NCBI GenBank assembly: GCA_003279615.1
Contig: QCHM01000004.1
Coordinates: forward strand, 1-64,000
Direction of reading: 5' to 3'
Source of the DNA: Prochlorococcus sp. AG-402-B19
GTDB lineage: Bacteria > Cyanobacteriota > Cyanobacteriia > PCC-6307 > Cyanobiaceae
Length of the DNA: 64,000 nt
The position numbers were made by a program, and so were the translations under genes. Positions 1 through 64,000 of the stretch are shown here, piece by piece (within the stretch, counting starts at the first letter, position 1; the number at the start of each line of letters is the position of its first letter). The notes below the pieces were generated by a model, which searched no databases, was not told where the DNA came from, and was given only the letters and a program-made list of their open reading frames with translations.

Positions 1-274
1 TTAAGTCCTTCGGCTCCCGCCATCAATAAGGGCTTCTTGAATATTTTTGAATCTTCATTGAGACTATTTATTCGCCTAGAGAGTTCTGGCAAAAGAGACT
101 CATTGGCTAGTGAAACGACTTCAGGTTGATGAGTTTCAATTTGTTTGATTACTAAATCAAGATTCTTTCCTGCTGTTAGTGCAACAATCTTGAATTGATC
201 AGGAAACTCTTCTGCAATTTGAAGGGTTTGAGTTCCAATAGATCCTGTTGAGCCTAAAACGCTTATGGCTTTCA
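1..274 (-). CDS. dxr: 1-deoxy-D-xylulose 5-phosphate reductoisomerase, N-terminal part (truncated by window edge)
   Basis: Reverse-strand translation from a GTG start reads VKAISVLGSTGSIGTQT..., the NADPH-binding N-terminus of Dxr. Confidence 0.85.
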
Positions 275-367
275 CATTGTGAAGTCAATTATGACCAGTC
301 TCCCATTTAAAGGTATAACCCAGTTATATATTTACCAGTTTCTTCTGGATTTTAATAGAGATTTATT

Positions 368-1693
368 ATGCAAGAAAGGGAACAATGGAGATCAGGACTG
401 GGATTTGCACTCGCCGCTGCAGGTAGTGCCGTAGGCCTTGGAAATCTTTGGGGCTTTGCTTATAGGTCATCGCAAGGAGGTGGACTTGCTTTTCTTATCC
501 TTTATGTATTGGTTGTTTTAGTTGTTTGCCTACCTGTCTTGGTTGCAGAGATGGTCTTGGGGAGAAGCACTGCAAGTAGTCCTTTCCTTGCTCCAATTAA
601 AGCTGCTGGAGAGAACTGGAAGCCTCTAGGTTGGTTATTTGCAATAGCTTCTTGTGGAATCCTTTCCTATTACGCAGTGATAATGGGATGGACAATTGAT
701 ACTTTCTTCCATTCCTTATTTATTGGTCTACCCTCAGATATGACTGAGGCGGGAGAATTTTTTGGTAAAATCAGCAGTGGTAATAGTGTATTTGTAGGTC
801 AAATAATCAGCTTATTATTAACTGCTTTTGTTGTTGTTGCAGGCGTACGTGGGGGTATAGAAAAACTAACAAAATGGGCTATGCCATTTTTATTTGGACT
901 GCTTTTGTTATTAGCTATTTGGGCTGCAACTTTATCTGGTGCATGGGAAGGATATACATCATTTTTACTTAAGTGGGATTCATCTCAACTTTTTGATAAA
1001 AACACAATAAGTAATGCATTTAAACAAGCTTTCTTTTCTTTAAGTTTGGGTATTGGAATTATGGTTGCCTATTCTTCATATCTAAATCGTAAAAATCATC
1101 TTCCTAAAGAAGCTTTGAGAGTTGCAACTTTGGATACTGCTGTGGGTTTACTTGCCGGGCTGATTACATTCCCAGTTGTTATGAGTTTTGGTTTGAAAGA
1201 TGTTATCAGTGAATCAACTGTTGGGACTTTATTTATTGCTCTCCCAACTGGATTTGCAAATCTTGGATTGCTTGGGAGATTGATTGCTGCTGTTTTCTTC
1301 GGATTGGCCTTTATAGCTGCTATTACCTCTTCCATTTCATTAATGGAAGTACCAGTATCTTCTTTGATGGACAGGTTGAATTGGAGTAGGAAGAAAGCCG
1401 TTTGGACTTCAACATTATTGATCTTCTTGATTGGAATACCGTCTGCTATTTCTACAGACTTTTTAGGCAAGTCCGATGCTATCTGTAATACTCTCTTGAT
1501 ATTAGGTGGTCTTCTAATTTCAATTCTTTTGGGTTGGATTGTTCCAAATCGTTATGATGAGGATCTTGCAAATTCTAATGCTAATTTAAGAGTTAGAAGG
1601 TATCTAAAGTTTATGTTGCGCTGGGTGTCTCCACCAGTTATAACTATAGGACTTTATTTAACAGTCTTATCTACAATAGAAACATTTGCTTAA
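368..1693 (+). CDS. Sodium-dependent transporter, neurotransmitter:sodium symporter (NSS) family
   Basis: 441 aa, multiple TM helices; N-terminus WRSGLGFALAAAGSAVGLGNLWGFAYRSSQGGG typical of NSS transporters. Confidence 0.9.
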   Translation: MQEREQWRSGLGFALAAAGSAVGLGNLWGFAYRSSQGGGLAFLILYVLVVLVVCLPVLVAEMVLGRSTASSPFLAPIKAAGENWKPLGWLFAIASCGILSYYAVIMGWTIDTFFHSLFIGLPSDMTEAGEFFGKISSGNSVFVGQIISLLLTAFVVVAGVRGGIEKLTKWAMPFLFGLLLLLAIWAATLSGAWEGYTSFLLKWDSSQLFDKNTISNAFKQAFFSLSLGIGIMVAYSSYLNRKNHLPKEALRVATLDTAVGLLAGLITFPVVMSFGLKDVISESTVGTLFIALPTGFANLGLLGRLIAAVFFGLAFIAAITSSISLMEVPVSSLMDRLNWSRKKAVWTSTLLIFLIGIPSAISTDFLGKSDAICNTLLILGGLLISILLGWIVPNRYDEDLANSNANLRVRRYLKFMLRWVSPPVITIGLYLTVLSTIETFA

Positions 1694-3192
1694 TCTGAAA
1701 GTTGTTTCCATTCAGTAACCCCTTTAGGTTTATCAATTAAATCAATTCCAATATTTTTCAAATCAGCTCTTATTTTATCAGCGAGTAAAAAGTCTTTATT
1801 AGCTTTTGCTAAGGATCTACTCTTGATAAGTTCTTCAATTTTATTAGTGTCAATTTCAGTATTATTTTTTGGTTTTTCTTGATTTAAATTTACTTTTAAG
1901 CCTAGAACTCCTGCTAGCTCAGATATTAGCTCCCATTTATTAATAACTTGATTTAATTCATCTTGGTTAACTTCATTAATATCTTTCTCTTTTAAGAAAT
2001 TTATTAACTTTCTAATTGGTTGAGATAGTTCAAAAATAATAGATAAAGCTCCAGATGTATTTAGATCATCATCCATATATTTTTCAAACTTAGATAATAG
2101 TTTAAATGATTCTTTATCAAGTTTTTTGTTGACAGATCTTTTTAAAGGTTTATCTAGGTTGATTTCATTTATCTCTTTAGCTTTGATTTCATAAATATGA
2201 CCGAAAGATAGGTAATTATTTAATCTTTCCCACCCTTTTGAAGCAGCTTTTAGCGCTTCCTCAGTAAAATCTAGGGGCTTTCGATAATTAGTTTGTAACA
2301 CAAAAAATCTCAAAGTCATAGGTGAAATACCTTCCTCTAATAAAGATCTAATGGTTGTAAAATTTCCTAGTGATTTACTCATCTTTTCACCCTCCACATT
2401 AACCATTCCATTGTGAAGCCAGTATTTTGCTAACTCTTTCCCATTACAGGCTTCAGATTGAGCTATTTCATTCTCATGATGAGGAAATATAAGGTCTGAT
2501 CCACCAAGGTGAATATCAATACTTTCTCCTAATTCTTGTTTAACCATTGCTGAACACTCAATATGCCATCCTGGTCTGCCATTCCCCCAAGGAGAAGAGT
2601 AACTAACCTCACCTGATTTTGACTTTTTCCATAGAGCAAAATCAAGAGAATTCTTTTTACTTTCTTTTTGATTTATTTTTAATCGCCCTGCTGCATTATT
2701 TATCTGATTCTCAATTTCTCTTCCACTAAGTTTCCCATAATTTTTATGTTTATCTACTGAAAAATAAACATCACCATTTGATGAGTAAGCTACCTTTTTT
2801 TGTTCTAATTCTTCTATGAAATTAATAATTTGATGGAGGCATTTCGTTGCTCTTGGCATGCAACTTGGTCTAAGAATGGAAAGAGTATCCATATCTTTGT
2901 GAAATTCATCAATATTTCTTTCACTTAATTCATCAGTAGAACACCCTGTCTCTTTTGCTCGTCTAATAATCTTATCATCAATATCTGTGAAATTTTGTAC
3001 GAATTTAACTTCAAATCCTTTCCATATTAAATAACGTCTTAAAACATCCCAGTTAAGATAACTTCTTGCATGACCAAGATGACAGAGATCATAAACTGTT
3101 ACTCCACAGCAATATATTTTAACTTGATTAGGATTTAGAGTGATAAAATCCTCTTTCTTTTTAGATAAGGTGTTTGTGAATTTTAAGGACAA
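1690..3192 (-). CDS. cysS: Cysteinyl-tRNA synthetase
   Basis: CCGVTVYDLCHLGHARSYLNWDVLRRYL, HHENEIAQSEA and KMSKSLGNF motifs. Confidence 0.97.
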   Translation of the reverse strand: MSLKFTNTLSKKKEDFITLNPNQVKIYCCGVTVYDLCHLGHARSYLNWDVLRRYLIWKGFEVKFVQNFTDIDDKIIRRAKETGCSTDELSERNIDEFHKDMDTLSILRPSCMPRATKCLHQIINFIEELEQKKVAYSSNGDVYFSVDKHKNYGKLSGREIENQINNAAGRLKINQKESKKNSLDFALWKKSKSGEVSYSSPWGNGRPGWHIECSAMVKQELGESIDIHLGGSDLIFPHHENEIAQSEACNGKELAKYWLHNGMVNVEGEKMSKSLGNFTTIRSLLEEGISPMTLRFFVLQTNYRKPLDFTEEALKAASKGWERLNNYLSFGHIYEIKAKEINEINLDKPLKRSVNKKLDKESFKLLSKFEKYMDDDLNTSGALSIIFELSQPIRKLINFLKEKDINEVNQDELNQVINKWELISELAGVLGLKVNLNQEKPKNNTEIDTNKIEELIKSRSLAKANKDFLLADKIRADLKNIGIDLIDKPKGVTEWKQLSD

Positions 3193-3235
3193 TTTCTTAG
3201 ATAAAAATGTGAGAAATTATTGAATTAGTTAGCAA

Positions 3236-6196
3236 CTATTTTGCCTCCATCCAATTTACTCCAACACCAGTCTCAACAATAAGAGGGACGCTAAGTTTTA
3301 CGGCGTTTTCCATAGTGCTTTTTACAAGGAGTGTTGTTTCTTCCAAATCGTTTGGATCAACTTCTAGTACTAGTTCATCATGAACTTGAAGAAGAATTTT
3401 TGCTGCTAATCCAGTCTTTCTCAAAGCAGATTGCAATTGAATCATTGCAATTTTAATGATGTCGGCACTTGATCCTTGAATAGGTGCATTTGCAGCCGCT
3501 CTTAATTGTTGTGCTTCCATCCCTGCTCTTCTTGCCGTAGTTAAATCAATTTCATCTGGTGGAGTTCCTATAAGTCTTCCAAGCCCATTTCTATTAAAAT
3601 TAAAATAACGCCTTCTCCCAAGCAAGGTTTCAACAAAACCCTGACTTAGCGCTAATCTTTCTTGATATTCAAGAAATTTAAAAACAGATGAATACCGTTC
3701 TTTGAATTTGTTTAAAAAATGTTTTGCTTCTAGCGTTGAGACGCCTGTAGATCTAGCAAATCTTTGAGCCCCCATCCCATAAATAACTCCAAAGTTAATT
3801 GTTTTACCAATTCTTCTTTCATTGTCATCAATAATATTTTTCTCAAATAAAATTTTCGCTGTTAAAGAGTGAACATCTTCGTTGTTTAAATAAGCATTTT
3901 TTAGGACTTCTTCACCTGAAAGATGTGTGAGTATACGAAGTTCAATTTGTGAATAATCTGCACTTAGAAGCTTCCAATTTTTTTGGGGAAGGAAAGCTTT
4001 TCTGATTCGCCTACTAAATTCAGTTCTTACAGGGATATTTTGCAGATTGGGATTGCTGCTACTTAATCTTCCAGTAGCTGTGACGGCTTGATTGAAATCT
4101 GTATGTACTCTTCCTGTTTCTTTTTCAATAAGCTGAGGCAATGCATCTACATAAGTATTAAGTAACTTACTTATAGTGCGATGCTCAATGATCATCTTTA
4201 CTATTGGATGGTCTGATTCAAGCTTCTCTAATACACCTGCATCTGTACTCCATCCTGTTTTCGTTTTCCTAGACTTTTTTCTATCTAAATTTAGATTCTC
4301 AAAAAGTAATTCACCTAATTGTTTAGGTGAAGAAAGGTTGAATTTCTCTCCTGCAACCTTATAAACTTCCTTCTCAATAGTATTTAATGTTTGTGTTAGT
4401 TCTAAAGATAAATCTTTTAAATAAGGTGTATCAATAATAATTCCGGTAGATTCAATTTCAGCTAATACTTCCTCAAGTGGCTGTTCTACACTTATAAGCA
4501 AGTTACTTAATCTTGAATTCTTATCTTTTAACCTTTCAATATAAATAATGGCTAATTTTCTTGTTAAATAAACGTCCATACCACAGTAAATACTTGCTGT
4601 CTTTATATCCACATAAGAGAAGTCTTCTCCTTTTTTGACAATGTCAGAAAAACTTTTTGGTCTAAATCCAAATTCTCTATACGCTATTTCATCTAAACTA
4701 TGTTTTAGCGTTGCATTAAATACATAATCAGCTAGTAAAGTATCTAGAACAACTCCATTTAATATCACCCCATGTCTTAATAAAATTAGTCTATCGTATT
4801 TTGTATTCTGAAGGGTTTTAGGATGTCCTTTGCTAGAAAACCATTTTTTAAGTGTATAGATAACCTCTTCGATATTTAATTGATTTATATGATCATTTTC
4901 TATTAAATTGTTTTCTTTTTTTCGATGTCCTATAGGTATATAAACTATATCTTTTAATTCTTTGCTAAAACAAAAACCTAAACCAACAAGCTCAGCTTTA
5001 AAAGGATTTAAACTTGTTGTCTCGGTATCAATAGCTATTGGCTCATTAGTATCTGTGCATTTCATTATTTTTGCAACAAAAATATTGAGTTCTTCTATAG
5101 TTTTTATTATTTTAGGCTCAATCTTTGGAGGTTCTGATAATTTATTTTTAGTGACCATTTCATTTGTTTTCATTTTATCGGAAGTGATAATATCTTTCTT
5201 TGCTGATGGCATAGTTGATTTTTTTGATAATCCTTCTTTAGAAAATAGTTCTTTAAAAGTTGTAACTTGCCTTAACAAACTATGTAACTCTAGCTTTTCT
5301 AAACTTTCTTTTAGTTTCGATTCATTAATACCTTCTAAGTTATGATTTATTTTTGAATTTATAGGGATTTTAATTAATATCTCTGCAAGTTTCCTTGAGA
5401 GATAGGCATTTTCTTTATCTGCTTTTAGTTTTAGCCTTACTGCTCCTTTTATGGCACCGCGTTTAGCTTTCTCGCCTTCTTTCTCAAGCTCTTGGAGCGA
5501 TTTATATACTCCATCAAGATCGTAGTTTTCACTTAAAAGATTGATTGCTGTTTTTGGGCCAACTCCTTTGACACCTGGAATATTATCTGAGCTATCCCCG
5601 GTTAAGGCTTTAAGGTCAATAACTTTGTCAGGGCTTACGCCTAGTTTCTCCTTCACTCCAGCTTCATTGATCAGTTTAGGATTTCCGCTTTTCGCATATG
5701 GACCTCCTCCCATGTACAAGACAGCTATATCTCTTTTGTCATCTACCAGTTGAAATAAGTCTCTATCTCCAGAGAGGATTCTCACACTCCAGCCTTGTTT
5801 AGCCGCTTCATTAGCAAGTGTCCCAAGCACATCATCTGCTTCATATCCTGGGGCTTTGCAGATTGAGAGATTAAGACTTTCTATTAGAATTTCTTCAAGT
5901 CGATCTAAATCCTGAAAAAATATATCTGGGGCTACATCTCGATTCGCTTTGTAGTTGGGATCTTCCTTATGTCGAAATGTTGGCTCAGGGGTATCAAATG
6001 CAATTGTGATCCCTTTTGGCTCTATTGATTTGCAATTATCAAGAAGACTTTTTAAAAATCCATAAGTAACACTTGTAGGGAAACCATCTTTTGTTGCGAG
6101 GCCTCCTTCACCTCCTTTACTAAAAGCATAGAAACTTCTAAAAGCTAAAGAATGGCCATCAATAAGTAATAAAGTCGGTTTTTTTATTTCTTGCAT
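3236..6196 (-). CDS. polA: DNA polymerase I (5' nuclease, 3'-5' exonuclease and polymerase domains)
   Basis: LLLIDGHSLAFRSFYAF, GDSSDNIPGVKGVGPKTA, DYSQIELRILTHLSGE, QVHDELVLEV. ORF opens at 6247; start at 6196 (MQEIKKP) preferred because it avoids overlap with the upstream gene. Confidence 0.97.
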   Translation of the reverse strand: MQEIKKPTLLLIDGHSLAFRSFYAFSKGGEGGLATKDGFPTSVTYGFLKSLLDNCKSIEPKGITIAFDTPEPTFRHKEDPNYKANRDVAPDIFFQDLDRLEEILIESLNLSICKAPGYEADDVLGTLANEAAKQGWSVRILSGDRDLFQLVDDKRDIAVLYMGGGPYAKSGNPKLINEAGVKEKLGVSPDKVIDLKALTGDSSDNIPGVKGVGPKTAINLLSENYDLDGVYKSLQELEKEGEKAKRGAIKGAVRLKLKADKENAYLSRKLAEILIKIPINSKINHNLEGINESKLKESLEKLELHSLLRQVTTFKELFSKEGLSKKSTMPSAKKDIITSDKMKTNEMVTKNKLSEPPKIEPKIIKTIEELNIFVAKIMKCTDTNEPIAIDTETTSLNPFKAELVGLGFCFSKELKDIVYIPIGHRKKENNLIENDHINQLNIEEVIYTLKKWFSSKGHPKTLQNTKYDRLILLRHGVILNGVVLDTLLADYVFNATLKHSLDEIAYREFGFRPKSFSDIVKKGEDFSYVDIKTASIYCGMDVYLTRKLAIIYIERLKDKNSRLSNLLISVEQPLEEVLAEIESTGIIIDTPYLKDLSLELTQTLNTIEKEVYKVAGEKFNLSSPKQLGELLFENLNLDRKKSRKTKTGWSTDAGVLEKLESDHPIVKMIIEHRTISKLLNTYVDALPQLIEKETGRVHTDFNQAVTATGRLSSSNPNLQNIPVRTEFSRRIRKAFLPQKNWKLLSADYSQIELRILTHLSGEEVLKNAYLNNEDVHSLTAKILFEKNIIDDNERRIGKTINFGVIYGMGAQRFARSTGVSTLEAKHFLNKFKERYSSVFKFLEYQERLALSQGFVETLLGRRRYFNFNRNGLGRLIGTPPDEIDLTTARRAGMEAQQLRAAANAPIQGSSADIIKIAMIQLQSALRKTGLAAKILLQVHDELVLEVDPNDLEETTLLVKSTMENAVKLSVPLIVETGVGVNWMEAK

Positions 6197-6222
6197 AAAA
6201 GACTCAGTGTAACTTTGATGTA

Positions 6223-7296
6223 TTAACTTTTTCTTTTGGTAGCCCAAGGAGGAAGATCAATAAAAACTTTCTCGCCTGGTTCTAGTCCGGATATTATTGC
6301 AGTCTTGCTACCACTGCTTGTCCCTAATTCAACTTTTCTAAATGTTGGCTGCTTGTTTTTTCCGATTATAAGAACACCAGCTGTTCCTTCTTCCGTGACA
6401 ATTGCTACTGTTGGAATAAGCGTGCTGACTTTGGTGGCACCTGTTTGAAAGGTGATATCTGAAGTCATACCTAGGCGTAAATCTTCCGGCCTACTTCTCA
6501 ACAACAACGTAACCTCAAATGAAGTTACGTTGTTGTTCTTTATTGCACTTGGAGAGATTTTGGAAACAAATGCTTTAAAGCGTCTATCAGGAAAAGCATC
6601 TACTCTGATTGTTGCTTCTTGACCGGCTTTTATTCTTCCAATATCGCTTTCAGGAACTTTCGCGATTATTTCAAGGCCTTGAGAAAGTTCAACTATTGAT
6701 GAGCTGGTTGCACCTCCCTCTCGGGAAGAAGAGGCGGAAGTTGTAGGAGTTACAAATGCCCCAGGAACTGCGTATCTACTTGTTATAACCCCCTTAAATG
6801 GTGCTCTAATATTTATCTCGTTTTCTTCGATTTCTATTTGTTTGTATTTAGCCTCACTTCTTAAAAAACGATTTTCATATTCTTCAAAGTCTTCGGAACT
6901 TATAGCTCCTTCAGTCAAAAGCATCTTTCTTCTTAGATAGCTTGCTTTTTGAGTTTCATAATTAGCTCTAAGCTCGTTAACCCTGTATTCCAAGTCTCCA
7001 AAATCCATTTTTGCAATTAGATCCCCTTCCTTGACCTTGTCTCCTTCATCTACGAAAATCTCATCAAGAATGCCTTGTCTTTTAGGACTTACATTGACAC
7101 TTTTATTTGCTTTTAATTCACCACTTGCAGTTATTAACCCAGGCAAGCTGCCGCTTTCAGCTGCGATTGTAAATTCTGTTAAGTCTCTACTAGATCTATT
7201 GACTTGTTGAAGTCTAATACTAATTCCACCAACAGTTAAAACTGAAAGTGCGATGAGGCTTATAACTTTTTTCTTTTTGAAATTTGTCCAAATCAT
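6223..7296 (-). CDS. HlyD/RND-type efflux periplasmic adaptor (membrane fusion protein)
   Basis: N-terminal TM segment; PKRQGILDEIFVDEGDKVKEGDLIAKMD biotinyl-lipoyl-like motif; IRAPFKGVITSRYAVPGAFV. Confidence 0.85.
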   Translation of the reverse strand: MIWTNFKKKKVISLIALSVLTVGGISIRLQQVNRSSRDLTEFTIAAESGSLPGLITASGELKANKSVNVSPKRQGILDEIFVDEGDKVKEGDLIAKMDFGDLEYRVNELRANYETQKASYLRRKMLLTEGAISSEDFEEYENRFLRSEAKYKQIEIEENEINIRAPFKGVITSRYAVPGAFVTPTTSASSSREGGATSSSIVELSQGLEIIAKVPESDIGRIKAGQEATIRVDAFPDRRFKAFVSKISPSAIKNNNVTSFEVTLLLRSRPEDLRLGMTSDITFQTGATKVSTLIPTVAIVTEEGTAGVLIIGKNKQPTFRKVELGTSSGSKTAIISGLEPGEKVFIDLPPWATKRKS

Positions 7297-7463
7297 TTTG
7301 TGATAATCAAGTGATCAAGGGTTTTAGATGTTTTTATGCTTTGAATAAAAAGTTCGAAAAACTTTCCTTTGGAGATTTATGAATATATTTTCGCTGTTAA
7401 TGGGCACGATTGGGGCTAATTTAGTCAAATTAATCAACTGGGGTCCTTTCAAGATCCATTTAA

Positions 7464-8555
7464 ATGCTTAAGGCCGGAATTGTTGGACTACCTAATGTTG
7501 GTAAGTCGACTTTGTTCAACGCTCTTGTCGCAAATGCGCAAGCGCAAGCAGCTAATTTCCCGTTTTGTACAATTGAACCCAATGTAGGCTCAGTTTCTGT
7601 ACCTGATCAGCGTTTGAATTTGCTTGGTGAACTCAGTCAAAGTAAGCAAATAATTCCAACTAGAATTGAGTTTGTTGATATTGCTGGTCTTGTTAAAGGA
7701 GCAAGTAAAGGCGAAGGGCTTGGAAATAAATTCTTAGCAAATATAAGAGAGGTAGATGCAATAGTGCATGTGATTAGATGCTTTAGCGATGATGATGTCA
7801 TTCATGTCTCTGGATCCGTAGATCCTTCAAGAGATATTGAAATAATAAATTTAGAACTAGCTTTATCTGATTTGAATCAAATAGAAAAGCGAAGAACAAG
7901 ATTAAAGAAACAATTAAGTACTAATAAAGAATCAAAGTTAGAAGATGATGTTTTAGAAAAATTAATTCTAGCCTTGGAGAATGAAAATCCTGTAAGAAGT
8001 GTTTTATTAACTGAGGAAGAAAAAAAATTAATTAAACCATTAGGATTATTAACTGGAAAACCTATTATTTATGCAACAAATCTTGGTGAAGATGAACTTT
8101 CAAAGGGAAATAATTTTTCAAAAGAAGTCAATAATCTTGCAACTAAAGAAGGATCTGAATGTGTCAAAATTTCAGCACAAGTTGAAGCAGAGTTAATTGA
8201 ATTGGGTGAGGAGGAAAGAGATGATTATTTAAATGGATTAGGAGTAGAAGAGGGAGGTTTAATCAGTTTAATTAAAGCTACATATCGCTTGCTGGGTTTA
8301 AGTACATATTTCACTACTGGAGAAAAAGAAACAAAAGCTTGGACTATTTCTGATGGAATGACTGCTCCTCAAGCAGCTGGTGTAATTCATACGGATTTTG
8401 AAAAGGGTTTTATTCGTGCTCAAACAATTTCATATAACAAACTACTCGAAGCTGGATCTTTGTCTGAGGCTCGAAATAAAGGTTGGCTAAGAAGTGAAGG
8501 TAAAGAATATGTAGTTAATGAGGGAGATGTTATGGAGTTTTTATTCAACGTATAG
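7464..8555 (+). CDS. ychF: Redox-regulated ATPase/GTPase YchF (Obg family)
   Basis: MLKAGIVGLPNVGKSTLFNAL; DIAGLVKGASKGEGLGNKFLANIREVDAI; C-terminal TGS-like domain. Confidence 0.96.
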   Translation: MLKAGIVGLPNVGKSTLFNALVANAQAQAANFPFCTIEPNVGSVSVPDQRLNLLGELSQSKQIIPTRIEFVDIAGLVKGASKGEGLGNKFLANIREVDAIVHVIRCFSDDDVIHVSGSVDPSRDIEIINLELALSDLNQIEKRRTRLKKQLSTNKESKLEDDVLEKLILALENENPVRSVLLTEEEKKLIKPLGLLTGKPIIYATNLGEDELSKGNNFSKEVNNLATKEGSECVKISAQVEAELIELGEEERDDYLNGLGVEEGGLISLIKATYRLLGLSTYFTTGEKETKAWTISDGMTAPQAAGVIHTDFEKGFIRAQTISYNKLLEAGSLSEARNKGWLRSEGKEYVVNEGDVMEFLFNV

Positions 8556-8617
8556 CTTACTAGTCATAGCAAGGGCTCTCAAGGGTTAGATAAAACGCTT
8601 GTCTAATCTTTGTACCT

Positions 8618-8647
8618 ACCTTTTTGAGACTGGAAAGGTTGTTTTTT
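8618..8647 (+). terminator. Rho-independent terminator downstream of ychF
   Basis: acctttttgagactggaaaggttgtttttt: 6-bp stem ACCTTT/AAAGGT followed by a T-run. Confidence 0.55.
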
Positions 8648-8687
8648 AAGACAGGGTGTCTAAACAATAAATATCTAGGTAATAAAA

Positions 8688-8702
8688 CAATAATGATTAT
8701 CG
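8688..8702. promoter_or_regulatory. Candidate Fur/Zur-family operator
   Basis: caATAATgATTATcg, imperfect palindrome resembling TGATAATnATTATCA; about 46 bp upstream of the downstream ORF start. Confidence 0.55.
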
Positions 8703-8738
8703 TTTTTATATCCGGTGTATATTATTTTACATTGATTT

Positions 8739-9536
8739 TTGTGCTGTATGGGCAGCAATACGTGGCTGATTTCAGGATCTCCAGGATGTGGTAAAACGAA
8801 TTGGATCCTTAATAATCTTAAGTCACACAAAGGTAGTTGTAGCTTTTTGCGTCTATCTGGTTACGGAGATATTGATCTACAGCAAGTAGCTTCTACAGAT
8901 ATTGACTATGCCTTTCTTAAAGATCAAATTCCTCAATTAATAGATTTATCAAGGTCCAGTGCTGACTCTATTTCGCATCAAGATGATTCTTTTATATTGA
9001 TTGAGCTCCCTCAGTTTCGAATTCCTAAAGAGCTTGGTTTGGCTGGAATTGATCCGCGCATAATCAAACAACTTTCAACTTTAAACCTCGAACCAGATAA
9101 ATACCTTCATTTTGGACGTGATAGGGAATTACCAATTAATGACACATTAAATTTCAATCAAATTGAATCATGCAGGTTCAAGCTTTATCGGAATGTTTGG
9201 GATCCACCTAGTCTGAATACCTTTTGGTTCGAGCTGGTTAATGGTGCTTATGGAGATGTTTATAGAGCTAAAGCCTTGATGAATATTCCCGATGGTAGAT
9301 CTATGTTCTTTAACTGGATTGTTAGCCAAAAAGGTTCGCAATTTATACCTCTTAATACTGTCTCACCTCCTAGTGGTAGACCTACAAGAATATCTGAACT
9401 TGTTGTTCAAGGGAAAAATCTTGACTTTGTACGAATTGAATCAACTATTCAGCTTTGTCTCTTGAATGATTCAGTTTTGGAGCTTCATCAAGCCCCTCTT
9501 AGAGATCCACAAATGCAGCCTAGTTATTCAACTTGA
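8739..9536 (+). CDS. Divergent CobW/P47K-like (G3E) P-loop protein
   Basis: Walker A LISGSPGCGKTNWIL; C-terminal half VWDPPSLNTFWFELVNGAYGDVYRAKALMNIPDGRSMFFNWIVSQ resembles a CobW C-terminal domain; no obvious CxCC motif. Start could be 8748. Confidence 0.6.
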   Translation: MCCMGSNTWLISGSPGCGKTNWILNNLKSHKGSCSFLRLSGYGDIDLQQVASTDIDYAFLKDQIPQLIDLSRSSADSISHQDDSFILIELPQFRIPKELGLAGIDPRIIKQLSTLNLEPDKYLHFGRDRELPINDTLNFNQIESCRFKLYRNVWDPPSLNTFWFELVNGAYGDVYRAKALMNIPDGRSMFFNWIVSQKGSQFIPLNTVSPPSGRPTRISELVVQGKNLDFVRIESTIQLCLLNDSVLELHQAPLRDPQMQPSYST

Positions 9537-9540
9537 CGAT

Positions 9541-10356
9541 ATGAAACACGCAGTAATTTCTTGTTTACATGCCAATCTCTCAGCAGTGGAAGCTGTGCTA
9601 GCTGATATTGATCAGCAAGAAATTGAGACCATTACATGCCTTGGCGATCTTGTTGGCTATGGTCCTCAGCCAAATGAAGTTGTTGAGCTTATTAGAGATA
9701 GGAAGATAGAAACCTGTCAGGGTTGCTGGGATGAAGACATAATTGATGGTCTTGATGCTTGTGATTGCAGCTATCCATCTCAGCTTGCAGAAAGGCGAGG
9801 GCATATGGCTCATCAATGGACAACCGAGAAGTTGACTGATGAAAACAAAGAATTTCTAGCTAGTCTTCCAACCTCGATTAGAAGAGGTAGATCGTTTTTC
9901 GTACATGGAAGTCCCAACAGTCAGCATGAGTATCTGCTTCCAGATATGGATGCATTCGCAGCATTAGAACGAGTTGAGATGAGTGGAGCCGATACTTTGT
10001 TTTGTGGTCATACTCATCTCCCATATGTACGTGAATTAGGGAATGGATCAATTCGCGTAAATATTAAAAATGCTTCCGATCGTGAAAGAGAAGATACAAG
10101 AATGACTTTACCTATTAGAAGAATTGTAAATGCTGGATCTGTCGGAGAACCTCGTCATGGAGGAGTAAATGCTACCTATGTTATTCATAACGATATAAAG
10201 AATGATGTTGAGATTAGAGAAGTTGCTTACGACATTGATCGAACATGTGAGGCAATTATTGAGGCTGGTCTACCCCATGTGTTTGCATGGCGTTTGAGGA
10301 ACGGTTTTGAATTTGCTGAACTGGCTGAAGATGCTAGCCACGTGTGTGAACGATGA
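9541..10356 (+). CDS. Calcineurin-like metallophosphoesterase
   Basis: MKHAVISCLHANLSAVEAVLADI...CLGDLVGYGPQPNEVV...FVHGSP...FCGHTHLPY...VNAGSVGEPR. The ORF-track start at 9466 overlaps the upstream CDS; start at 9541 preferred. Confidence 0.9.
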   Translation: MKHAVISCLHANLSAVEAVLADIDQQEIETITCLGDLVGYGPQPNEVVELIRDRKIETCQGCWDEDIIDGLDACDCSYPSQLAERRGHMAHQWTTEKLTDENKEFLASLPTSIRRGRSFFVHGSPNSQHEYLLPDMDAFAALERVEMSGADTLFCGHTHLPYVRELGNGSIRVNIKNASDREREDTRMTLPIRRIVNAGSVGEPRHGGVNATYVIHNDIKNDVEIREVAYDIDRTCEAIIEAGLPHVFAWRLRNGFEFAELAEDASHVCER

Positions 10357-11066
10357 TTGAACGTTGGGCACTTTTAAGTGGTCTTATGGGTGATCTTGAG
10401 ACCTATGAATTGATTCAAAAAGATTTAAAAAATACTCGCGGAGACATAACTCTTTTTGTTTTAGGAGACGTTGTAGGGCCAGATAAGAATTGTGATGCAC
10501 TTTTAAATAGATTAGTAAATCCTCATCGTGGTGATTTGAAACCTAACTGTATCTATGGCTGGTGGGAGGAACAATTATTGGCAGAATCAGGTTACCGTGG
10601 GGAGAGGAAGGCAGATGCTTTACGACTCAATAAAGGAGACGATGCTGTCACTGCTCTTATGAATGCTGTAGATCCATATTATTTAGGATGGATATCATCA
10701 CTACAATTTGGATTTGTAGAACTTGATTGTGGTTTGATTCATGGAAGCTCAAAAGATGTAGGAGACATTCTGACAATGCAAACACCTCCACTTACTCTTC
10801 TTGATAGAATTACCCGCCTTAATGTGAATAGATTATTCACAGCTAGAAGTAAACAGCAATTTCATCTTGAGTTGACTGATGCTGTAGTTGACTCAAAAGT
10901 AAAAGATTTAAATGGAAAACGAAACCAAGAACATACTCTTCCTAAACGTGCAGTGATAGGAATTGGAGCAGGGGCTAATTACACTCTTTATGACGTTGGC
11001 AGTGATCAGACTCACTTCTTAACGGTAGGTGATATGACTAAATCCAGAGGGAAAGGGTTCGCGTAA
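10353..11066 (+). CDS. Metallophosphoesterase-like protein
   Basis: ATGA overlap with the previous CDS; WALLSGLMGDLETYELI, FVLGDVVGPDKNCDALLNRL, LIHGSSKDVGD resemble degenerate phosphoesterase motifs. Confidence 0.6.
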   Translation: MIERWALLSGLMGDLETYELIQKDLKNTRGDITLFVLGDVVGPDKNCDALLNRLVNPHRGDLKPNCIYGWWEEQLLAESGYRGERKADALRLNKGDDAVTALMNAVDPYYLGWISSLQFGFVELDCGLIHGSSKDVGDILTMQTPPLTLLDRITRLNVNRLFTARSKQQFHLELTDAVVDSKVKDLNGKRNQEHTLPKRAVIGIGAGANYTLYDVGSDQTHFLTVGDMTKSRGKGFA

Positions 11067-11236
11067 CCATTCTTTCCGAAATAATTTCAAGGATAGTTCA
11101 GTTCAAAGCCTTATTGGAATCTCAAGATGTCTCGTCTGGTTGTCTAACTTTTTCCTGTTTTGGTCTAGCCTCTAATTTTGCTCGTAATCATCTATCTTAC
11201 TTTAACTTTTGAGCTAATTTTTTATAAGCATTGCAT

Positions 11237-11270
11237 TAAAAAAGCTGCAAATAATTTGCAGCTTTTTTAA
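11237..11270. terminator. Bidirectional Rho-independent terminator
   Basis: ttaaaaaagctgcaaataatttgcagcttttttaa, near-perfect palindrome with T-runs on both strands. Confidence 0.85.
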
Positions 11271-11284
11271 TGAAATTTGATTGT

Positions 11285-11422
11285 TTAAGCAAATAGAGCT
11301 GAAGCAACCCCAGCGACAGCTATTACTATTCCACCCCATTTAATTACAGACTGATCTTTGTCATAGGTATTTGAGACAAGGATTGCAGCGAGAAGGATCT
11401 CAACAAGGTTCTCATTAATCAT
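11285..11422 (-). CDS. Small hypothetical membrane protein, 45 aa
   Basis: Reverse translation MINENLVEILLAAILVSNTYDKDQSVIKWGGIVIAVAGVASALFA*; one hydrophobic helix; ends at the bidirectional terminator. Not in the ORF track. Confidence 0.5.
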   Translation of the reverse strand: MINENLVEILLAAILVSNTYDKDQSVIKWGGIVIAVAGVASALFA

Positions 11423-11616
11423 GGGTCGAAGCCAAAATTGTATTTGTTGTTACTGTTTCTAGCTGGACTTTGATGGATGGGCAACAATTATTAAGTTCTA
11501 AGCCAAGCAAAAAGATCTAAAGCTGGCAAATATCCAATAAATTTTTAATTTTCAGAAACCAAGCAAAGCAAAAATCCCCTTTTAATGAGGGCTTTTAAAA
11601 AAATCAAGTCAAAGAC

Positions 11617-11799
11617 TTAACCGATTGCAGGTGCAACAACAGTTAAAGAAGTAGACTCAGCAGCTGCTAGGTCAAGTGGGGAGTTATGAGTATTACGCTG
11701 CTGCATAACTTCCATTCCAAGGTTTGCAAGTTTAATTACATCACCCCAGTTTGGTACAACTTTGCCTGAAGTATAATAATAATCACTTGGTATAACTCT
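11617..11799 (-). pseudogene. psbA: 3' fragment of psbA (photosystem II D1 protein C-terminus), no start codon
   Basis: Reverse-strand reading [50 protein letters not shown] resembles the D1 C-terminus (...[20 protein letters not shown]...); in-frame stop just upstream and no start codon before the homologous part. Confidence 0.8.
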
Positions 11800-11832
11800 C
11801 TAGGTCTTTTTAATGTTAAATATTTTATTCGA

Positions 11833-12000
11833 TTAGATTTCTATTTCACTAGCTTCCTTTTTAAATTTACCGAAGAACAGTTTCTGAGTAAGCCAATCTT
11901 TAAAAGTGTATTGGTATATACATATCTCACTGTCTGCAAGCCTTTTGGACCTTTTTGTATCTTTAGATACTAGATTAATTGGTAACTTGATTCATATTTA
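11833..12000 (-). pseudogene. Frameshifted small ORF of unknown function
   Basis: Frame reads LVSKDTKRSKRLADSEICIYQYTFKDWLTQKLFFGKFKKEASEIEI* with no canonical start; ATGAATCAAGTTACCAAT lies just upstream in another frame, and removing TAAT would join MNQVTN to LVSKDTK. Confidence 0.4.
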
Positions 12001-12021
12001 ATTAAGTTATTTGGGGTTGAT

Positions 12022-13455
12022 TTGTTTAAAGATTATCAACCTAAGAAGGGATATGATGAATACTTTTCTTCCGGTGATTTTTTACCTAGATCATCTTTAG
12101 AGCCATTACTTTCTTCTTTAGGGGAGATGGGACTAGACCAGTTGAACATAAGTCATGAAATCGCAAGGAAACTTCTTCTTCGCCATGGAGCAACTTTCCG
12201 TCTAAATGATTCCAGTAATAAAGGTTCTGAAAGGATCCTGCCTTTTGACCCTCTTCCAAGAGTAATCGGTGCTTCCGAATGGTTAGACTTAGAGAAAGGA
12301 TTAGTACAAAGACTCGAAGCAATAGATTTATTTTTAGCCGACGTTTATGGAAAACAACAAATAATTAAAGATGGGATTATTCCAAGAGATCTCATTGAGA
12401 GCTCTGATGGATGGCGACCTCAGATGAAGGGTTTTGTTCTACCACTAGGAAAATGGTGTCACGTTTCTGGACTTGATCTTATTAGAGATGGCAAAGGCGA
12501 GTGGCTTGTTTTGGAGGACAATCTTCGCTGCCCTTCAGGTGTTGCTTATTTTCTAGAAAATAGATTAGTTATGAAAAGGATTTTTCCAAGCCTTTTTAAT
12601 GGAAGAGTTGTTAGGCCTATTGACGAGTATCCTTCATATTTATTGAAATCACTTCAGGAATTAGCAGTTTGGACGGATACGCCAAAAGTTGTTCTCCTGA
12701 CTCCTGGAGTTTTTAATAGTGCATATTTTGAGCACAGTTACTTAGCTCAACAAATGGGGGTTCAATTAGTAGAAGGAAATGATTTGGTTTGTAAGAACCA
12801 AAATGTTTATTTGAAAACTACTTCTGGTATTAAAAAAGTTGATGTAATTTATCGTCGAATAGATGATGATTATTTAGACCCTAATTTCTTTAGAAAAGAT
12901 TCAATGCTTGGAGTTCCAGGCCTTATTGATGTATTGAGAAAAGGTCGAGTCGCTATTGCAAATGCCCCTGGTACAGGGTTAGCAGATGATAAATTAATTT
13001 ATACTTTCGTGCCTGATATGATTAGGTATTATTTAAAAGAAGAACCACTAATTAATAATGTTAAAACATATGTTTGCGCAAAATCAAGTGACCTTAGGTT
13101 TGTACTAGAAAACCTTGATAAATTAGTTGTAAAAAGTGTATCCGAAGCGGGTGGTTATGGAATGTTAATTGGTCCACATTCATCCCAAATAGATATTGAT
13201 AAATTTTCAGCAAAAATAAAAGCTAATCCAAGAAATTATATAGCTCAACCAACATTAGAATTATCTACAGTTCCATCACTTAGTGATGGTGAAGTTTACC
13301 CCTGCCATGTTGATTTAAGACCATATGTTCTCAGAGGAAAGAATACTTGGGTAAGCCCTGGCGGATTAACAAGAGTTGCCTTGAAAAGAGATTCTTTAGT
13401 TGTTAATTCATCTCAAGGAGGAGGCTGCAAGGATACCTGGGTTGTTAGTAAATAA
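12022..13455 (+). CDS. Circularly permuted ATP-grasp family protein (DUF404/DUF407 type)
   Basis: LVLEDNLRCPSGVAYFLENR; VIYRRIDDDYLDPNFF; ANAPGTGLADDKLIYTFVPDMIRYYL; VVKSVSEAGGYGMLIGP. TTG start at 12022. Confidence 0.85.
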   Translation: MFKDYQPKKGYDEYFSSGDFLPRSSLEPLLSSLGEMGLDQLNISHEIARKLLLRHGATFRLNDSSNKGSERILPFDPLPRVIGASEWLDLEKGLVQRLEAIDLFLADVYGKQQIIKDGIIPRDLIESSDGWRPQMKGFVLPLGKWCHVSGLDLIRDGKGEWLVLEDNLRCPSGVAYFLENRLVMKRIFPSLFNGRVVRPIDEYPSYLLKSLQELAVWTDTPKVVLLTPGVFNSAYFEHSYLAQQMGVQLVEGNDLVCKNQNVYLKTTSGIKKVDVIYRRIDDDYLDPNFFRKDSMLGVPGLIDVLRKGRVAIANAPGTGLADDKLIYTFVPDMIRYYLKEEPLINNVKTYVCAKSSDLRFVLENLDKLVVKSVSEAGGYGMLIGPHSSQIDIDKFSAKIKANPRNYIAQPTLELSTVPSLSDGEVYPCHVDLRPYVLRGKNTWVSPGGLTRVALKRDSLVVNSSQGGGCKDTWVVSK

Positions 13456-13460
13456 TTAAA

Positions 13461-14435
13461 ATGTTACTTAGCAGAGTCGCTGAATCACTTTATTGGATTA
13501 ACAGATATCTTGAACGAGCAGAAAATATTTCTAGATTTGTTGAAGTAAGTGATTCTATGGCACTAGATTGTCCTCCTGGGAGTGCTGAGCCTTGGTTACC
13601 TTTGGTGGATGCAAGTGGAGATAGAAATAACTTTGATGAAAGTTATTTAAATAAAACTCCTAGTGATGTAACAAATTTTCTTATTAAAGATAGAGAAAAT
13701 CCAAATAGTATTTTAAGTTGTATTTGTATGGCAAGAGAAAATGCTCGTCAAATAAGAGATGTTATTACTTCTGAAATGTGGGAACAAATTAATAGTTTAT
13801 ATTGGAGTATTCAAGAAGGTGAGGTGATCTGGCATCAACCTGTTCAAGAGCAATTGTTTGAAATTAGAAGAGGTTGTCAATTATTTTATGGAGTTACTGA
13901 TGCTACTTTTAGTCATGATATTGCATGGGATTTTAGTAAATTAGGAAGGTTAATTGAGAGAGCTGATAAAACTTCTAGGATATTAGATGTAAAATACTTT
14001 TTACTTTTACCTAATCTCAAAGAACTTGGAGGGGCCTTAGATGAGCTTCAGTGGATTTCTTTACTAAGATCAGCGGGAGCTTATCAAATGTTTAGGATAT
14101 CTCAGCAAGGATCAATAACACCTAATGCAATTGCTAGCTTTTTGTTATTGGACCCTATCTTTCCAAGATCAGTTAGATTTTGCCTTGAAGGTATTAAAGA
14201 GTCTTTGGGGAAGATTCAAAACTCTCCTGTCTCTGAAAAGCCAAATGATCTTGAATGTTTAATAGGATTATTACTTTCAAAATGGAGCTTTGTAAGAATT
14301 GATCACTTAATTAAAGATGGTTTACATGAGGCTATTGATAGTCTTCAAATCGATTTAAATAAATTGCATGATCTTATACATGGAATCTATTTTATAAATG
14401 ATAAAAGATCTGATATTGAATCTTTAAAAGAATGA
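13461..14435 (+). CDS. Alpha-E domain-containing protein
   Basis: MLLSRVAESLYWINRYLERAENISRFVEV is the alpha-E signature; immediately downstream of the ATP-grasp gene. Confidence 0.9.
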   Translation: MLLSRVAESLYWINRYLERAENISRFVEVSDSMALDCPPGSAEPWLPLVDASGDRNNFDESYLNKTPSDVTNFLIKDRENPNSILSCICMARENARQIRDVITSEMWEQINSLYWSIQEGEVIWHQPVQEQLFEIRRGCQLFYGVTDATFSHDIAWDFSKLGRLIERADKTSRILDVKYFLLLPNLKELGGALDELQWISLLRSAGAYQMFRISQQGSITPNAIASFLLLDPIFPRSVRFCLEGIKESLGKIQNSPVSEKPNDLECLIGLLLSKWSFVRIDHLIKDGLHEAIDSLQIDLNKLHDLIHGIYFINDKRSDIESLKE

Positions 14436-15277
14436 AAAAGAAAATAATTCATACATTAGTTTATACTTATGAAATCCCTGTATCACTTGAAGAGCATTTA
14501 ATTTGTCTGAAACCTAGATCTAATGGCTTTCAGAAATTATCTAACTTTGACCTTAAAATATTACCTTCTTCACATTCTATCTTCCCTTTGCTTTCGGAAA
14601 ATGGTGATGATATTTTAAAAGTTGTTTTTACTGGCTCTACAAATTCTCTTACAATAAAATCAGAAAGTGATATAGAAACAAATATTCACCCAGATTTATA
14701 TCACTTGAACAATGATAATGACTTAAGTTTGCCTATGAAGATTGAATCCAATAATTCATTGATTGGATTTATTCAAGGATGGTTACCTAATGGTCAACAT
14801 GATCCTGCCGCTATTAAAATTGCACAAGAGGCTTTAACTGGAAAAAATAATAATGTATTGGATTTTTTATATCAATTAATTGAATTAATTAAAGATAGAG
14901 TTAAATATACTCCAAGGCATCTTGGACCAGCATGGACTGCTGGAAGGACTCTTAGCGAAAGAGTTGGTTCTTGCAGAGATTTAGCAATATTGTTAATGGA
15001 AACTTGCAGATGTGTTGGTATACCAAGTCGTTTTGTTAGCGGATATCAGTTTATGGATCAACCTCCTGAAAAATATGAACTTCATGCTTGGACAGAGGTT
15101 TTTATACCTGGTTATGGATGGAGAGGGTTTGACCCAAGTGGTTGCGGACTTATTAATCATAATTATGTTGCTTTGGCTTCTTCTTCAGAATCTGACCTAG
15201 TAGCACCTGTAAGAGGGAGTTTTATTGGACCGTCTAAAGTAAAAAGTGCATTAGAGTGGAAAATAGAGATTACTTGA
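14432..15277 (+). CDS. Transglutaminase-like family protein
   Basis: ATGA overlap with the alpha-E gene; VGSCRDLAILLMETCRCVGIPSRFVSGY...ELHAWTEVFIPGYGWRGFDPSGC gives the Cys-His-Asp core. Confidence 0.9.
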   Translation: MKKKIIHTLVYTYEIPVSLEEHLICLKPRSNGFQKLSNFDLKILPSSHSIFPLLSENGDDILKVVFTGSTNSLTIKSESDIETNIHPDLYHLNNDNDLSLPMKIESNNSLIGFIQGWLPNGQHDPAAIKIAQEALTGKNNNVLDFLYQLIELIKDRVKYTPRHLGPAWTAGRTLSERVGSCRDLAILLMETCRCVGIPSRFVSGYQFMDQPPEKYELHAWTEVFIPGYGWRGFDPSGCGLINHNYVALASSSESDLVAPVRGSFIGPSKVKSALEWKIEIT

Positions 15278-15280
15278 TTA

Positions 15281-15338
15281 AAAAAGTTACTATTTAAACT
15301 ATATTTCCTAGGAATTATAGTTTAAATAGTGACTTTTC
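15281..15338 (+). terminator. Long-stem terminator/hairpin after the transglutaminase gene
   Basis: agttactatttaaactata / tatagtttaaatagtgact, about 19-bp stem with one G-T wobble, then TTTT. Confidence 0.75.
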
Positions 15339-15429
15339 CTGATTTAAATAGGATTTTTTTTTTACTTACATTTTATTGTTATTATTAAAGATATGATTAT
15401 AGTTAGGCTATTCATATCTAATCAATATA

Positions 15430-16023
15430 ATGATTAAAAGTCAGTTTAATATCAAGATTTCAAAAGACTTATTGATTAGAGTTAAGCGACAGGCAATGAT
15501 GTCGGGAAAAAGTCTAACTGAACACATTACTGATTTAATTAGTAATTCCTTACCTGATAATGACATCCAAAATACTCATTCATCTTTAGTTGATAAGATT
15601 AAGGATTTGGAAGAAAGGTTATTGACTCTAGAATCAATAGTTAGCAATAGAGAATACATAAGTCAAAAGTTAAAGCCATTTACTAATTCTGAAGCCATTA
15701 ATTGTACAAAATTTATGAGAGGTGTTTTTTATCAAGAATTAGAAAAAGGAAATTTTGATGATAAATCCGTGGCATTTGATGATTTCCTTAAATCAGTGAA
15801 AATCTTTAATGAGTTAAATAAGTCGTTTTCTGATCGATTGAAATCAATATTGCTTGGCGATAAGCCTTCTCCTTGGACCGGCAAAGAACTTAATGAATTA
15901 ACGGGTGAGGATAAATGTAATTGTGCAATTAGAAAAGGCTTAATTAATTGGACTGGGAAAACAGAATTCCCTTCACAACAAGAAATATGTGATAAAGGAG
16001 AAGAATTGCTATCTATTTTTTGA
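15430..16023 (+). CDS. Hypothetical protein with N-terminal ribbon-helix-helix-like segment
   Basis: 197 aa; FNIKISKDLLIRVKRQAMMSGKSLTEHITDLISNSL resembles an Arc/MetJ-type RHH helix pair. Confidence 0.55.
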   Translation: MIKSQFNIKISKDLLIRVKRQAMMSGKSLTEHITDLISNSLPDNDIQNTHSSLVDKIKDLEERLLTLESIVSNREYISQKLKPFTNSEAINCTKFMRGVFYQELEKGNFDDKSVAFDDFLKSVKIFNELNKSFSDRLKSILLGDKPSPWTGKELNELTGEDKCNCAIRKGLINWTGKTEFPSQQEICDKGEELLSIF

Positions 16024-16030
16024 GAGGAGA

Positions 16031-16933
16031 TTAAACATCTTTTATAAGCTTTTCGCTTATCTCCCACAATTTTCTTCTTGAAGTCTGATTTAATGCTTTT
16101 GGAGCATTTCTGCATATTTTTGGGTAACCTCTAAAGTTAAATCTAGGCCCATATTGTTCTCCCCCTTTAGCGCCAGATAATGTGGCGGCTGTTATTTGAG
16201 GCAATGCCCCCATTTTTGCACTTTGAAACATGGGTGTCATCAATTTATAAGCAAGTCCTTCTTGCCATGATTTATTAGCCTCAACCGACTTTGGCTGTAA
16301 TTGCGTTCGTGCAAATCCAGGATGAGCGAGTAGTGAGGATGTTTGTGAATTGCTTTCTTTAAGTTTTGAATTTAATTCCAAGCCAAACATTACATTCGCA
16401 AGTTTGCTCTGTGCATATGAAGCCCAGCGATCATATTTAAGATTTCCTTGTAGATCATTCCAATTAATTTCCCCAAAGTATTGAACGCCCGAGGTTACTG
16501 TGACAACCCTAGAATTATTTTTTTCTTCAAGCATGGGTAATAGTTCTAACGTCAAGAACATGTGTGCAAGATGATTAACAGCAAACTGTATTTCGAAACC
16601 TTGCTTGCTAAAAGTTTTTGGTGGAGCCATTATCCCAGCATTATTGATTAAAATATCTAAGTAATCAAATTTGCTCTTTATAGATTCAGTAAATTTTTTG
16701 ACGTTTATCAAATCTGATAAATCTAATTCAACTAGTTCAATCTTTCCAGAAAAATTAAATTTTAAAAGTTCTTTTTTGGCTTTTTCTCCTTTGATCAAGT
16801 CTCTGCAAGACATTATTACTGTGGCCCCCTTTTCTAGAAGGAATTTTGATGTTTCATAACCAAGCCCGCTATTAGCTCCGGTGACTAAGAATATTTTTCC
16901 GTTTTGCATCTTGATTTCATTTAATCTAACCAT
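16031..16933 (-). CDS. Short-chain dehydrogenase/reductase (light-dependent protochlorophyllide reductase-like/retinol dehydrogenase-like)
   Basis: FLVTGANSGLGYETSKFLLEKGATVIMSCRD; NNAGIMAPP; YAQSKLANVMF. Confidence 0.85.
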   Translation of the reverse strand: MVRLNEIKMQNGKIFLVTGANSGLGYETSKFLLEKGATVIMSCRDLIKGEKAKKELLKFNFSGKIELVELDLSDLINVKKFTESIKSKFDYLDILINNAGIMAPPKTFSKQGFEIQFAVNHLAHMFLTLELLPMLEEKNNSRVVTVTSGVQYFGEINWNDLQGNLKYDRWASYAQSKLANVMFGLELNSKLKESNSQTSSLLAHPGFARTQLQPKSVEANKSWQEGLAYKLMTPMFQSAKMGALPQITAATLSGAKGGEQYGPRFNFRGYPKICRNAPKALNQTSRRKLWEISEKLIKDV

Positions 16934-17035
16934 AATCCTTTAGATATGTTTGTTTACTATAATTATGATTTGATTTGAATGTGGTAGCTTTGGATGAACA
17001 AAGTTTGTATTTCTTTAATATGAATTAAAAAGATT

Positions 17036-17297
17036 TTAGATCATATTGATTCTATAAAATGAAGTCTTAAATTTGTAGAATCCTGAATTTGCATAATTCC
17101 AATACTTAAGATCTTCTTCTCTGTATATATAATTAATAATGATTTGATTTTGATTAGCGAATTTATTTATTAAATCTAGATTATGACCAACTCCTGTTTT
17201 CGATCCCATAATCGTAATTTCTTAGCTGATGGTATGAATCAAGGTGATTGAAAATGAAATTATCTAATAAGACATTAGCCTCTTCAAAAATATTCAT
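17036..17297 (-). pseudogene. Possible decayed/frameshifted small gene
   Basis: Two overlapping reverse frames: MNIFEEANVLLDNFIFNHLDSYHQLRNYDYGIENRSWS* (17181-17297) and MGSKTGVGHNLDLINKFANQNQIIINYIYREEDLKYWNYANSGFYKFKTSFYRINMI* (17036-17209). Confidence 0.25.
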
Positions 17298-17313
17298 GTG
17301 TGTATTAAATTTA

Positions 17314-17763
17314 TTATTGAAGTTTTTTTAATGCTTTTATGGCTTCTTTTATATGAGCTGGACCATTTAATAGGTCTTCAAATATATGTTTTATTATTCC
17401 TTCCGAATTTATTATATAAGTTACTCTTCCTTCAATAAATCCTAGTTTTTTCGGTACTCCAAATTGATTTCTAAGAATATTATTTTGGTCGCAAAGTAAT
17501 GGATACTGAAGTTTATTTTTATTTGCAAACTCTAGATGACTTTTAGTACTACCATTGCTTATTCCCCACACCTCCGCACCTAGAATTTTGAAAAGGTCAT
17601 ATTTGTCTCGGAATCCACAAGCCTCAATAGTACAACCTGGCGTATCGTCTTTCGGGTAAAAAAATAAAACCAGAGATTTGTTCAATTTATTTGATGTTCT
17701 GATTTTACCGTTTTGATCTTTCAATGAAAATGATGGAATCTGATCACCAATTTTCAGCTTCAC
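17314..17763 (-). CDS. bcp: Peroxiredoxin, BCP/PrxQ type
   Basis: KIGDQIPSFSLKDQNGKIRTSNKLNKSLVLFFYPKDDTPGCTIEACGFRD. Confidence 0.93.
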   Translation of the reverse strand: MKLKIGDQIPSFSLKDQNGKIRTSNKLNKSLVLFFYPKDDTPGCTIEACGFRDKYDLFKILGAEVWGISNGSTKSHLEFANKNKLQYPLLCDQNNILRNQFGVPKKLGFIEGRVTYIINSEGIIKHIFEDLLNGPAHIKEAIKALKKLQ

Positions 17764-17889
17764 TCTGCTTAATAAAAAGGCTACTATAATTAATTTCCTT
17801 TGTTTGCGAGAGCTCTCTTTTGGAGTAAAAACAACACCTAGGCAAAGATAATAGAAATTTAGTTGTTCTAAATATCTGAGTTGAAATTA

Positions 17890-19380
17890 TTAAGTTAGTT
17901 TAGACATGAACGCATTAGCATTACGTCTGTGGTTCATTTTTTTATTAGGGTCCATTCTTTCTAAATTTCTTAAAATCATAGACAATCGATATTGATCCTT
18001 GAACTTATTTTTATAGTCATCTATAAATGTCCAAAAAAGACTATCCCAAGTTGAGCTCCAATCCTGAGATTTATAGTTAGACATTTTTCGAATATAATTA
18101 GAGCCTGAAATATATGGTTTGGTTGTAAATAGTCCTCCATTAGAAAATTGACTCATTCCATAAACATTTGGAACCATAACCCAATCATATGAATCTATAA
18201 ATAACTCCATAAACCATTTGTATACTTGATTTGGATGGAATCTGCATAGAAGCATTAAATTTCCAACTATCATTAGTCTTTCTATGTGATGTACATATCC
18301 TGTCTCTAAAATATTATGTATTGAATCATCTAAAGGCCTGATTCCTGTTTGACCAGTGTAAAAACTTACTGGTATTGGTTTATCCTCAAAATCCCAGAAG
18401 TTTCCATTTCTGAGTTCTAAGCTATTTCGTTTATACATTAATAGGATAAATTCACGCCAGCCGATAATTTGTCTAACAAATCCTTCATAGGAATTAATCC
18501 CAATATTGTTGGATTGATAAAAATCCCATGATTTATCTATTATTTGTCTCGGAGTAAGTAATCCTGAATTAATTAATGGAGAAAGAACACTATGCCAAAG
18601 TGTCCTATGATTTGAATGTATTGCATCTTCATAATCTCCAAATAAATTAAATCTTTCAATTAAAAAATTATCTAACCATTCTTCTGCATCTTTATGAGAT
18701 AATGGATAATTAAAGTTTTCTGAGCTACCATAATAATCTTTATAATTTATAGAAACTTCTTTCTTAGCTTTATCTAGGAATCTGTTTGTTTTTATAGTTG
18801 GTATTTTAGGAACTTCAATTGAATTTGGGAGCTTCTTTCTATTCATTTTGTCAAAACTCCAGGCCCCCCCTGTTGGTGAACCATCTTTCTCGATAAGTAT
18901 ATTTAGTCTTTGTCTTTGAATTTTGTAAAATTTTTTCATTCCATGTATTTTTTTTTGATTAAGTATTTCTTCAGATATATCTGAGCAAGTTAAAAACATA
19001 TCATTTTTTCTTATTTCCAACTTTGTATTACTTTTTAAACAGAAATCCTTAATTCTTTTTTCTAGCGACCAATCAAATGCTTCATAAGTAATGAAATAAT
19101 TAAAACCTTTCCTTGATAGGTAATTGAGATTATCTTCTGTTCGCCTTTCTCTTTTATGCTTTATATAAATTACATTGAAACCCTGAGACTTGAGATCTTC
19201 TTCGTAAGATTCCATAGTGGCTTTGTGGAAAATTATTTTTTGACAATGAAATTTTTGTTGCCATTGAGAATCACAACCGAAAAAAAGGTTATCCTGAATT
19301 AAAGCAATATGGTTAACATCAGAAAATTGTTTTTTTATTTTGAATAATTGATTGGGAAAAACCAGGAAAATCTTTCTCAA
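17890..19380 (-). CDS. Cryptochrome/deoxyribodipyrimidine photolyase-related protein (FeS-BCP/CryB-like family)
   Basis: FLVFPNQLF start; WSFDKMNRKKLP; DSYDWVMVPNVYGMSQFSNGGLFTTKPYISGSNYIRKMSNY. Confidence 0.88.
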   Translation of the reverse strand: MRKIFLVFPNQLFKIKKQFSDVNHIALIQDNLFFGCDSQWQQKFHCQKIIFHKATMESYEEDLKSQGFNVIYIKHKRERRTEDNLNYLSRKGFNYFITYEAFDWSLEKRIKDFCLKSNTKLEIRKNDMFLTCSDISEEILNQKKIHGMKKFYKIQRQRLNILIEKDGSPTGGAWSFDKMNRKKLPNSIEVPKIPTIKTNRFLDKAKKEVSINYKDYYGSSENFNYPLSHKDAEEWLDNFLIERFNLFGDYEDAIHSNHRTLWHSVLSPLINSGLLTPRQIIDKSWDFYQSNNIGINSYEGFVRQIIGWREFILLMYKRNSLELRNGNFWDFEDKPIPVSFYTGQTGIRPLDDSIHNILETGYVHHIERLMIVGNLMLLCRFHPNQVYKWFMELFIDSYDWVMVPNVYGMSQFSNGGLFTTKPYISGSNYIRKMSNYKSQDWSSTWDSLFWTFIDDYKNKFKDQYRLSMILRNLERMDPNKKMNHRRNANAFMSKLT

Positions 19381-19481
19381 TTTAGTCGATTAATAAATTT
19401 GTTACTTCTCGAAAAATATTTAAGAAGTTATTTTTATAAAATAACTGGAATCTTTTTTAAGTGCGAAAAAAGCAAATATGG

Positions 19482-19613
19482 TTAGTTTTGATTTTTTCTT
19501 TTTCTACATCTTTCTGAACAGTAGATGACATTCTCCCAGTCTTTCGCCCATTTTTTTCTCCAATGAAAATCTCTCAAGCAAATCGGACAATTTTTTATCA
19601 ATTTCAATTTCAC
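19482..19613 (-). CDS. DUF2256-like small zinc-ribbon protein, 43 aa
   Basis: GTG start; [43 protein letters not shown]; CxxC...CxxxC pattern; adjacent to the photolyase-like gene. Not in the ORF track. Confidence 0.75.
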
Positions 19614-19807
19614 TTCTGGTTAGTTGATTTGAATTTTGTCTTCTTGTCAGGGAAGCCATGCTTTAATTTCCTTCCAGTGACCCTTTTTCTCCACATTTTA
19701 AAAGAAGATGTTTTTAAATTAGATCGCATTAAATGAATAACTTCCTTCTCTTTGAGGTTGAATTGAAAATCGATCGCATCAAAAGGTGTCCTATCCTCCC
19801 ATGCCAT
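19610..19807 (-). CDS. Small conserved protein, TIGR03643-like
   Basis: [51 protein letters not shown]; overlaps the start of the DUF2256-like gene. Confidence 0.75.
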
Positions 19808-20334
19808 TTCGAGAATGCGATCAATTTCAGATGAATTTAGCCTTTTAAGTACGATTTAATTACAAAAAACTAAATAAATTTTAGAAGAGATTTGTCATTA
19901 GTATCGGTACGTATATCCCTAAGAATTTTCTTGGATTTATAAAACTCCATTGTCAATCAATTTGTTTTGGATGTATGAAATGAATTATTTGTTCTCACAC
20001 TAATGATTGATTTTTGTTATGACAGACTCTGTTGATAGGAATTGAAGTCGAAGTTCGTTTCTCTGTCAACATTGGAAGAGTGCTTGCGCTCTTCCAACAA
20101 TAAAAACTCTTTCAATAGTTAAGTAGAACTTATCTATTTTTTGCGTTTCGAAATATCAAGCTTATCTAGTATATTGTTTTGTATAAATAGTCACTAATCG
20201 CATTGTTTAGTTTTACTTATGTACAAGTATAAAATGATGTTTGATTATTAATCAATGCTTGTTTATTTTGGTTTTTGATAGTTAAAAAGTCTACTGACTT
20301 GTAGTCTGGAAAATATATATTCCCCCTGTTTTAT

Positions 20335-21399
20335 ATGCAGACCTATGGAAATCCAGATGTCACCTATGGGTGGTGGGCTGGTAATTCAAGGGTTACAAAC
20401 CGCGCTGGAAAGTTTATTGCGGCCCATGCAGGTCATACGGGCCTAATTTCATTTGCTGCAGGAGCTAGCACTCTTTGGGAGCTAGCCAGGTTTGATCCTT
20501 CTATAGCCATGGGGCATCAAAGCTCTATTTTTCTTGCTCATCTTGCATCTATTGGTATTGGATTTGATGATGCTGGAGTTTGGACTGGAGCCAATGTTGC
20601 TTCAGTAGCAATTGTCCATATTATTGCTTCTCTTGTTTATGCAGGAGGAGCTCTTTCTCACTCTCTTCTCTTTGATGGGGATTTGGCTGATGGGCCAGGA
20701 CCTACTACTCAAAAATTCAAGCTTGAATGGGACAACCCTGATAATTTGACATTTATTTTGGGTCACCATCTTATTTTCTTTGGGGTCGCTTGTATCGCTT
20801 TTGTTGAATGGGCAAGAATTCACGGAATTTATGACCCAGCATTAGGAGCTGTTAGACAAGTTGAGTACAACCTTAATTTGACAAATATTTGGAATCATCA
20901 GTTTGATTTCTTAGCTATTGATAATCTTGAAGACGTTTTGGGCGGCCATGCATTTTTAGCTTTTGTTGAGATAACAGGTGGTGCTTTCCATATCGCAACT
21001 AAGCAGGTAGGAGAATACACAGAATTTAAAGGAGCTAATATCCTTTCTGCCGAGGCTGTTTTATCTTTCTCATTGGCAGGTATTGGTTGGATGGCGATTG
21101 TTGCAGCATTCTGGTGCGCAACAAATACAACTGTTTATCCCGAAGCTTGGTTTGGAGAACCTTTAGCTTTGAAATTTGGTATTTCTCCCTATTGGATCGA
21201 TACTGTAGATGTAAGTGAGAGCACTGCATTAGCAGGTCACACCACGCGAGCTGCTTTAACAAATGTCCATTATTATTTTGGATTCTTCTTTTTACAAGGT
21301 CATTTATGGCACGCTATTCGTGCATTAGGCTTTGACTTTAGGAGAGTTACAAATGCTGTTGCTGGTTTGGATAGGGCACAAATTACTCTTAATGACTAA
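20335..21399 (+). CDS. pcb: Chlorophyll a/b-binding light-harvesting antenna protein Pcb (copy 1 of 5)
   Basis: MQTYGNPDVTYGWWAGNSRVTNRAGKFIAAHAGHTGLI..., six-TM CP43-like antenna; LWHAIRALGFDFRRV C-terminus. Confidence 0.95.
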   Translation: MQTYGNPDVTYGWWAGNSRVTNRAGKFIAAHAGHTGLISFAAGASTLWELARFDPSIAMGHQSSIFLAHLASIGIGFDDAGVWTGANVASVAIVHIIASLVYAGGALSHSLLFDGDLADGPGPTTQKFKLEWDNPDNLTFILGHHLIFFGVACIAFVEWARIHGIYDPALGAVRQVEYNLNLTNIWNHQFDFLAIDNLEDVLGGHAFLAFVEITGGAFHIATKQVGEYTEFKGANILSAEAVLSFSLAGIGWMAIVAAFWCATNTTVYPEAWFGEPLALKFGISPYWIDTVDVSESTALAGHTTRAALTNVHYYFGFFFLQGHLWHAIRALGFDFRRVTNAVAGLDRAQITLND

Positions 21400-21424
21400 C
21401 TAATTCAATTATATGGATACCCAA

Positions 21425-21460
21425 TGAAAGCTCCGTAATATTTTTGCGGGGCTTTTTTTA
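21425..21460 (+). terminator. Terminator downstream of pcb copy 1
   Basis: aaagctccgtaatatttttgcggggctttttt: AGCTCCG/CGGGGCT stem with T-run. Confidence 0.75.
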
Positions 21461-21656
21461 TTGCTAAGAAATTGTTTGATATTATTAAGTATTCTCAAAT
21501 CCCTTTTGATACTAATTTTTTAAGCAAAATCAATGAATAATTACAGTTCTTCTATTGATTAGTTTTGTGCATTAAATAAAGACCTTTTACGATTTCAAGC
21601 AAATTTATTGCACTAAATGTAAGGTAGGTCGAATTTCGACTTCAATTTCCTCAATT

Positions 21657-22745
21657 ATGCAGTCCTACGGAAACCCAGACGTCACCTACGGGTGGTGGGT
21701 TGGTAATTCTGTCGTAACAAATAAGTCAAGCCGATTTATTGGCTCGCATGTTGCTCATACAGGATTGATTTGTTTTGCAGCTGGTGCCAACACACTTTGG
21801 GAGCTCGCTAGATACAACCCAGATATTCCAATGGGACACCAAGGAATGGTGAGCATCCCACATCTTGCTTCTATTGGTATTGGATTTGATCCAACTGGAA
21901 CAGTATTCGACGGAACATCAATCGCTTTTATCGGCGTATTCCATTTGATTTGCTCAATGGTCTATGCGGGGGCAGGCCTATTGCACTCTCTGATTTTTAG
22001 CGAAGACACCCAAAATAGTTCAGGCTTATTTGCTGATGATCGTCCTGAGCATCGCCAAGCAGCTAGATACAAGCTTGAATGGGATAACCCAGATAATCAG
22101 ACATTTATTCTTGGTCACCATTTGATTTTCTTTGGTGTCGCATGTATATGGTTTGTTGAGTGGGCCAGAATTCATGGGATTTACGATCCTGCATTGGGAG
22201 CTGTTCGACAAGTTGAGTACAACCTGAACTTGACCAATATCTGGAATCATCAATTTGATTTCTTAGCTATTGATAGTCTTGAAGATGTTATGGGTGGACA
22301 TGCCTTCTTAGCATTTGTTGAGATCACCGGAGGAGCTTTCCATATTGCTACCAAGCAAGTTGGTGAATACACAGAGTTCAAAGGAAAGAATATTCTTTCT
22401 GCAGAAGCTGTACTTTCATGGTCTCTAGCAGGAATTGGTTGGATGGCAATTATTGCTGCTTTCTGGTGTGCAACCAATACAACTGTTTATCCAGAGGCTT
22501 GGTATGGAGAAACATTAGCTCTTAAATTTGGCATCTCTCCTTATTGGATTGATACTGCTGATATGACTGGAGTAGTTAGTGGCCATACTTCACGAGCTTG
22601 GCTTACAAATGTTCATTACTATCTTGGCTTCTTCTTTATTCAAGGTCACCTTTGGCATGCAATTCGTGCTCTAGGATTTGATTTCAAGAAGGTTACTGAT
22701 TCAATTAGCAATCTTGATAGCGCTAGGGTTACCCTTTCTGACTAA
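21657..22745 (+). CDS. pcb: Chlorophyll a/b-binding light-harvesting antenna protein Pcb (copy 2 of 5)
   Basis: MQSYGNPDVTYGWWVGNSVVTNKSSRFIGSHVAHTGLI...; extra loop residues SEDTQNSSGLFADDRPEHRQAARY. Confidence 0.95.
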   Translation: MQSYGNPDVTYGWWVGNSVVTNKSSRFIGSHVAHTGLICFAAGANTLWELARYNPDIPMGHQGMVSIPHLASIGIGFDPTGTVFDGTSIAFIGVFHLICSMVYAGAGLLHSLIFSEDTQNSSGLFADDRPEHRQAARYKLEWDNPDNQTFILGHHLIFFGVACIWFVEWARIHGIYDPALGAVRQVEYNLNLTNIWNHQFDFLAIDSLEDVMGGHAFLAFVEITGGAFHIATKQVGEYTEFKGKNILSAEAVLSWSLAGIGWMAIIAAFWCATNTTVYPEAWYGETLALKFGISPYWIDTADMTGVVSGHTSRAWLTNVHYYLGFFFIQGHLWHAIRALGFDFKKVTDSISNLDSARVTLSD

Positions 22746-22768
22746 ATCATTGGTTTTTAAGATTCCAA

Positions 22769-22807
22769 TAAAAAAGAGTCTCGTCATAAGACGAGACTCT
22801 TTTTTTT
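22769..22807. terminator. Bidirectional terminator between pcb copy 2 and a convergent small ORF
   Basis: aaaaaagagtctcgtcataagacgagactctttttttt. Confidence 0.9.
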
Positions 22808-22842
22808 GTGATAAAAAAAATTAAAATCTAATTTAATTTTTT

Positions 22843-23049
22843 TTAGTTTTTATAGTTTTCAGGCTTTGCCCATGGGTCGATTCTTTTGGAGTCATCAGAA
22901 TAATAAAAGAATTGAGATGCTCCAAAAACTGCTCCTAATCCACATAGAGCAGCTGCTACATTAAAACCACCTGATGGTTTGATTAAACCAATATCTGATG
23001 GGTGTGGAAGCTGAGTGGCAAAATCAAGAAGGTGAGAAAAATCAATCAT
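22843..23049 (-). CDS. Small hypothetical membrane protein (68 aa) inside the pcb cluster
   Basis: MIDFSHLLDFATQLPHPSDIGLIKPSGGFNVAAALCGLGAVFGASQFFYYSDDSKRIDPWAKPENYKN; ends facing a terminator. Confidence 0.65.
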   Translation of the reverse strand: MIDFSHLLDFATQLPHPSDIGLIKPSGGFNVAAALCGLGAVFGASQFFYYSDDSKRIDPWAKPENYKN

Positions 23050-23164
23050 TGAGTAAAAAAATTGTTTTTATTGATAACCCAGGTGGCCACTATGCCAAAC
23101 CCGTGTTTGAGGATATTACATTAATTTGAGAACTAAGAGAGATATACAAAATTTTCTTAGTCAT

Positions 23165-23359
23165 TTAAAACCCTTTGGGTTGAGATTTCTTTTTAGGGGG
23201 TTCTTCATTTTCAATTAGTTCTTTGGATCTGTAATTTTTTTGAATAAGATAGAAAGCTATTGCAATTAGACAAATACCAAGAAGGGCAAACCATATTATT
23301 CCTGCAAAATAAGGCAGTCCATGAAGGTCTTGCAATTCAAGTTGTAAAGCCGATTTCAT
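23165..23359 (-). CDS. Small hypothetical membrane protein (64 aa) inside the pcb cluster
   Basis: One TM helix (GIIWFALLGICLIAIAFYLI) followed by a basic tail. Confidence 0.6.
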   Translation of the reverse strand: MKSALQLELQDLHGLPYFAGIIWFALLGICLIAIAFYLIQKNYRSKELIENEEPPKKKSQPKGF

Positions 23360-23538
23360 TTTTTGATATTTAAATTTTTCTTTGGTATTTCCATGAAAAC
23401 CTAGTTTGGTTGCGGGTTAAGGCAATTTGAAGAAAAAAAACTTTACTACTTCTGTATAAGACCTTATTACTATTAGTAGTTTTTGAATTGAGCTGCCTGT
23501 AAGGTGTGCTCACCGTATTACGCCAAAAATCTTAAATC

Positions 23539-24585
23539 ATGCAGACCTACGGAAACCCGGATGTCACCTATGGTTGGTGGGCTGGAAATGCTGGGGTTAC
23601 TAACAAATCTGGTAAATTCATTGCTGCTCACATTGCTCATACTGGGCTAATAGCCTTTGCAGCAGGTGGAAGTACTCTTTGGGAACTGGCAAGATACAAT
23701 CCTGAGATCCCAATGGGCCATCAGAGTTCTATCTTTCTTGCTCATTTAGCTTCAATAGGTATCGGCTTTGATGAGGCTGGTGCTTGGACAGGTGCAGGTG
23801 TGGCCTCTATTGCCATTGTGCATTTGGTTCTTTCCATGGTGTATGGAGCCGGTGGATTATTGCACTCAGTGCTATTCGTTGGTGACATGCAAGATTCAGA
23901 GGTTCCTCAAGCTAGAAAGTTCAAGCTTGAGTGGGATAACCCAGATAATCAGACTTTTATACTTGGTCACCATTTACTTTTCTTCGGTGTTGCCTGTATA
24001 TGGTTTGTTGAGTGGGCCAGAATCCATGGGATTTATGATCCAGCAATAGGAGCTGTTCGACAAGTCGAGTACAACCTTAATCTGACTAATATCTGGAATC
24101 ATCAATTTGATTTCTTAGCTATTGATAGTCTTGAGGATGTATTAGGTGGTCATGCATTCTTAGCATTTGTTGAGATCACAGGAGGAGCTTTCCATATCGC
24201 TACTAAGCAAGTTGGCGAGTATACAAAGTTTAAAGGAGCTGGTCTTCTCTCTGCTGAATCAATTCTTTCCTTCTCTTTAGCTGGTATTGGTTGGATGGCT
24301 GTAGTGGCTGCCTTCTGGTGTGCTCAGAACACAACTGTTTATCCAGAAGCATGGTATGGAGAAGCATTAATATTGAAGTTTGGAATTGCTCCTTATTGGA
24401 TTGACAGTGTTGATCTCTCTGGAGGCCCAGCTTTCTTCGGTCATACTACTAGAGCTGCTCTTTCAAATGTTCATTATTACTTTGGTTTCTTCTTCCTACA
24501 AGGTCATTTATGGCATGCCTTAAGAGCTATGGGATTTGACTTTAAGAAAGTTCTTAAAGAGCCTCTTCCTGCTCAGCTTTATTGA
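23539..24585 (+). CDS. pcb: Chlorophyll a/b-binding light-harvesting antenna protein Pcb (copy 3 of 5)
   Basis: MQTYGNPDVTYGWWAGNAGVTNKSGKFIAAHIAHTGLI... HLWHALRAMGFDFKKV. Confidence 0.95.
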   Translation: MQTYGNPDVTYGWWAGNAGVTNKSGKFIAAHIAHTGLIAFAAGGSTLWELARYNPEIPMGHQSSIFLAHLASIGIGFDEAGAWTGAGVASIAIVHLVLSMVYGAGGLLHSVLFVGDMQDSEVPQARKFKLEWDNPDNQTFILGHHLLFFGVACIWFVEWARIHGIYDPAIGAVRQVEYNLNLTNIWNHQFDFLAIDSLEDVLGGHAFLAFVEITGGAFHIATKQVGEYTKFKGAGLLSAESILSFSLAGIGWMAVVAAFWCAQNTTVYPEAWYGEALILKFGIAPYWIDSVDLSGGPAFFGHTTRAALSNVHYYFGFFFLQGHLWHALRAMGFDFKKVLKEPLPAQLY

Positions 24586-24608
24586 TTAATCAAAAACATT
24601 ATGTTTTG

Positions 24609-24639
24609 TAGAGGAGATTTATCTCCTCTTTTTTTTTTC
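24609..24639 (+). terminator. Terminator downstream of pcb copy 3
   Basis: agaggagatttatctcctcttttttttt. Confidence 0.85.
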
Positions 24640-24971
24640 AAATTTCTATCTTTTGATTTTTGATCAGTTTTAAAAAAATCAATTGGTTTTACTTCGTTGA
24701 AATTTTTTTATCAAATTATTGTTAGATCCTCTGCATTTATCTTCTTTGATCGATTCTTCGAGAATTTGGAAAGCCTAAATCAAGATATAACTAGGCTTTG
24801 AAAGATTTCTGCTGTTTCCTCTAGACAATATATAAGCTTGCATATATTCGTTTTTATTTTTGAAATCGGCAAAAATAGTCAAACTAAATAACGACCTCTA
24901 ACTATTTTGCACATATCATTTCAGCAGCGTGTAATCTGCACGCATATTTCGCCTGTATCGCTTAAAAAATT

Positions 24972-26084
24972 ATGCAGAGCTATGGAAATCCAGATGTTAC
25001 CTATGATTGGTGGGCTGGTAATTCTGTGGTCACCAACCGCTCAGGCCGATTTATAGCCTCCCATATAGGGCATACAGGCTTGATCGCATTTGCGGCTGGT
25101 GGAAGCACACTTTGGGAGCTTGCCCGCTACAACCCCGAGATCCCAATGGGACATCAGAGCTCACTATTCTTGGCTCATTTAGCTTCTATTGGAATTGGTT
25201 TCGATGAGGCAGGAGCATGGACAGGTGTAGGAGTAGCTGCAATAGCTATTGTCCATTTGGTCTTGTCAATGGTCTATGGAGGAGGAGCTCTCTTGCATGC
25301 AGTCTATTTTGAGGCTGATGTAGAAGAAAGTGAGGTTCCTCGCGCTAGGAAATTCAAACTTGAATGGGAAAACCCCGATAATCAAACTTTTATTCTTGGT
25401 CACCATTTATTTTTCTTTGGTGTCGCATGTATATGGTTTGTTGAGTGGGCAAGGATACATGGAATATATGATCCTGCAATAGGTGCTGTTCGTCAGGTTA
25501 ATTACAATTTAGATTTGACAATGATTTGGAATCGACAGTTCGATTTCATTGAAATTGATAGTCTTGAAGATGTTATGGGTGGTCATGCCTTTCTTGCTTT
25601 TGCTGAATTGACTGGAGCAACTATTCATATGGTGGCCGGTTCAACTCAATGGGAAAATAAGAGACTTGGTGAATGGAGTAAATTCAAGGGTGCTGAATTG
25701 CTTTCTGCAGAAGCTGTTCTCTCATGGTCTCTAGCAGGTATTGGCTGGATGGCAATTGTTGCTGCTTTCTGGGCTGCAACTAATACAACCGTTTATCCAA
25801 CAGAATGGTTTGGTGAGCCATTGAAATTACAGTTCTCTGTAGCCCCATATTGGATAGATACTGGTGACCTCTCTGATTCCACTGCTTTCTTTGGTCACTC
25901 AACCAGAGCAGCTCTAGTAAATGTACATTATTACTTTGGTTTCTTCTTCCTTCAAGGTCATTTCTGGCATGCTCTTAGAGCTTTAGGATTTGACTTTAAG
26001 AAAGTTGCTGATGCTATCGGTAATAGTCAAGGTGCAACTGTTAGAGTTGAAGGTGCAGGTTTCAATGGAAGAGCACCAAGATAA
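24972..26084 (+). CDS. pcb: Chlorophyll a/b-binding light-harvesting antenna protein Pcb (copy 4 of 5, divergent)
   Basis: MQSYGNPDVTYDWWAGNSVV...; loop insertion HMVAGSTQWENKRLGEW; C-terminal extension GATVRVEGAGFNGRAPR. Confidence 0.95.
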   Translation: MQSYGNPDVTYDWWAGNSVVTNRSGRFIASHIGHTGLIAFAAGGSTLWELARYNPEIPMGHQSSLFLAHLASIGIGFDEAGAWTGVGVAAIAIVHLVLSMVYGGGALLHAVYFEADVEESEVPRARKFKLEWENPDNQTFILGHHLFFFGVACIWFVEWARIHGIYDPAIGAVRQVNYNLDLTMIWNRQFDFIEIDSLEDVMGGHAFLAFAELTGATIHMVAGSTQWENKRLGEWSKFKGAELLSAEAVLSWSLAGIGWMAIVAAFWAATNTTVYPTEWFGEPLKLQFSVAPYWIDTGDLSDSTAFFGHSTRAALVNVHYYFGFFFLQGHFWHALRALGFDFKKVADAIGNSQGATVRVEGAGFNGRAPR

Positions 26085-26105
26085 ATTAAACAAAACATTA
26101 ACTAA

Positions 26106-26135
26106 GTACCTCCCTTTTGGGGGGTATTTTTTTTG
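26106..26135 (+). terminator. Terminator downstream of pcb copy 4
   Basis: taccttcc-type stem: gTACCTCCCttttGGGGGGTAtttttttt. Confidence 0.8.
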
Positions 26136-26264
26136 TGATTTTTTCAGTAAAAAGTGTTTTTTTGGTAAAAAATGAGAAATACCTATAAAGACCTCTAACT
26201 ATTCTGGTAAAAACAATTCCAATAAGTGTAAGGTAGCCAAAATTTCGACTTTAATTCCTTAATT

Positions 26265-27320
26265 ATGCAGACCTACGGAAATCCAGACGTCACCTACGGG
26301 TGGTGGGTTGGCAATTCTGTGGTGACCAATCGCGCAGGTCGATTCATAGGGTCACATATCGGCCACACTGGCCTGATTTGCTTTGCAGCAGGTGGAAGCA
26401 CCCTTTGGGAGCTTGCCCGCTACAACCCAGAAATACCAATGGGACATCAAAGTTCCATATTTCTTGCTCATTTAGCCTCTCTTGGGATTGGCTTCGATGA
26501 AGCTGGTGTCTGGACCGGTGCTGGTGTAGCCACAATTGCTATTTTTCATTTGATTTTTTCAGCTGTATATGGAACGGCTGGATTAGCTCATTCACTTTTA
26601 TTTGATCCGGACTTGAAAGATGGTCCTATTCCTACCACTAAGAAATTCAAACTTGAGTGGGATAACCCAGATAATTTGACATTCATTCTTGGACATCATT
26701 TGATTTTCTTTGGAGTGGCAAATATTTGGTTCGTTGAGTGGGCAAGATGGCATGGGATTTACGACCCAGCCATAGGTGAAATCAGAACAATTTTCCCAGG
26801 ATATGGTGATTTTGGAATGGTTTATGGGCATCAGTTCGATTTCTTAACCATTGATAGCCTTGAAGAAGTGATGAGTGGGCATGCCTTTTTGGCATTTGTT
26901 CAAATAAGTGGTGGTGCATGGCACATTGCTACTAAACAGCTTGGTGAATACACTGAATTCAAAGGTAAAGGATTGTTGTCTGCTGAGGCAGTTCTTTCTT
27001 GGTCTCTTGCCGGTATTGGTTGGATGGCAATTGTTGCTGCATTCTGGTGCGCACAAAACACAACTGTTTACCCTATTGATTGGTATGGAGAGCCTCTGGC
27101 TTTGAAATTTGGAATTTCACCTTATTGGGTTGATACAGGAGATGTTTCCGATAGCACTGCATTTTTAGGCCATACAACTAGAGCGGCATTGTCAAATGTT
27201 CACTATTACTTTGGATTCTTCTTTATTCAAGGTCATATCTGGCATGCTCTAAGAGCTATGGGCTTTGATTTCAGACGTGTTGTAGGATCAGTAGCTTCTT
27301 TAGCAACAACTGAGAGTTAG
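26265..27320 (+). CDS. pcb: Chlorophyll a/b-binding light-harvesting antenna protein Pcb (copy 5 of 5, divergent)
   Basis: MQTYGNPDVTYGWWVGNSVVTNRAGRFIGSHIGHTGLI...; lacks RQVEYNLNLTNIWNHQ and instead has GEIRTIFPGYGDFGMVYGHQ. Confidence 0.95.
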   Translation: MQTYGNPDVTYGWWVGNSVVTNRAGRFIGSHIGHTGLICFAAGGSTLWELARYNPEIPMGHQSSIFLAHLASLGIGFDEAGVWTGAGVATIAIFHLIFSAVYGTAGLAHSLLFDPDLKDGPIPTTKKFKLEWDNPDNLTFILGHHLIFFGVANIWFVEWARWHGIYDPAIGEIRTIFPGYGDFGMVYGHQFDFLTIDSLEEVMSGHAFLAFVQISGGAWHIATKQLGEYTEFKGKGLLSAEAVLSWSLAGIGWMAIVAAFWCAQNTTVYPIDWYGEPLALKFGISPYWVDTGDVSDSTAFLGHTTRAALSNVHYYFGFFFIQGHIWHALRAMGFDFRRVVGSVASLATTES

Positions 27321-27336
27321 TAGACTTTAAAATCAA

Positions 27337-27382
27337 GCTCAAAAAAAAGCCTCATCAAATTTGATGAGGCTTTTTTTTGAGC
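27337..27382. terminator. Bidirectional terminator after the last pcb
   Basis: ctcaaaaaaaagcctcatcaaatttgatgaggcttttttttgag. Confidence 0.9.
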
Positions 27383-27401
27383 GAATATATACAATAGATA
27401 A

Positions 27402-27890
27402 TTAATCATTTTTTGGATCAGTACTTTTTTCGTTTACTGAAACTTCAGTGGGAGAAGCAGATTCACTAGCCGTCTCAATTTCAGGTTCAGTGATAACTAC
27501 GGGCTGAGATTCATTTGAGTCGGAACTTGAAACTTCAGTAATTGAAACTTCATTGGGAGAAGGAGATTCGCTAGATGACTCAAGATCAGTTTGAGTGATC
27601 AAGTCAGGTTGAGATTCACTTGAGTCAGTAGTTGAAACTTCATTGGGAGAAGCAGTTTCGCTTGATGATGATTGATCTTCTGTTTGATTTTGATTAGAAT
27701 CTAATTTTTCTTGGATTAGATCTTTAAGTATTAAAAAAAGCTTTTTTAGATTATTGAAGAGTTCTAAAAAATTTTTGTATATGTCTTTGAGGATGCTTTT
27801 TATTTCATGAGCTTTCTCCCCTTTGTTGAAAAAAAGTAGTGCAGAAATAACTAATACTGAGATGAATATGAAAATAAAAAGGGCACCCAT
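27402..27890 (-). CDS. Membrane-anchored acidic Ser/Glu-rich repeat protein, function unknown
   Basis: N-terminal hydrophobic helix, then imperfect repeats (S/A)SPNEVS-T-DSSESQPDLITQTDLESSSESPSPNEVS... Confidence 0.6.
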   Translation of the reverse strand: MGALFIFIFISVLVISALLFFNKGEKAHEIKSILKDIYKNFLELFNNLKKLFLILKDLIQEKLDSNQNQTEDQSSSSETASPNEVSTTDSSESQPDLITQTDLESSSESPSPNEVSITEVSSSDSNESQPVVITEPEIETASESASPTEVSVNEKSTDPKND

Positions 27891-28035
27891 TAGTTTGATT
27901 AGCTAGATATCATTAAGATCGCTCTTTATTTCGAAGCTATCAAGTGTTTATTTACATTGAACAACGAATATAGTTTTTTCTACTTTAATTAAAAGCTTTT
28001 ATCAATATCTCAACTTTCTTATAAATGCAGTCAAA

Positions 28036-28298
28036 TTGACTGTTTTTTTTGATAGGGGTTGCCCATTTTCTCAAATAGAGATTTATTACTAGCAATCAAG
28101 ACACCAAAGGGGTATTTTAAAATTATTGATATTAATAATTCGAATGTATATTTTGAGTATGAATTCGATTGTACTTTAAACAATCGATTGAGAGAAAATA
28201 TTATAAAAAAGTGATGGTTGATTAATTTATTATATTTAGGTTTATTAGCGTCTTCTAGATTGGATAAATCAGATTGGATAGAGCCTCCAACAAGCTAA
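28036..28298 (+). pseudogene. Decayed gene, possibly thioredoxin-fold/DUF393 (DCC)-like
   Basis: Frame A LTVFFDRGCPFSQIEIYY* then frame B LPIFSNRDLLLAIKTPKGYFKIIDINNSNVYFEYEFDCTLNNRLRENIIKK*WLINLLYLGLLASSRLDKSDWIEPPTS*. Confidence 0.35.
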
Positions 28299-28477
28299 AG
28301 ATTGTTGATAATTTTTGATTATATATATCAAAAAAAAATACAGTCTGAAAATAAAGTTCTAATATTTAATCTATAAGTTCTTTGTTAGCAAGTCTTCTTG
28401 CTCTTAATATATTATAATAATAACTATTCTTTTTATTTATTAAACATTCTATTATTATTTTTTATAAAATATACTTG

Positions 28478-28816
28478 CTATCCAAATGTTGAACTATTAT
28501 ACCCCCAATTTGATGCTTTAACATCGATAAACTCAATATAAATCCTATTTGTATTTATATTCGTTTTAGATGCAATTAATTCACATAATGACTTGCTCAT
28601 TAATGAAGGATTCAATGAACCAATTGATTTAACCTTGATAAAGCAACATGGCTCATCAGACCCAGCGAAACTCATCTGAGTATTGCTTTGGATCATTGTC
28701 ATTACATAATTTTCAGATTTGCCAGTTAGATCAGCGATCTTTTTTGAAATTTCTTTTTGAAGAAAATCACTATCCACTACACTTTTAGAGGATGTATTTA
28801 TTTGAATGAATGGCAT
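28478..28816 (-). CDS. MIF/phenylpyruvate tautomerase-like protein
   Basis: MPFIQINTSSKSVVDSDFLQKEISKKIADLTGKSENYVMTMIQSN...MSFAGSDEPCCFIKVKSIG; Pro after the start Met as in the tautomerase superfamily. ORF opens at 28873, MPFIQ start at 28816 preferred. Confidence 0.88.
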   Translation of the reverse strand: MPFIQINTSSKSVVDSDFLQKEISKKIADLTGKSENYVMTMIQSNTQMSFAGSDEPCCFIKVKSIGSLNPSLMSKSLCELIASKTNINTNRIYIEFIDVKASNWGYNSSTFG

Positions 28817-29025
28817 AAGTGAATTTGGTCTTTTTAAAGATATTAATACTTGATTGGTAGATGAATTTTGCAATATTCAGAATGATCAAATCAACTTTAA
28901 GTTGATTTTTTTTTAATTTAATTTTTTTTAAAATCTTAAAAAAATAGAAAGATCCTATTATTTTCCCAGTTAGAGCCTCAATATTTTTCGTTTTCTAGTA
29001 ACTTAGTCGAGTATTATATTAAAAA

Positions 29026-29205
29026 ATGAATCAGAATTTTCAAGCAATAGTTCAAGACAGGTCAGAAGATAATTCTTCAAGCGATCAAACGTTTTTATTA
29101 GGGGGTGCTTTGGTCTTTTTTAATCTATTTGTGATGTTATTCGTTGGCTTGTATTGGATGAACCCAGTTATGCATGAGTTCATCTCCGGTAGACCTCTTC
29201 TTTAA
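29026..29205 (+). CDS. Small hypothetical membrane protein, 59 aa
   Basis: MNQNFQAIVQDRSEDNSSSDQTFLLGGALVFFNLFVMLFVGLYWMNPVMHEFISGRPLL*; one TM helix. Not in the ORF track. Confidence 0.55.
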   Translation: MNQNFQAIVQDRSEDNSSSDQTFLLGGALVFFNLFVMLFVGLYWMNPVMHEFISGRPLL

Positions 29206-29277
29206 GAATCATCTGACATTTTTTTTACATTAAATTGTCTTATCAATAATTATAAATCTCTTAAATAAGAGAGATAA

Positions 29278-29877
29278 TTGCTTTATTCAGATGGAACCTC
29301 ATCTTTACTCATGAATATTTATCGACTCATCTCAAAAATAATGAAATTCACGTTGAGTTTATTTATTATATTTTTTGCTATGGATCCAGTTTTTGCTGGT
29401 GCAAATGTAGCGACAAAAGGAGTGGGTGACGAAGTGCCTAGTTATGTTCGATCTGATATTACTGGATTTGACTTCCATGGTGAAGACTTACATTTATCCT
29501 CCATAGCAGGCGCAGTAGCAAGGGATGCTGACTTTAGTAATGTTGACCTTCATGGAACTACATTGACTTTGTCAGATCTGAAAGGTTCCAATCTTAATGG
29601 GATTGATCTTACAGATACGCTCTCAGATAGAGTTAATTTTCAAAAAACTGATCTTAGAAATGCTGTTTTAATAAATATGATTGCTTCTGGTAGTAGCTTT
29701 GCAGGTGCTCAAATAGATGGAGCTGATTTCACGTTTGCAATTCTTGATAGTGAAGATCAGAGGAACCTTTGTAAAATTGCGGATGGTGTTAATCCAACCA
29801 CTGGCGTATCTACTAGAGAAAGTCTTGAATGTGTTGGAGAAAAAGAATCATATAAACCTGCCATTCCAGCTGCTTAG
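29278..29877 (+). CDS. Pentapeptide repeat protein, probably exported/lumenal
   Basis: Signal-like N-terminus, then repeats ADFSNVDLHGTTLTLSDLKGSNLNGIDL...FQKTDLRNAVL. Real start may be 29311 or 29341. Confidence 0.8.
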   Translation: MLYSDGTSSLLMNIYRLISKIMKFTLSLFIIFFAMDPVFAGANVATKGVGDEVPSYVRSDITGFDFHGEDLHLSSIAGAVARDADFSNVDLHGTTLTLSDLKGSNLNGIDLTDTLSDRVNFQKTDLRNAVLINMIASGSSFAGAQIDGADFTFAILDSEDQRNLCKIADGVNPTTGVSTRESLECVGEKESYKPAIPAA

Positions 29878-29964
29878 CTTTTCGCAATAGCTAAAAAATC
29901 TCTTAGAAAATTAGTTGCAATTCTATATTTTTTTAGCTTTGATTAAAAAAATATTAGATTTATT

Positions 29965-30204
29965 TTGAAGAATTTTTGGCCACATCGTTCTAAGGCGAAA
30001 GGGTTTGCAATTAGCAATATTGCTTTTAAATATCGTAAGAAGATTGAAAGTTTATCTTGTAGTAAGATTTCAAATCAATTTTTAAATGATAGGAATTTAA
30101 AATCCATGGCAGAAGAGAGTATTCATGGAGGGACAGAGCAGTTTTATATAAAAAGAGGACATTGGGCTAATAGAGATTTTTCAGAATATAGGCAGATTGC
30201 TTAA
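29965..30204 (+). CDS. Hypothetical protein
   Basis: 79 aa ORF; internal ATG (MAEESIHGGTEQFYIKRGHWANRDFSEYRQIA) may be the true start. Confidence 0.35.
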   Translation: MKNFWPHRSKAKGFAISNIAFKYRKKIESLSCSKISNQFLNDRNLKSMAEESIHGGTEQFYIKRGHWANRDFSEYRQIA

Positions 30205-30454
30205 ATTCTATTTTTTTGAGGTATTTTTTTTTGCAGTCTGTATATTTTTCGTAAGAGGGATTGTTGATAAAATGAATGATATAACAAATAATAAAGTAAT
30301 ACCTACGAGGCTCCAAAACGTTAGATTGGAGAGTTCTAATTCTCCAAAAGAAACCGTTAAGTATAAATTCAACTTTAAGTAAAGAATGGTTTATCAATTT
30401 AATTTTAGCAAGAAATAGATATTATTTAACTTTACCTATTCGTCTTTTTAAGAT

Positions 30455-30811
30455 TTACACATATTTTTTCTTACCATCATCGCTTATTTTGTAAATCCCA
30501 CCTTTAGGCCCTACGAACAACATTTCTCCATTTATTTTTGATTTGCCAAACTTGCTTAGCCTGGCTCTATGTATATCTGCTTTTTCTCTTAGTTCAGCTT
30601 CTGAATACCAAGTACCTAAAGGAATATTTTTACAAGGATCAAGTAAAAGAGAATTACTAAATTCTTCAGATATTCTTTTTCTACGAACATTTATATTTTT
30701 GAATCTTTGCTTAAATCTCTCCATTAAACTCCTCCGATTAGAAAAACCTTTTTTTCTTTTTAATAATATATATATACACATTATTATTATTATTATTGGT
30801 ATTAATCTCAC
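30455..30811 (-). CDS. Hypothetical protein with N-terminal TM helix and C-terminal GPKGGIYKISDDGKKKYV motif
   Basis: 118 aa; C-terminus resembles short basic-adaptor-type motifs (GPrGGvYyin..GkKvY). Confidence 0.55.
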   Translation of the reverse strand: MRLIPIIIIIMCIYILLKRKKGFSNRRSLMERFKQRFKNINVRRKRISEEFSNSLLLDPCKNIPLGTWYSEAELREKADIHRARLSKFGKSKINGEMLFVGPKGGIYKISDDGKKKYV

Positions 30812-30906
30812 TATAGATAATTTTAATCTATTTCCATTAAAGCGACTTTTTAAAATAAATCCAGTTGTTTAAAAAATATGATATTGATTGTTTTTTATTT
30901 ACGTCT

Positions 30907-31113
30907 TCATTTTCTTTTGATTATCAAATCGAAGCCTAGATTGGTTCTCTCGGAAAGTATTTCTTTTTTTAAAATACCTTTTTTAAAAAAACTTAAGATG
31001 ATTATTATTGACTCAAGAAAAAGAGATAAAATAGAAAATGACAGTATTATAAAATTATTAATTATAGAATTTTTCTTTTCTGTGGATGATTTTTGATTAT
31101 TTTTAGGTTTCAT
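30907..31113 (-). CDS. Small hypothetical TM protein
   Basis: ORF track gives 30907..31161; internal start MKPKNNQKSSTEKKNSIINNFIILSFSILSLFLESIIIILSFF begins right after the PfkB stop. Confidence 0.35.
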   Translation of the reverse strand: MKPKNNQKSSTEKKNSIINNFIILSFSILSLFLESIIIILSFFKKGILKKEILSERTNLGFDLIIKRK

Positions 31114-31114
31114 A

Positions 31115-31957
31115 TTAATAAGGTCCGAAATGTGTTGAACATTCAGCTCCGCAATAGGCACCTATTCTAATTGCTTGAGCTAAATCCATTTTCGCTGACA
31201 TTGCAGCAGTGACTGCTCCAGCGAAACAGTCGCCACATCCATAGCTGTCTATTTCTTTTGAGCTTGGCTTGATTGAATTGTATTTATGTCTTGTAGGATA
31301 AATTGTTCCACCTGATTTACCTTCTGTTGCAATGTATACATCTGGTTTAGGTTCAAGATCTTCGTAATTTATTTTTTCCCCGGGATCAAGGCCGCTGCCA
31401 ATTAAGGCGTTGATTCTAACTTTTGAAATTTTTAATGTATTTTTACCTGTTCGCGGAGTGACTGCCAGGAATTTAGCTTTCCTGGCAAATCTTATGCCTT
31501 CTTTATCTGTGGCGGTAACAAAAATACCATCGTAATTTTTCATATCACTCCAAGGGAGGTCGTCTGATGCTATTGGTTGTAATCTATCTCCAATAACAGT
31601 AATTGCCCTTTCACCCTCGTTACTTATTAAGCTAAAACCTTTTCTGGTTGGTTGTTCTCTCCAGGCTACTTTTAGATTTAAACCAAGTTTAGATAGTCTT
31701 TCGTAGCATTTTTCGCCATATGTGTCTTTGCCCAATGATGTGATTAAGTCAACGGGTCCATTTATTAATCTTGCCATTTGAACAGCTGCGACTGCAGCTC
31801 CTCCTGCAGCTTCTTCAAAGCAATTTCTTGCGTGTGAAATTTGTCCAGCCAGTGGAAGATGATCTACTTTTAAGAATGTTACCCATTCAATATGACCTAT
31901 TACAGCTAATTTTAGTTTAGGCAGTTTAAATATTTCTTTAGGTGAGTAATTTTGCAT
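31115..31957 (-). CDS. PfkB-family carbohydrate/sugar kinase
   Basis: CFEEAAGGAAVAAVQMARL; EIDSYGCGDCFAGAVTAAMS catalytic signature. Confidence 0.88.
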   Translation of the reverse strand: MQNYSPKEIFKLPKLKLAVIGHIEWVTFLKVDHLPLAGQISHARNCFEEAAGGAAVAAVQMARLINGPVDLITSLGKDTYGEKCYERLSKLGLNLKVAWREQPTRKGFSLISNEGERAITVIGDRLQPIASDDLPWSDMKNYDGIFVTATDKEGIRFARKAKFLAVTPRTGKNTLKISKVRINALIGSGLDPGEKINYEDLEPKPDVYIATEGKSGGTIYPTRHKYNSIKPSSKEIDSYGCGDCFAGAVTAAMSAKMDLAQAIRIGAYCGAECSTHFGPY

Positions 31958-32090
31958 TCATAAATGACGAGGTTATTTCTAATATAGTTAGTTGATTTCA
32001 TTGGTAAATATAAGATTTTGTTTTTTCATAAATTCGAATAAATTTTGAATAGTTCTGATATGTTATTTTGAATCTAATAAGAATTTTACT

Positions 32091-32465
32091 ATGATAAAAA
32101 AAATTAAATGGTTGAAATGGATTTATTTAGGATTAGCTATACTAGGAGCTGTTTTGCCTACACTTGCAAATATTGAATTTGTAAAGACTTATGGACCTTC
32201 TTTTGACATTCAATTATTTATTGATCTAGCAAATAATAACCCAGCTTCTCAGTCCTTATCTAGGGATCTTTTTATTGGTTCAACGGCTGTATTTATTTGG
32301 ATAGTTTCTGAATCGAAGAGGTTAGAAATGAAAAATCTATGGGTTGTAATTTTAACTACATTTACAATTGCATTTGCTTTCTCCGCCCCGCTTTTTTTAT
32401 ATTTAAGAGAATTAAGAATTGAAGAGATAAATAGGGATCAAATAGATGTATTAGAAAGAAAATAG
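32091..32465 (+). CDS. DUF2834-like membrane protein
   Basis: 124 aa, YLGLAILGAVLPTLANIEF...DLFIGSTAVFIWIVSESKRL...TFTIAFAFSAPLFLYLRE. Confidence 0.7.
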   Translation: MIKKIKWLKWIYLGLAILGAVLPTLANIEFVKTYGPSFDIQLFIDLANNNPASQSLSRDLFIGSTAVFIWIVSESKRLEMKNLWVVILTTFTIAFAFSAPLFLYLRELRIEEINRDQIDVLERK

Positions 32466-32472
32466 ATATAAT

Positions 32473-33711
32473 TTATTTAATTCTCTTACATACTGGTATT
32501 AAAAATATACAAAAGAGACTAATTATTAACCATATTTGAAAAGCCGTATTATAATTATCTATTATTTTTCCAGATATCCATGGTATGGTTAAAGCACTAA
32601 TTCCAAAACATTGAGAATATAAAGCTATAGCTGCGCCTCTATATTGCATTGGAGAACATTTTATTATTGCATCTGAAGCAGATGGAAGAAATATACATAA
32701 GGCAACTGATAGAGGTATGAAAGCAAAAAGAATTAATAAATATCCATTAATCAAGAAATTAGAAAGAAATAAAGATATAAAACCTATTAGTAATGATAAC
32801 AAGCATAATCTAAATTTAAAATATGAATTTTTATTCCTTATACTATAACCAATTGGCCATTGAAGTGCCGCAACTAGAATTAGTTTAATTGTAACTAATG
32901 CCGCGACTTTTTGATCGGTTAGGGGTGGTCTTATTATTCCACCATTAGCTAAATCTAAAGGTAAAATTGTTTGTAATAAAGTCATTATACCTGTAACAAA
33001 TAAAGTTATTAAAAGCAAGGGAAGCAAAGTTAATATCCATTTAAGATTTGACTTTCTATCCTGCTTTATAGATATATTTTTTGTATTATTTTTGACATTT
33101 AATTGTTCCTTGGTTTTACGTATATTGAGCTTATTTATTAAGATTTTAAATATATATAACATGCAAATAATATCTATCAAATATATTATTCGAGTAAATT
33201 CAAAATATGTTCCAATACTTCCTATTAGAACTCCTAAAGTCACCCCAACTGCATCAGCGCTCCTTGCAAGCGCATAGCCTTCACTTGGTTTGATTTTATT
33301 ATTACAATTCAATGGGATTGCTAATTCTACAGAAGGCCAATAAATCCCAGCTGCAGCTCCAAGAAAAAATTGACCAGAAAGGTAAGCTAAATAATTTTGA
33401 GAATTATAAAGAATAAGATCAGATGCTATTGCAATTAAACATGCAAATTGAATTGTTTTTCTATAGTTATATTTTTTGTCAAGTAAATAGCCTGTTCCTA
33501 GTCGTGTAGTTATTCCAGTAAACGCTGCGATTGTTATACCACTTCCTATTTGTTCTGCTGATAAGCCTAAGCGGTTAAAAATTATCGGAGTTAAATACAA
33601 TACACCCCCCGCACCTATCGCTGTCCATAACCGAGCCTTTATAATTAACCTTAGGGATAATGGGAATCTATCCAAAAAATTGCTACCACTATAAGTTGAG
33701 ACCAAATTCAT
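32473..33711 (-). CDS. MFS transporter
   Basis: 412 aa polytopic; LGTGYLLDKKYNYRKT loop; 12-TM-like hydrophobic pattern. Start may lie downstream of 33711. Confidence 0.78.
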   Translation of the reverse strand: MNLVSTYSGSNFLDRFPLSLRLIIKARLWTAIGAGGVLYLTPIIFNRLGLSAEQIGSGITIAAFTGITTRLGTGYLLDKKYNYRKTIQFACLIAIASDLILYNSQNYLAYLSGQFFLGAAAGIYWPSVELAIPLNCNNKIKPSEGYALARSADAVGVTLGVLIGSIGTYFEFTRIIYLIDIICMLYIFKILINKLNIRKTKEQLNVKNNTKNISIKQDRKSNLKWILTLLPLLLITLFVTGIMTLLQTILPLDLANGGIIRPPLTDQKVAALVTIKLILVAALQWPIGYSIRNKNSYFKFRLCLLSLLIGFISLFLSNFLINGYLLILFAFIPLSVALCIFLPSASDAIIKCSPMQYRGAAIALYSQCFGISALTIPWISGKIIDNYNTAFQIWLIISLFCIFLIPVCKRIK

Positions 33712-35291
33712 TCATTAAAAAATTAGTTGTTTTTGGGACAGTTGGAATCTTAGTCGCTCCTTGTTATGTCTATCAAAAATTTCAAGCGGCAGAGAGATTT
33801 GAAATTCATTTTGATGGAATGTCTATTCCAATATCTATAAAAGAATTGATTGACTGGAGTAATGGTAAGGAAGGAACGAAATCAGAATTAGCCAGTTGGC
33901 TTAATTTACTTGGATTTAAGGATAGAAAAGGGTTAACGAAGTTTTTAAATACTCCCTTGGTAAGAGATAAAAGTATGGCAAGACAAATTTTGAGAAGCTG
34001 GTCAGGTAGAAGATTGCTTGATGAAGTTAGTGATCTAATCCTTATGGATGAAGATAGTACGGGTGAAAGTGTTCTAGATACTTTAGAAAACCTTTTAATT
34101 GAAAAGGATGAGGTAACAACTTTTGATCTTCTTAATTCACTCTCTGTCAGAGCGATTCATATTGATGTTGATGGTTGGATTGAAGTAGCTAATAATTGGA
34201 GAAGTGAATTAAAAAAACAACAAAAATTAGTATCTGATTTGGCGCTTGTTGATGAGATCTCAGGAAAGCGAGATGAAAGAGATCTCTTACCCTTCGAAAT
34301 TAAAGAAACTGAATATGAATTGATACCCTTGATTGTTTCTCATCGAAATGATCCTTTAAATGTTGAGGTTTGGAATCCTTCTTTTAGAGAAAAAAACAGA
34401 AAAAATTGGGTTTTGTTGATGACAGGTTTAGGAGGAGATCGTAATCATTTTAATTGGCTTGCAAGAAGTCTTAGTCATAATGGTTGGCCTGTTGTTGTCC
34501 TTGATCATCCAGGTAGTGACTCAAAAGCCTTAGAAGCTTTGTTAAAAGGGAGACTTTCTCTCCCAGGTGCGGAAGTTATTCCTGATCGAATGAATGATAT
34601 AGATAGTGTTCTTCAAGCAAAAAAGTTAGGCAAGATTGATATTTCATCAGAAAGCGTTGTCTTGATGGGACATTCTCTAGGTGCTCTCACTGCTATTTTG
34701 GCTTCAGGAGCAAAAATAGATGATCAACTAGGTGACAGGTGTCAGAGGGTACTTGATAATCTTTCTCTCACTAATTTATCCTCACTTTTACAATGTCAGA
34801 TTGCAGATATTAATTTGGCAGATAGAAAGATTATGGAAAATCTTTCAGCCATAGTTGGTATGAATAGTTTTGGGAGTTTTTTATGGGAAGACAATTCGGA
34901 TAATCAGATAGAAGTTCCTCTTTTCCTAACTGGAGGGACTTTTGATTTAGTCACACCATCAATTAGTGAACAACTCGGATTGATGCTCGCTTTGAGCTCA
35001 AGTCCATTGAGCAGAGTTCTTTTAATTGAAGGAGCTAGTCATTTTTCACCCATTAGAGTCGATGGGCGGATGCATCAGTCTGAAGGTAAGGACTTATTTA
35101 ATCTAGGAGAATCAATTGTAGGTTATCATCCACTTTCAGTTCAAAGCTTATTGGCTTTTGAGATAATCAACTTCTTAGAAAAGTTAGAAGAAAAGAAGGC
35201 ACTTTCTGCAAAAACTAATATGAATAAAGGTGAGCTTAAATTTCATATTTTGGATAGGAATAGAATTGAAAAACTTGTTAAATTTCAATAG
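33660..35291 (+). CDS. Alpha/beta hydrolase with N-terminal DUF1400-like region
   Basis: FEIHFDGMSIPISIKELIDWSNGKE...LASWLNLL; nucleophile GHSLGALTAILASG. Confidence 0.82.
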   Translation: MGIYPKNCYHYKLRPNSFIKKLVVFGTVGILVAPCYVYQKFQAAERFEIHFDGMSIPISIKELIDWSNGKEGTKSELASWLNLLGFKDRKGLTKFLNTPLVRDKSMARQILRSWSGRRLLDEVSDLILMDEDSTGESVLDTLENLLIEKDEVTTFDLLNSLSVRAIHIDVDGWIEVANNWRSELKKQQKLVSDLALVDEISGKRDERDLLPFEIKETEYELIPLIVSHRNDPLNVEVWNPSFREKNRKNWVLLMTGLGGDRNHFNWLARSLSHNGWPVVVLDHPGSDSKALEALLKGRLSLPGAEVIPDRMNDIDSVLQAKKLGKIDISSESVVLMGHSLGALTAILASGAKIDDQLGDRCQRVLDNLSLTNLSSLLQCQIADINLADRKIMENLSAIVGMNSFGSFLWEDNSDNQIEVPLFLTGGTFDLVTPSISEQLGLMLALSSSPLSRVLLIEGASHFSPIRVDGRMHQSEGKDLFNLGESIVGYHPLSVQSLLAFEIINFLEKLEEKKALSAKTNMNKGELKFHILDRNRIEKLVKFQ

Positions 35292-36307
35292 CTGACTCTT
35301 GGGTCAATATATGCAATAGCGATGTCTATTCCAACACTAATGATGACAACAAGACTTGATATGATAATAACTATTCCTTGCACAACCGGATAATCTCTTT
35401 GATTAATAGCTTCTTGAAGACCTAATGCAATTCCTGGCCATGAAAAAGTTATTTCAATTAAAAGTGCTCCGCCAATTAAAGAAGAAATGGTTAACCCAGT
35501 AATTGTTAAAATTGGGAGTAGTGTATTTGGTAAAGCATGCTTAATAAATATTCTATAATCATTTATGCCTCTACTTTTGGCAGCTTCTATATAATCTTTT
35601 TTTAAAATCTCTTCTAAGTTCAATCTTAACGACCTACTAAATATTCCGCTTAATAATATCCCTAGAGTGACTGAAGGTAATATCAAATGCTTGAACGAGC
35701 TAAAAAACATTTCAATGTTTTTGTTTAAAATACTATCCAAAACCAAGAAACCAGTAACAAATGGTGGGGGACTCATACCTGGTGGCAATCTTCCACCTAT
35801 TGGTAACCAGCCTAGTAATACTGCGAAAATTATTTGAATTAACATCGCTGCCCAAAAAGGAGGGAGAGCATAGGTGCCAATACCAAAAACTCTCCCAATA
35901 AAATCTATCCTTCCTTCGGGTTTGACTGCTCCTAAAAAACCAATTAAATAACCTATTATTGAGGCTATTAATATTGCAAAAAATGCTAATTCTATGCTCG
36001 CTGGTAGAGCTTTAGAAATAATTACTTTTACAGGTTCTTGTGTGTTGAGTGAGATGCCTAGGTTTCCATGTATTAAATCGTTTAAATACTCTAAGTATTG
36101 ATTGATTAGAGGTTTATCTAATCCAAGCTTAATTCTTAGACTTTCTCGGGCAAATTCGTTGGCACGATTTCCCAGAATTGCATCGACAGGGTCACCAGGT
36201 GCGATTCTTAATAATATAAATACTAAGCTTGAAATTATCCAAAGCATTATTGGCAAAAGAGCTAATCTGGAAAAAATATATTTGAAAAGTTCTTTTTTAG
36301 TTGACAA
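35285..36307 (-). CDS. ABC transporter permease (oligopeptide/dipeptide DppB-like)
   Basis: RIAPGDPVDAILGNRA; GILLSGIFSRSLRLNLEEILKKDYIEAAKSRGINDYRIFIKHALPN. Confidence 0.92.
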   Translation of the reverse strand: MSTKKELFKYIFSRLALLPIMLWIISSLVFILLRIAPGDPVDAILGNRANEFARESLRIKLGLDKPLINQYLEYLNDLIHGNLGISLNTQEPVKVIISKALPASIELAFFAILIASIIGYLIGFLGAVKPEGRIDFIGRVFGIGTYALPPFWAAMLIQIIFAVLLGWLPIGGRLPPGMSPPPFVTGFLVLDSILNKNIEMFFSSFKHLILPSVTLGILLSGIFSRSLRLNLEEILKKDYIEAAKSRGINDYRIFIKHALPNTLLPILTITGLTISSLIGGALLIEITFSWPGIALGLQEAINQRDYPVVQGIVIIISSLVVIISVGIDIAIAYIDPRVSY

Positions 36308-36309
36308 AA

Positions 36310-37890
36310 TTAGTCTCTTTGTAAGTTTTTAAGGATGATTAATCCATCTCTAGAGAATTCTGGTCGACTTATATTTTTTAAGGTCCAAGCTTTAGGCTTG
36401 ACTAGCCAAACTGGTAAGTAGGAACTTCCTTTGGCTGCAAGTTTCTCAACTTCTTTTAAAGTATTCAATCTACTTTCACCTTCTAATTCCTCACTTTTTT
36501 CTAAAAGTTCTTGTACTTGATGATTTCCCCAAAAACTACCACTAAAAACAGATTCTCCCTTAAGACAAGTATTATTGTTTATTTCATTACAACTTAATAA
36601 AGGAGTTAAGTATGCCTCTGGATCAGGATATGCTCCAGTCCAATCTAATATAACTGCTTCAAAAGAACCTTCTGATAGTTGTTTGTAAACTGTTGTTGAT
36701 TCAACGCTGTTTAAAGTTATTTTTATACAATCAGATAAATCTCTTTTTATTTGATCTTTCCATGTAAGAGCAAGTAATTTATCCGCGGGCACATTAGATC
36801 TAAATGTTAATGGAATAGTAAGAATATCCGTTGCGCAGTAACCTTCTTTCTTTAATAAATTTCTTGCAAGCTCAGGTTCGTATTTAGCCCATGGTGAAAT
36901 TTCATTGTTTTTGTGTAATTGAGGAGGAACTATTGACCTTAAAGGTTCTCTGGTTCCAAAACTTACTTGCTGACTAATTAGTTCTCTATCAATTGTGTAT
37001 GAAAGAGCTTTCCTGATTGCTTTATTTTCTAATGGGAATGTATTACTTTTAAAGGTAATATATCCAATCTCTATAGGATCACCTTCTCCTGAGTTAAGTT
37101 TATCTTTATTGACCATATTATTTAATGTTACCCTTTGCATATCATCTATTGAATTTGAAATTAGAACATCAACTTCTTTTGTTTTGATTGCACCAAAAAG
37201 AGTACTAGAATTATTATAATTTATAAAATTAATGCCTTTATTTTTTGGCTTTTCCCCCCAATAATTAATAAATGGTTTTATAATTTGTTGACTCGATGTG
37301 AAACTTTCTAAAAAGTATGGCCCTGTCCCAATAAAACCTTTATTGTTAAATTTATCTTTGTAGTTTGAATATGAATTAGGAGAAACTGGTGTTAGATTGA
37401 CTGACGTCAAAAGACTTCTTATAGAACTTGAAGGTTTTTTTAACTTTAAGGTTATGATAAACTCATCTTTGACTTGAATATCTTGTATTTTTTCATTTAA
37501 TAGGTAATTTAAAGTTCCTATTTTCATGAAGCGATTAAGACTAAACTCCATTGCTTTTGCATTGAAAATGCTTCCATCATGAAAAGAAATATTTTCTCTT
37601 AGTGGTATATCTATTAGTAAACCATCCTTACTTATTTTTGGTAAATCTTTAGCTAAAATTGGGATAAGATTTCCTTCATAGTTTATTTTATATAAAGTAT
37701 CACCAACAGCACTTAATATTTGTAATGTTCTGAGAGTATTTGCTTGAGCAGGATCAATTGATTCGATTTTTCCTGCACTTGCAACAATAATATTTTCTCT
37801 TTTTTTATATTGAACGCATGATAATTGAGAGAATATTAAGAGTAAGCTCAATATTTTTAATATGTTTTTTGCACCGTTTATGTTTAACAT
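36310..37890 (-). CDS. ABC transporter substrate-binding protein (family 5, peptide-type)
   Basis: Lipoprotein-like start LLLIFSQLSCVQ; IDPAQANTLRTLQILSAVGDTLYKI; LRENISFHDGSIFNA. Confidence 0.9.
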   Translation of the reverse strand: MLNINGAKNILKILSLLLIFSQLSCVQYKKRENIIVASAGKIESIDPAQANTLRTLQILSAVGDTLYKINYEGNLIPILAKDLPKISKDGLLIDIPLRENISFHDGSIFNAKAMEFSLNRFMKIGTLNYLLNEKIQDIQVKDEFIITLKLKKPSSSIRSLLTSVNLTPVSPNSYSNYKDKFNNKGFIGTGPYFLESFTSSQQIIKPFINYWGEKPKNKGINFINYNNSSTLFGAIKTKEVDVLISNSIDDMQRVTLNNMVNKDKLNSGEGDPIEIGYITFKSNTFPLENKAIRKALSYTIDRELISQQVSFGTREPLRSIVPPQLHKNNEISPWAKYEPELARNLLKKEGYCATDILTIPLTFRSNVPADKLLALTWKDQIKRDLSDCIKITLNSVESTTVYKQLSEGSFEAVILDWTGAYPDPEAYLTPLLSCNEINNNTCLKGESVFSGSFWGNHQVQELLEKSEELEGESRLNTLKEVEKLAAKGSSYLPVWLVKPKAWTLKNISRPEFSRDGLIILKNLQRD

Positions 37891-37929
37891 TTTATAGAAT
37901 TAAAAACAGTACTTTCTTAAGTCTTTTAT

Positions 37930-38148
37930 TTAGTGATTAGGAGATACTTGTTTAATTGATATCTCGAAGACAGGGGAGCCATTTGGATTAAGAGGCCATT
38001 CTCTAACCCAGCATTTTTCATAAGAATTGTCTATTCCTAATACTTGGAAGAGTTCCTCTTGATTATTTAGGTATACACAATCTCCTTGATTAATATTCTT
38101 TTCTATTCCTCTTCTGGCTTTATTAATTACGTGTTTGGATGATTTCAT
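37930..38148 (-). CDS. Small hypothetical protein
   Basis: 72 aa; GDCVYLNNQEELFQVLGIDNSYEKCWVREWPLNPNGSPVFEISIKQV. Confidence 0.6.
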   Translation of the reverse strand: MKSSKHVINKARRGIEKNINQGDCVYLNNQEELFQVLGIDNSYEKCWVREWPLNPNGSPVFEISIKQVSPNH

Positions 38149-38241
38149 AGTTTAGATTCAAAAAGAAATTTAAACTAAAAATTTCTTTTACTATATTTAT
38201 ATAGTTAGCAACTTAATTTTCATTTGACTAGCTTTCGTTAG

Positions 38242-39558
38242 CTAAAGGCAACCCATCGTTGCGGCAATTCTTTTTACTTCAGGCAAGTTTTTTATATCTA
38301 AAAGAGCTTCCTCAAGTTGACCTTGCTTGATCTTGTGAGTAATAACTACTATTTCTGCCTCGCTATCACTTGCGTCGAATTGAACAATAGATTCAATAGA
38401 TATTTTTTTCTGGCCAAAAATAGTACCGATTTGTCCAATTACTCCAGGAGTATCTTCAGTAATTAGTCTTATGTAATTTTTTTTGGTTATTTCTTTCTCT
38501 TCTGCAATGTGGCAAATTCTCCAGCTTTTTGCTGAAAGAAGAGGATCTAAATTAAGGCTTATTTCACTGCTCATTGATTGAAAACCTGCGATATTAAGTA
38601 TGTCTGCAACGACAGCTGATGCGGTTGGACCAGATCCTGCACCTGGCCCGAAAAACATTACCTGGCCAATAGGATTCCCTTCTACAAGGATGGCATTATT
38701 GACTCCATTAACTCCAGCTAATGGATTGTCTTCAGGTACTAAAGTGGGCTCAACCCATATTGAAAGAGGCTGGCTTATTTCTGCTTGAGTTATATTTTTC
38801 CCTTTTTCAGATATTGCCAAAAGCTTAATTCCATAACCTAATTTTCTAGCGTAATTAACATCTATTGCTTCTAGTAGATTTATTCCAGTGGTTGGGATAT
38901 TAGCTCTATTGATTGCTCCACCAAAGGCAAGACCACTTAGAATAGCAATTTTGTCAGCTGCGTCTGATCCTTCTACATCAGCTGCAGGATCACTTTCAGC
39001 ATATCCAAGCTCTTGGGCCTCTCTTAACACATCTGCATAATGAACTCCTTCTTTATCCATTCTTGAGAGGATGTAATTTGTAGTCCCATTTATTATTCCG
39101 CTTACTTTGGTTATTTGATTTCCTCCAAGAGATTGCTTTAGAGGCTCAATTATTGGAATGCCTCCTCCAACTGCTGCTTCTATAAGAACATAAACTCCTG
39201 CGGCTTTTGCTTCATTTGCTATCTCCTCACCATGTCTTGCAATTACTGCTTTATTAGCAGTAACAACAGATTTGCCTGCTCTTATAGCTTGGATTATTAA
39301 TGATTTTGCTGGCTCAATTCCTCCCATCACTTCAACAACTATTTGAATATTTGGATTTTCAACTATCTCAAATGCGTTTGTAGTAAATATTGAATCTGGG
39401 AGAGGTATATCTCTTTTTTTTTGGAGATTTCTAACAGCAACACCTACAATTTCAAGTTCTCCAACTAATGGATGCCTATCATTCGGGTTGCTTATAATAT
39501 TTGCTACACCTTGACCAACAGTGCCTAGGCCAAGTAAACCAATACCAATTTTTTTCAT
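38242..39558 (-). CDS. hom: Homoserine dehydrogenase
   Basis: IGIGLLGLGTVGQGVANII; GIINGTTNYILSRM; C-terminal ACT domain. Confidence 0.96.
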   Translation of the reverse strand: MKKIGIGLLGLGTVGQGVANIISNPNDRHPLVGELEIVGVAVRNLQKKRDIPLPDSIFTTNAFEIVENPNIQIVVEVMGGIEPAKSLIIQAIRAGKSVVTANKAVIARHGEEIANEAKAAGVYVLIEAAVGGGIPIIEPLKQSLGGNQITKVSGIINGTTNYILSRMDKEGVHYADVLREAQELGYAESDPAADVEGSDAADKIAILSGLAFGGAINRANIPTTGINLLEAIDVNYARKLGYGIKLLAISEKGKNITQAEISQPLSIWVEPTLVPEDNPLAGVNGVNNAILVEGNPIGQVMFFGPGAGSGPTASAVVADILNIAGFQSMSSEISLNLDPLLSAKSWRICHIAEEKEITKKNYIRLITEDTPGVIGQIGTIFGQKKISIESIVQFDASDSEAEIVVITHKIKQGQLEEALLDIKNLPEVKRIAATMGCL

Positions 39559-39587
39559 GTTTTTTAGGAGATAATTTTTTGAATGAT

Positions 39588-40055
39588 CTAATGTTCTGTA
39601 TCAGAGATAGTTAGCGAGAGATCCTTTGCTTGAGCTTTCATTTTTAAGAATATGTTTAGAAATCCATTTGCTCTTGATGGCGTCAAGCTTTTGCTGAGTC
39701 CAGTCATCTCAATGAATTTTTTATCTATTGAGAGTACTTCAAAAGGTGTTAGATCATTTAAACCTTTAATAAGAAAAGCCAGCAATCCTTTTGTTATGAG
39801 TGCGTCAGAATATCCTTTCCATTGAATTTTACCATTAATAAGAATTCCAAGAACATATACCTCTGATATGCATCCTTTTACTTTAGTGGTTTCAAGGTGA
39901 AGATCTTCAGTTAGGATTGGCAGGCTTTTTGCTAGCCATAGAATATATTCATAGCGCCTTTTGGGATCCGAAGTTGACTGTAGACGTTCTATAAGACTAT
40001 CTAATGAATCACTTCCGAAAGTATTGATGAAAGATTTTTCTTTGATTTCAGTCAC
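39588..40055 (-). CDS. sufE: SufE-like cysteine desulfuration protein
   Basis: YEYILWLAKSLPILTEDLHLETTKVKGCISEVYV...LTPSRANGFLNIFLKMK. Confidence 0.92.
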   Translation of the reverse strand: MTEIKEKSFINTFGSDSLDSLIERLQSTSDPKRRYEYILWLAKSLPILTEDLHLETTKVKGCISEVYVLGILINGKIQWKGYSDALITKGLLAFLIKGLNDLTPFEVLSIDKKFIEMTGLSKSLTPSRANGFLNIFLKMKAQAKDLSLTISDTEH

Positions 40056-40093
40056 CTCTTCAGATCAAATAATTGATTTATCTTAAACCCTAG

Positions 40094-40684
40094 CTAATTA
40101 TTTGTTGCTTTAATTTGATGCAGACCTTTTTCACTTATCCAACCGCTAAATGGCAAGTCCCATTCATCTCGAGGTAATGGTTTTTTTGATATGCAACTAT
40201 TACTGATAACAACAAATGAGGGTATTGATAACCACAAATCTTGTTGACGTAAACGATCAAAGTATCCTCCCCCATAACCTAATCTGTAACCCTTTTGATC
40301 AATGGCTATGGCAGGGACGAAAAGGATAGAAATTTCATTAGGGCTGATAGCATTTTCTCCTGTTGGAGCAGGAATTCTATTTGAATCAGGCACTACTTGA
40401 TTATCTGACCAATGATGATAAGTTATCCCTTTGGTTTTGGAACTAGAAGGTAAAGCAATTTTTTGATTAGTAATCTCTCTTATAAATCTTATATCAACTT
40501 CACCTTTCAATGGCCAATAAATACCTATATATTTTCCATTAATATGATATTTCCTTAAAAGAATTTGTAATGCGAATTTTACATTAGACTTTATTTTTTC
40601 ATTTACTACTGACGAATTAGAATAACGTATTAAATTATATTCCTTCCTTTTGATTTCTTTCTTTAACTTAATATCTTCATTCAT
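40094..40684 (-). CDS. 5-formyltetrahydrofolate cyclo-ligase
   Basis: IGIYWPLKGEVDIRFI; VPAIAIDQKGYRLGYGGGYFDR. Confidence 0.92.
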   Translation of the reverse strand: MNEDIKLKKEIKRKEYNLIRYSNSSVVNEKIKSNVKFALQILLRKYHINGKYIGIYWPLKGEVDIRFIREITNQKIALPSSSKTKGITYHHWSDNQVVPDSNRIPAPTGENAISPNEISILFVPAIAIDQKGYRLGYGGGYFDRLRQQDLWLSIPSFVVISNSCISKKPLPRDEWDLPFSGWISEKGLHQIKATNN

Positions 40685-40732
40685 GATTTTGTATGAATCA
40701 TTATATCTTAAATAGTTTTAATAGATATTCAA

Positions 40733-41197
40733 CTATTTAAGATATATTCCAGTAAGAGCAATTGCTAACGCATCTGCAGCATCGTCTGGTTTTGGTGGTG
40801 AAGTGATATTAAGTTCATGCATGACGGAATTCAGGACTTCATCTTTATTTGAATGACCATAACCTGTCACAGCAAGTTTAATTTGCATTGGAGGAAATTC
40901 TTGAATAGAAAGATTGTGTTTTCCTAAAGTCATCATTATGACTCCTCGAGCCTGAACAACACTTATTGTTGTGCTGGAACGATAGAAAAAAAACTTTTCT
41001 ACAGCGGCAGAATTTGGACTCCATTTGTTTATTATTGAAGTTAAATCATTAGAAATTTCTAGAAGTCTGATTTCTTCTTTTTTTGTTGCTTTCGTTTCTA
41101 TAATCCCACAATCAAGCATTATTTTCTTTCCTTTTATTTCATCAATAATTCCATAGCCAACTCTTGCAAGCCCTGGATCTATTCCTATTATTCTCAC
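40733..41197 (-). CDS. ruvC: Crossover junction endodeoxyribonuclease RuvC
   Basis: [40 protein letters not shown]. Confidence 0.96.
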
Positions 41198-42286
41198 TTA
41201 ACTTGATGTCGCCAGTTCAAATTCAGATAGATCATTATTTTCATTTTTTTCGAATACTTTGCAAAATGCTTTAATAACTCTATCTCCAGAATCAACTTGC
41301 TCTAGGGGATCTTTTCGAAGTCTATGTCTTAAAGCTGTTGAGACAACACGAGCAATATCCTCTTCAGTTACTTCTTTCCTTCCCTCAAAAGCAGCAAGGG
41401 CTCTAGCAGCCCTATTCGTAACAATATCTCCTCTAAGCCCATCAACATCAAGTTCACCACATACGGCAGATATTCTTAGCCTGAGATCATCATCGATGCT
41501 TACTTCGTTTAGTAAATTTTGCGCAGCCACCACTTTCTGTTGAAGGGAGTCTTGATTGCCCTGAACTGAATCGCTAAAAGCATCTGGGTTTTTGTCAAAG
41601 GCTGTACGTTGATCAACAACTTGAACGCGAAGTTTTGCTTCCCTAACTGTTCTTACCTCTACACTCATCCCAAAACGATCAAGTAGCTGTGGCCTTAACT
41701 CTCCCTCTTCAGGATTACCTGAACCTATGAGTACAAATCTCGCTGGATGACGAACAGAAATTCCCTCGCGTTCAACTGTATTCCAGCCTGAGGCGGCAGA
41801 GTCTAAAAGAACATCCACTAGGTGATCATCTAGAAGATTGACTTCATCAACATAAAGCAAACCTCTGTTGGCTTTCGCTAGCAGGCCTGGCTCAAAAGCT
41901 CGAACACCTTCACTAAGTGCTTTTTCAATATCAATAGTTCCACAAAGCCTATCTTCTGTGGCTCCTAAAGGTAGATCGACCATAGGGACCTGTTTCTCGC
42001 TTTTTTTTAGGTCATTTCCACTTTCTATTTTTTCTCTGACATCGTTACTTTGAAGATCTGGATCGTCAAGAGAACTGTTGTAAGGATCTCCTTCAACTAC
42101 TTCAATAGCAGGAAGGAGGTCAGCAAGCGCACGAATGGTTGTGGACTTCCCGGTTCCTCTGTCACCCATTATCATTACTCCTCCAATTCTTGGGTCAATA
42201 ACATTTAAAAGAAGCGCTAGCTTCATTTCTTCCTGCCCAATCACTGAAGTGAATGGAAATACTCGGCGTTTTCTAGTTGAACTCAC
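41198..42286 (-). CDS. chlI: Magnesium chelatase ATPase subunit I
   Basis: FPFTSVIGQEEMKLALLLNVIDPRIGGVMIMGDRGTGKSTTIRAL; LLYVDEVNLLDDHLVDVLLD. Confidence 0.97.
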   Translation of the reverse strand: MSSTRKRRVFPFTSVIGQEEMKLALLLNVIDPRIGGVMIMGDRGTGKSTTIRALADLLPAIEVVEGDPYNSSLDDPDLQSNDVREKIESGNDLKKSEKQVPMVDLPLGATEDRLCGTIDIEKALSEGVRAFEPGLLAKANRGLLYVDEVNLLDDHLVDVLLDSAASGWNTVEREGISVRHPARFVLIGSGNPEEGELRPQLLDRFGMSVEVRTVREAKLRVQVVDQRTAFDKNPDAFSDSVQGNQDSLQQKVVAAQNLLNEVSIDDDLRLRISAVCGELDVDGLRGDIVTNRAARALAAFEGRKEVTEEDIARVVSTALRHRLRKDPLEQVDSGDRVIKAFCKVFEKNENNDLSEFELATSS

Positions 42287-42406
42287 TTTCTTATTAGTAG
42301 TAACAAGATTGTTTCATAAGCAGGTCTATTTGGATTGATAAAGTCCAAAAAAAAATGATAATGAAAACCTATCTTTTTACAAAAGTCATTAAAAAACCTA
42401 TGTGTT

Positions 42407-43471
42407 TTAATTGATTTTTTGATGTTGAATTAAAAAAGGAACTAGTTCTGCAGATAAATTTCTTATCAACTCAGGTGATCTTGGGTCATTAAATGGACCT
42501 TTGACTATAAAACTAGCAAAGGCCCTTGAGTTTTGCGGAGTTTGAATTAGAGCAGTATCTGAATAAGAGATTCCAATATCGCCAGTTTTGTTGTGTACTA
42601 AATAACCCTTTAATGAAAGAGAATAGTCAGTGTCTTTTGTTTCTTTCCCAAGACCTCTTAAAATTCCAGATGGTATCAAAGTGTTTGTATTTGATTTTTG
42701 CATGATTTCCCTGAAAAGATCTCTAGAACTAACTTTAAGGAGATAACCACTGTCTACTAGTGCCATTGCCAAGGAGAGATCTTTAGTGGATGTAAGATTT
42801 GTTCCACTTAGATCAGGGAGAAGATTATTTATTTCTGTATTTACCAATCCGATTTCTTTAAAGTGTTGATTAACTTTTTTTATTCCTCCAAGTCGCTTTA
42901 TTAATAAATTAGTTGCAGTATTATCACTAACTCTAATCATTTCAGATGCTATTTCAAATACTGGGAATTTCTCACCAATTTTTTGATAGGCCATCCAACC
43001 AGATCCACTACCAATTGTATCTTTTGTAAGTGTCAACTCTTCATCCCAAAATATTTCACCTCTATCAATCATTTTTAGCAGGACAATAAGTATTGGGACC
43101 TTAATGCTACTAGCAGCAGCTAGTCTTTTATCAGATTGTATTTCTGCATAAACTTGATTGTCTAATAATAAGAAATAACAACTAACATCTAGATCCGGGT
43201 TTTCATTTATAAGTACTTCCCATTTATTCATTAGTTTTTCTAGCCTTTTTAAGCTTCCGAGTTTATTAATATAAAATGATGAGAAGTCATGTTTATTGTT
43301 CTTTAATTTCTTCTCAAAATATCTTCTTGATTTACCTGTTATATTAAGCTTTCTACTTATTTGATTGCTTTGATTGATAGGGCCAATAATTCTTAAAAAG
43401 CTACCAAGTATGATTGATAAGCTTATGCTTGTTAAAAATATATTCGTTAATATTTTAAGATAACTTGCCAC
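42407..43471 (-). CDS. Class A beta-lactamase-like serine hydrolase
   Basis: SSIKVP (SxxK), VSDNTATNLL (SDN), HNKTGDIG (KTG) motifs; N-terminal TM/signal segment. Confidence 0.85.
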   Translation of the reverse strand: MASYLKILTNIFLTSISLSIILGSFLRIIGPINQSNQISRKLNITGKSRRYFEKKLKNNKHDFSSFYINKLGSLKRLEKLMNKWEVLINENPDLDVSCYFLLLDNQVYAEIQSDKRLAAASSIKVPILIVLLKMIDRGEIFWDEELTLTKDTIGSGSGWMAYQKIGEKFPVFEIASEMIRVSDNTATNLLIKRLGGIKKVNQHFKEIGLVNTEINNLLPDLSGTNLTSTKDLSLAMALVDSGYLLKVSSRDLFREIMQKSNTNTLIPSGILRGLGKETKDTDYSLSLKGYLVHNKTGDIGISYSDTALIQTPQNSRAFASFIVKGPFNDPRSPELIRNLSAELVPFLIQHQKIN

Positions 43472-43503
43472 TTTATAAATTAAAGAATATAAATATTTAC
43501 TGT

Positions 43504-44244
43504 TTATTCTAGCTTTTTATTTTTAATTGCCCATCTAGTCTGACTAATTATTCCTCTTATAAGTGCAACTTCATCATCTTTTATTTCGGCTCTTATGAGT
43601 AACTGTTTGATTTTCTTCATTTTGGCTTTATAAGTATGTTTCATCAAGAAACCAATTTCGAGAAGTAAAGTTCCTGTGTCGTTAATGCAATCCTCTAATT
43701 TAATTAAATTAGCTGGTGGGCTAATTATTTTGCTTGGTTTTATTAAATCAATTTTATTAATTTGATTAAATTGATGAAGAACAATTGCTACTGCATGTGA
43801 CAGATTTAATGATGGATAGTTTTCATTTGTATTAAGACTAATTACTTTATTTGCTTTTAAAAGCTCTTCATTAGACAACCCTCGATCTTCTCTTCCGAAA
43901 ACTAAAGCTATATTTTCTTCTCTTTTTGATTCAAGTGCCCAACACAATGCGTCTTTATTAGAACTAAGAGGAATCTCTCCATGATCTTTTCTTCCGCATG
44001 TAGCAATAATTCTTGAGCAGTCTGAAAGAGCTGAATTTAAATCCTTATAGACTTTTGCATCTTCAAGTATCTTTATTCCTTTTACAGCCATTTTTTTCGA
44101 TTCTTGAGCTAAATAATCGCACTTAGGAGAAACTAGTCTTAATTCGTTAACACTAAAGTTTTCACAGAGTCTTGCGACGCTGCCAATATTGATTGTTCCT
44201 GCTGGCTCAACAAGTACTACTTTTAGAGCCTTTTTAGTAGTCAC
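43504..44244 (-). CDS. TrmH/TrmJ-family RNA methyltransferase
   Basis: VVLVEPAGTINIGSVARLCENFSVNELRLV; LVFGREDRGLSNEEL; NLSHAVAIVL. Confidence 0.92.
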   Translation of the reverse strand: MTTKKALKVVLVEPAGTINIGSVARLCENFSVNELRLVSPKCDYLAQESKKMAVKGIKILEDAKVYKDLNSALSDCSRIIATCGRKDHGEIPLSSNKDALCWALESKREENIALVFGREDRGLSNEELLKANKVISLNTNENYPSLNLSHAVAIVLHQFNQINKIDLIKPSKIISPPANLIKLEDCINDTGTLLLEIGFLMKHTYKAKMKKIKQLLIRAEIKDDEVALIRGIISQTRWAIKNKKLE

Positions 44245-44246
44245 TA

Positions 44247-44660
44247 TTAATTTAGAGAGTGCATGTATGCCAATAGATCAGCCATTGACTTGGGTTCAAT
44301 CTCAAAACTCGGCATTGGTGGGGTCAAACCTCTAATAACTTGATTAATAATCTTTTTATCACTCAATTCTTTGGTCGCTTCGTGGAGGTCAGGTCCCACA
44401 AAACCTTGAGCAGAAATCCCATGGCAACCAACACAATTGATTTTGAATAACTTGCTTCCAGATAAAGTCTCTCCCTCAATTGATAAGGTTTCAGTTATAA
44501 AAGGATCTTGCTTGAAGCTGCCAATATTCCAAAACAGTATTAGGAAGGCAATAGTTACAAAAGACAAGAATAAAATTCGCCAGAAGCCAATTTTTTGGTT
44601 CTCATTTATTAATGCTTTTGATGACGGGGTGTTCACTAAAACCTCTTTGACATGAAACAA
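44247..44660 (-). CDS. cytM: Membrane-anchored c-type cytochrome (CytM-like)
   Basis: Single TM helix; CVGCHG heme motif; MPSF/YMHSLN C-terminus. Confidence 0.82.
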   Translation of the reverse strand: MFHVKEVLVNTPSSKALINENQKIGFWRILFLSFVTIAFLILFWNIGSFKQDPFITETLSIEGETLSGSKLFKINCVGCHGISAQGFVGPDLHEATKELSDKKIINQVIRGLTPPMPSFEIEPKSMADLLAYMHSLN

Positions 44661-44691
44661 TTGTTACTATTACTTTTAAAAACTCGAGCCA

Positions 44692-44811
44692 ATGATTGAG
44701 CCCCTCCTATGTGGGATTGTTCTTGGACTAGTTCCAATAACATTGTTAGGTCTTTTTGTTAGTGCATGGAATCAGTATCGTCGAAGTAGTTCAATGCCTG
44801 ATTGGGAGTAA
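44692..44811 (+). CDS. petG: Cytochrome b6-f complex subunit 5 (PetG)
   Basis: Translation [39 protein letters not shown]; missed by the ORF track because of its length (39 aa). Confidence 0.95.
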
Positions 44812-45394
44812 GGAAAACAAGAGAGGTGTGACCATAAAACTTTTCTTTATTTAATTTCCAACCATTATGTATTCTTGGCAGTGATTTTGACGAGCATTCG
44901 CATATCAAAGTTGATGATTTTTTAACCCATTTCTCTGACAATAAAAGTTCTTGAGTAAGTTCATGCAAATCAGAATCATATGGAGGGTCAAGGAAAATGA
45001 AATCAAATTTTGGTTCAGAATTTGGATAGTTTTTAATAAATTCAATCTTTTTATTTTTAGGTCCCTTTTTTAGAAATGAGATCATCTCTTTACAGATGAC
45101 TTCAATGTGAAAAGGATGTTCCAGTTTATTTGCGACCTTGATAAGGTTGTTTTTGCATATTTTCGCCGTTTCCCTCTGCTTTTCAATTGCAAGGATTCTT
45201 TCTACACCTTTTTGAAGGGCTTCGCATGCCACTACACCAGTTCCACTACAAAGGTCAAGCCAACTGGCTTCGTTAAGAGCGTTCCCGAGAATATTAATTA
45301 GTGCTTCTCTTACCTTTGAGGAAGTAGGCCTCGTCTTATTAGTTAAAGGACTTTCTATCCTTTGCCCAGAAATAAGTTTTAGTTTCCCTTTCAA
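44759..45394 (-). CDS. rsmD: 16S rRNA (guanine(966)-N(2))-methyltransferase RsmD family
   Basis: [44 protein letters not shown]. Confidence 0.92.
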
Positions 45395-45395
45395 A

Positions 45396-46025
45396 TTAAT
45401 ATTTAGATTTTTTCAGCCAATTTATCCAATTGAAAATAAGTTTTTCTCCTGCAATCCCAGACTTTTCAGGATGAAACTGACAGGCGCCAGTATTTTTATG
45501 CCAGACTATTGATGTGACTTCAGTTTTACCAAATCTAGTTGAAGCGACGGTATTTTTTTCTTCTACAGGGCATGCTGAGTAAGAATGGACAAAATACATC
45601 CAATTAAAATCAGGATAATTTTCTAAAATAGGACAATCATTTGTTTTATATATTGGAGCCCAACCAATATGAGGAATTCTTTCATTTTTTTCTTTAGGTA
45701 ATTTACGAATGTGACCTTTTATCACTCCTAAACCCCTTTGATCCCCTTCATCACTGGTTTCGAATAAAAGCTGTAATCCTAAACAAATTCCAAGAAGAGG
45801 TTTGCCATTATTTACCCATTCAATTATTGAAGGTATTAAATCAGTATTTCTTAAATTGGTCATTGCAGGATCAAAAGAACCTACTCCAGGAAGAATTAAA
45901 GCATCACAACAATTAAGTGATTTGATATCACAAACGATTTCTAAAGGTTGATTAAGCCTTTTAAATGCCTGTTGAACTGAAAAAAGATTACCCATCCCAT
46001 AATCTATTAATCCAATTTTTGCCAA
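45396..46025 (-). CDS. hisH: Imidazole glycerol phosphate synthase subunit HisH
   Basis: IGLIDYGMGNLFSVQQAF; LPGVGSFDPAM; LGICLGLQLLFE; CQFHPEKSG. Confidence 0.96.
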   Translation of the reverse strand: MAKIGLIDYGMGNLFSVQQAFKRLNQPLEIVCDIKSLNCCDALILPGVGSFDPAMTNLRNTDLIPSIIEWVNNGKPLLGICLGLQLLFETSDEGDQRGLGVIKGHIRKLPKEKNERIPHIGWAPIYKTNDCPILENYPDFNWMYFVHSYSACPVEEKNTVASTRFGKTEVTSIVWHKNTGACQFHPEKSGIAGEKLIFNWINWLKKSKY

Positions 46026-46078
46026 TGGATTTACCTAGAAAGAATTTAGGGCTTTAACATTCAATTTGATAATTGTAA

Positions 46079-46402
46079 TTAAAGATGTTTTGAGATAGTC
46101 CCAGAAAGGGTTGCTTTAGGAACCGCTCCCACAACAGTATCTACTTTTTGTCCACCTTTAAAAATCATCAATGTGGGAATGCTTCTGATGCCATATTGAC
46201 TTGCAACATTGGGATTCTCATCAGTATTTAATTTGAAAACTTTTATTTTGCCCTCGAAATCTTTTGAGATTTCTTCAACAATTGGTGCAACCATTCTGCA
46301 AGGTCCACACCAAGGTGCCCAGAAATCAACCAAAACTGGCACATCGCTCTGGAGGACTTCTTGTTCGAATGAGGAATCAGTTACAGCAGAAGCAGTGGAC
46401 AT
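46079..46402 (-). CDS. trxA: Thioredoxin
   Basis: [19 protein letters not shown]. Confidence 0.97.
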
Positions 46403-46510
46403 ACCTTAGAAGTCTTAAGAACTAGATCATAACAATTGTATTTTGCCTATAAAAAGTTTTCCTGCCATTTTTAAACGAAGTTTGAATATTGTTTTGTATT
46501 TTTAGAATAA

Positions 46511-46569
46511 GAAAAACCCGAAAGAATCGGGTTTTTTTGTGTGTGAGGAGTGTAAGAGCAAAGGCTCTC
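46511..46569 (-). ncRNA. yfr1: Yfr1 cyanobacterial small RNA
   Basis: Reverse strand AGAGCCTTTGCTCTTACACTCCTCACACACAAAAAAACCCGATTCTTTCGGGTTTTT: 5' hairpin, single-stranded ACTCCTCACAC motif, 3' terminator hairpin; between guaB and trxA. Confidence 0.93.
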
Positions 46570-46617
46570 ACTACTTAATTCTAGCTGTTGTATTTAATTC
46601 TGAAATCTTTCGGTATT

Positions 46618-47781
46618 TTATTTGCCCATTCCAAGTTGTTGCGCTTTTTGATAAACCTTTCCTTCTGTTAACAAAGAAGGTGCAACAACTACTTCAACTT
46701 TTTGCATTTCCTTGATATTTGTTGCACCAAGTGTTCCCATTGAGGTCTTTAGTGCTCCTAATAAATTATGGGTTCCATCATCAAGAATTGCAGGACCACA
46801 AAGAATACTTTTTAAGCTTCCTGTTGTTCCCACTTTAATTCTTGTGCCTCTGGGAAGGACAGGACTGGGAGTTGCCATGCCCCAATGGAAACCTTTCCCA
46901 GGAGCTTCTTGTGATCTTGCTATTGGGGAACCAATCATCACTGAGTCAGCACCACAAGCTATGCATTTGGAAATGTCACCACCTGTGATAATTCCACCAT
47001 CAGCAATGATTGGAACATATTTACCGCTTTCTTTTTTAAAATCCTCCCTTGCAGCAGAACAATCTGATATAGCAGTTGCTTGAGGAATTCCAACTCCTAG
47101 TACTCCTCTTGAAGTGCACGCCGCTCCAGGACCTATTCCAACCATTACTGCCGCAGCTCCAGCTCTCATTAGCTTCAAAGAAACTTCATAGGTAACGCAA
47201 TTGCCAACAGCAACTGGTATGCCAATGTTTTTGCAAAGATCATAAAGATCAAGATTTTGACTGCCTTTTTTACCTAAATGTTCAGTAGAAACTACAGTTG
47301 CTTGAAGAAAAAATAAATCTGCTCCTGAGTCTTTGATTAAATTTCTAAACTTAATTGCAGCTATTGGGGTCCCGCTAACAGCTGCAATTCCTCCCCCCTC
47401 TTTTATTTCTTGAATTCTTTTTAAAATTAATGCTTCTTTTATAGGTTGCTTATAGATTTCTTGCATGAGAGGAACAAAGTCTTCCTTACCAGTTGATTGA
47501 ATTTTATTTAAAACATGCTCAGGATTTTCGTATCTAGTTTGAACCCCTTCTAGATTTAAAACACCTAGAGCTCCGAGATTTGATAAGGCGACTGCCATAT
47601 TTACATCAACAACACCATCCATTGCACTAGCAATGATTGGGATATCTCTTTGAATCCCTCCGATTTCCCAATTAGTAGTCGTGACTTCAGGATCAACTGT
47701 TCTTCCACCTGGGACCAATGCGATTTCATCGATTCCGTAGGCTCTTCGAACAGTTTTGGTGCGTCCTAGTTGAAAATTCAC
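46618..47781 (-). CDS. guaB: GuaB3 family IMP dehydrogenase-related protein
   Basis: MNFQLGRTKTVRRAYGIDEIALVPG; GIGPGAACTSRGVLGVGIPQ; IADGGIITGGDISK. Confidence 0.9.
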   Translation of the reverse strand: MNFQLGRTKTVRRAYGIDEIALVPGGRTVDPEVTTTNWEIGGIQRDIPIIASAMDGVVDVNMAVALSNLGALGVLNLEGVQTRYENPEHVLNKIQSTGKEDFVPLMQEIYKQPIKEALILKRIQEIKEGGGIAAVSGTPIAAIKFRNLIKDSGADLFFLQATVVSTEHLGKKGSQNLDLYDLCKNIGIPVAVGNCVTYEVSLKLMRAGAAAVMVGIGPGAACTSRGVLGVGIPQATAISDCSAAREDFKKESGKYVPIIADGGIITGGDISKCIACGADSVMIGSPIARSQEAPGKGFHWGMATPSPVLPRGTRIKVGTTGSLKSILCGPAILDDGTHNLLGALKTSMGTLGATNIKEMQKVEVVVAPSLLTEGKVYQKAQQLGMGK

Positions 47782-48002
47782 ACCTAAATTTTATAAGTTC
47801 TCGTCAAACTACCAACTCAAGTGCCAAATTGAGTAAATGTTGGGAATAGATAATCAAGATTTTGCTTAATTCCTTTCTTTGGAAGTTGATCATAAGAAAT
47901 ATTTAAAGAAAATTTATTTCACGATTTTGTTATGGGTGATTTCCTTTCGTATATATGGTTATTTACTTTTAAAGGTTTCTTAATGCCCAGATGTTCTTAT
48001 AA

Positions 48003-50636
48003 TTGGTAAAACCCTTATATATGGCTGATCCATTGGGACCTAATAGCGCTGGTCCCGGGGAATCCGATGATCGGATCATCCAGACTGACTTGAGAAACGA
48101 AATGTCGCGTTCCTATTTGGAATACGCGATGAGTGTAATTGTTGGGAGAGCTTTACCTGATTCGAGAGATGGCCTTAAGCCAGTTCATCGAAGGATTCTC
48201 TATGCAATGTATGAACTAGGTCTAACAAGTGACAGGCCTTATAGAAAATGTGCACGTGTAGTAGGAGAAGTTTTAGGTAAATACCATCCCCACGGGGATA
48301 CAGCGGTTTATGACGCTTTGGTGAGGATGGCGCAAGATTTTTCAATGCAAATGCCCTTGATTGATGGGCATGGCAATTTTGGATCTGTTGATAATGATCC
48401 ACCTGCAGCAATGAGATATACCGAATCTAGATTGCAATCTTTAACCACTGATAGCTTGCTTGAGGATATTGAGTCCGAAACAGTTGATTTCGCAGATAAT
48501 TTTGATGGATCTCAACAGGAACCAACTGTATTGCCGGCTAGAATCCCTCAATTGTTATTAAACGGTTCGTCTGGAATAGCTGTAGGTATGGCAACCAATA
48601 TACCTCCCCATAATTTGGTTGAATTGATTGATGGATTGATGGCTTTGATTTCTAATCCTGAGTTAGAAGAAAAAGATTTAATGAATATAATTAAAGGTCC
48701 AGATTTTCCAACTGGTGGTCAGATACTTGGTCGAAGTGGAATTAAGGAAACATATCTTACTGGTAGAGGTTCAATAACAATGAGAGGGGTTGCTGAAATT
48801 GAAACTATTGAAAACCCAGGGAGACCAGATAGAGATGCTGTGATAATTACTGAACTTCCTTATCAAACAAATAAAGCAGCATTGATAGAACGAATAGCTG
48901 ATATGGTCAATGATAAAAAACTTGAAGGGATTGCAGATATTAGAGATGAAAGTGACAGAGATGGAATGAGAATTGTTGTTGAATTAAGAAGAGATTCATA
49001 TCCTCAAGTTGTTCTAAATAACTTATTCAAGCTAACGCCTTTGCAGACAAATTTTAGTGCAAATATGCTTTCATTAGTTAATGGTGAGCCGGTCATATTA
49101 TCACTTAGAAAGATGTTAGAAGTGTTTTTAGATTTTAGAGTAGAAACTATTGAAAAAAGAACTAAATATCTTTTAAAGAAAGCAGAAAATAGAGATCATA
49201 TATTGCTTGGATTATTATTAGCTTTAGATCAGTTAGATGGGATAATTAATCTAATTAGATCAGCCTCAGACTCTGCAACTGCTAAAAAGAAATTGCAAGA
49301 ACTTCATGGCTTAACTGATATTCAATCTGATGCTATTTTGCAGATGCAGTTAAGACGGCTTACCGCTTTAGAGGCAGATAAAATAAGACTTGAACATGAG
49401 GATTTAGTTAGTAAAATAATAGATTTAAAAGATATTCTTAATAGAAAAGAAAGAGTATTTGAATTAACAAAAATAGAATTAGATGAACTTAAAGAAAAAT
49501 ATAATTCTCCAAGAAGAACAGAAATCCTTGACCTCGGAGGAGGGCTTGAGGATATTGATTTGATTGCCAATGAAAGATCAGTGGTTTTATTGACTGAAAC
49601 TGGATATTTAAAGAGGATGCCTGTCAATGAATTTGAAGCAACAAGTAGAGGAACTAGAGGTAAAGCTGGAACACGAAGCCAAGGAGAAGAAGAGGTTAGA
49701 AAATTTATTAGTTGTAATGACCACGATAGCCTTCTGCTTTTTAGTGATAGAGGCGTAGCTTATGCTCTTCCAGCTTATAGAGTTCCGCAGTGTAGTAGAA
49801 CTGCAAAAGGTACTCCTATTGTGCAATTACTTCCAATTCCACGAGAAGAAGCTATTACCTCATTGTTATCTGTTAGTTCATTCGATGATGAGAACTATTT
49901 ATTGATGCTTACAAGAGGAGGTTTTATAAAAAGAACTCCCCTTTCTGCTTTTAGCAAGATTAGAGCAAATGGACTAATTGCTATAGGTTTAGAGGATGGT
50001 GATGCTTTGACTTGGGTTCGTTTGGCTGAATCTGGAGATAGTGTTTTGATTGGTTCAAAAAATGGAATGACAATACACTTTAGATTAAATGATTCTGAAT
50101 TAAGGTCTTTAGGAAGAACAGCAAGAGGTGTTAGGTCAATGAATTTGAAGTCTGGTGATTCTCTTGTAAGTATGGATGTTTTATCGACTGAGTTGGCTGA
50201 TCATGTTGATAAAAGTGAAGAAGAATTGGAAGAGGACTCATCATTATCAGATGGCCCTTGGGTACTTGTTGCATCTGCAAGTGGATTAGGGAAAAGAGTT
50301 CCAGTTACTCAATTCCGCTTGCAAAAGAGAGCAGGCATGGGTTTAAGAGCAATCAAATTTAGAAAAGATGGAGATGAACTCGTTGGCTTAAGGGTTCTAG
50401 GTAAAGGAGAAGAATTATTATTAGTTAGCGAAAAAGGAGTAATTGTTAGAACAAGTGCAGATAAAATTTCTCAACAATCAAGAGCTGCAACTGGGGTAAG
50501 AATTCAGAAACTTGATGATGGTGACAAATTATCTGAAGTTGTTTTAGTTCCTCCAGAACAAATTAATGATGAAGAGGGCAAAGAATCATCCCCAGACAAG
50601 CAACCAATGAATACTGATCCAATGTCAGAAAATTGA
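48003..50636 (+). CDS. gyrA: DNA gyrase/topoisomerase IV subunit A
   Basis: [73 protein letters not shown]; likely start 48021 (MADPLGPN). Confidence 0.96.
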
Positions 50637-51877
50637 AATTACTTAATTGTTCCGATGTATTAGTCATGGGAGCAGGCCCCGCGGCTCTTTGCATTACTTC
50701 TGAGTTAGTTCAACAAGGACTTAATGTTCAGGCAATAGCTTCTAGGTCTCCTTTAGAACCTTGGCCAAATACCTACGGAATCTGGGCTTCTGAGCTTGAA
50801 TCTTTAAATATGCAGGAATTATTGAAATATAGATGGAAGGATACGGTTAGTTTTTTTGGCGATGGATTAAATAAAAAGGGTAACGCTTGTACAAATCATT
50901 ATCTTGATTATGGTCTTTTTAATTTAAATGATTTTCAAGAGGCTCTACTCGATCGATGTAATGGACTCTCTTGGCAAATTGAAACTGTAGAAAAAATTGA
51001 TTTTAGTGAAAAACAAACTGTTGTGATTTGTTCTTCTGGGAAGAAATATTTAGCGAGATTAGTAATTGATGCTAGTGGTCATACAACCCCTTTTATCAAA
51101 AGGCCTCAAAATGATGAAATTGCTAAGCAGGCGGCATATGGAGTCGTTGGGAAATTTAGTTCACCCCCAGTAGAGAAGAATCGTTTTGTTTTAATGGATT
51201 TCAGACCAGACCATCTTGATGCAAACCAGTTAAGAGAGCCACCTTCTTTCCTTTACGCTATGGACCTGGGGGATGGAAGTTATTTTGTAGAAGAAACATC
51301 CTTGGCGTGCGCACCTCCAGTCTCTTTTGAAGCATTAAAAACTAGATTAAATGCTCGATTATCTAGCAAAGGAATTCAAGTTGAGGAAATAATCCATGAA
51401 GAGCATTGTCTTTTCCCAATGAATTTGCCATTGCCTCATAGAGATCAACCTCTTTTGGCTTTTGGAGGCTCAGCTAGCATGGTTCATCCCGCTTCAGGAT
51501 ATATGGTTGGTAGTCTTTTAAGAAGAGCCCCTTCATTAGCGAGGGAGATAGCAAAAGTAATAAAAAAGGATCCTTTCCTTCCTACATCTAAGATAGCAAG
51601 AAGAGGTTGGCAAAACCTATGGACAACTGAATTAGTTCAAAGACATCGTCTTTATCAATTTGGTCTTCAAAGACTAATGAGTTTTGATGAATCTCTTCTA
51701 AGATCATTTTTTAATACCTTTTTTAAATTACCTAAAAAAGATTGGTATGGATATTTAACTAATACCCTTCCTTTACCAAGACTTTTTATAGTTATGCTCA
51801 AATTATTTTCTATTGCCCCGTTAAAAGTTCGATTAGGAATGCTTGGTTTAACAAAAAAAAAGAAAGAAAAAACTTAG
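50633..51877 (+). CDS. crtL: Lycopene beta/epsilon cyclase family
   Basis: [74 protein letters not shown]. Confidence 0.9.
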
Positions 51878-53439
51878 ATTTTCTTTTTCCAATCTATTGG
51901 AGAAATTAAAGGAAAAATGCAATCCTCTTTTTCTATTTCTTCCAAAAAGTTGGGCTCAAGAATCTTCTTATCTTTAATTGCATTAATTAATATCCAAAAT
52001 CTTTTTATATGTAAATTTATTCTTTCTCTTGCAAGCTCGGTAGTTGTTCCTGCTTTGAGAATGAAACTCCAATCTGAAGATTGACATAAAAGTAGTTCTC
52101 TCCCCGCTTGTTTAATAATTTCGATATCCGATTGCTTTTGTACCCCTTTTGAACAAATTCTGATCATTTCTCTTCCAGCTTTGCTCCATTCATGGACAAT
52201 CCATGCATTTGATTCATTTAACCAATAATTGTGAAAGCCACCTTGGCCCCAGCTTGATGGAGAAGGATTGCATAATTGGATGTGTTTTTTTGTTTGTAGA
52301 GCCTCTCTCAGGGTGATTAATTTAATACCTTCTTTTTTTGAGTTAATAAATAATTGAGAAAGAAATTGCGGCCCTTCGAACCACCAATGTCCAAAAAGCT
52401 CAGCATCAAAAGGTGCAATTAACAATGGTTCTATTCCCATTGATTTTTCAAGTTTTATAAGTTGTTTCTTTCTATCCTTTATGTAGTTTTCTGCATCTTT
52501 TTTCACACTTTCTTGTGCAGCTTGTGGGTCATATTTTTGTTTGTTTTCTAAAGATGTGTTTTTTGAAGAAATTTTAAATAATTTAATTCCTATTGGTCTT
52601 TTCTCGTTGAGTCCTATTTCTTTTAGTTTCTCTAATGATAAGTCCCACCCCAAGTCTCTGTGGAATTCTCTGTAGCTTGGATTGCCTGGGTATCCATCCC
52701 TTGCAGACCAAACTGGAAGAGTTGATTCACTATCTCTACCAAAAAAAGCTACTCCTCTTCTCGTGCAAATAGGGGCGTATAAACCATATCTGGGCCTTGG
52801 ATCAGCATTAAGTAAGCCATGTCCATCAAGAACAGCATATCTAAGTCCTGATTCAGCCATTATTTCATCTAAGCCTTCGTAATATGCGCATTCTGGCAAC
52901 CAAATACCCAAAGGCGGGTTGTTGAAAAGACGTATATGTTCTCTTATTGCAGTTTTTAGTTGAGCCCTTACTGCTTCAGGATTTTCTCTTAAAAGTGGAA
53001 GATATCCATGAGTAGCTGCACAAGTAAGAATATCAATTACTTCTGATGTTCTTAATTTATTAAATCTTCCAATTAAATCTCCTCGACATTTTTTCCAGCT
53101 TTCTAATTGTCGTTTAAAGTGATCTGTCAGATGAAGAGCTGCTTTTATTTTATCTGTTTTTAATGAATTCAGAATTTCTAGCCTTAGTTCTACCCATTTT
53201 TCAAAGCGATTTTTTAATACCTCATCTTCTAATAGGGAAAGCAAAGTAGGGGATAGCCCTATTGTGATTTTAGGTGCTTGATCATTTGCTTTTGAACCCT
53301 TCTCAAGGGTTCCTAAAAGTGGTAAATAACATTCCACTAGAGCCTGAAAGAACCAATCTTCCTCTAGGGAGCCAGGTTCTTCTGACCTCACGTAAGGCAG
53401 ATGTGCATGCAGGACTATGGCGAGATTGCCTTTAGTCAT
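51874..53439 (-). CDS. Glycoside hydrolase family 57 protein (1,4-alpha-glucan branching enzyme-like)
   Basis: LAIVLHAHLPYVRSEEPGSLEEDWFFQALVECYLPLL; GIWLPECAYYEGLDEIMAESGLRYAVLDGHGL; APFDAELFGHWWFEGPQFL. Confidence 0.92.
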   Translation of the reverse strand: MTKGNLAIVLHAHLPYVRSEEPGSLEEDWFFQALVECYLPLLGTLEKGSKANDQAPKITIGLSPTLLSLLEDEVLKNRFEKWVELRLEILNSLKTDKIKAALHLTDHFKRQLESWKKCRGDLIGRFNKLRTSEVIDILTCAATHGYLPLLRENPEAVRAQLKTAIREHIRLFNNPPLGIWLPECAYYEGLDEIMAESGLRYAVLDGHGLLNADPRPRYGLYAPICTRRGVAFFGRDSESTLPVWSARDGYPGNPSYREFHRDLGWDLSLEKLKEIGLNEKRPIGIKLFKISSKNTSLENKQKYDPQAAQESVKKDAENYIKDRKKQLIKLEKSMGIEPLLIAPFDAELFGHWWFEGPQFLSQLFINSKKEGIKLITLREALQTKKHIQLCNPSPSSWGQGGFHNYWLNESNAWIVHEWSKAGREMIRICSKGVQKQSDIEIIKQAGRELLLCQSSDWSFILKAGTTTELARERINLHIKRFWILINAIKDKKILEPNFLEEIEKEDCIFPLISPIDWKKKI

Positions 53440-53756
53440 TAAGGCTTCCAGAATGTTGGATTTGTTCCTTGGATACTTATACTCTTTAGTTGCACAGAAA
53501 AAGATGAATTTTAAGCCATACCATAAATCTAGTAAAATTAGATACTAGAAATAATTAATTTTTATTTATTACTTAGTTTTTTATAGTTGATATTAATTCT
53601 TCTTTATTCAGTATTTTAAAAATAAAAAATAATAAATTATAAAATGAAGAGTTAGAAATTTAATATCTTTCGTGGAAATTAGAGTTATTTATACTATAAT
53701 TTTTTTTAATTCATATAGATCTTAATAAGGTCTAATAATTTTATATAATTTATGCT

Positions 53757-55376
53757 ATGGCCAAAGATCCAGGCCGAGTTTTAATTTTTGATACTACATT
53801 AAGAGATGGTGAGCAATCCCCAGGTGCGAGTCTTAATTTAGAAGAAAAGTTAGCTATAGCCCAACAATTAGCAAGATTAGGAGTAGATGTTATAGAGGCT
53901 GGTTTCCCTTTCGCTAGCTCTGGCGACTTTGCTGCGGTTCAAAAAATTGCTGAACAAGTAGGAGGAGAAGAAGGACCTATTATTTGCGGACTATCAAGAG
54001 CATCAAAATCTGATATCAAGGCTTGTGCTGAAGCTATTGCTCCAGCCCCAAAAAAAAGGATTCATACCTTCATTGCAACAAGTGATATTCATCTTGAACA
54101 CAAATTAAGGAAATCTAGAAAAGAAGTCCTTGGGATCGTTCCAGATATGGTTGGTTATGCAAAAAGCTTTGTTGAAGATGTTGAGTTTTCTTGTGAAGAT
54201 GCAGCAAGAAGTGATTTGGATTTTTTGTATGAAGTAATCGAATTAGCAATATCTTCAGGTGCTAATACGATAAATATCCCTGATACTGTTGGTTACACAA
54301 CACCTTCTGAATTTGGAGATTTGATATTAAACATCAATAAAAATGTTCCAAATATTAATGAAGCAGTTCTCTCGGTTCATGGTCACAACGACTTAGGATT
54401 AGCTGTTGCAAATTTCCTTGAGGCTGTAAAGAATGGTGCTAGACAGCTTGAATGCACTATCAACGGAATTGGAGAAAGAGCAGGGAATGCCGCTTTAGAA
54501 GAATTGATTATGGCTCTTCATGTAAGAAGATCATATTTTAATCCTTTTTTTGGAAGGTCTCCTGAATCTCCAACCCCTTTAACAGCAGTTAGAACAGAGG
54601 AAATAACAAAATCCTCTCGTTTGGTTTCAAATTTAACTGGTATGGTTGTGCAACCAAATAAAGCAATTGTTGGAGCAAATGCTTTTGCTCATGAATCTGG
54701 AATTCATCAAGATGGGGTATTAAAAAATAGACTTACATATGAAATTATCGATGCAAAAACAGTTGGGTTGTCTGACAATAAAATTTCTTTAGGGAAATTG
54801 AGTGGCAGGAGTGCTGTTAGATCTCGGTTAGAGGATCTTGGCTATGATTTAAACAGAGAAGATCTTAATGATGCTTTCGCTAGATTTAAAGACTTAGCTG
54901 ATAGGAAGAGAGAAATAACAGATCGTGATTTAGAAGCCATTGTTAGTGAGCAAGTTCAACTTCCAGAAGCTCTGTTTCAATTGAAATTAGTCCAAGTCAG
55001 TTGTGGAACATCTCTTGTGCCTACTGCAACAGTAACTGTTGTTGGAGAAGAAGGAGAGGAAAAAACATCTGTATCACTAGGGACAGGCCCTGTTGATGCA
55101 GTGGTAAGGGCCTTAGATTTTCTAACTGAAGAACCTAATGAGTTGATTGAATTTTCCGTCAAGTCTGTTACTGAAGGTATAGATGCTTTAGGAGAAGTAA
55201 CGATACGTATTAGAAGAAATGGAAGTCTATTTTCTGGTCATTCCGCGGATACTGATGTCGTTGTTGCCGCGGCACAAGCATATATTAATGCTCTTAATAG
55301 GTTGGTGGCAGCTGAAGGAAGGAATTCCATTCATCCACAACATGATTTAGCTCAGGTAGACAAAAAAGGAGTTTGA
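53757..55376 (+). CDS. leuA: 2-isopropylmalate synthase
   Basis: [61 protein letters not shown]. Confidence 0.97.
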
Positions 55377-55503
55377 AAAATATAAAGCTTTTTACTAATT
55401 TTTAAAATCTATTTAGTAGTTTCCGTAAATTTTTTTAGAAAAATCGTCTAAAGCAAGAATTAAAAGATTAATATGAGTGTGACGATTTGGTATGTGCACA
55501 TAA

Positions 55504-55743
55504 ATGAGTGTTAAAAGAAAGCTTTATCGACTTACAGGACTTGATGGCTCCCCTCATCATGTACTTGACGCTCCTTACGAAAGTATTGATGCAGCACTTT
55601 TAGCAGCAAAGGTTTGGTGTAATGGGCAAGGATTAAGTTGCACAATTAAAGATCGAGGCATAGGTGTGCAAGTACTCGCAAGAAATGGAACTTGGAGAAC
55701 AGTTTGTTATCCATCTAATTGTTTGCATACTTCTTTCGCATAA
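55504..55743 (+). CDS. Conserved hypothetical protein
   Basis: 79 aa; KLYRLTGLDGSPHHVLDAPYESIDAALLAAKVWCNGQG... Confidence 0.6.
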   Translation: MSVKRKLYRLTGLDGSPHHVLDAPYESIDAALLAAKVWCNGQGLSCTIKDRGIGVQVLARNGTWRTVCYPSNCLHTSFA

Positions 55744-55798
55744 AATAAATTATTATTCTTAATCTTATGCTTTTAACTAGGGGAATAATTTTTTAAAA

Positions 55799-56188
55799 AT
55801 GGGTTCAGGACTCCGCGGCTACTGGACACTTACTTGGTTTGGTTTAATCTCAAATACCCTTGCAATTCCTTTTATTGCATATGTTGTTGGATCTGGGCCT
55901 CCTCTTCAAGCTGCCAATATCACTATTGCAATTAGCCTTGCTTGGCCAGCTGCAGTAACTGGGATTGTTGCATCAGCAGGTCTATTCGCTCAAAGAGGAT
56001 GGGGTGTGATTTTATCAATAGTTGCTTTGTCCATGACTCTGTCGGGGACTTTGCCATATGGAATTATCAGGTTAATTAGAGTTAATGATGTTTTTGGTAT
56101 CAGTGGTTTATCTTTGCTTATTGCCTTGTTGAATTTATTAGCCTTACTTTATTGGTGTAGGCGGGGCCATAGGAGAATTAGGCTTTGA
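55799..56188 (+). CDS. Hypothetical membrane protein
   Basis: 129 aa with about four hydrophobic segments. Confidence 0.65.
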   Translation: MGSGLRGYWTLTWFGLISNTLAIPFIAYVVGSGPPLQAANITIAISLAWPAAVTGIVASAGLFAQRGWGVILSIVALSMTLSGTLPYGIIRLIRVNDVFGISGLSLLIALLNLLALLYWCRRGHRRIRL

Positions 56189-56235
56189 TTATATTGAATT
56201 AATTAATCAATATAAATAGTTCAATTAATACTGTT

Positions 56236-58335
56236 TTACCTAGAATTAAAGCTTGGATATTTTAATCTTCTGTGCCTCATTCTTCTCCATACAGATACAA
56301 AAGCCCTAAGTATTATCTCTATTTCTGCTCTTGTTAAACTACTTTCCTTTAACTGTCCATCAAGCTGTCGAGATTGAATTATTTTTCTAACTGTTTTGCA
56401 TGCATTGCTATCAGAAGACGAACCATCTAGAGATCTCAGTGCGGCCTCGCATCCATCTGCAAGCATAAGTATTCCAGTCTCTTTGGAATGAGGAATAGGT
56501 CCTTTATATCTGAAACGGTTTTCAGAGGAAGAAGGATCACTTTCTCTAGCTTTATGTAGGAAATAACCCATTTTTAAAGTACCTTGATGTTCTGGAATGA
56601 AATCAGCAATTGCTGATGGAAGTCGATATCTCCTTGCAAGCTTTAACCCTTCATCTACATGGGCTTGAAGAATATCGGCACTTTTGTAAGGATTTTTGAT
56701 TTCTTCATGTGGATTTATTCCATCTTGTTGATTTTCAATAAACCAATTAGGAGCATGCAGTTTTCCAACGTCATGGTATAGAGCTCCTGTTCTTATTAAG
56801 TCAACATCTGCTCCAATAACTCTCGCTCCTTCCTCGGCGAGACTTAGAATTGTCAGGGTATGCTCGAAAGTGCCAGGTGCTTCTCTAGATAAACGTCTAA
56901 GTAAAGGACGTTCTTGATCAGCTAGCTCCATCAATCTTGCTCTAGTAAGTAAACCAAATGTATTTTCTAATATAGGTACAATTAATATAGTTATCATTAG
57001 CATTGCACTTATAATAAGTGACTCATTAAAAAGTGAATTAGGATTAAAAGATAGATTATTAAATTCTATATTTTCCGCTTTAATTACTTGATTAAAAATA
57101 AACCATTGACCTAATAGTGCTCCAAAAGGTATTAACACAGCTATTTGAAGTACTTGAGCTCTGCTTCTCATCCTTCTTCCTAAAAATGCAATAAATGAAC
57201 CAGATATACAAGCAATTATTAGTCTAACTTCACTTAATCCATTAAGAGATGCTGGCCAAATTAAGCTAGCAGCCGCCATCCATGCTAATGATGAAATTGT
57301 GCCTATTCCTTGAGAAAGGAGTAGCGTTGGAGGTAATATTAACTGCAATGGACTTGCTAATGGGCCTAACCAATCTTTAGTTACTTGAACTAATAGTAAT
57401 AGAGTTAAGGATAGCAATCCATGACTAGATTGAAGTCTTGGTTTCTCTCTTCTCATTATCATAAGAAGTAAACCACAACATCCTAAAGATTCTGAAAAAG
57501 TTATGAACCATTTGAAGGGTCTAGGGCTTCTGCTTACTTTATTAAAATGTTCTAAAATATCAAATTCTTGAGAACTGATTATTTGCCCTTTTTTAGTTAT
57601 TAAGCTACCTTCTTTAACCTTTATTGTATTTAAATCATCTTGATTGAGTAAATTTTCAAGTAGTTTATTGGTTTTTAATATATCAATTTTTAAATTGCTT
57701 TTTTGATAAAAACTACTCGACAGTATTTTCGCGCCTAATGATCTATTTGGAGAATCTTTTTTACCTAGGTCGATTAATTGCAGTGATGAAGCCTCATTTA
57801 ATTCTTCAAGAGCTAGTGTATTAATAATTCCTTGTGAAAGCATTTTTTTTGAAGCTTTTTTTATCTCATCTTTCCATGTTTCCCATTCGCTATAAGAGGC
57901 ATCAATTAGCCAGTCTCTTTCTGTATTAGTCAGATTAATATTACTTACATTTTCTTCAAAGTTATTATCTTTTATTATAGTAAGTATTTTGACTTGTTTT
58001 GCAATGAGTGCTTCTAAATTATCAGATTGCTCTTTATCAATAACTTGAATATAGCTTTCTTTTAGGCCTTTTTTCTTTTCTTTTAATGCCTTTGTATCTA
58101 TTACTATTGCATTTTTAGGAGCTATTTCATTGAATGGCGCTATATCACCTGGCTTGAGATCCGGAACTGCTAATAACTTATAACTTGAAACTATTGCTAC
58201 TAATATACATACCATTAGTAGGCCTAGTTTATCAGGAGAAGACCAGCGAAGTATTGGGCGCCTGGGAGATTGACTCCCTAACCATATTCTCCAGATTTTT
58301 TTTGGACTTGGTAGTTTAGCCACAGACTTTTTCAA
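56236..58335 (-). CDS. 7TM-HD (PgpH-type) HDIG metal-dependent phosphohydrolase
   Basis: APGTFEHTLTILSLAEEGARVIGADVDLIRTGALYHDVGKLHAPNWFIENQ; N-terminal extracellular region plus polytopic membrane segment. Confidence 0.92.
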   Translation of the reverse strand: MKKSVAKLPSPKKIWRIWLGSQSPRRPILRWSSPDKLGLLMVCILVAIVSSYKLLAVPDLKPGDIAPFNEIAPKNAIVIDTKALKEKKKGLKESYIQVIDKEQSDNLEALIAKQVKILTIIKDNNFEENVSNINLTNTERDWLIDASYSEWETWKDEIKKASKKMLSQGIINTLALEELNEASSLQLIDLGKKDSPNRSLGAKILSSSFYQKSNLKIDILKTNKLLENLLNQDDLNTIKVKEGSLITKKGQIISSQEFDILEHFNKVSRSPRPFKWFITFSESLGCCGLLLMIMRREKPRLQSSHGLLSLTLLLLVQVTKDWLGPLASPLQLILPPTLLLSQGIGTISSLAWMAAASLIWPASLNGLSEVRLIIACISGSFIAFLGRRMRSRAQVLQIAVLIPFGALLGQWFIFNQVIKAENIEFNNLSFNPNSLFNESLIISAMLMITILIVPILENTFGLLTRARLMELADQERPLLRRLSREAPGTFEHTLTILSLAEEGARVIGADVDLIRTGALYHDVGKLHAPNWFIENQQDGINPHEEIKNPYKSADILQAHVDEGLKLARRYRLPSAIADFIPEHQGTLKMGYFLHKARESDPSSSENRFRYKGPIPHSKETGILMLADGCEAALRSLDGSSSDSNACKTVRKIIQSRQLDGQLKESSLTRAEIEIILRAFVSVWRRMRHRRLKYPSFNSR

Positions 58336-58392
58336 CCACGCCTGACGTTAGGTTTAATGAGTTGATTAATTGAAATTGGATTCATTTTATTT

Positions 58393-59304
58393 ATGCCAAA
58401 CATTTTAGATGGAAGAAAACTTGCTCAGGAAATTGAGCTCATACTCAAACAGACTATCGAAAGTGGATTGGAAGTTGCAAAACGCCCCCCTGGACTAGCT
58501 GTCATAAGAGTAGGTAACGATCCTGCTAGTGAAGTTTATGTCAATTACAAAGAGAAAGCATGTTATCGAATAGGTGTTAAAAGTTTTGCAAAGCATTTAA
58601 AAGAAGATATTTCATTGGAGGAACTTATAGAAATAATTGAAAGACTGAATGAAGATAAAAATGTTGACGGAATTTTATTGCAACTTCCATTACCGTCTCA
58701 TCTTGATGAGGCTTCTTTGCTTAGGAGTATTGATCCTGATAAAGATGCTGATGGACTGCATCCTTTGAATCTTGGACGATTAGTCAAAGGTGAGAAAGGA
58801 CCAAGGTCATGTACCCCAGCTGGAGTAATGGCTCTGCTAGAAAGAAATCAAATCAAAATCGAAGGGAAAAGAGCAGTAGTAGTAGGGCGTAGCATTCTTG
58901 TTGGTAAGCCAATGGCTTTAATGCTGGGAGCTGCAAATGCCACTGTAACGGTTGCGCATTCTAGAACAAAAAATTTATCCTCTTTAACTAGGGAAGCTGA
59001 TTTACTTGTCGTAGCAGCAGGTAAGCCAAATTTGATTGGGAATGATCATGTGAACGAAAATTGTGTTGTGATTGATGTGGGTATACATAGACTTCCGACT
59101 GATCAAAAAAATTTGCAAGAGGGCCAAAAAACTAAACTTTGTGGAGATGTAAAGATGTCTGAAATTGAAGATAAAGTAGCTGCTTATTCTCCTGTCCCAG
59201 GGGGGGTAGGACCTATGACAGTCACAATGCTTCTATCTAATACGGTTGACAGGTGGCAGAAGCATTGTGGATTACCTTTAACTATTAGTCATTTACTTCC
59301 ATGA
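58393..59304 (+). CDS. folD: Methylenetetrahydrofolate dehydrogenase/methenyltetrahydrofolate cyclohydrolase
   Basis: [61 protein letters not shown]. Confidence 0.97.
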
Positions 59305-59346
59305 ATCACAATGTCCTGACAGAATTGAAAGGAATAGATTATTTGC

Positions 59347-60246
59347 ATGGAGGAAGCAATCGCTTCTTTTGACTTTGTTGGGTATCTAGAGAAATCTAGA
59401 GCTCTCGTTGAAGATGCGCTAGATGCATCTCTGGGCCCTGAAAAGCCAGAGAAATTAAGAGAATCTATGCGTTATTCCCTTTTGGCTGGAGGCAAAAGGC
59501 TAAGACCGATTCTCTGTCTTGCTGCTTGTGAGCTTGCTGGAGGGGAGTTAGAGAAAGCTCTTCCTACAGCAGTAGCTCTTGAGATGATTCATACAATGTC
59601 TCTTATTCATGATGATCTACCTTCAATGGATAATGACGATCTGCGTAGAGGACGTCCTACAAATCACAAAGTCTACGGGGATGCTGTAGCCATTCTTGCT
59701 GGAGATGCTCTTTTGACTAGAGCCTTCGAGATGGTATCAATTCGTACAGAGGGAGTTCCATCTGACAGGCTTTTGAAAGTAGTTGGTGAACTCTCATTAG
59801 TTGCAGGAGCTCCTGGATTAGTTGGCGGACAAGTTGTTGATCTCGATTGTGAGGGTAAAGAGGTAGATCTAGAAACTTTAGAATATATTCATCTTCATAA
59901 AACAGGAGCTCTTCTTAAAGCATGTGTCACCTGCGGAGCCCTAATTGGTGGGGCTGAAGATAATTTGTTGGAAGCATTAACAGTTTATGCGAGAGGAATT
60001 GGCTTGGCATTTCAAATAATTGATGACATTCTTGATGTAACTGCTAGTAGTGAAATATTGGGTAAAACAGCTGGAAAGGATTTAATTGCTGACAAGACTA
60101 CTTATCCAAAGTTACTTGGTCTTGATGAATCAAGGAGGAGAGCAGATTACCTAGTCGCTCAGGCTAAAAACGCCCTTGAGCCTTGGCCTGAGAAATCACA
60201 ACCTCTTCTTGCATTGGCTGACTACATTACAAATAGGGATAGATGA
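59347..60246 (+). CDS. crtE: Geranylgeranyl diphosphate synthase/polyprenyl synthetase
   Basis: [61 protein letters not shown]. Confidence 0.95.
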
Positions 60247-60758
60247 ATATCATTTCGTCTTCAGAAATTCACTTTGTTTATATTCTTGATAATGCTGTAT
60301 TGGCATGGGGCCTAGCAGCATGTGGTATTGCTCAATTTTCCAAGTTGTTATTTGAATTAATTTTCAAGCAAAGGTGGCGTCCTTTAGTACTAATCGAAAC
60401 AGGTGGTATGCCATCAAGCCATTCAGCTTTAGTAACAGGAACAGCTGCAGGAGTTGGGCTACAGCTTGGTTTTGATGATCCTTTGTTTGCTTTCGCCGCA
60501 ACAATAGCTTTTATTGTGATGTACGACGCTTCTGGAATAAGAAGATCAGCAGGTTTAACAGCAGCAAAAGTCAATCAGATATCAAAAAGTAATTCCAAGG
60601 AATCATCTACCGAAGTTACTTTAAAAGAATCTTTGGGGCACACAAAAATAGAGGTTTTAGTTGGAAGTATTCTTGGTCCAACTGTAGCTTTGCCCGGAAT
60701 TTTATTTATCGGTTCACCTTTGCATCTTTTGCAAATGATTGGATTAGTTCCTGTGTGA
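60243..60758 (+). CDS. Divergent PAP2 family protein
   Basis: [53 protein letters not shown] overlap with crtE. Confidence 0.9.
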
Positions 60759-62215
60759 AAGAAATAAAAACAAAAGAAAATAGTGTTGTTTTAACTAATG
60801 ATCAAAAACGATCTCTTGAATTATTTTGTGAATGGTTGAATACTCCATATTCCTATAATCCTTTTGTAATGAAAGGTTTTGCAGGTAGCGGAAAAACATA
60901 TTTATCTATGAAATTATTGAAAAAGGTTGACGAGTTAGGTTTGTGTTGGACTGTAGTTGCTCCAACTCATAAGGCGGTTGATGTGTTAAGGGAGAATTTG
61001 AAAAATGAATCTATCCAACCAACTTGGTTCCCTTCTACAATTCACCGTTTACTGCGTCTGAAGTTGAAAAGACAGGCAGATGCCGAAATATGTGAAAAAA
61101 CAGATCAAACCGAGAGCTCTTTGGAGAATTTAGGACTTGTCTTAATTGATGAAGCATCCATGATTGATTCCAAATTATTGGAGATAACTCTTGAATGTGC
61201 CCGATTTAATTCGACAAGATTAGTTTTTGTTGGAGATCCTGCTCAACTTCCGCCTGTTGGAGAGAGCTTTAGTTCGGTTTTTTTAATGAATAGGTCTGTA
61301 AATACTGAACTTAAAGAAGTTGTTCGACATCAAGGACCTGTTTTGAAATTAGCAAAAATAATTAGAGACGAACAGATACCTTGTGATCAGCCACCATTAT
61401 TGCCAATTATTAATACTAAGAAAGGTAATGTGGGAATACTTGATAGAAATAATTGGCTTGAAAAGGCAAAGTCATCATTGAAGTTATCTTCTTTAGAGGA
61501 AGATTACGATAAAGCAAGAATTCTTTGCTACACAAATCGAATTGTTGATAACTTAGTTCCCCATGCAAGAAGAGCTATCCATGGTGATATGGCTGACCAA
61601 TATCAAGTGTTGCCTGGTGAGGTCTTAATTAGCCGTAAGGCAGTTATGGTAAATGCATCATTAAATGAGGATGAGATTGGAGAAGAACCAGACATCTTGA
61701 TTAGTTCTAATAGAGAGATGGTTGTGGAGGATGTGATTCCAAATAGTTTTGATTTGGATTCTTTATTAATCGATCAACGTTTTGAAAATTCTCTACCTAT
61801 TATTGAAACTCAGATAGCTAAAGTTACCTGTGATCAAAAAGAATTTTCTTTGAGATTACTTCCTCAAATAGGTTCTAAATCTCGCGTTAATTTAGATCTT
61901 GCTTTGAATCAATTGAGCAATCAGGCAAGAGAAAGAGGAAAGAAAAATAGTTCTTCAATCTGGAAGCTTTTCTTTTTTATAAGAGATTCATTTGCTTCAT
62001 TAGGCCCTGCTTCTGTTCTTACAATTCATAGGAGCCAAGGTAGTACTTTTGGAGAGGTTTTCATAACTTCTGATGTTTTTTGGCCTAAAGATCTTGAATT
62101 TAGAAGACGTCTTCTTTACGTGGCTGTAAGTAGAGCAAGCAAAGGAGTATGGATTGTTGGCGACAACAAAAACAAAACAAATTTACCCCTTTTAAAGAAA
62201 TTATTAATAGGTTAG
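60755..62215 (+). CDS. ATP-dependent DNA helicase, AAA_30/UvrD_C_2 type (RecD/Dda-like)
   Basis: MKGFAGSGKTYLSMKLL; VLIDEASMID; VFVGDPAQLPPVGE; LTIHRSQGSTFGEVF; LLYVAVSRASKGVWIVGD. Confidence 0.85.
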   Translation: MKEIKTKENSVVLTNDQKRSLELFCEWLNTPYSYNPFVMKGFAGSGKTYLSMKLLKKVDELGLCWTVVAPTHKAVDVLRENLKNESIQPTWFPSTIHRLLRLKLKRQADAEICEKTDQTESSLENLGLVLIDEASMIDSKLLEITLECARFNSTRLVFVGDPAQLPPVGESFSSVFLMNRSVNTELKEVVRHQGPVLKLAKIIRDEQIPCDQPPLLPIINTKKGNVGILDRNNWLEKAKSSLKLSSLEEDYDKARILCYTNRIVDNLVPHARRAIHGDMADQYQVLPGEVLISRKAVMVNASLNEDEIGEEPDILISSNREMVVEDVIPNSFDLDSLLIDQRFENSLPIIETQIAKVTCDQKEFSLRLLPQIGSKSRVNLDLALNQLSNQARERGKKNSSSIWKLFFFIRDSFASLGPASVLTIHRSQGSTFGEVFITSDVFWPKDLEFRRRLLYVAVSRASKGVWIVGDNKNKTNLPLLKKLLIG

Positions 62216-62232
62216 TCTTTATAAATCTATTT

Positions 62233-63603
62233 TTAAATAGACTTAATCTTGGAATAATTCATAACACTTTTTTTCCAATTATCTAGAATCTTAGGAGAGC
62301 TTGCCCAATGAAGATGAATCCAGCTTGCATGAATTAAATGGTTGCAAAAACCTTCATTATTTATTTTAATATCCCATCCTTTTATATCCCATAAAGGATT
62401 AAGTTCTGAATCGTTTTTTTCATTAAATATTTCCCAACGATGAAATTCATGTCCTATTAGTTTATTCCCAGGATTGGTAATAGGACTTTTATTTTTACTT
62501 ATAGCTTCTCGATAACCAATCTTTAATTGTCCCTTTTTAGCCCTAAAAGGTAATATCCCTGCCATTTCATATTCTTTTCCTTCTAAATCAAATATACTTT
62601 TCCCTAGAAGCATCATTCCTCCACATTCAGCATATATAGGAAACTTTTTTGCAAATAATTTTATTGACATCAAGCTAATTTTCGAATTACTCAATTGTTT
62701 TGCATGATTCTCAGGAAAACCACCAGGGATTATTAATCCTCTAGCTTCGTGTGGGATCTGTTTATTTTCAAGAGGTTTCCAAGTGATAGTTGGCATCCCA
62801 TTATTTTCTAATAATTCTTTTGTTTCCTGATATCTAAAATGAAAAGCTTCATCTTCAGCGATAGCAATAGGAAGAACTAAGCCTGACTCTTTCTTTTGTA
62901 AGAATCCAATTGCATTATTATTAGACTTAGGAGGTAATAAAAGCTTTTTAAAACTTTCAATGTCTAAATAATTTTTTGCTATTGATGCCCATTTTTTAAC
63001 TTTCGTTTCTAAATCTATAACCTCATGAACTGGTGCTAAACCAAGATGCCTAGTTGAAAGATGTAGGTCTTCGCAATTAGGTAGGCAACCTAATGATTTT
63101 ATATTTATTTGATTTAGAACTTCCAATAAAATTTTTTTATGCCTAGAAGTTTGAACATTATTTAGAACAATTCCTTCAATCTTTAATTCCTTATCATGTT
63201 CTTTGAACCCTTTGATTAATGCAGCTAGTGACGCAGCCTTTCCTCTCGCATCAATAATAAGGACAATTGGAAGATCTAAAACCTTTGCTAATTCAGCTGT
63301 GCTTCCTTTTGAAGTACTGCCAATTCCATCGAATAACCCCATTACTCCTTCAACAAAAGAAAAATCTGTTAATCCTCCAAAGTGATTAAAACTTTCTTTT
63401 ATCCATTTCTCACCAGAAAGAATTAAATCTAGATTTCGACAAGCTTTGTTTGATACGGCAGTTAATTGTTGAGGGTCTAAATAGTCTGGCCCAACTTTAA
63501 AAGGTTGAACCGTTTTGCCTAAACTTTTTAACCAAGAAATCAAAAGAAGACTTAAAATTGTTTTTCCACTATTACTTGAAGTCGCAGAAATTATGCATGC
63601 CAT
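62233..63603 (-). CDS. cbiA: Cobyrinate a,c-diamide synthase
   Basis: IISATSSNSGKTILSLLLISWLKSLGKTVQPFKVGPDYLDP; GLFDGIGSTSKGSTAELAKVLDLPIVLIIDARG; YAECGGMMLLG. Confidence 0.92.
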   Translation of the reverse strand: MACIISATSSNSGKTILSLLLISWLKSLGKTVQPFKVGPDYLDPQQLTAVSNKACRNLDLILSGEKWIKESFNHFGGLTDFSFVEGVMGLFDGIGSTSKGSTAELAKVLDLPIVLIIDARGKAASLAALIKGFKEHDKELKIEGIVLNNVQTSRHKKILLEVLNQINIKSLGCLPNCEDLHLSTRHLGLAPVHEVIDLETKVKKWASIAKNYLDIESFKKLLLPPKSNNNAIGFLQKKESGLVLPIAIAEDEAFHFRYQETKELLENNGMPTITWKPLENKQIPHEARGLIIPGGFPENHAKQLSNSKISLMSIKLFAKKFPIYAECGGMMLLGKSIFDLEGKEYEMAGILPFRAKKGQLKIGYREAISKNKSPITNPGNKLIGHEFHRWEIFNEKNDSELNPLWDIKGWDIKINNEGFCNHLIHASWIHLHWASSPKILDNWKKSVMNYSKIKSI

Positions 63604-63618
63604 TTATTAATTTTTTTT

Positions 63619-64000
63619 TTATGATTCATTAATTAAATTAAGCATCTCCATGGCTATTGGCGTCGCACTTGCAAGTAATGGACTCGTATTACCTCTGCTG
63701 CTAGAGAGTAAACGAGCAACATCATTTTCTAAAGTGCTTTTTTGAATAGGGACTACTTGCTCTATGAGCTCCATTCTTGCCATACCCCCAGCTTCTAATC
63801 TCATACATTCCCCAGATTCTGAGGCAAGAATTATACAAATATCATTTTTTTGCTTGTTTTTAGCTTTTGCAATTAATCTCAGTCCTACTATTTGACCAGG
63901 ATTAATGCTTGGCTTACCTATTGGTAAAGAAGTTAAGCTAACTGCTACAAGGATGTTATCAGGACGAATAAAATTTACTTTTACGAAATCTTTTTTTGAT
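63619..64000 (-). CDS. opcA: Glucose-6-phosphate dehydrogenase assembly protein OpcA, C-terminal part (truncated by window edge)
   Basis: Frame continues past the ORF-track start to the window edge: DFVKVNFIRPDNILVAVSLTSLPIGKPSINPGQIVGLRLIAKAKNKQKND...CMRLEAGGMARMELIEQVVPIQKSTLENDVARLLSSSRGNTSPLLASATPIAMEML. Confidence 0.85.
   Translation of the reverse strand, partial: SKKDFVKVNFIRPDNILVAVSLTSLPIGKPSINPGQIVGLRLIAKAKNKQKNDICIILASESGECMRLEAGGMARMELIEQVVPIQKSTLENDVARLLSSSRGNTSPLLASATPIAMEMLNLINES

Follow-up and report, generated by a model that had tools for sequence, protein, structure and literature searches.

A conserved three-gene cassette behind a Zur-type operator, encoding a COG0523-like P-loop protein and two phosphoesterase paralogues: a candidate zinc-starvation module of cyanobacteria

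Three adjacent open reading frames were read on the plus strand at positions 8748–11066 of the 64-kb window (the whole stretch of DNA analysed), in the order P-loop protein, MPE1 and MPE2. The first (8748..9536, +; 262 aa) is provisionally identified as a COG0523/CobW-like P-loop NTPase, which contains the Walker A motif GSPGCGKT and a CobW_C-like C-terminus and lacks CxCC and NKxD, while the second (9541..10356, +; 271 aa) has the calcineurin-like phosphoesterase fold and contains the motif series CxH...GD...GCWD...H...GHTH, where two ligands are replaced by cysteine. The third (10353..11066, +; 237 aa) is a degenerate paralogue of MPE1 which has lost most of the metal ligands. MPE1 starts 4 bp past the stop codon of the P-loop gene and overlaps MPE2 by ATGA, and the coordinates thus confirm both junctions described in the initial annotation. 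The imperfect palindrome which that annotation placed about 46 bp upstream of a CobW-like ORF was found as ACAATAATGATTATCGT (8687..8703, unstranded), 44 bp upstream of the start codon of the P-loop gene (8748), and is assigned as a Zur-type operator from its znu match and its conservation. A putative -10 element, TATATT (8718..8723, +), was read from the sequence and was not reported by a sigma-70 scan; the TGTATATT motif is kept in several relatives, and the operator appears to overlap the -35 region if this candidate -10 is taken as given. A hairpin resembling an intrinsic terminator (11234..11272, +) closes the unit, and is weak evidence alone, as two such sites were found against 1.7 expected in shuffles. 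The Rfam search gave no match within the trio. Elsewhere in the window, the small RNA Yfr1 lies on the minus strand at 46513–46571.

The Walker A motif GxxxxGK[TS] is present in all 48 members of the P-loop family. The CxCC motif, which is listed as common to all COG0523 members (Haas 2009, PMC2770081), occurs in none of these 48 as against 14 of the 14 neighbouring true COG0523 proteins, and the guanine-specificity motif NKxD is likewise found in 0/48 members and in 14/14 true COG0523 controls. CobW_C (PF07683) is matched weakly by the window protein (0.0043, below gathering), while 43 of the 48 relatives match it at E<=0.01 and several exceed the gathering cut-off; the family profile also matches the COG0523 C-terminus (profile match 80.6%). 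The AlphaFold2 model (pLDDT 85) retrieved YjiA entries alone at E<0.001, as local matches with a TM of about 0.3, and a PDB sequence search with the P-loop profile found nothing significant. Since CxCC and NKxD are both absent from the family, the protein is regarded as COG0523-like and not as a member of COG0523. The label CobW-like in the initial annotation therefore holds for the resemblance (CobW_C in 43/48, fold match to YjiA) and fails for COG0523 membership, whereas its reading of GSPGCGKT without CxCC is confirmed in the window protein.

MPE1 matches Metallophos_2 (PF12850) at 2.7e-21, and its nearest solved fold is 3rqz (Foldseek, 1.2e-20; 31–32% identity in the fold match), followed by 3qfm and 3qfn, both structures of SapH, which is an Ap4A hydrolase and phosphodiesterase. 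Nine residues (C8, H10, D36, C62, W63, D64, H122, H157 and H159) are invariant in 42/42 aligned MPE1 proteins, and the same residues are found across 88 ORFs, save one row without the GHTH region. The complete metallophosphoesterase motif set is not present, as DxH is replaced by CxH and GN[HY]D by GCWD, while the GD, H and GHTH motifs are kept; in relatives outside the family, the corresponding motifs are SD[IV]H and GN[HY]D. As aligned with these relatives, C8 and C62 are predicted to occupy metal-ligand positions. Family MPE1 forms one well-supported clade on a long branch, inside which the 23 picocyanobacterial MPE1 proteins form a single clade, and the three plasmid-borne relatives from outside the cyanobacteria whose sequences were read have the ordinary Asp. 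The outgroup phosphoesterases from Bacteroidota, Clostridia and Actinomycetota (L174, L175 and L176) carry CGC aligned with the CxC of the trio, and GNYD instead of GNHD. Conservation within the trio is highest for MPE1, with about 60% identity to the freshwater copies compared with 22–30% for the P-loop protein and 33–42% for MPE2.

The MPE2 profile matches MPE1 at 99.9%, while neither the window MPE2 nor any of 40 MPE2 members has a Pfam match. In these proteins the motif I aspartate is replaced by glycine (40/40), the Asn-His of GNH is replaced by Trp-Trp (39/40 and 40/40, respectively) and GHTH is lost, GD and one histidine being what remains. MPE2 is thus a probable pseudoenzyme, judged from its residues. 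The initial annotation, which spoke of two metallophosphoesterases, overlooked both the two invariant cysteines in the metal site of MPE1 and the probable pseudoenzyme character of MPE2.

The exact 15-mer AATGATTATCGTTTT has only two copies in the 1.55-Mb assembly of the host, one at this site and one in the znuA–znuC intergenic region, where about 0.02 chance copies would be estimated from base frequencies typical of the genome. The znuA–znuC copy adjoins zur, and contig C19 of the host (assembly G000) carries zur, znuA, znuC, a znuB-like gene and a CxCC-bearing CobW gene together. The trio thus carries an operator that matches the organism's own znu operator, as expected of a Zur regulon, the exact 15-mer being common only to znuA–znuC. 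The znuA cluster of the host (L152, contig C19) also encodes a WD40 protein and has a 105-aa ORF (2892–3209) that matches nothing in Pfam. Taken alone, a scan of the window allowing up to 3 mismatches is modest evidence (2 matches, both strands of one site, vs 0.3 expected), and the same-genus copies score only marginally when compared with a fixed consensus (p 0.04–0.1); the significance of the operator therefore derives from its conservation and the znu match, not from the window scan alone. A genome-wide count of two-mismatch boxes was discarded as uninformative (270 matches vs 348 in the reversed control).

Scanning relatives for the box, as the initial annotation had proposed, gave a constant core at the same-genus site and divergent boxes in most picocyanobacterial copies. 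The window and six other genomes of the genus which have the cassette at this site share an identical core, CAATAATGATTATCG, where the flanking bases differ slightly (TTTTT or TTTTC), while a seventh same-genus genome with the cassette (G020) has it at a different location, beside folE, with a different box. Most picocyanobacterial copies from the phylum-wide search carry a divergent box 41–78 bp from the Walker A codons, three carry it at about 165–170 bp, and a few deeper relatives are without it. Among 86 cyanobacterial loci, where the regions considered were those preceding the P-loop gene or the gene presumed to open its operon, a box was found at shuffle p<=0.01 in 47 and at p<=0.05 in 60; by our own estimate, roughly 2 and 8, respectively, would be expected by chance over two regions.

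The order P-loop > MPE1 > MPE2 is kept in 74/88 loci, and a 4-base overlap of the P-loop and MPE1 genes is found in 46/88. Across cyanobacteria the trio often lies near znuABC, COG0523/CobW, folE, hemB, thrS paralogs or zur. Neighbours counted among 89 loci include the CxCC CobW protein (39), a FAD-dependent enzyme (33), HemB (22), WD40 (19), ZnuA (19), FolE (17), a FUR-family regulator (13) and an ArsR/SmtB-type regulator (13), these raw tallies being lower bounds as many flanks are short contigs. On Trichormus plasmid A, thrS and hisI join the neighbourhood. A FAD protein, which is Lys/Orn-monooxygenase-like, was seen near the trio in L019, L025 and 31 other loci, and is divergently transcribed from the trio in Picosynechococcus. 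The MPE1 gene is patchily distributed, being present in 91 of 376 good cyanobacterial genomes sampled (about a quarter), and in one complete same-genus genome without the cassette (G011, L164) the flanks adjoin with about 194 bp between them; the cassette is thus dispensable and variable in presence within the genus. A phage or defence origin was rejected for want of specific matches in PADLOC, INPHARED, PHROGs and IMG/VR: PADLOC matched no defence family, INPHARED gave no tblastn match to MPE1, IMG/VR held no relative on viral contigs, and the PHROGs matches of MPE1 were general phosphoesterase families only. An apparent natural fusion of the P-loop protein with MPE1 (L081) was set aside as evidence of interaction, as the sequence, from a single MAG, looks frameshifted at the C-terminus of the P-loop protein.

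Transcriptomic evidence for a homologue comes from the published RNA-seq of Synechococcus PCC 7002, where loss of zur derepresses hemB-II, folE-II, G0131 and G0132 and TPEN induces them, G0131 being described as GTPase-like (Ludwig et al. 2015, PMC4628125). G0131 is the homologue of the P-loop protein, a truncated gene on plasmid pAQ7 (L170). Unrelated sequence introduced by an indel replaces the C-terminus of the P-loop protein, MPE1 and the N-terminus of MPE2, so that the truncated P-loop gene and an MPE2 fragment are the remnants in PCC 7002, whereas PCC 7117 (L171) has an intact trio in the same place. A perfect intergenic box, TGATAATTATTATCA, precedes the P-loop gene and is identical in the two strains. 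G0129 and G0130 did not respond to the loss of zur (PMC4628125), which fits the breakage of the trio without proving it, locus tags G0129–G0132 being assigned to features by order and description. The zur-mutant data for the trio locus come from PCC 7002 only, where the trio is broken, and this loss is offered as a reason why the trio escaped published regulon work on that strain. The fragment in PCC 7002 is also the sole clear trace of the trio in the literature searched (PMC4628125); the intact trio was not described there, which is weak evidence of absence as the search covered open-licence literature only, and a predicted Crocosphaera operon running from hemB to a metallophosphoesterase, with two genes between, is a possible trace by annotation only.

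The znuA–znuC match, the gene clusters and the PCC 7002 RNA-seq support the earlier proposal of a three-gene metal unit controlled by a Fur-family protein, and it is highly probable that the trio is under Zur control. There is good support for the operon and its Zur-type operator, for the zinc context, and for the trio's conservation and residue changes; for the metal identity, catalysis, substrate, protein contacts and loading step, we infer the following. When cytoplasmic zinc falls, Zur would leave the operator at 8687–8703 and the three genes would be transcribed together. The dinuclear site of MPE1 would contain two cysteines in place of aspartate and asparagine and would therefore be expected to favour a soft metal (zinc, possibly iron) with high affinity, while MPE2, as a non-catalytic paralogue, is probably a partner or a regulator of MPE1. 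The P-loop protein, COG0523-like and with the CxCC donor and the guanine-specificity motif lost, probably loads or remodels the MPE1/MPE2 pair, which would yield either a phosphoesterase activity or a zinc-transfer complex working under zinc scarcity. As a whole and with these qualifications, it is considered reasonably probable that the trio is a zinc-starvation module, repressed by Zur, whose P-loop NTPase helps to metallate an MPE1/MPE2 phosphoesterase. It is possible, as the initial annotation had suggested, that the trio metallates its own phosphoesterases, and loading by the P-loop protein specifically is put forward tentatively. A bolder version, considered somewhat doubtful, is that MPE1 is the founding member of a phosphoesterase family whose dinuclear centre has Cys ligands, with a dedicated pseudoenzyme partner and loaded by a COG0523-derived NTPase lacking its own metal site; if true, this would be a metalloenzyme specific to zinc starvation with a built-in metallation apparatus.

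Alternatively, MPE1 may be an active phosphodiesterase or nucleotidase of the ordinary kind, such as an asymmetric Ap4A hydrolase like SapH, with a role in nucleotide signalling or repair during zinc starvation, where the P-loop protein and MPE2 would be regulatory partners and metal loading incidental. The SapH structures 3qfm and 3qfn, nearest after 3rqz, agree with this reading, as does the strongest conservation of MPE1 within the trio, expected for an enzyme with a specific substrate; however, the changes of D8 and of the asparagine to cysteine are invariant and absent from the relatives examined, and the histidine of GNHD is replaced by tryptophan. With these substitutions the ordinary phosphoesterase mechanism would not be preserved, and this alternative is regarded as rather unlikely. 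Less likely still is a non-catalytic zinc-transfer or storage complex, where the Cys/His sites of MPE1 would hold zinc and the P-loop NTPase would hand it to clients such as FolE-II or HemB. The invariant Cys/His set and the repeated adjacency to folE, hemB and canonical CobW genes are consistent with such a complex, but the link to clients is one of proximity alone, storage has no need for about 60% identity across the phylum, and GHTH, GD and several active-site loops are invariant and enzyme-like; as the remaining ligands and surrounding motifs are intact, a mere metal store is disfavoured. An iron-homeostasis unit behind a Fur (iron) box is very improbable, since, although the sites of Fur, like those of Zur, are AT-rich palindromes within one family, the host encodes two FUR-family proteins and TPEN treatment of PCC 7002 also causes iron limitation, the operator matches znuA–znuC exactly, zinc genes surround the trio and the PCC 7002 homologue is derepressed in the published zur mutant. 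The evidence favours Zur where the initial annotation had left Fur and Zur open, its Zur side being upheld.

Surface ocean water contains little zinc, a scarcity with which picocyanobacteria have to cope. With the Zur-repressed module as the preferred reading, the trio, carrying the operator of the host's zinc importer and an MPE1 gene found in about a quarter of the cyanobacterial genomes sampled, offers a concrete zinc-starvation target with testable residues (C8 and C62), and two of its three proteins are without a curated family.

The trio shares its operator type with the cyanobacterial Zur regulon of PCC 7002, WH8102 and Anabaena PCC 7120, as well as the companion genes znuABC, COG0523, hemB, folE and thrS paralogs, and is not named among the characterised members of the published eight-gene WH8102 regulon. 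With the 3rqz/SapH metallophosphoesterases (PF12850, PF00149), MPE1 has in common the fold and most metal motifs, and differs in all members by CxH for DxH and GCWD for GN[HY]D, and by the linkage of its gene to the P-loop gene and usually also to the degenerate paralogue. Compared with the COG0523/CobW proteins (YjiA, ZigA, YciC and ZNG1), the P-loop protein has a shorter nucleotide-binding domain and no His-rich linker, but shares with them a Walker A domain followed by a CobW_C-like domain and a local fold match to Zn-bound YjiA, and the trio has Zur-type control in common with true COG0523 genes and is found beside them.
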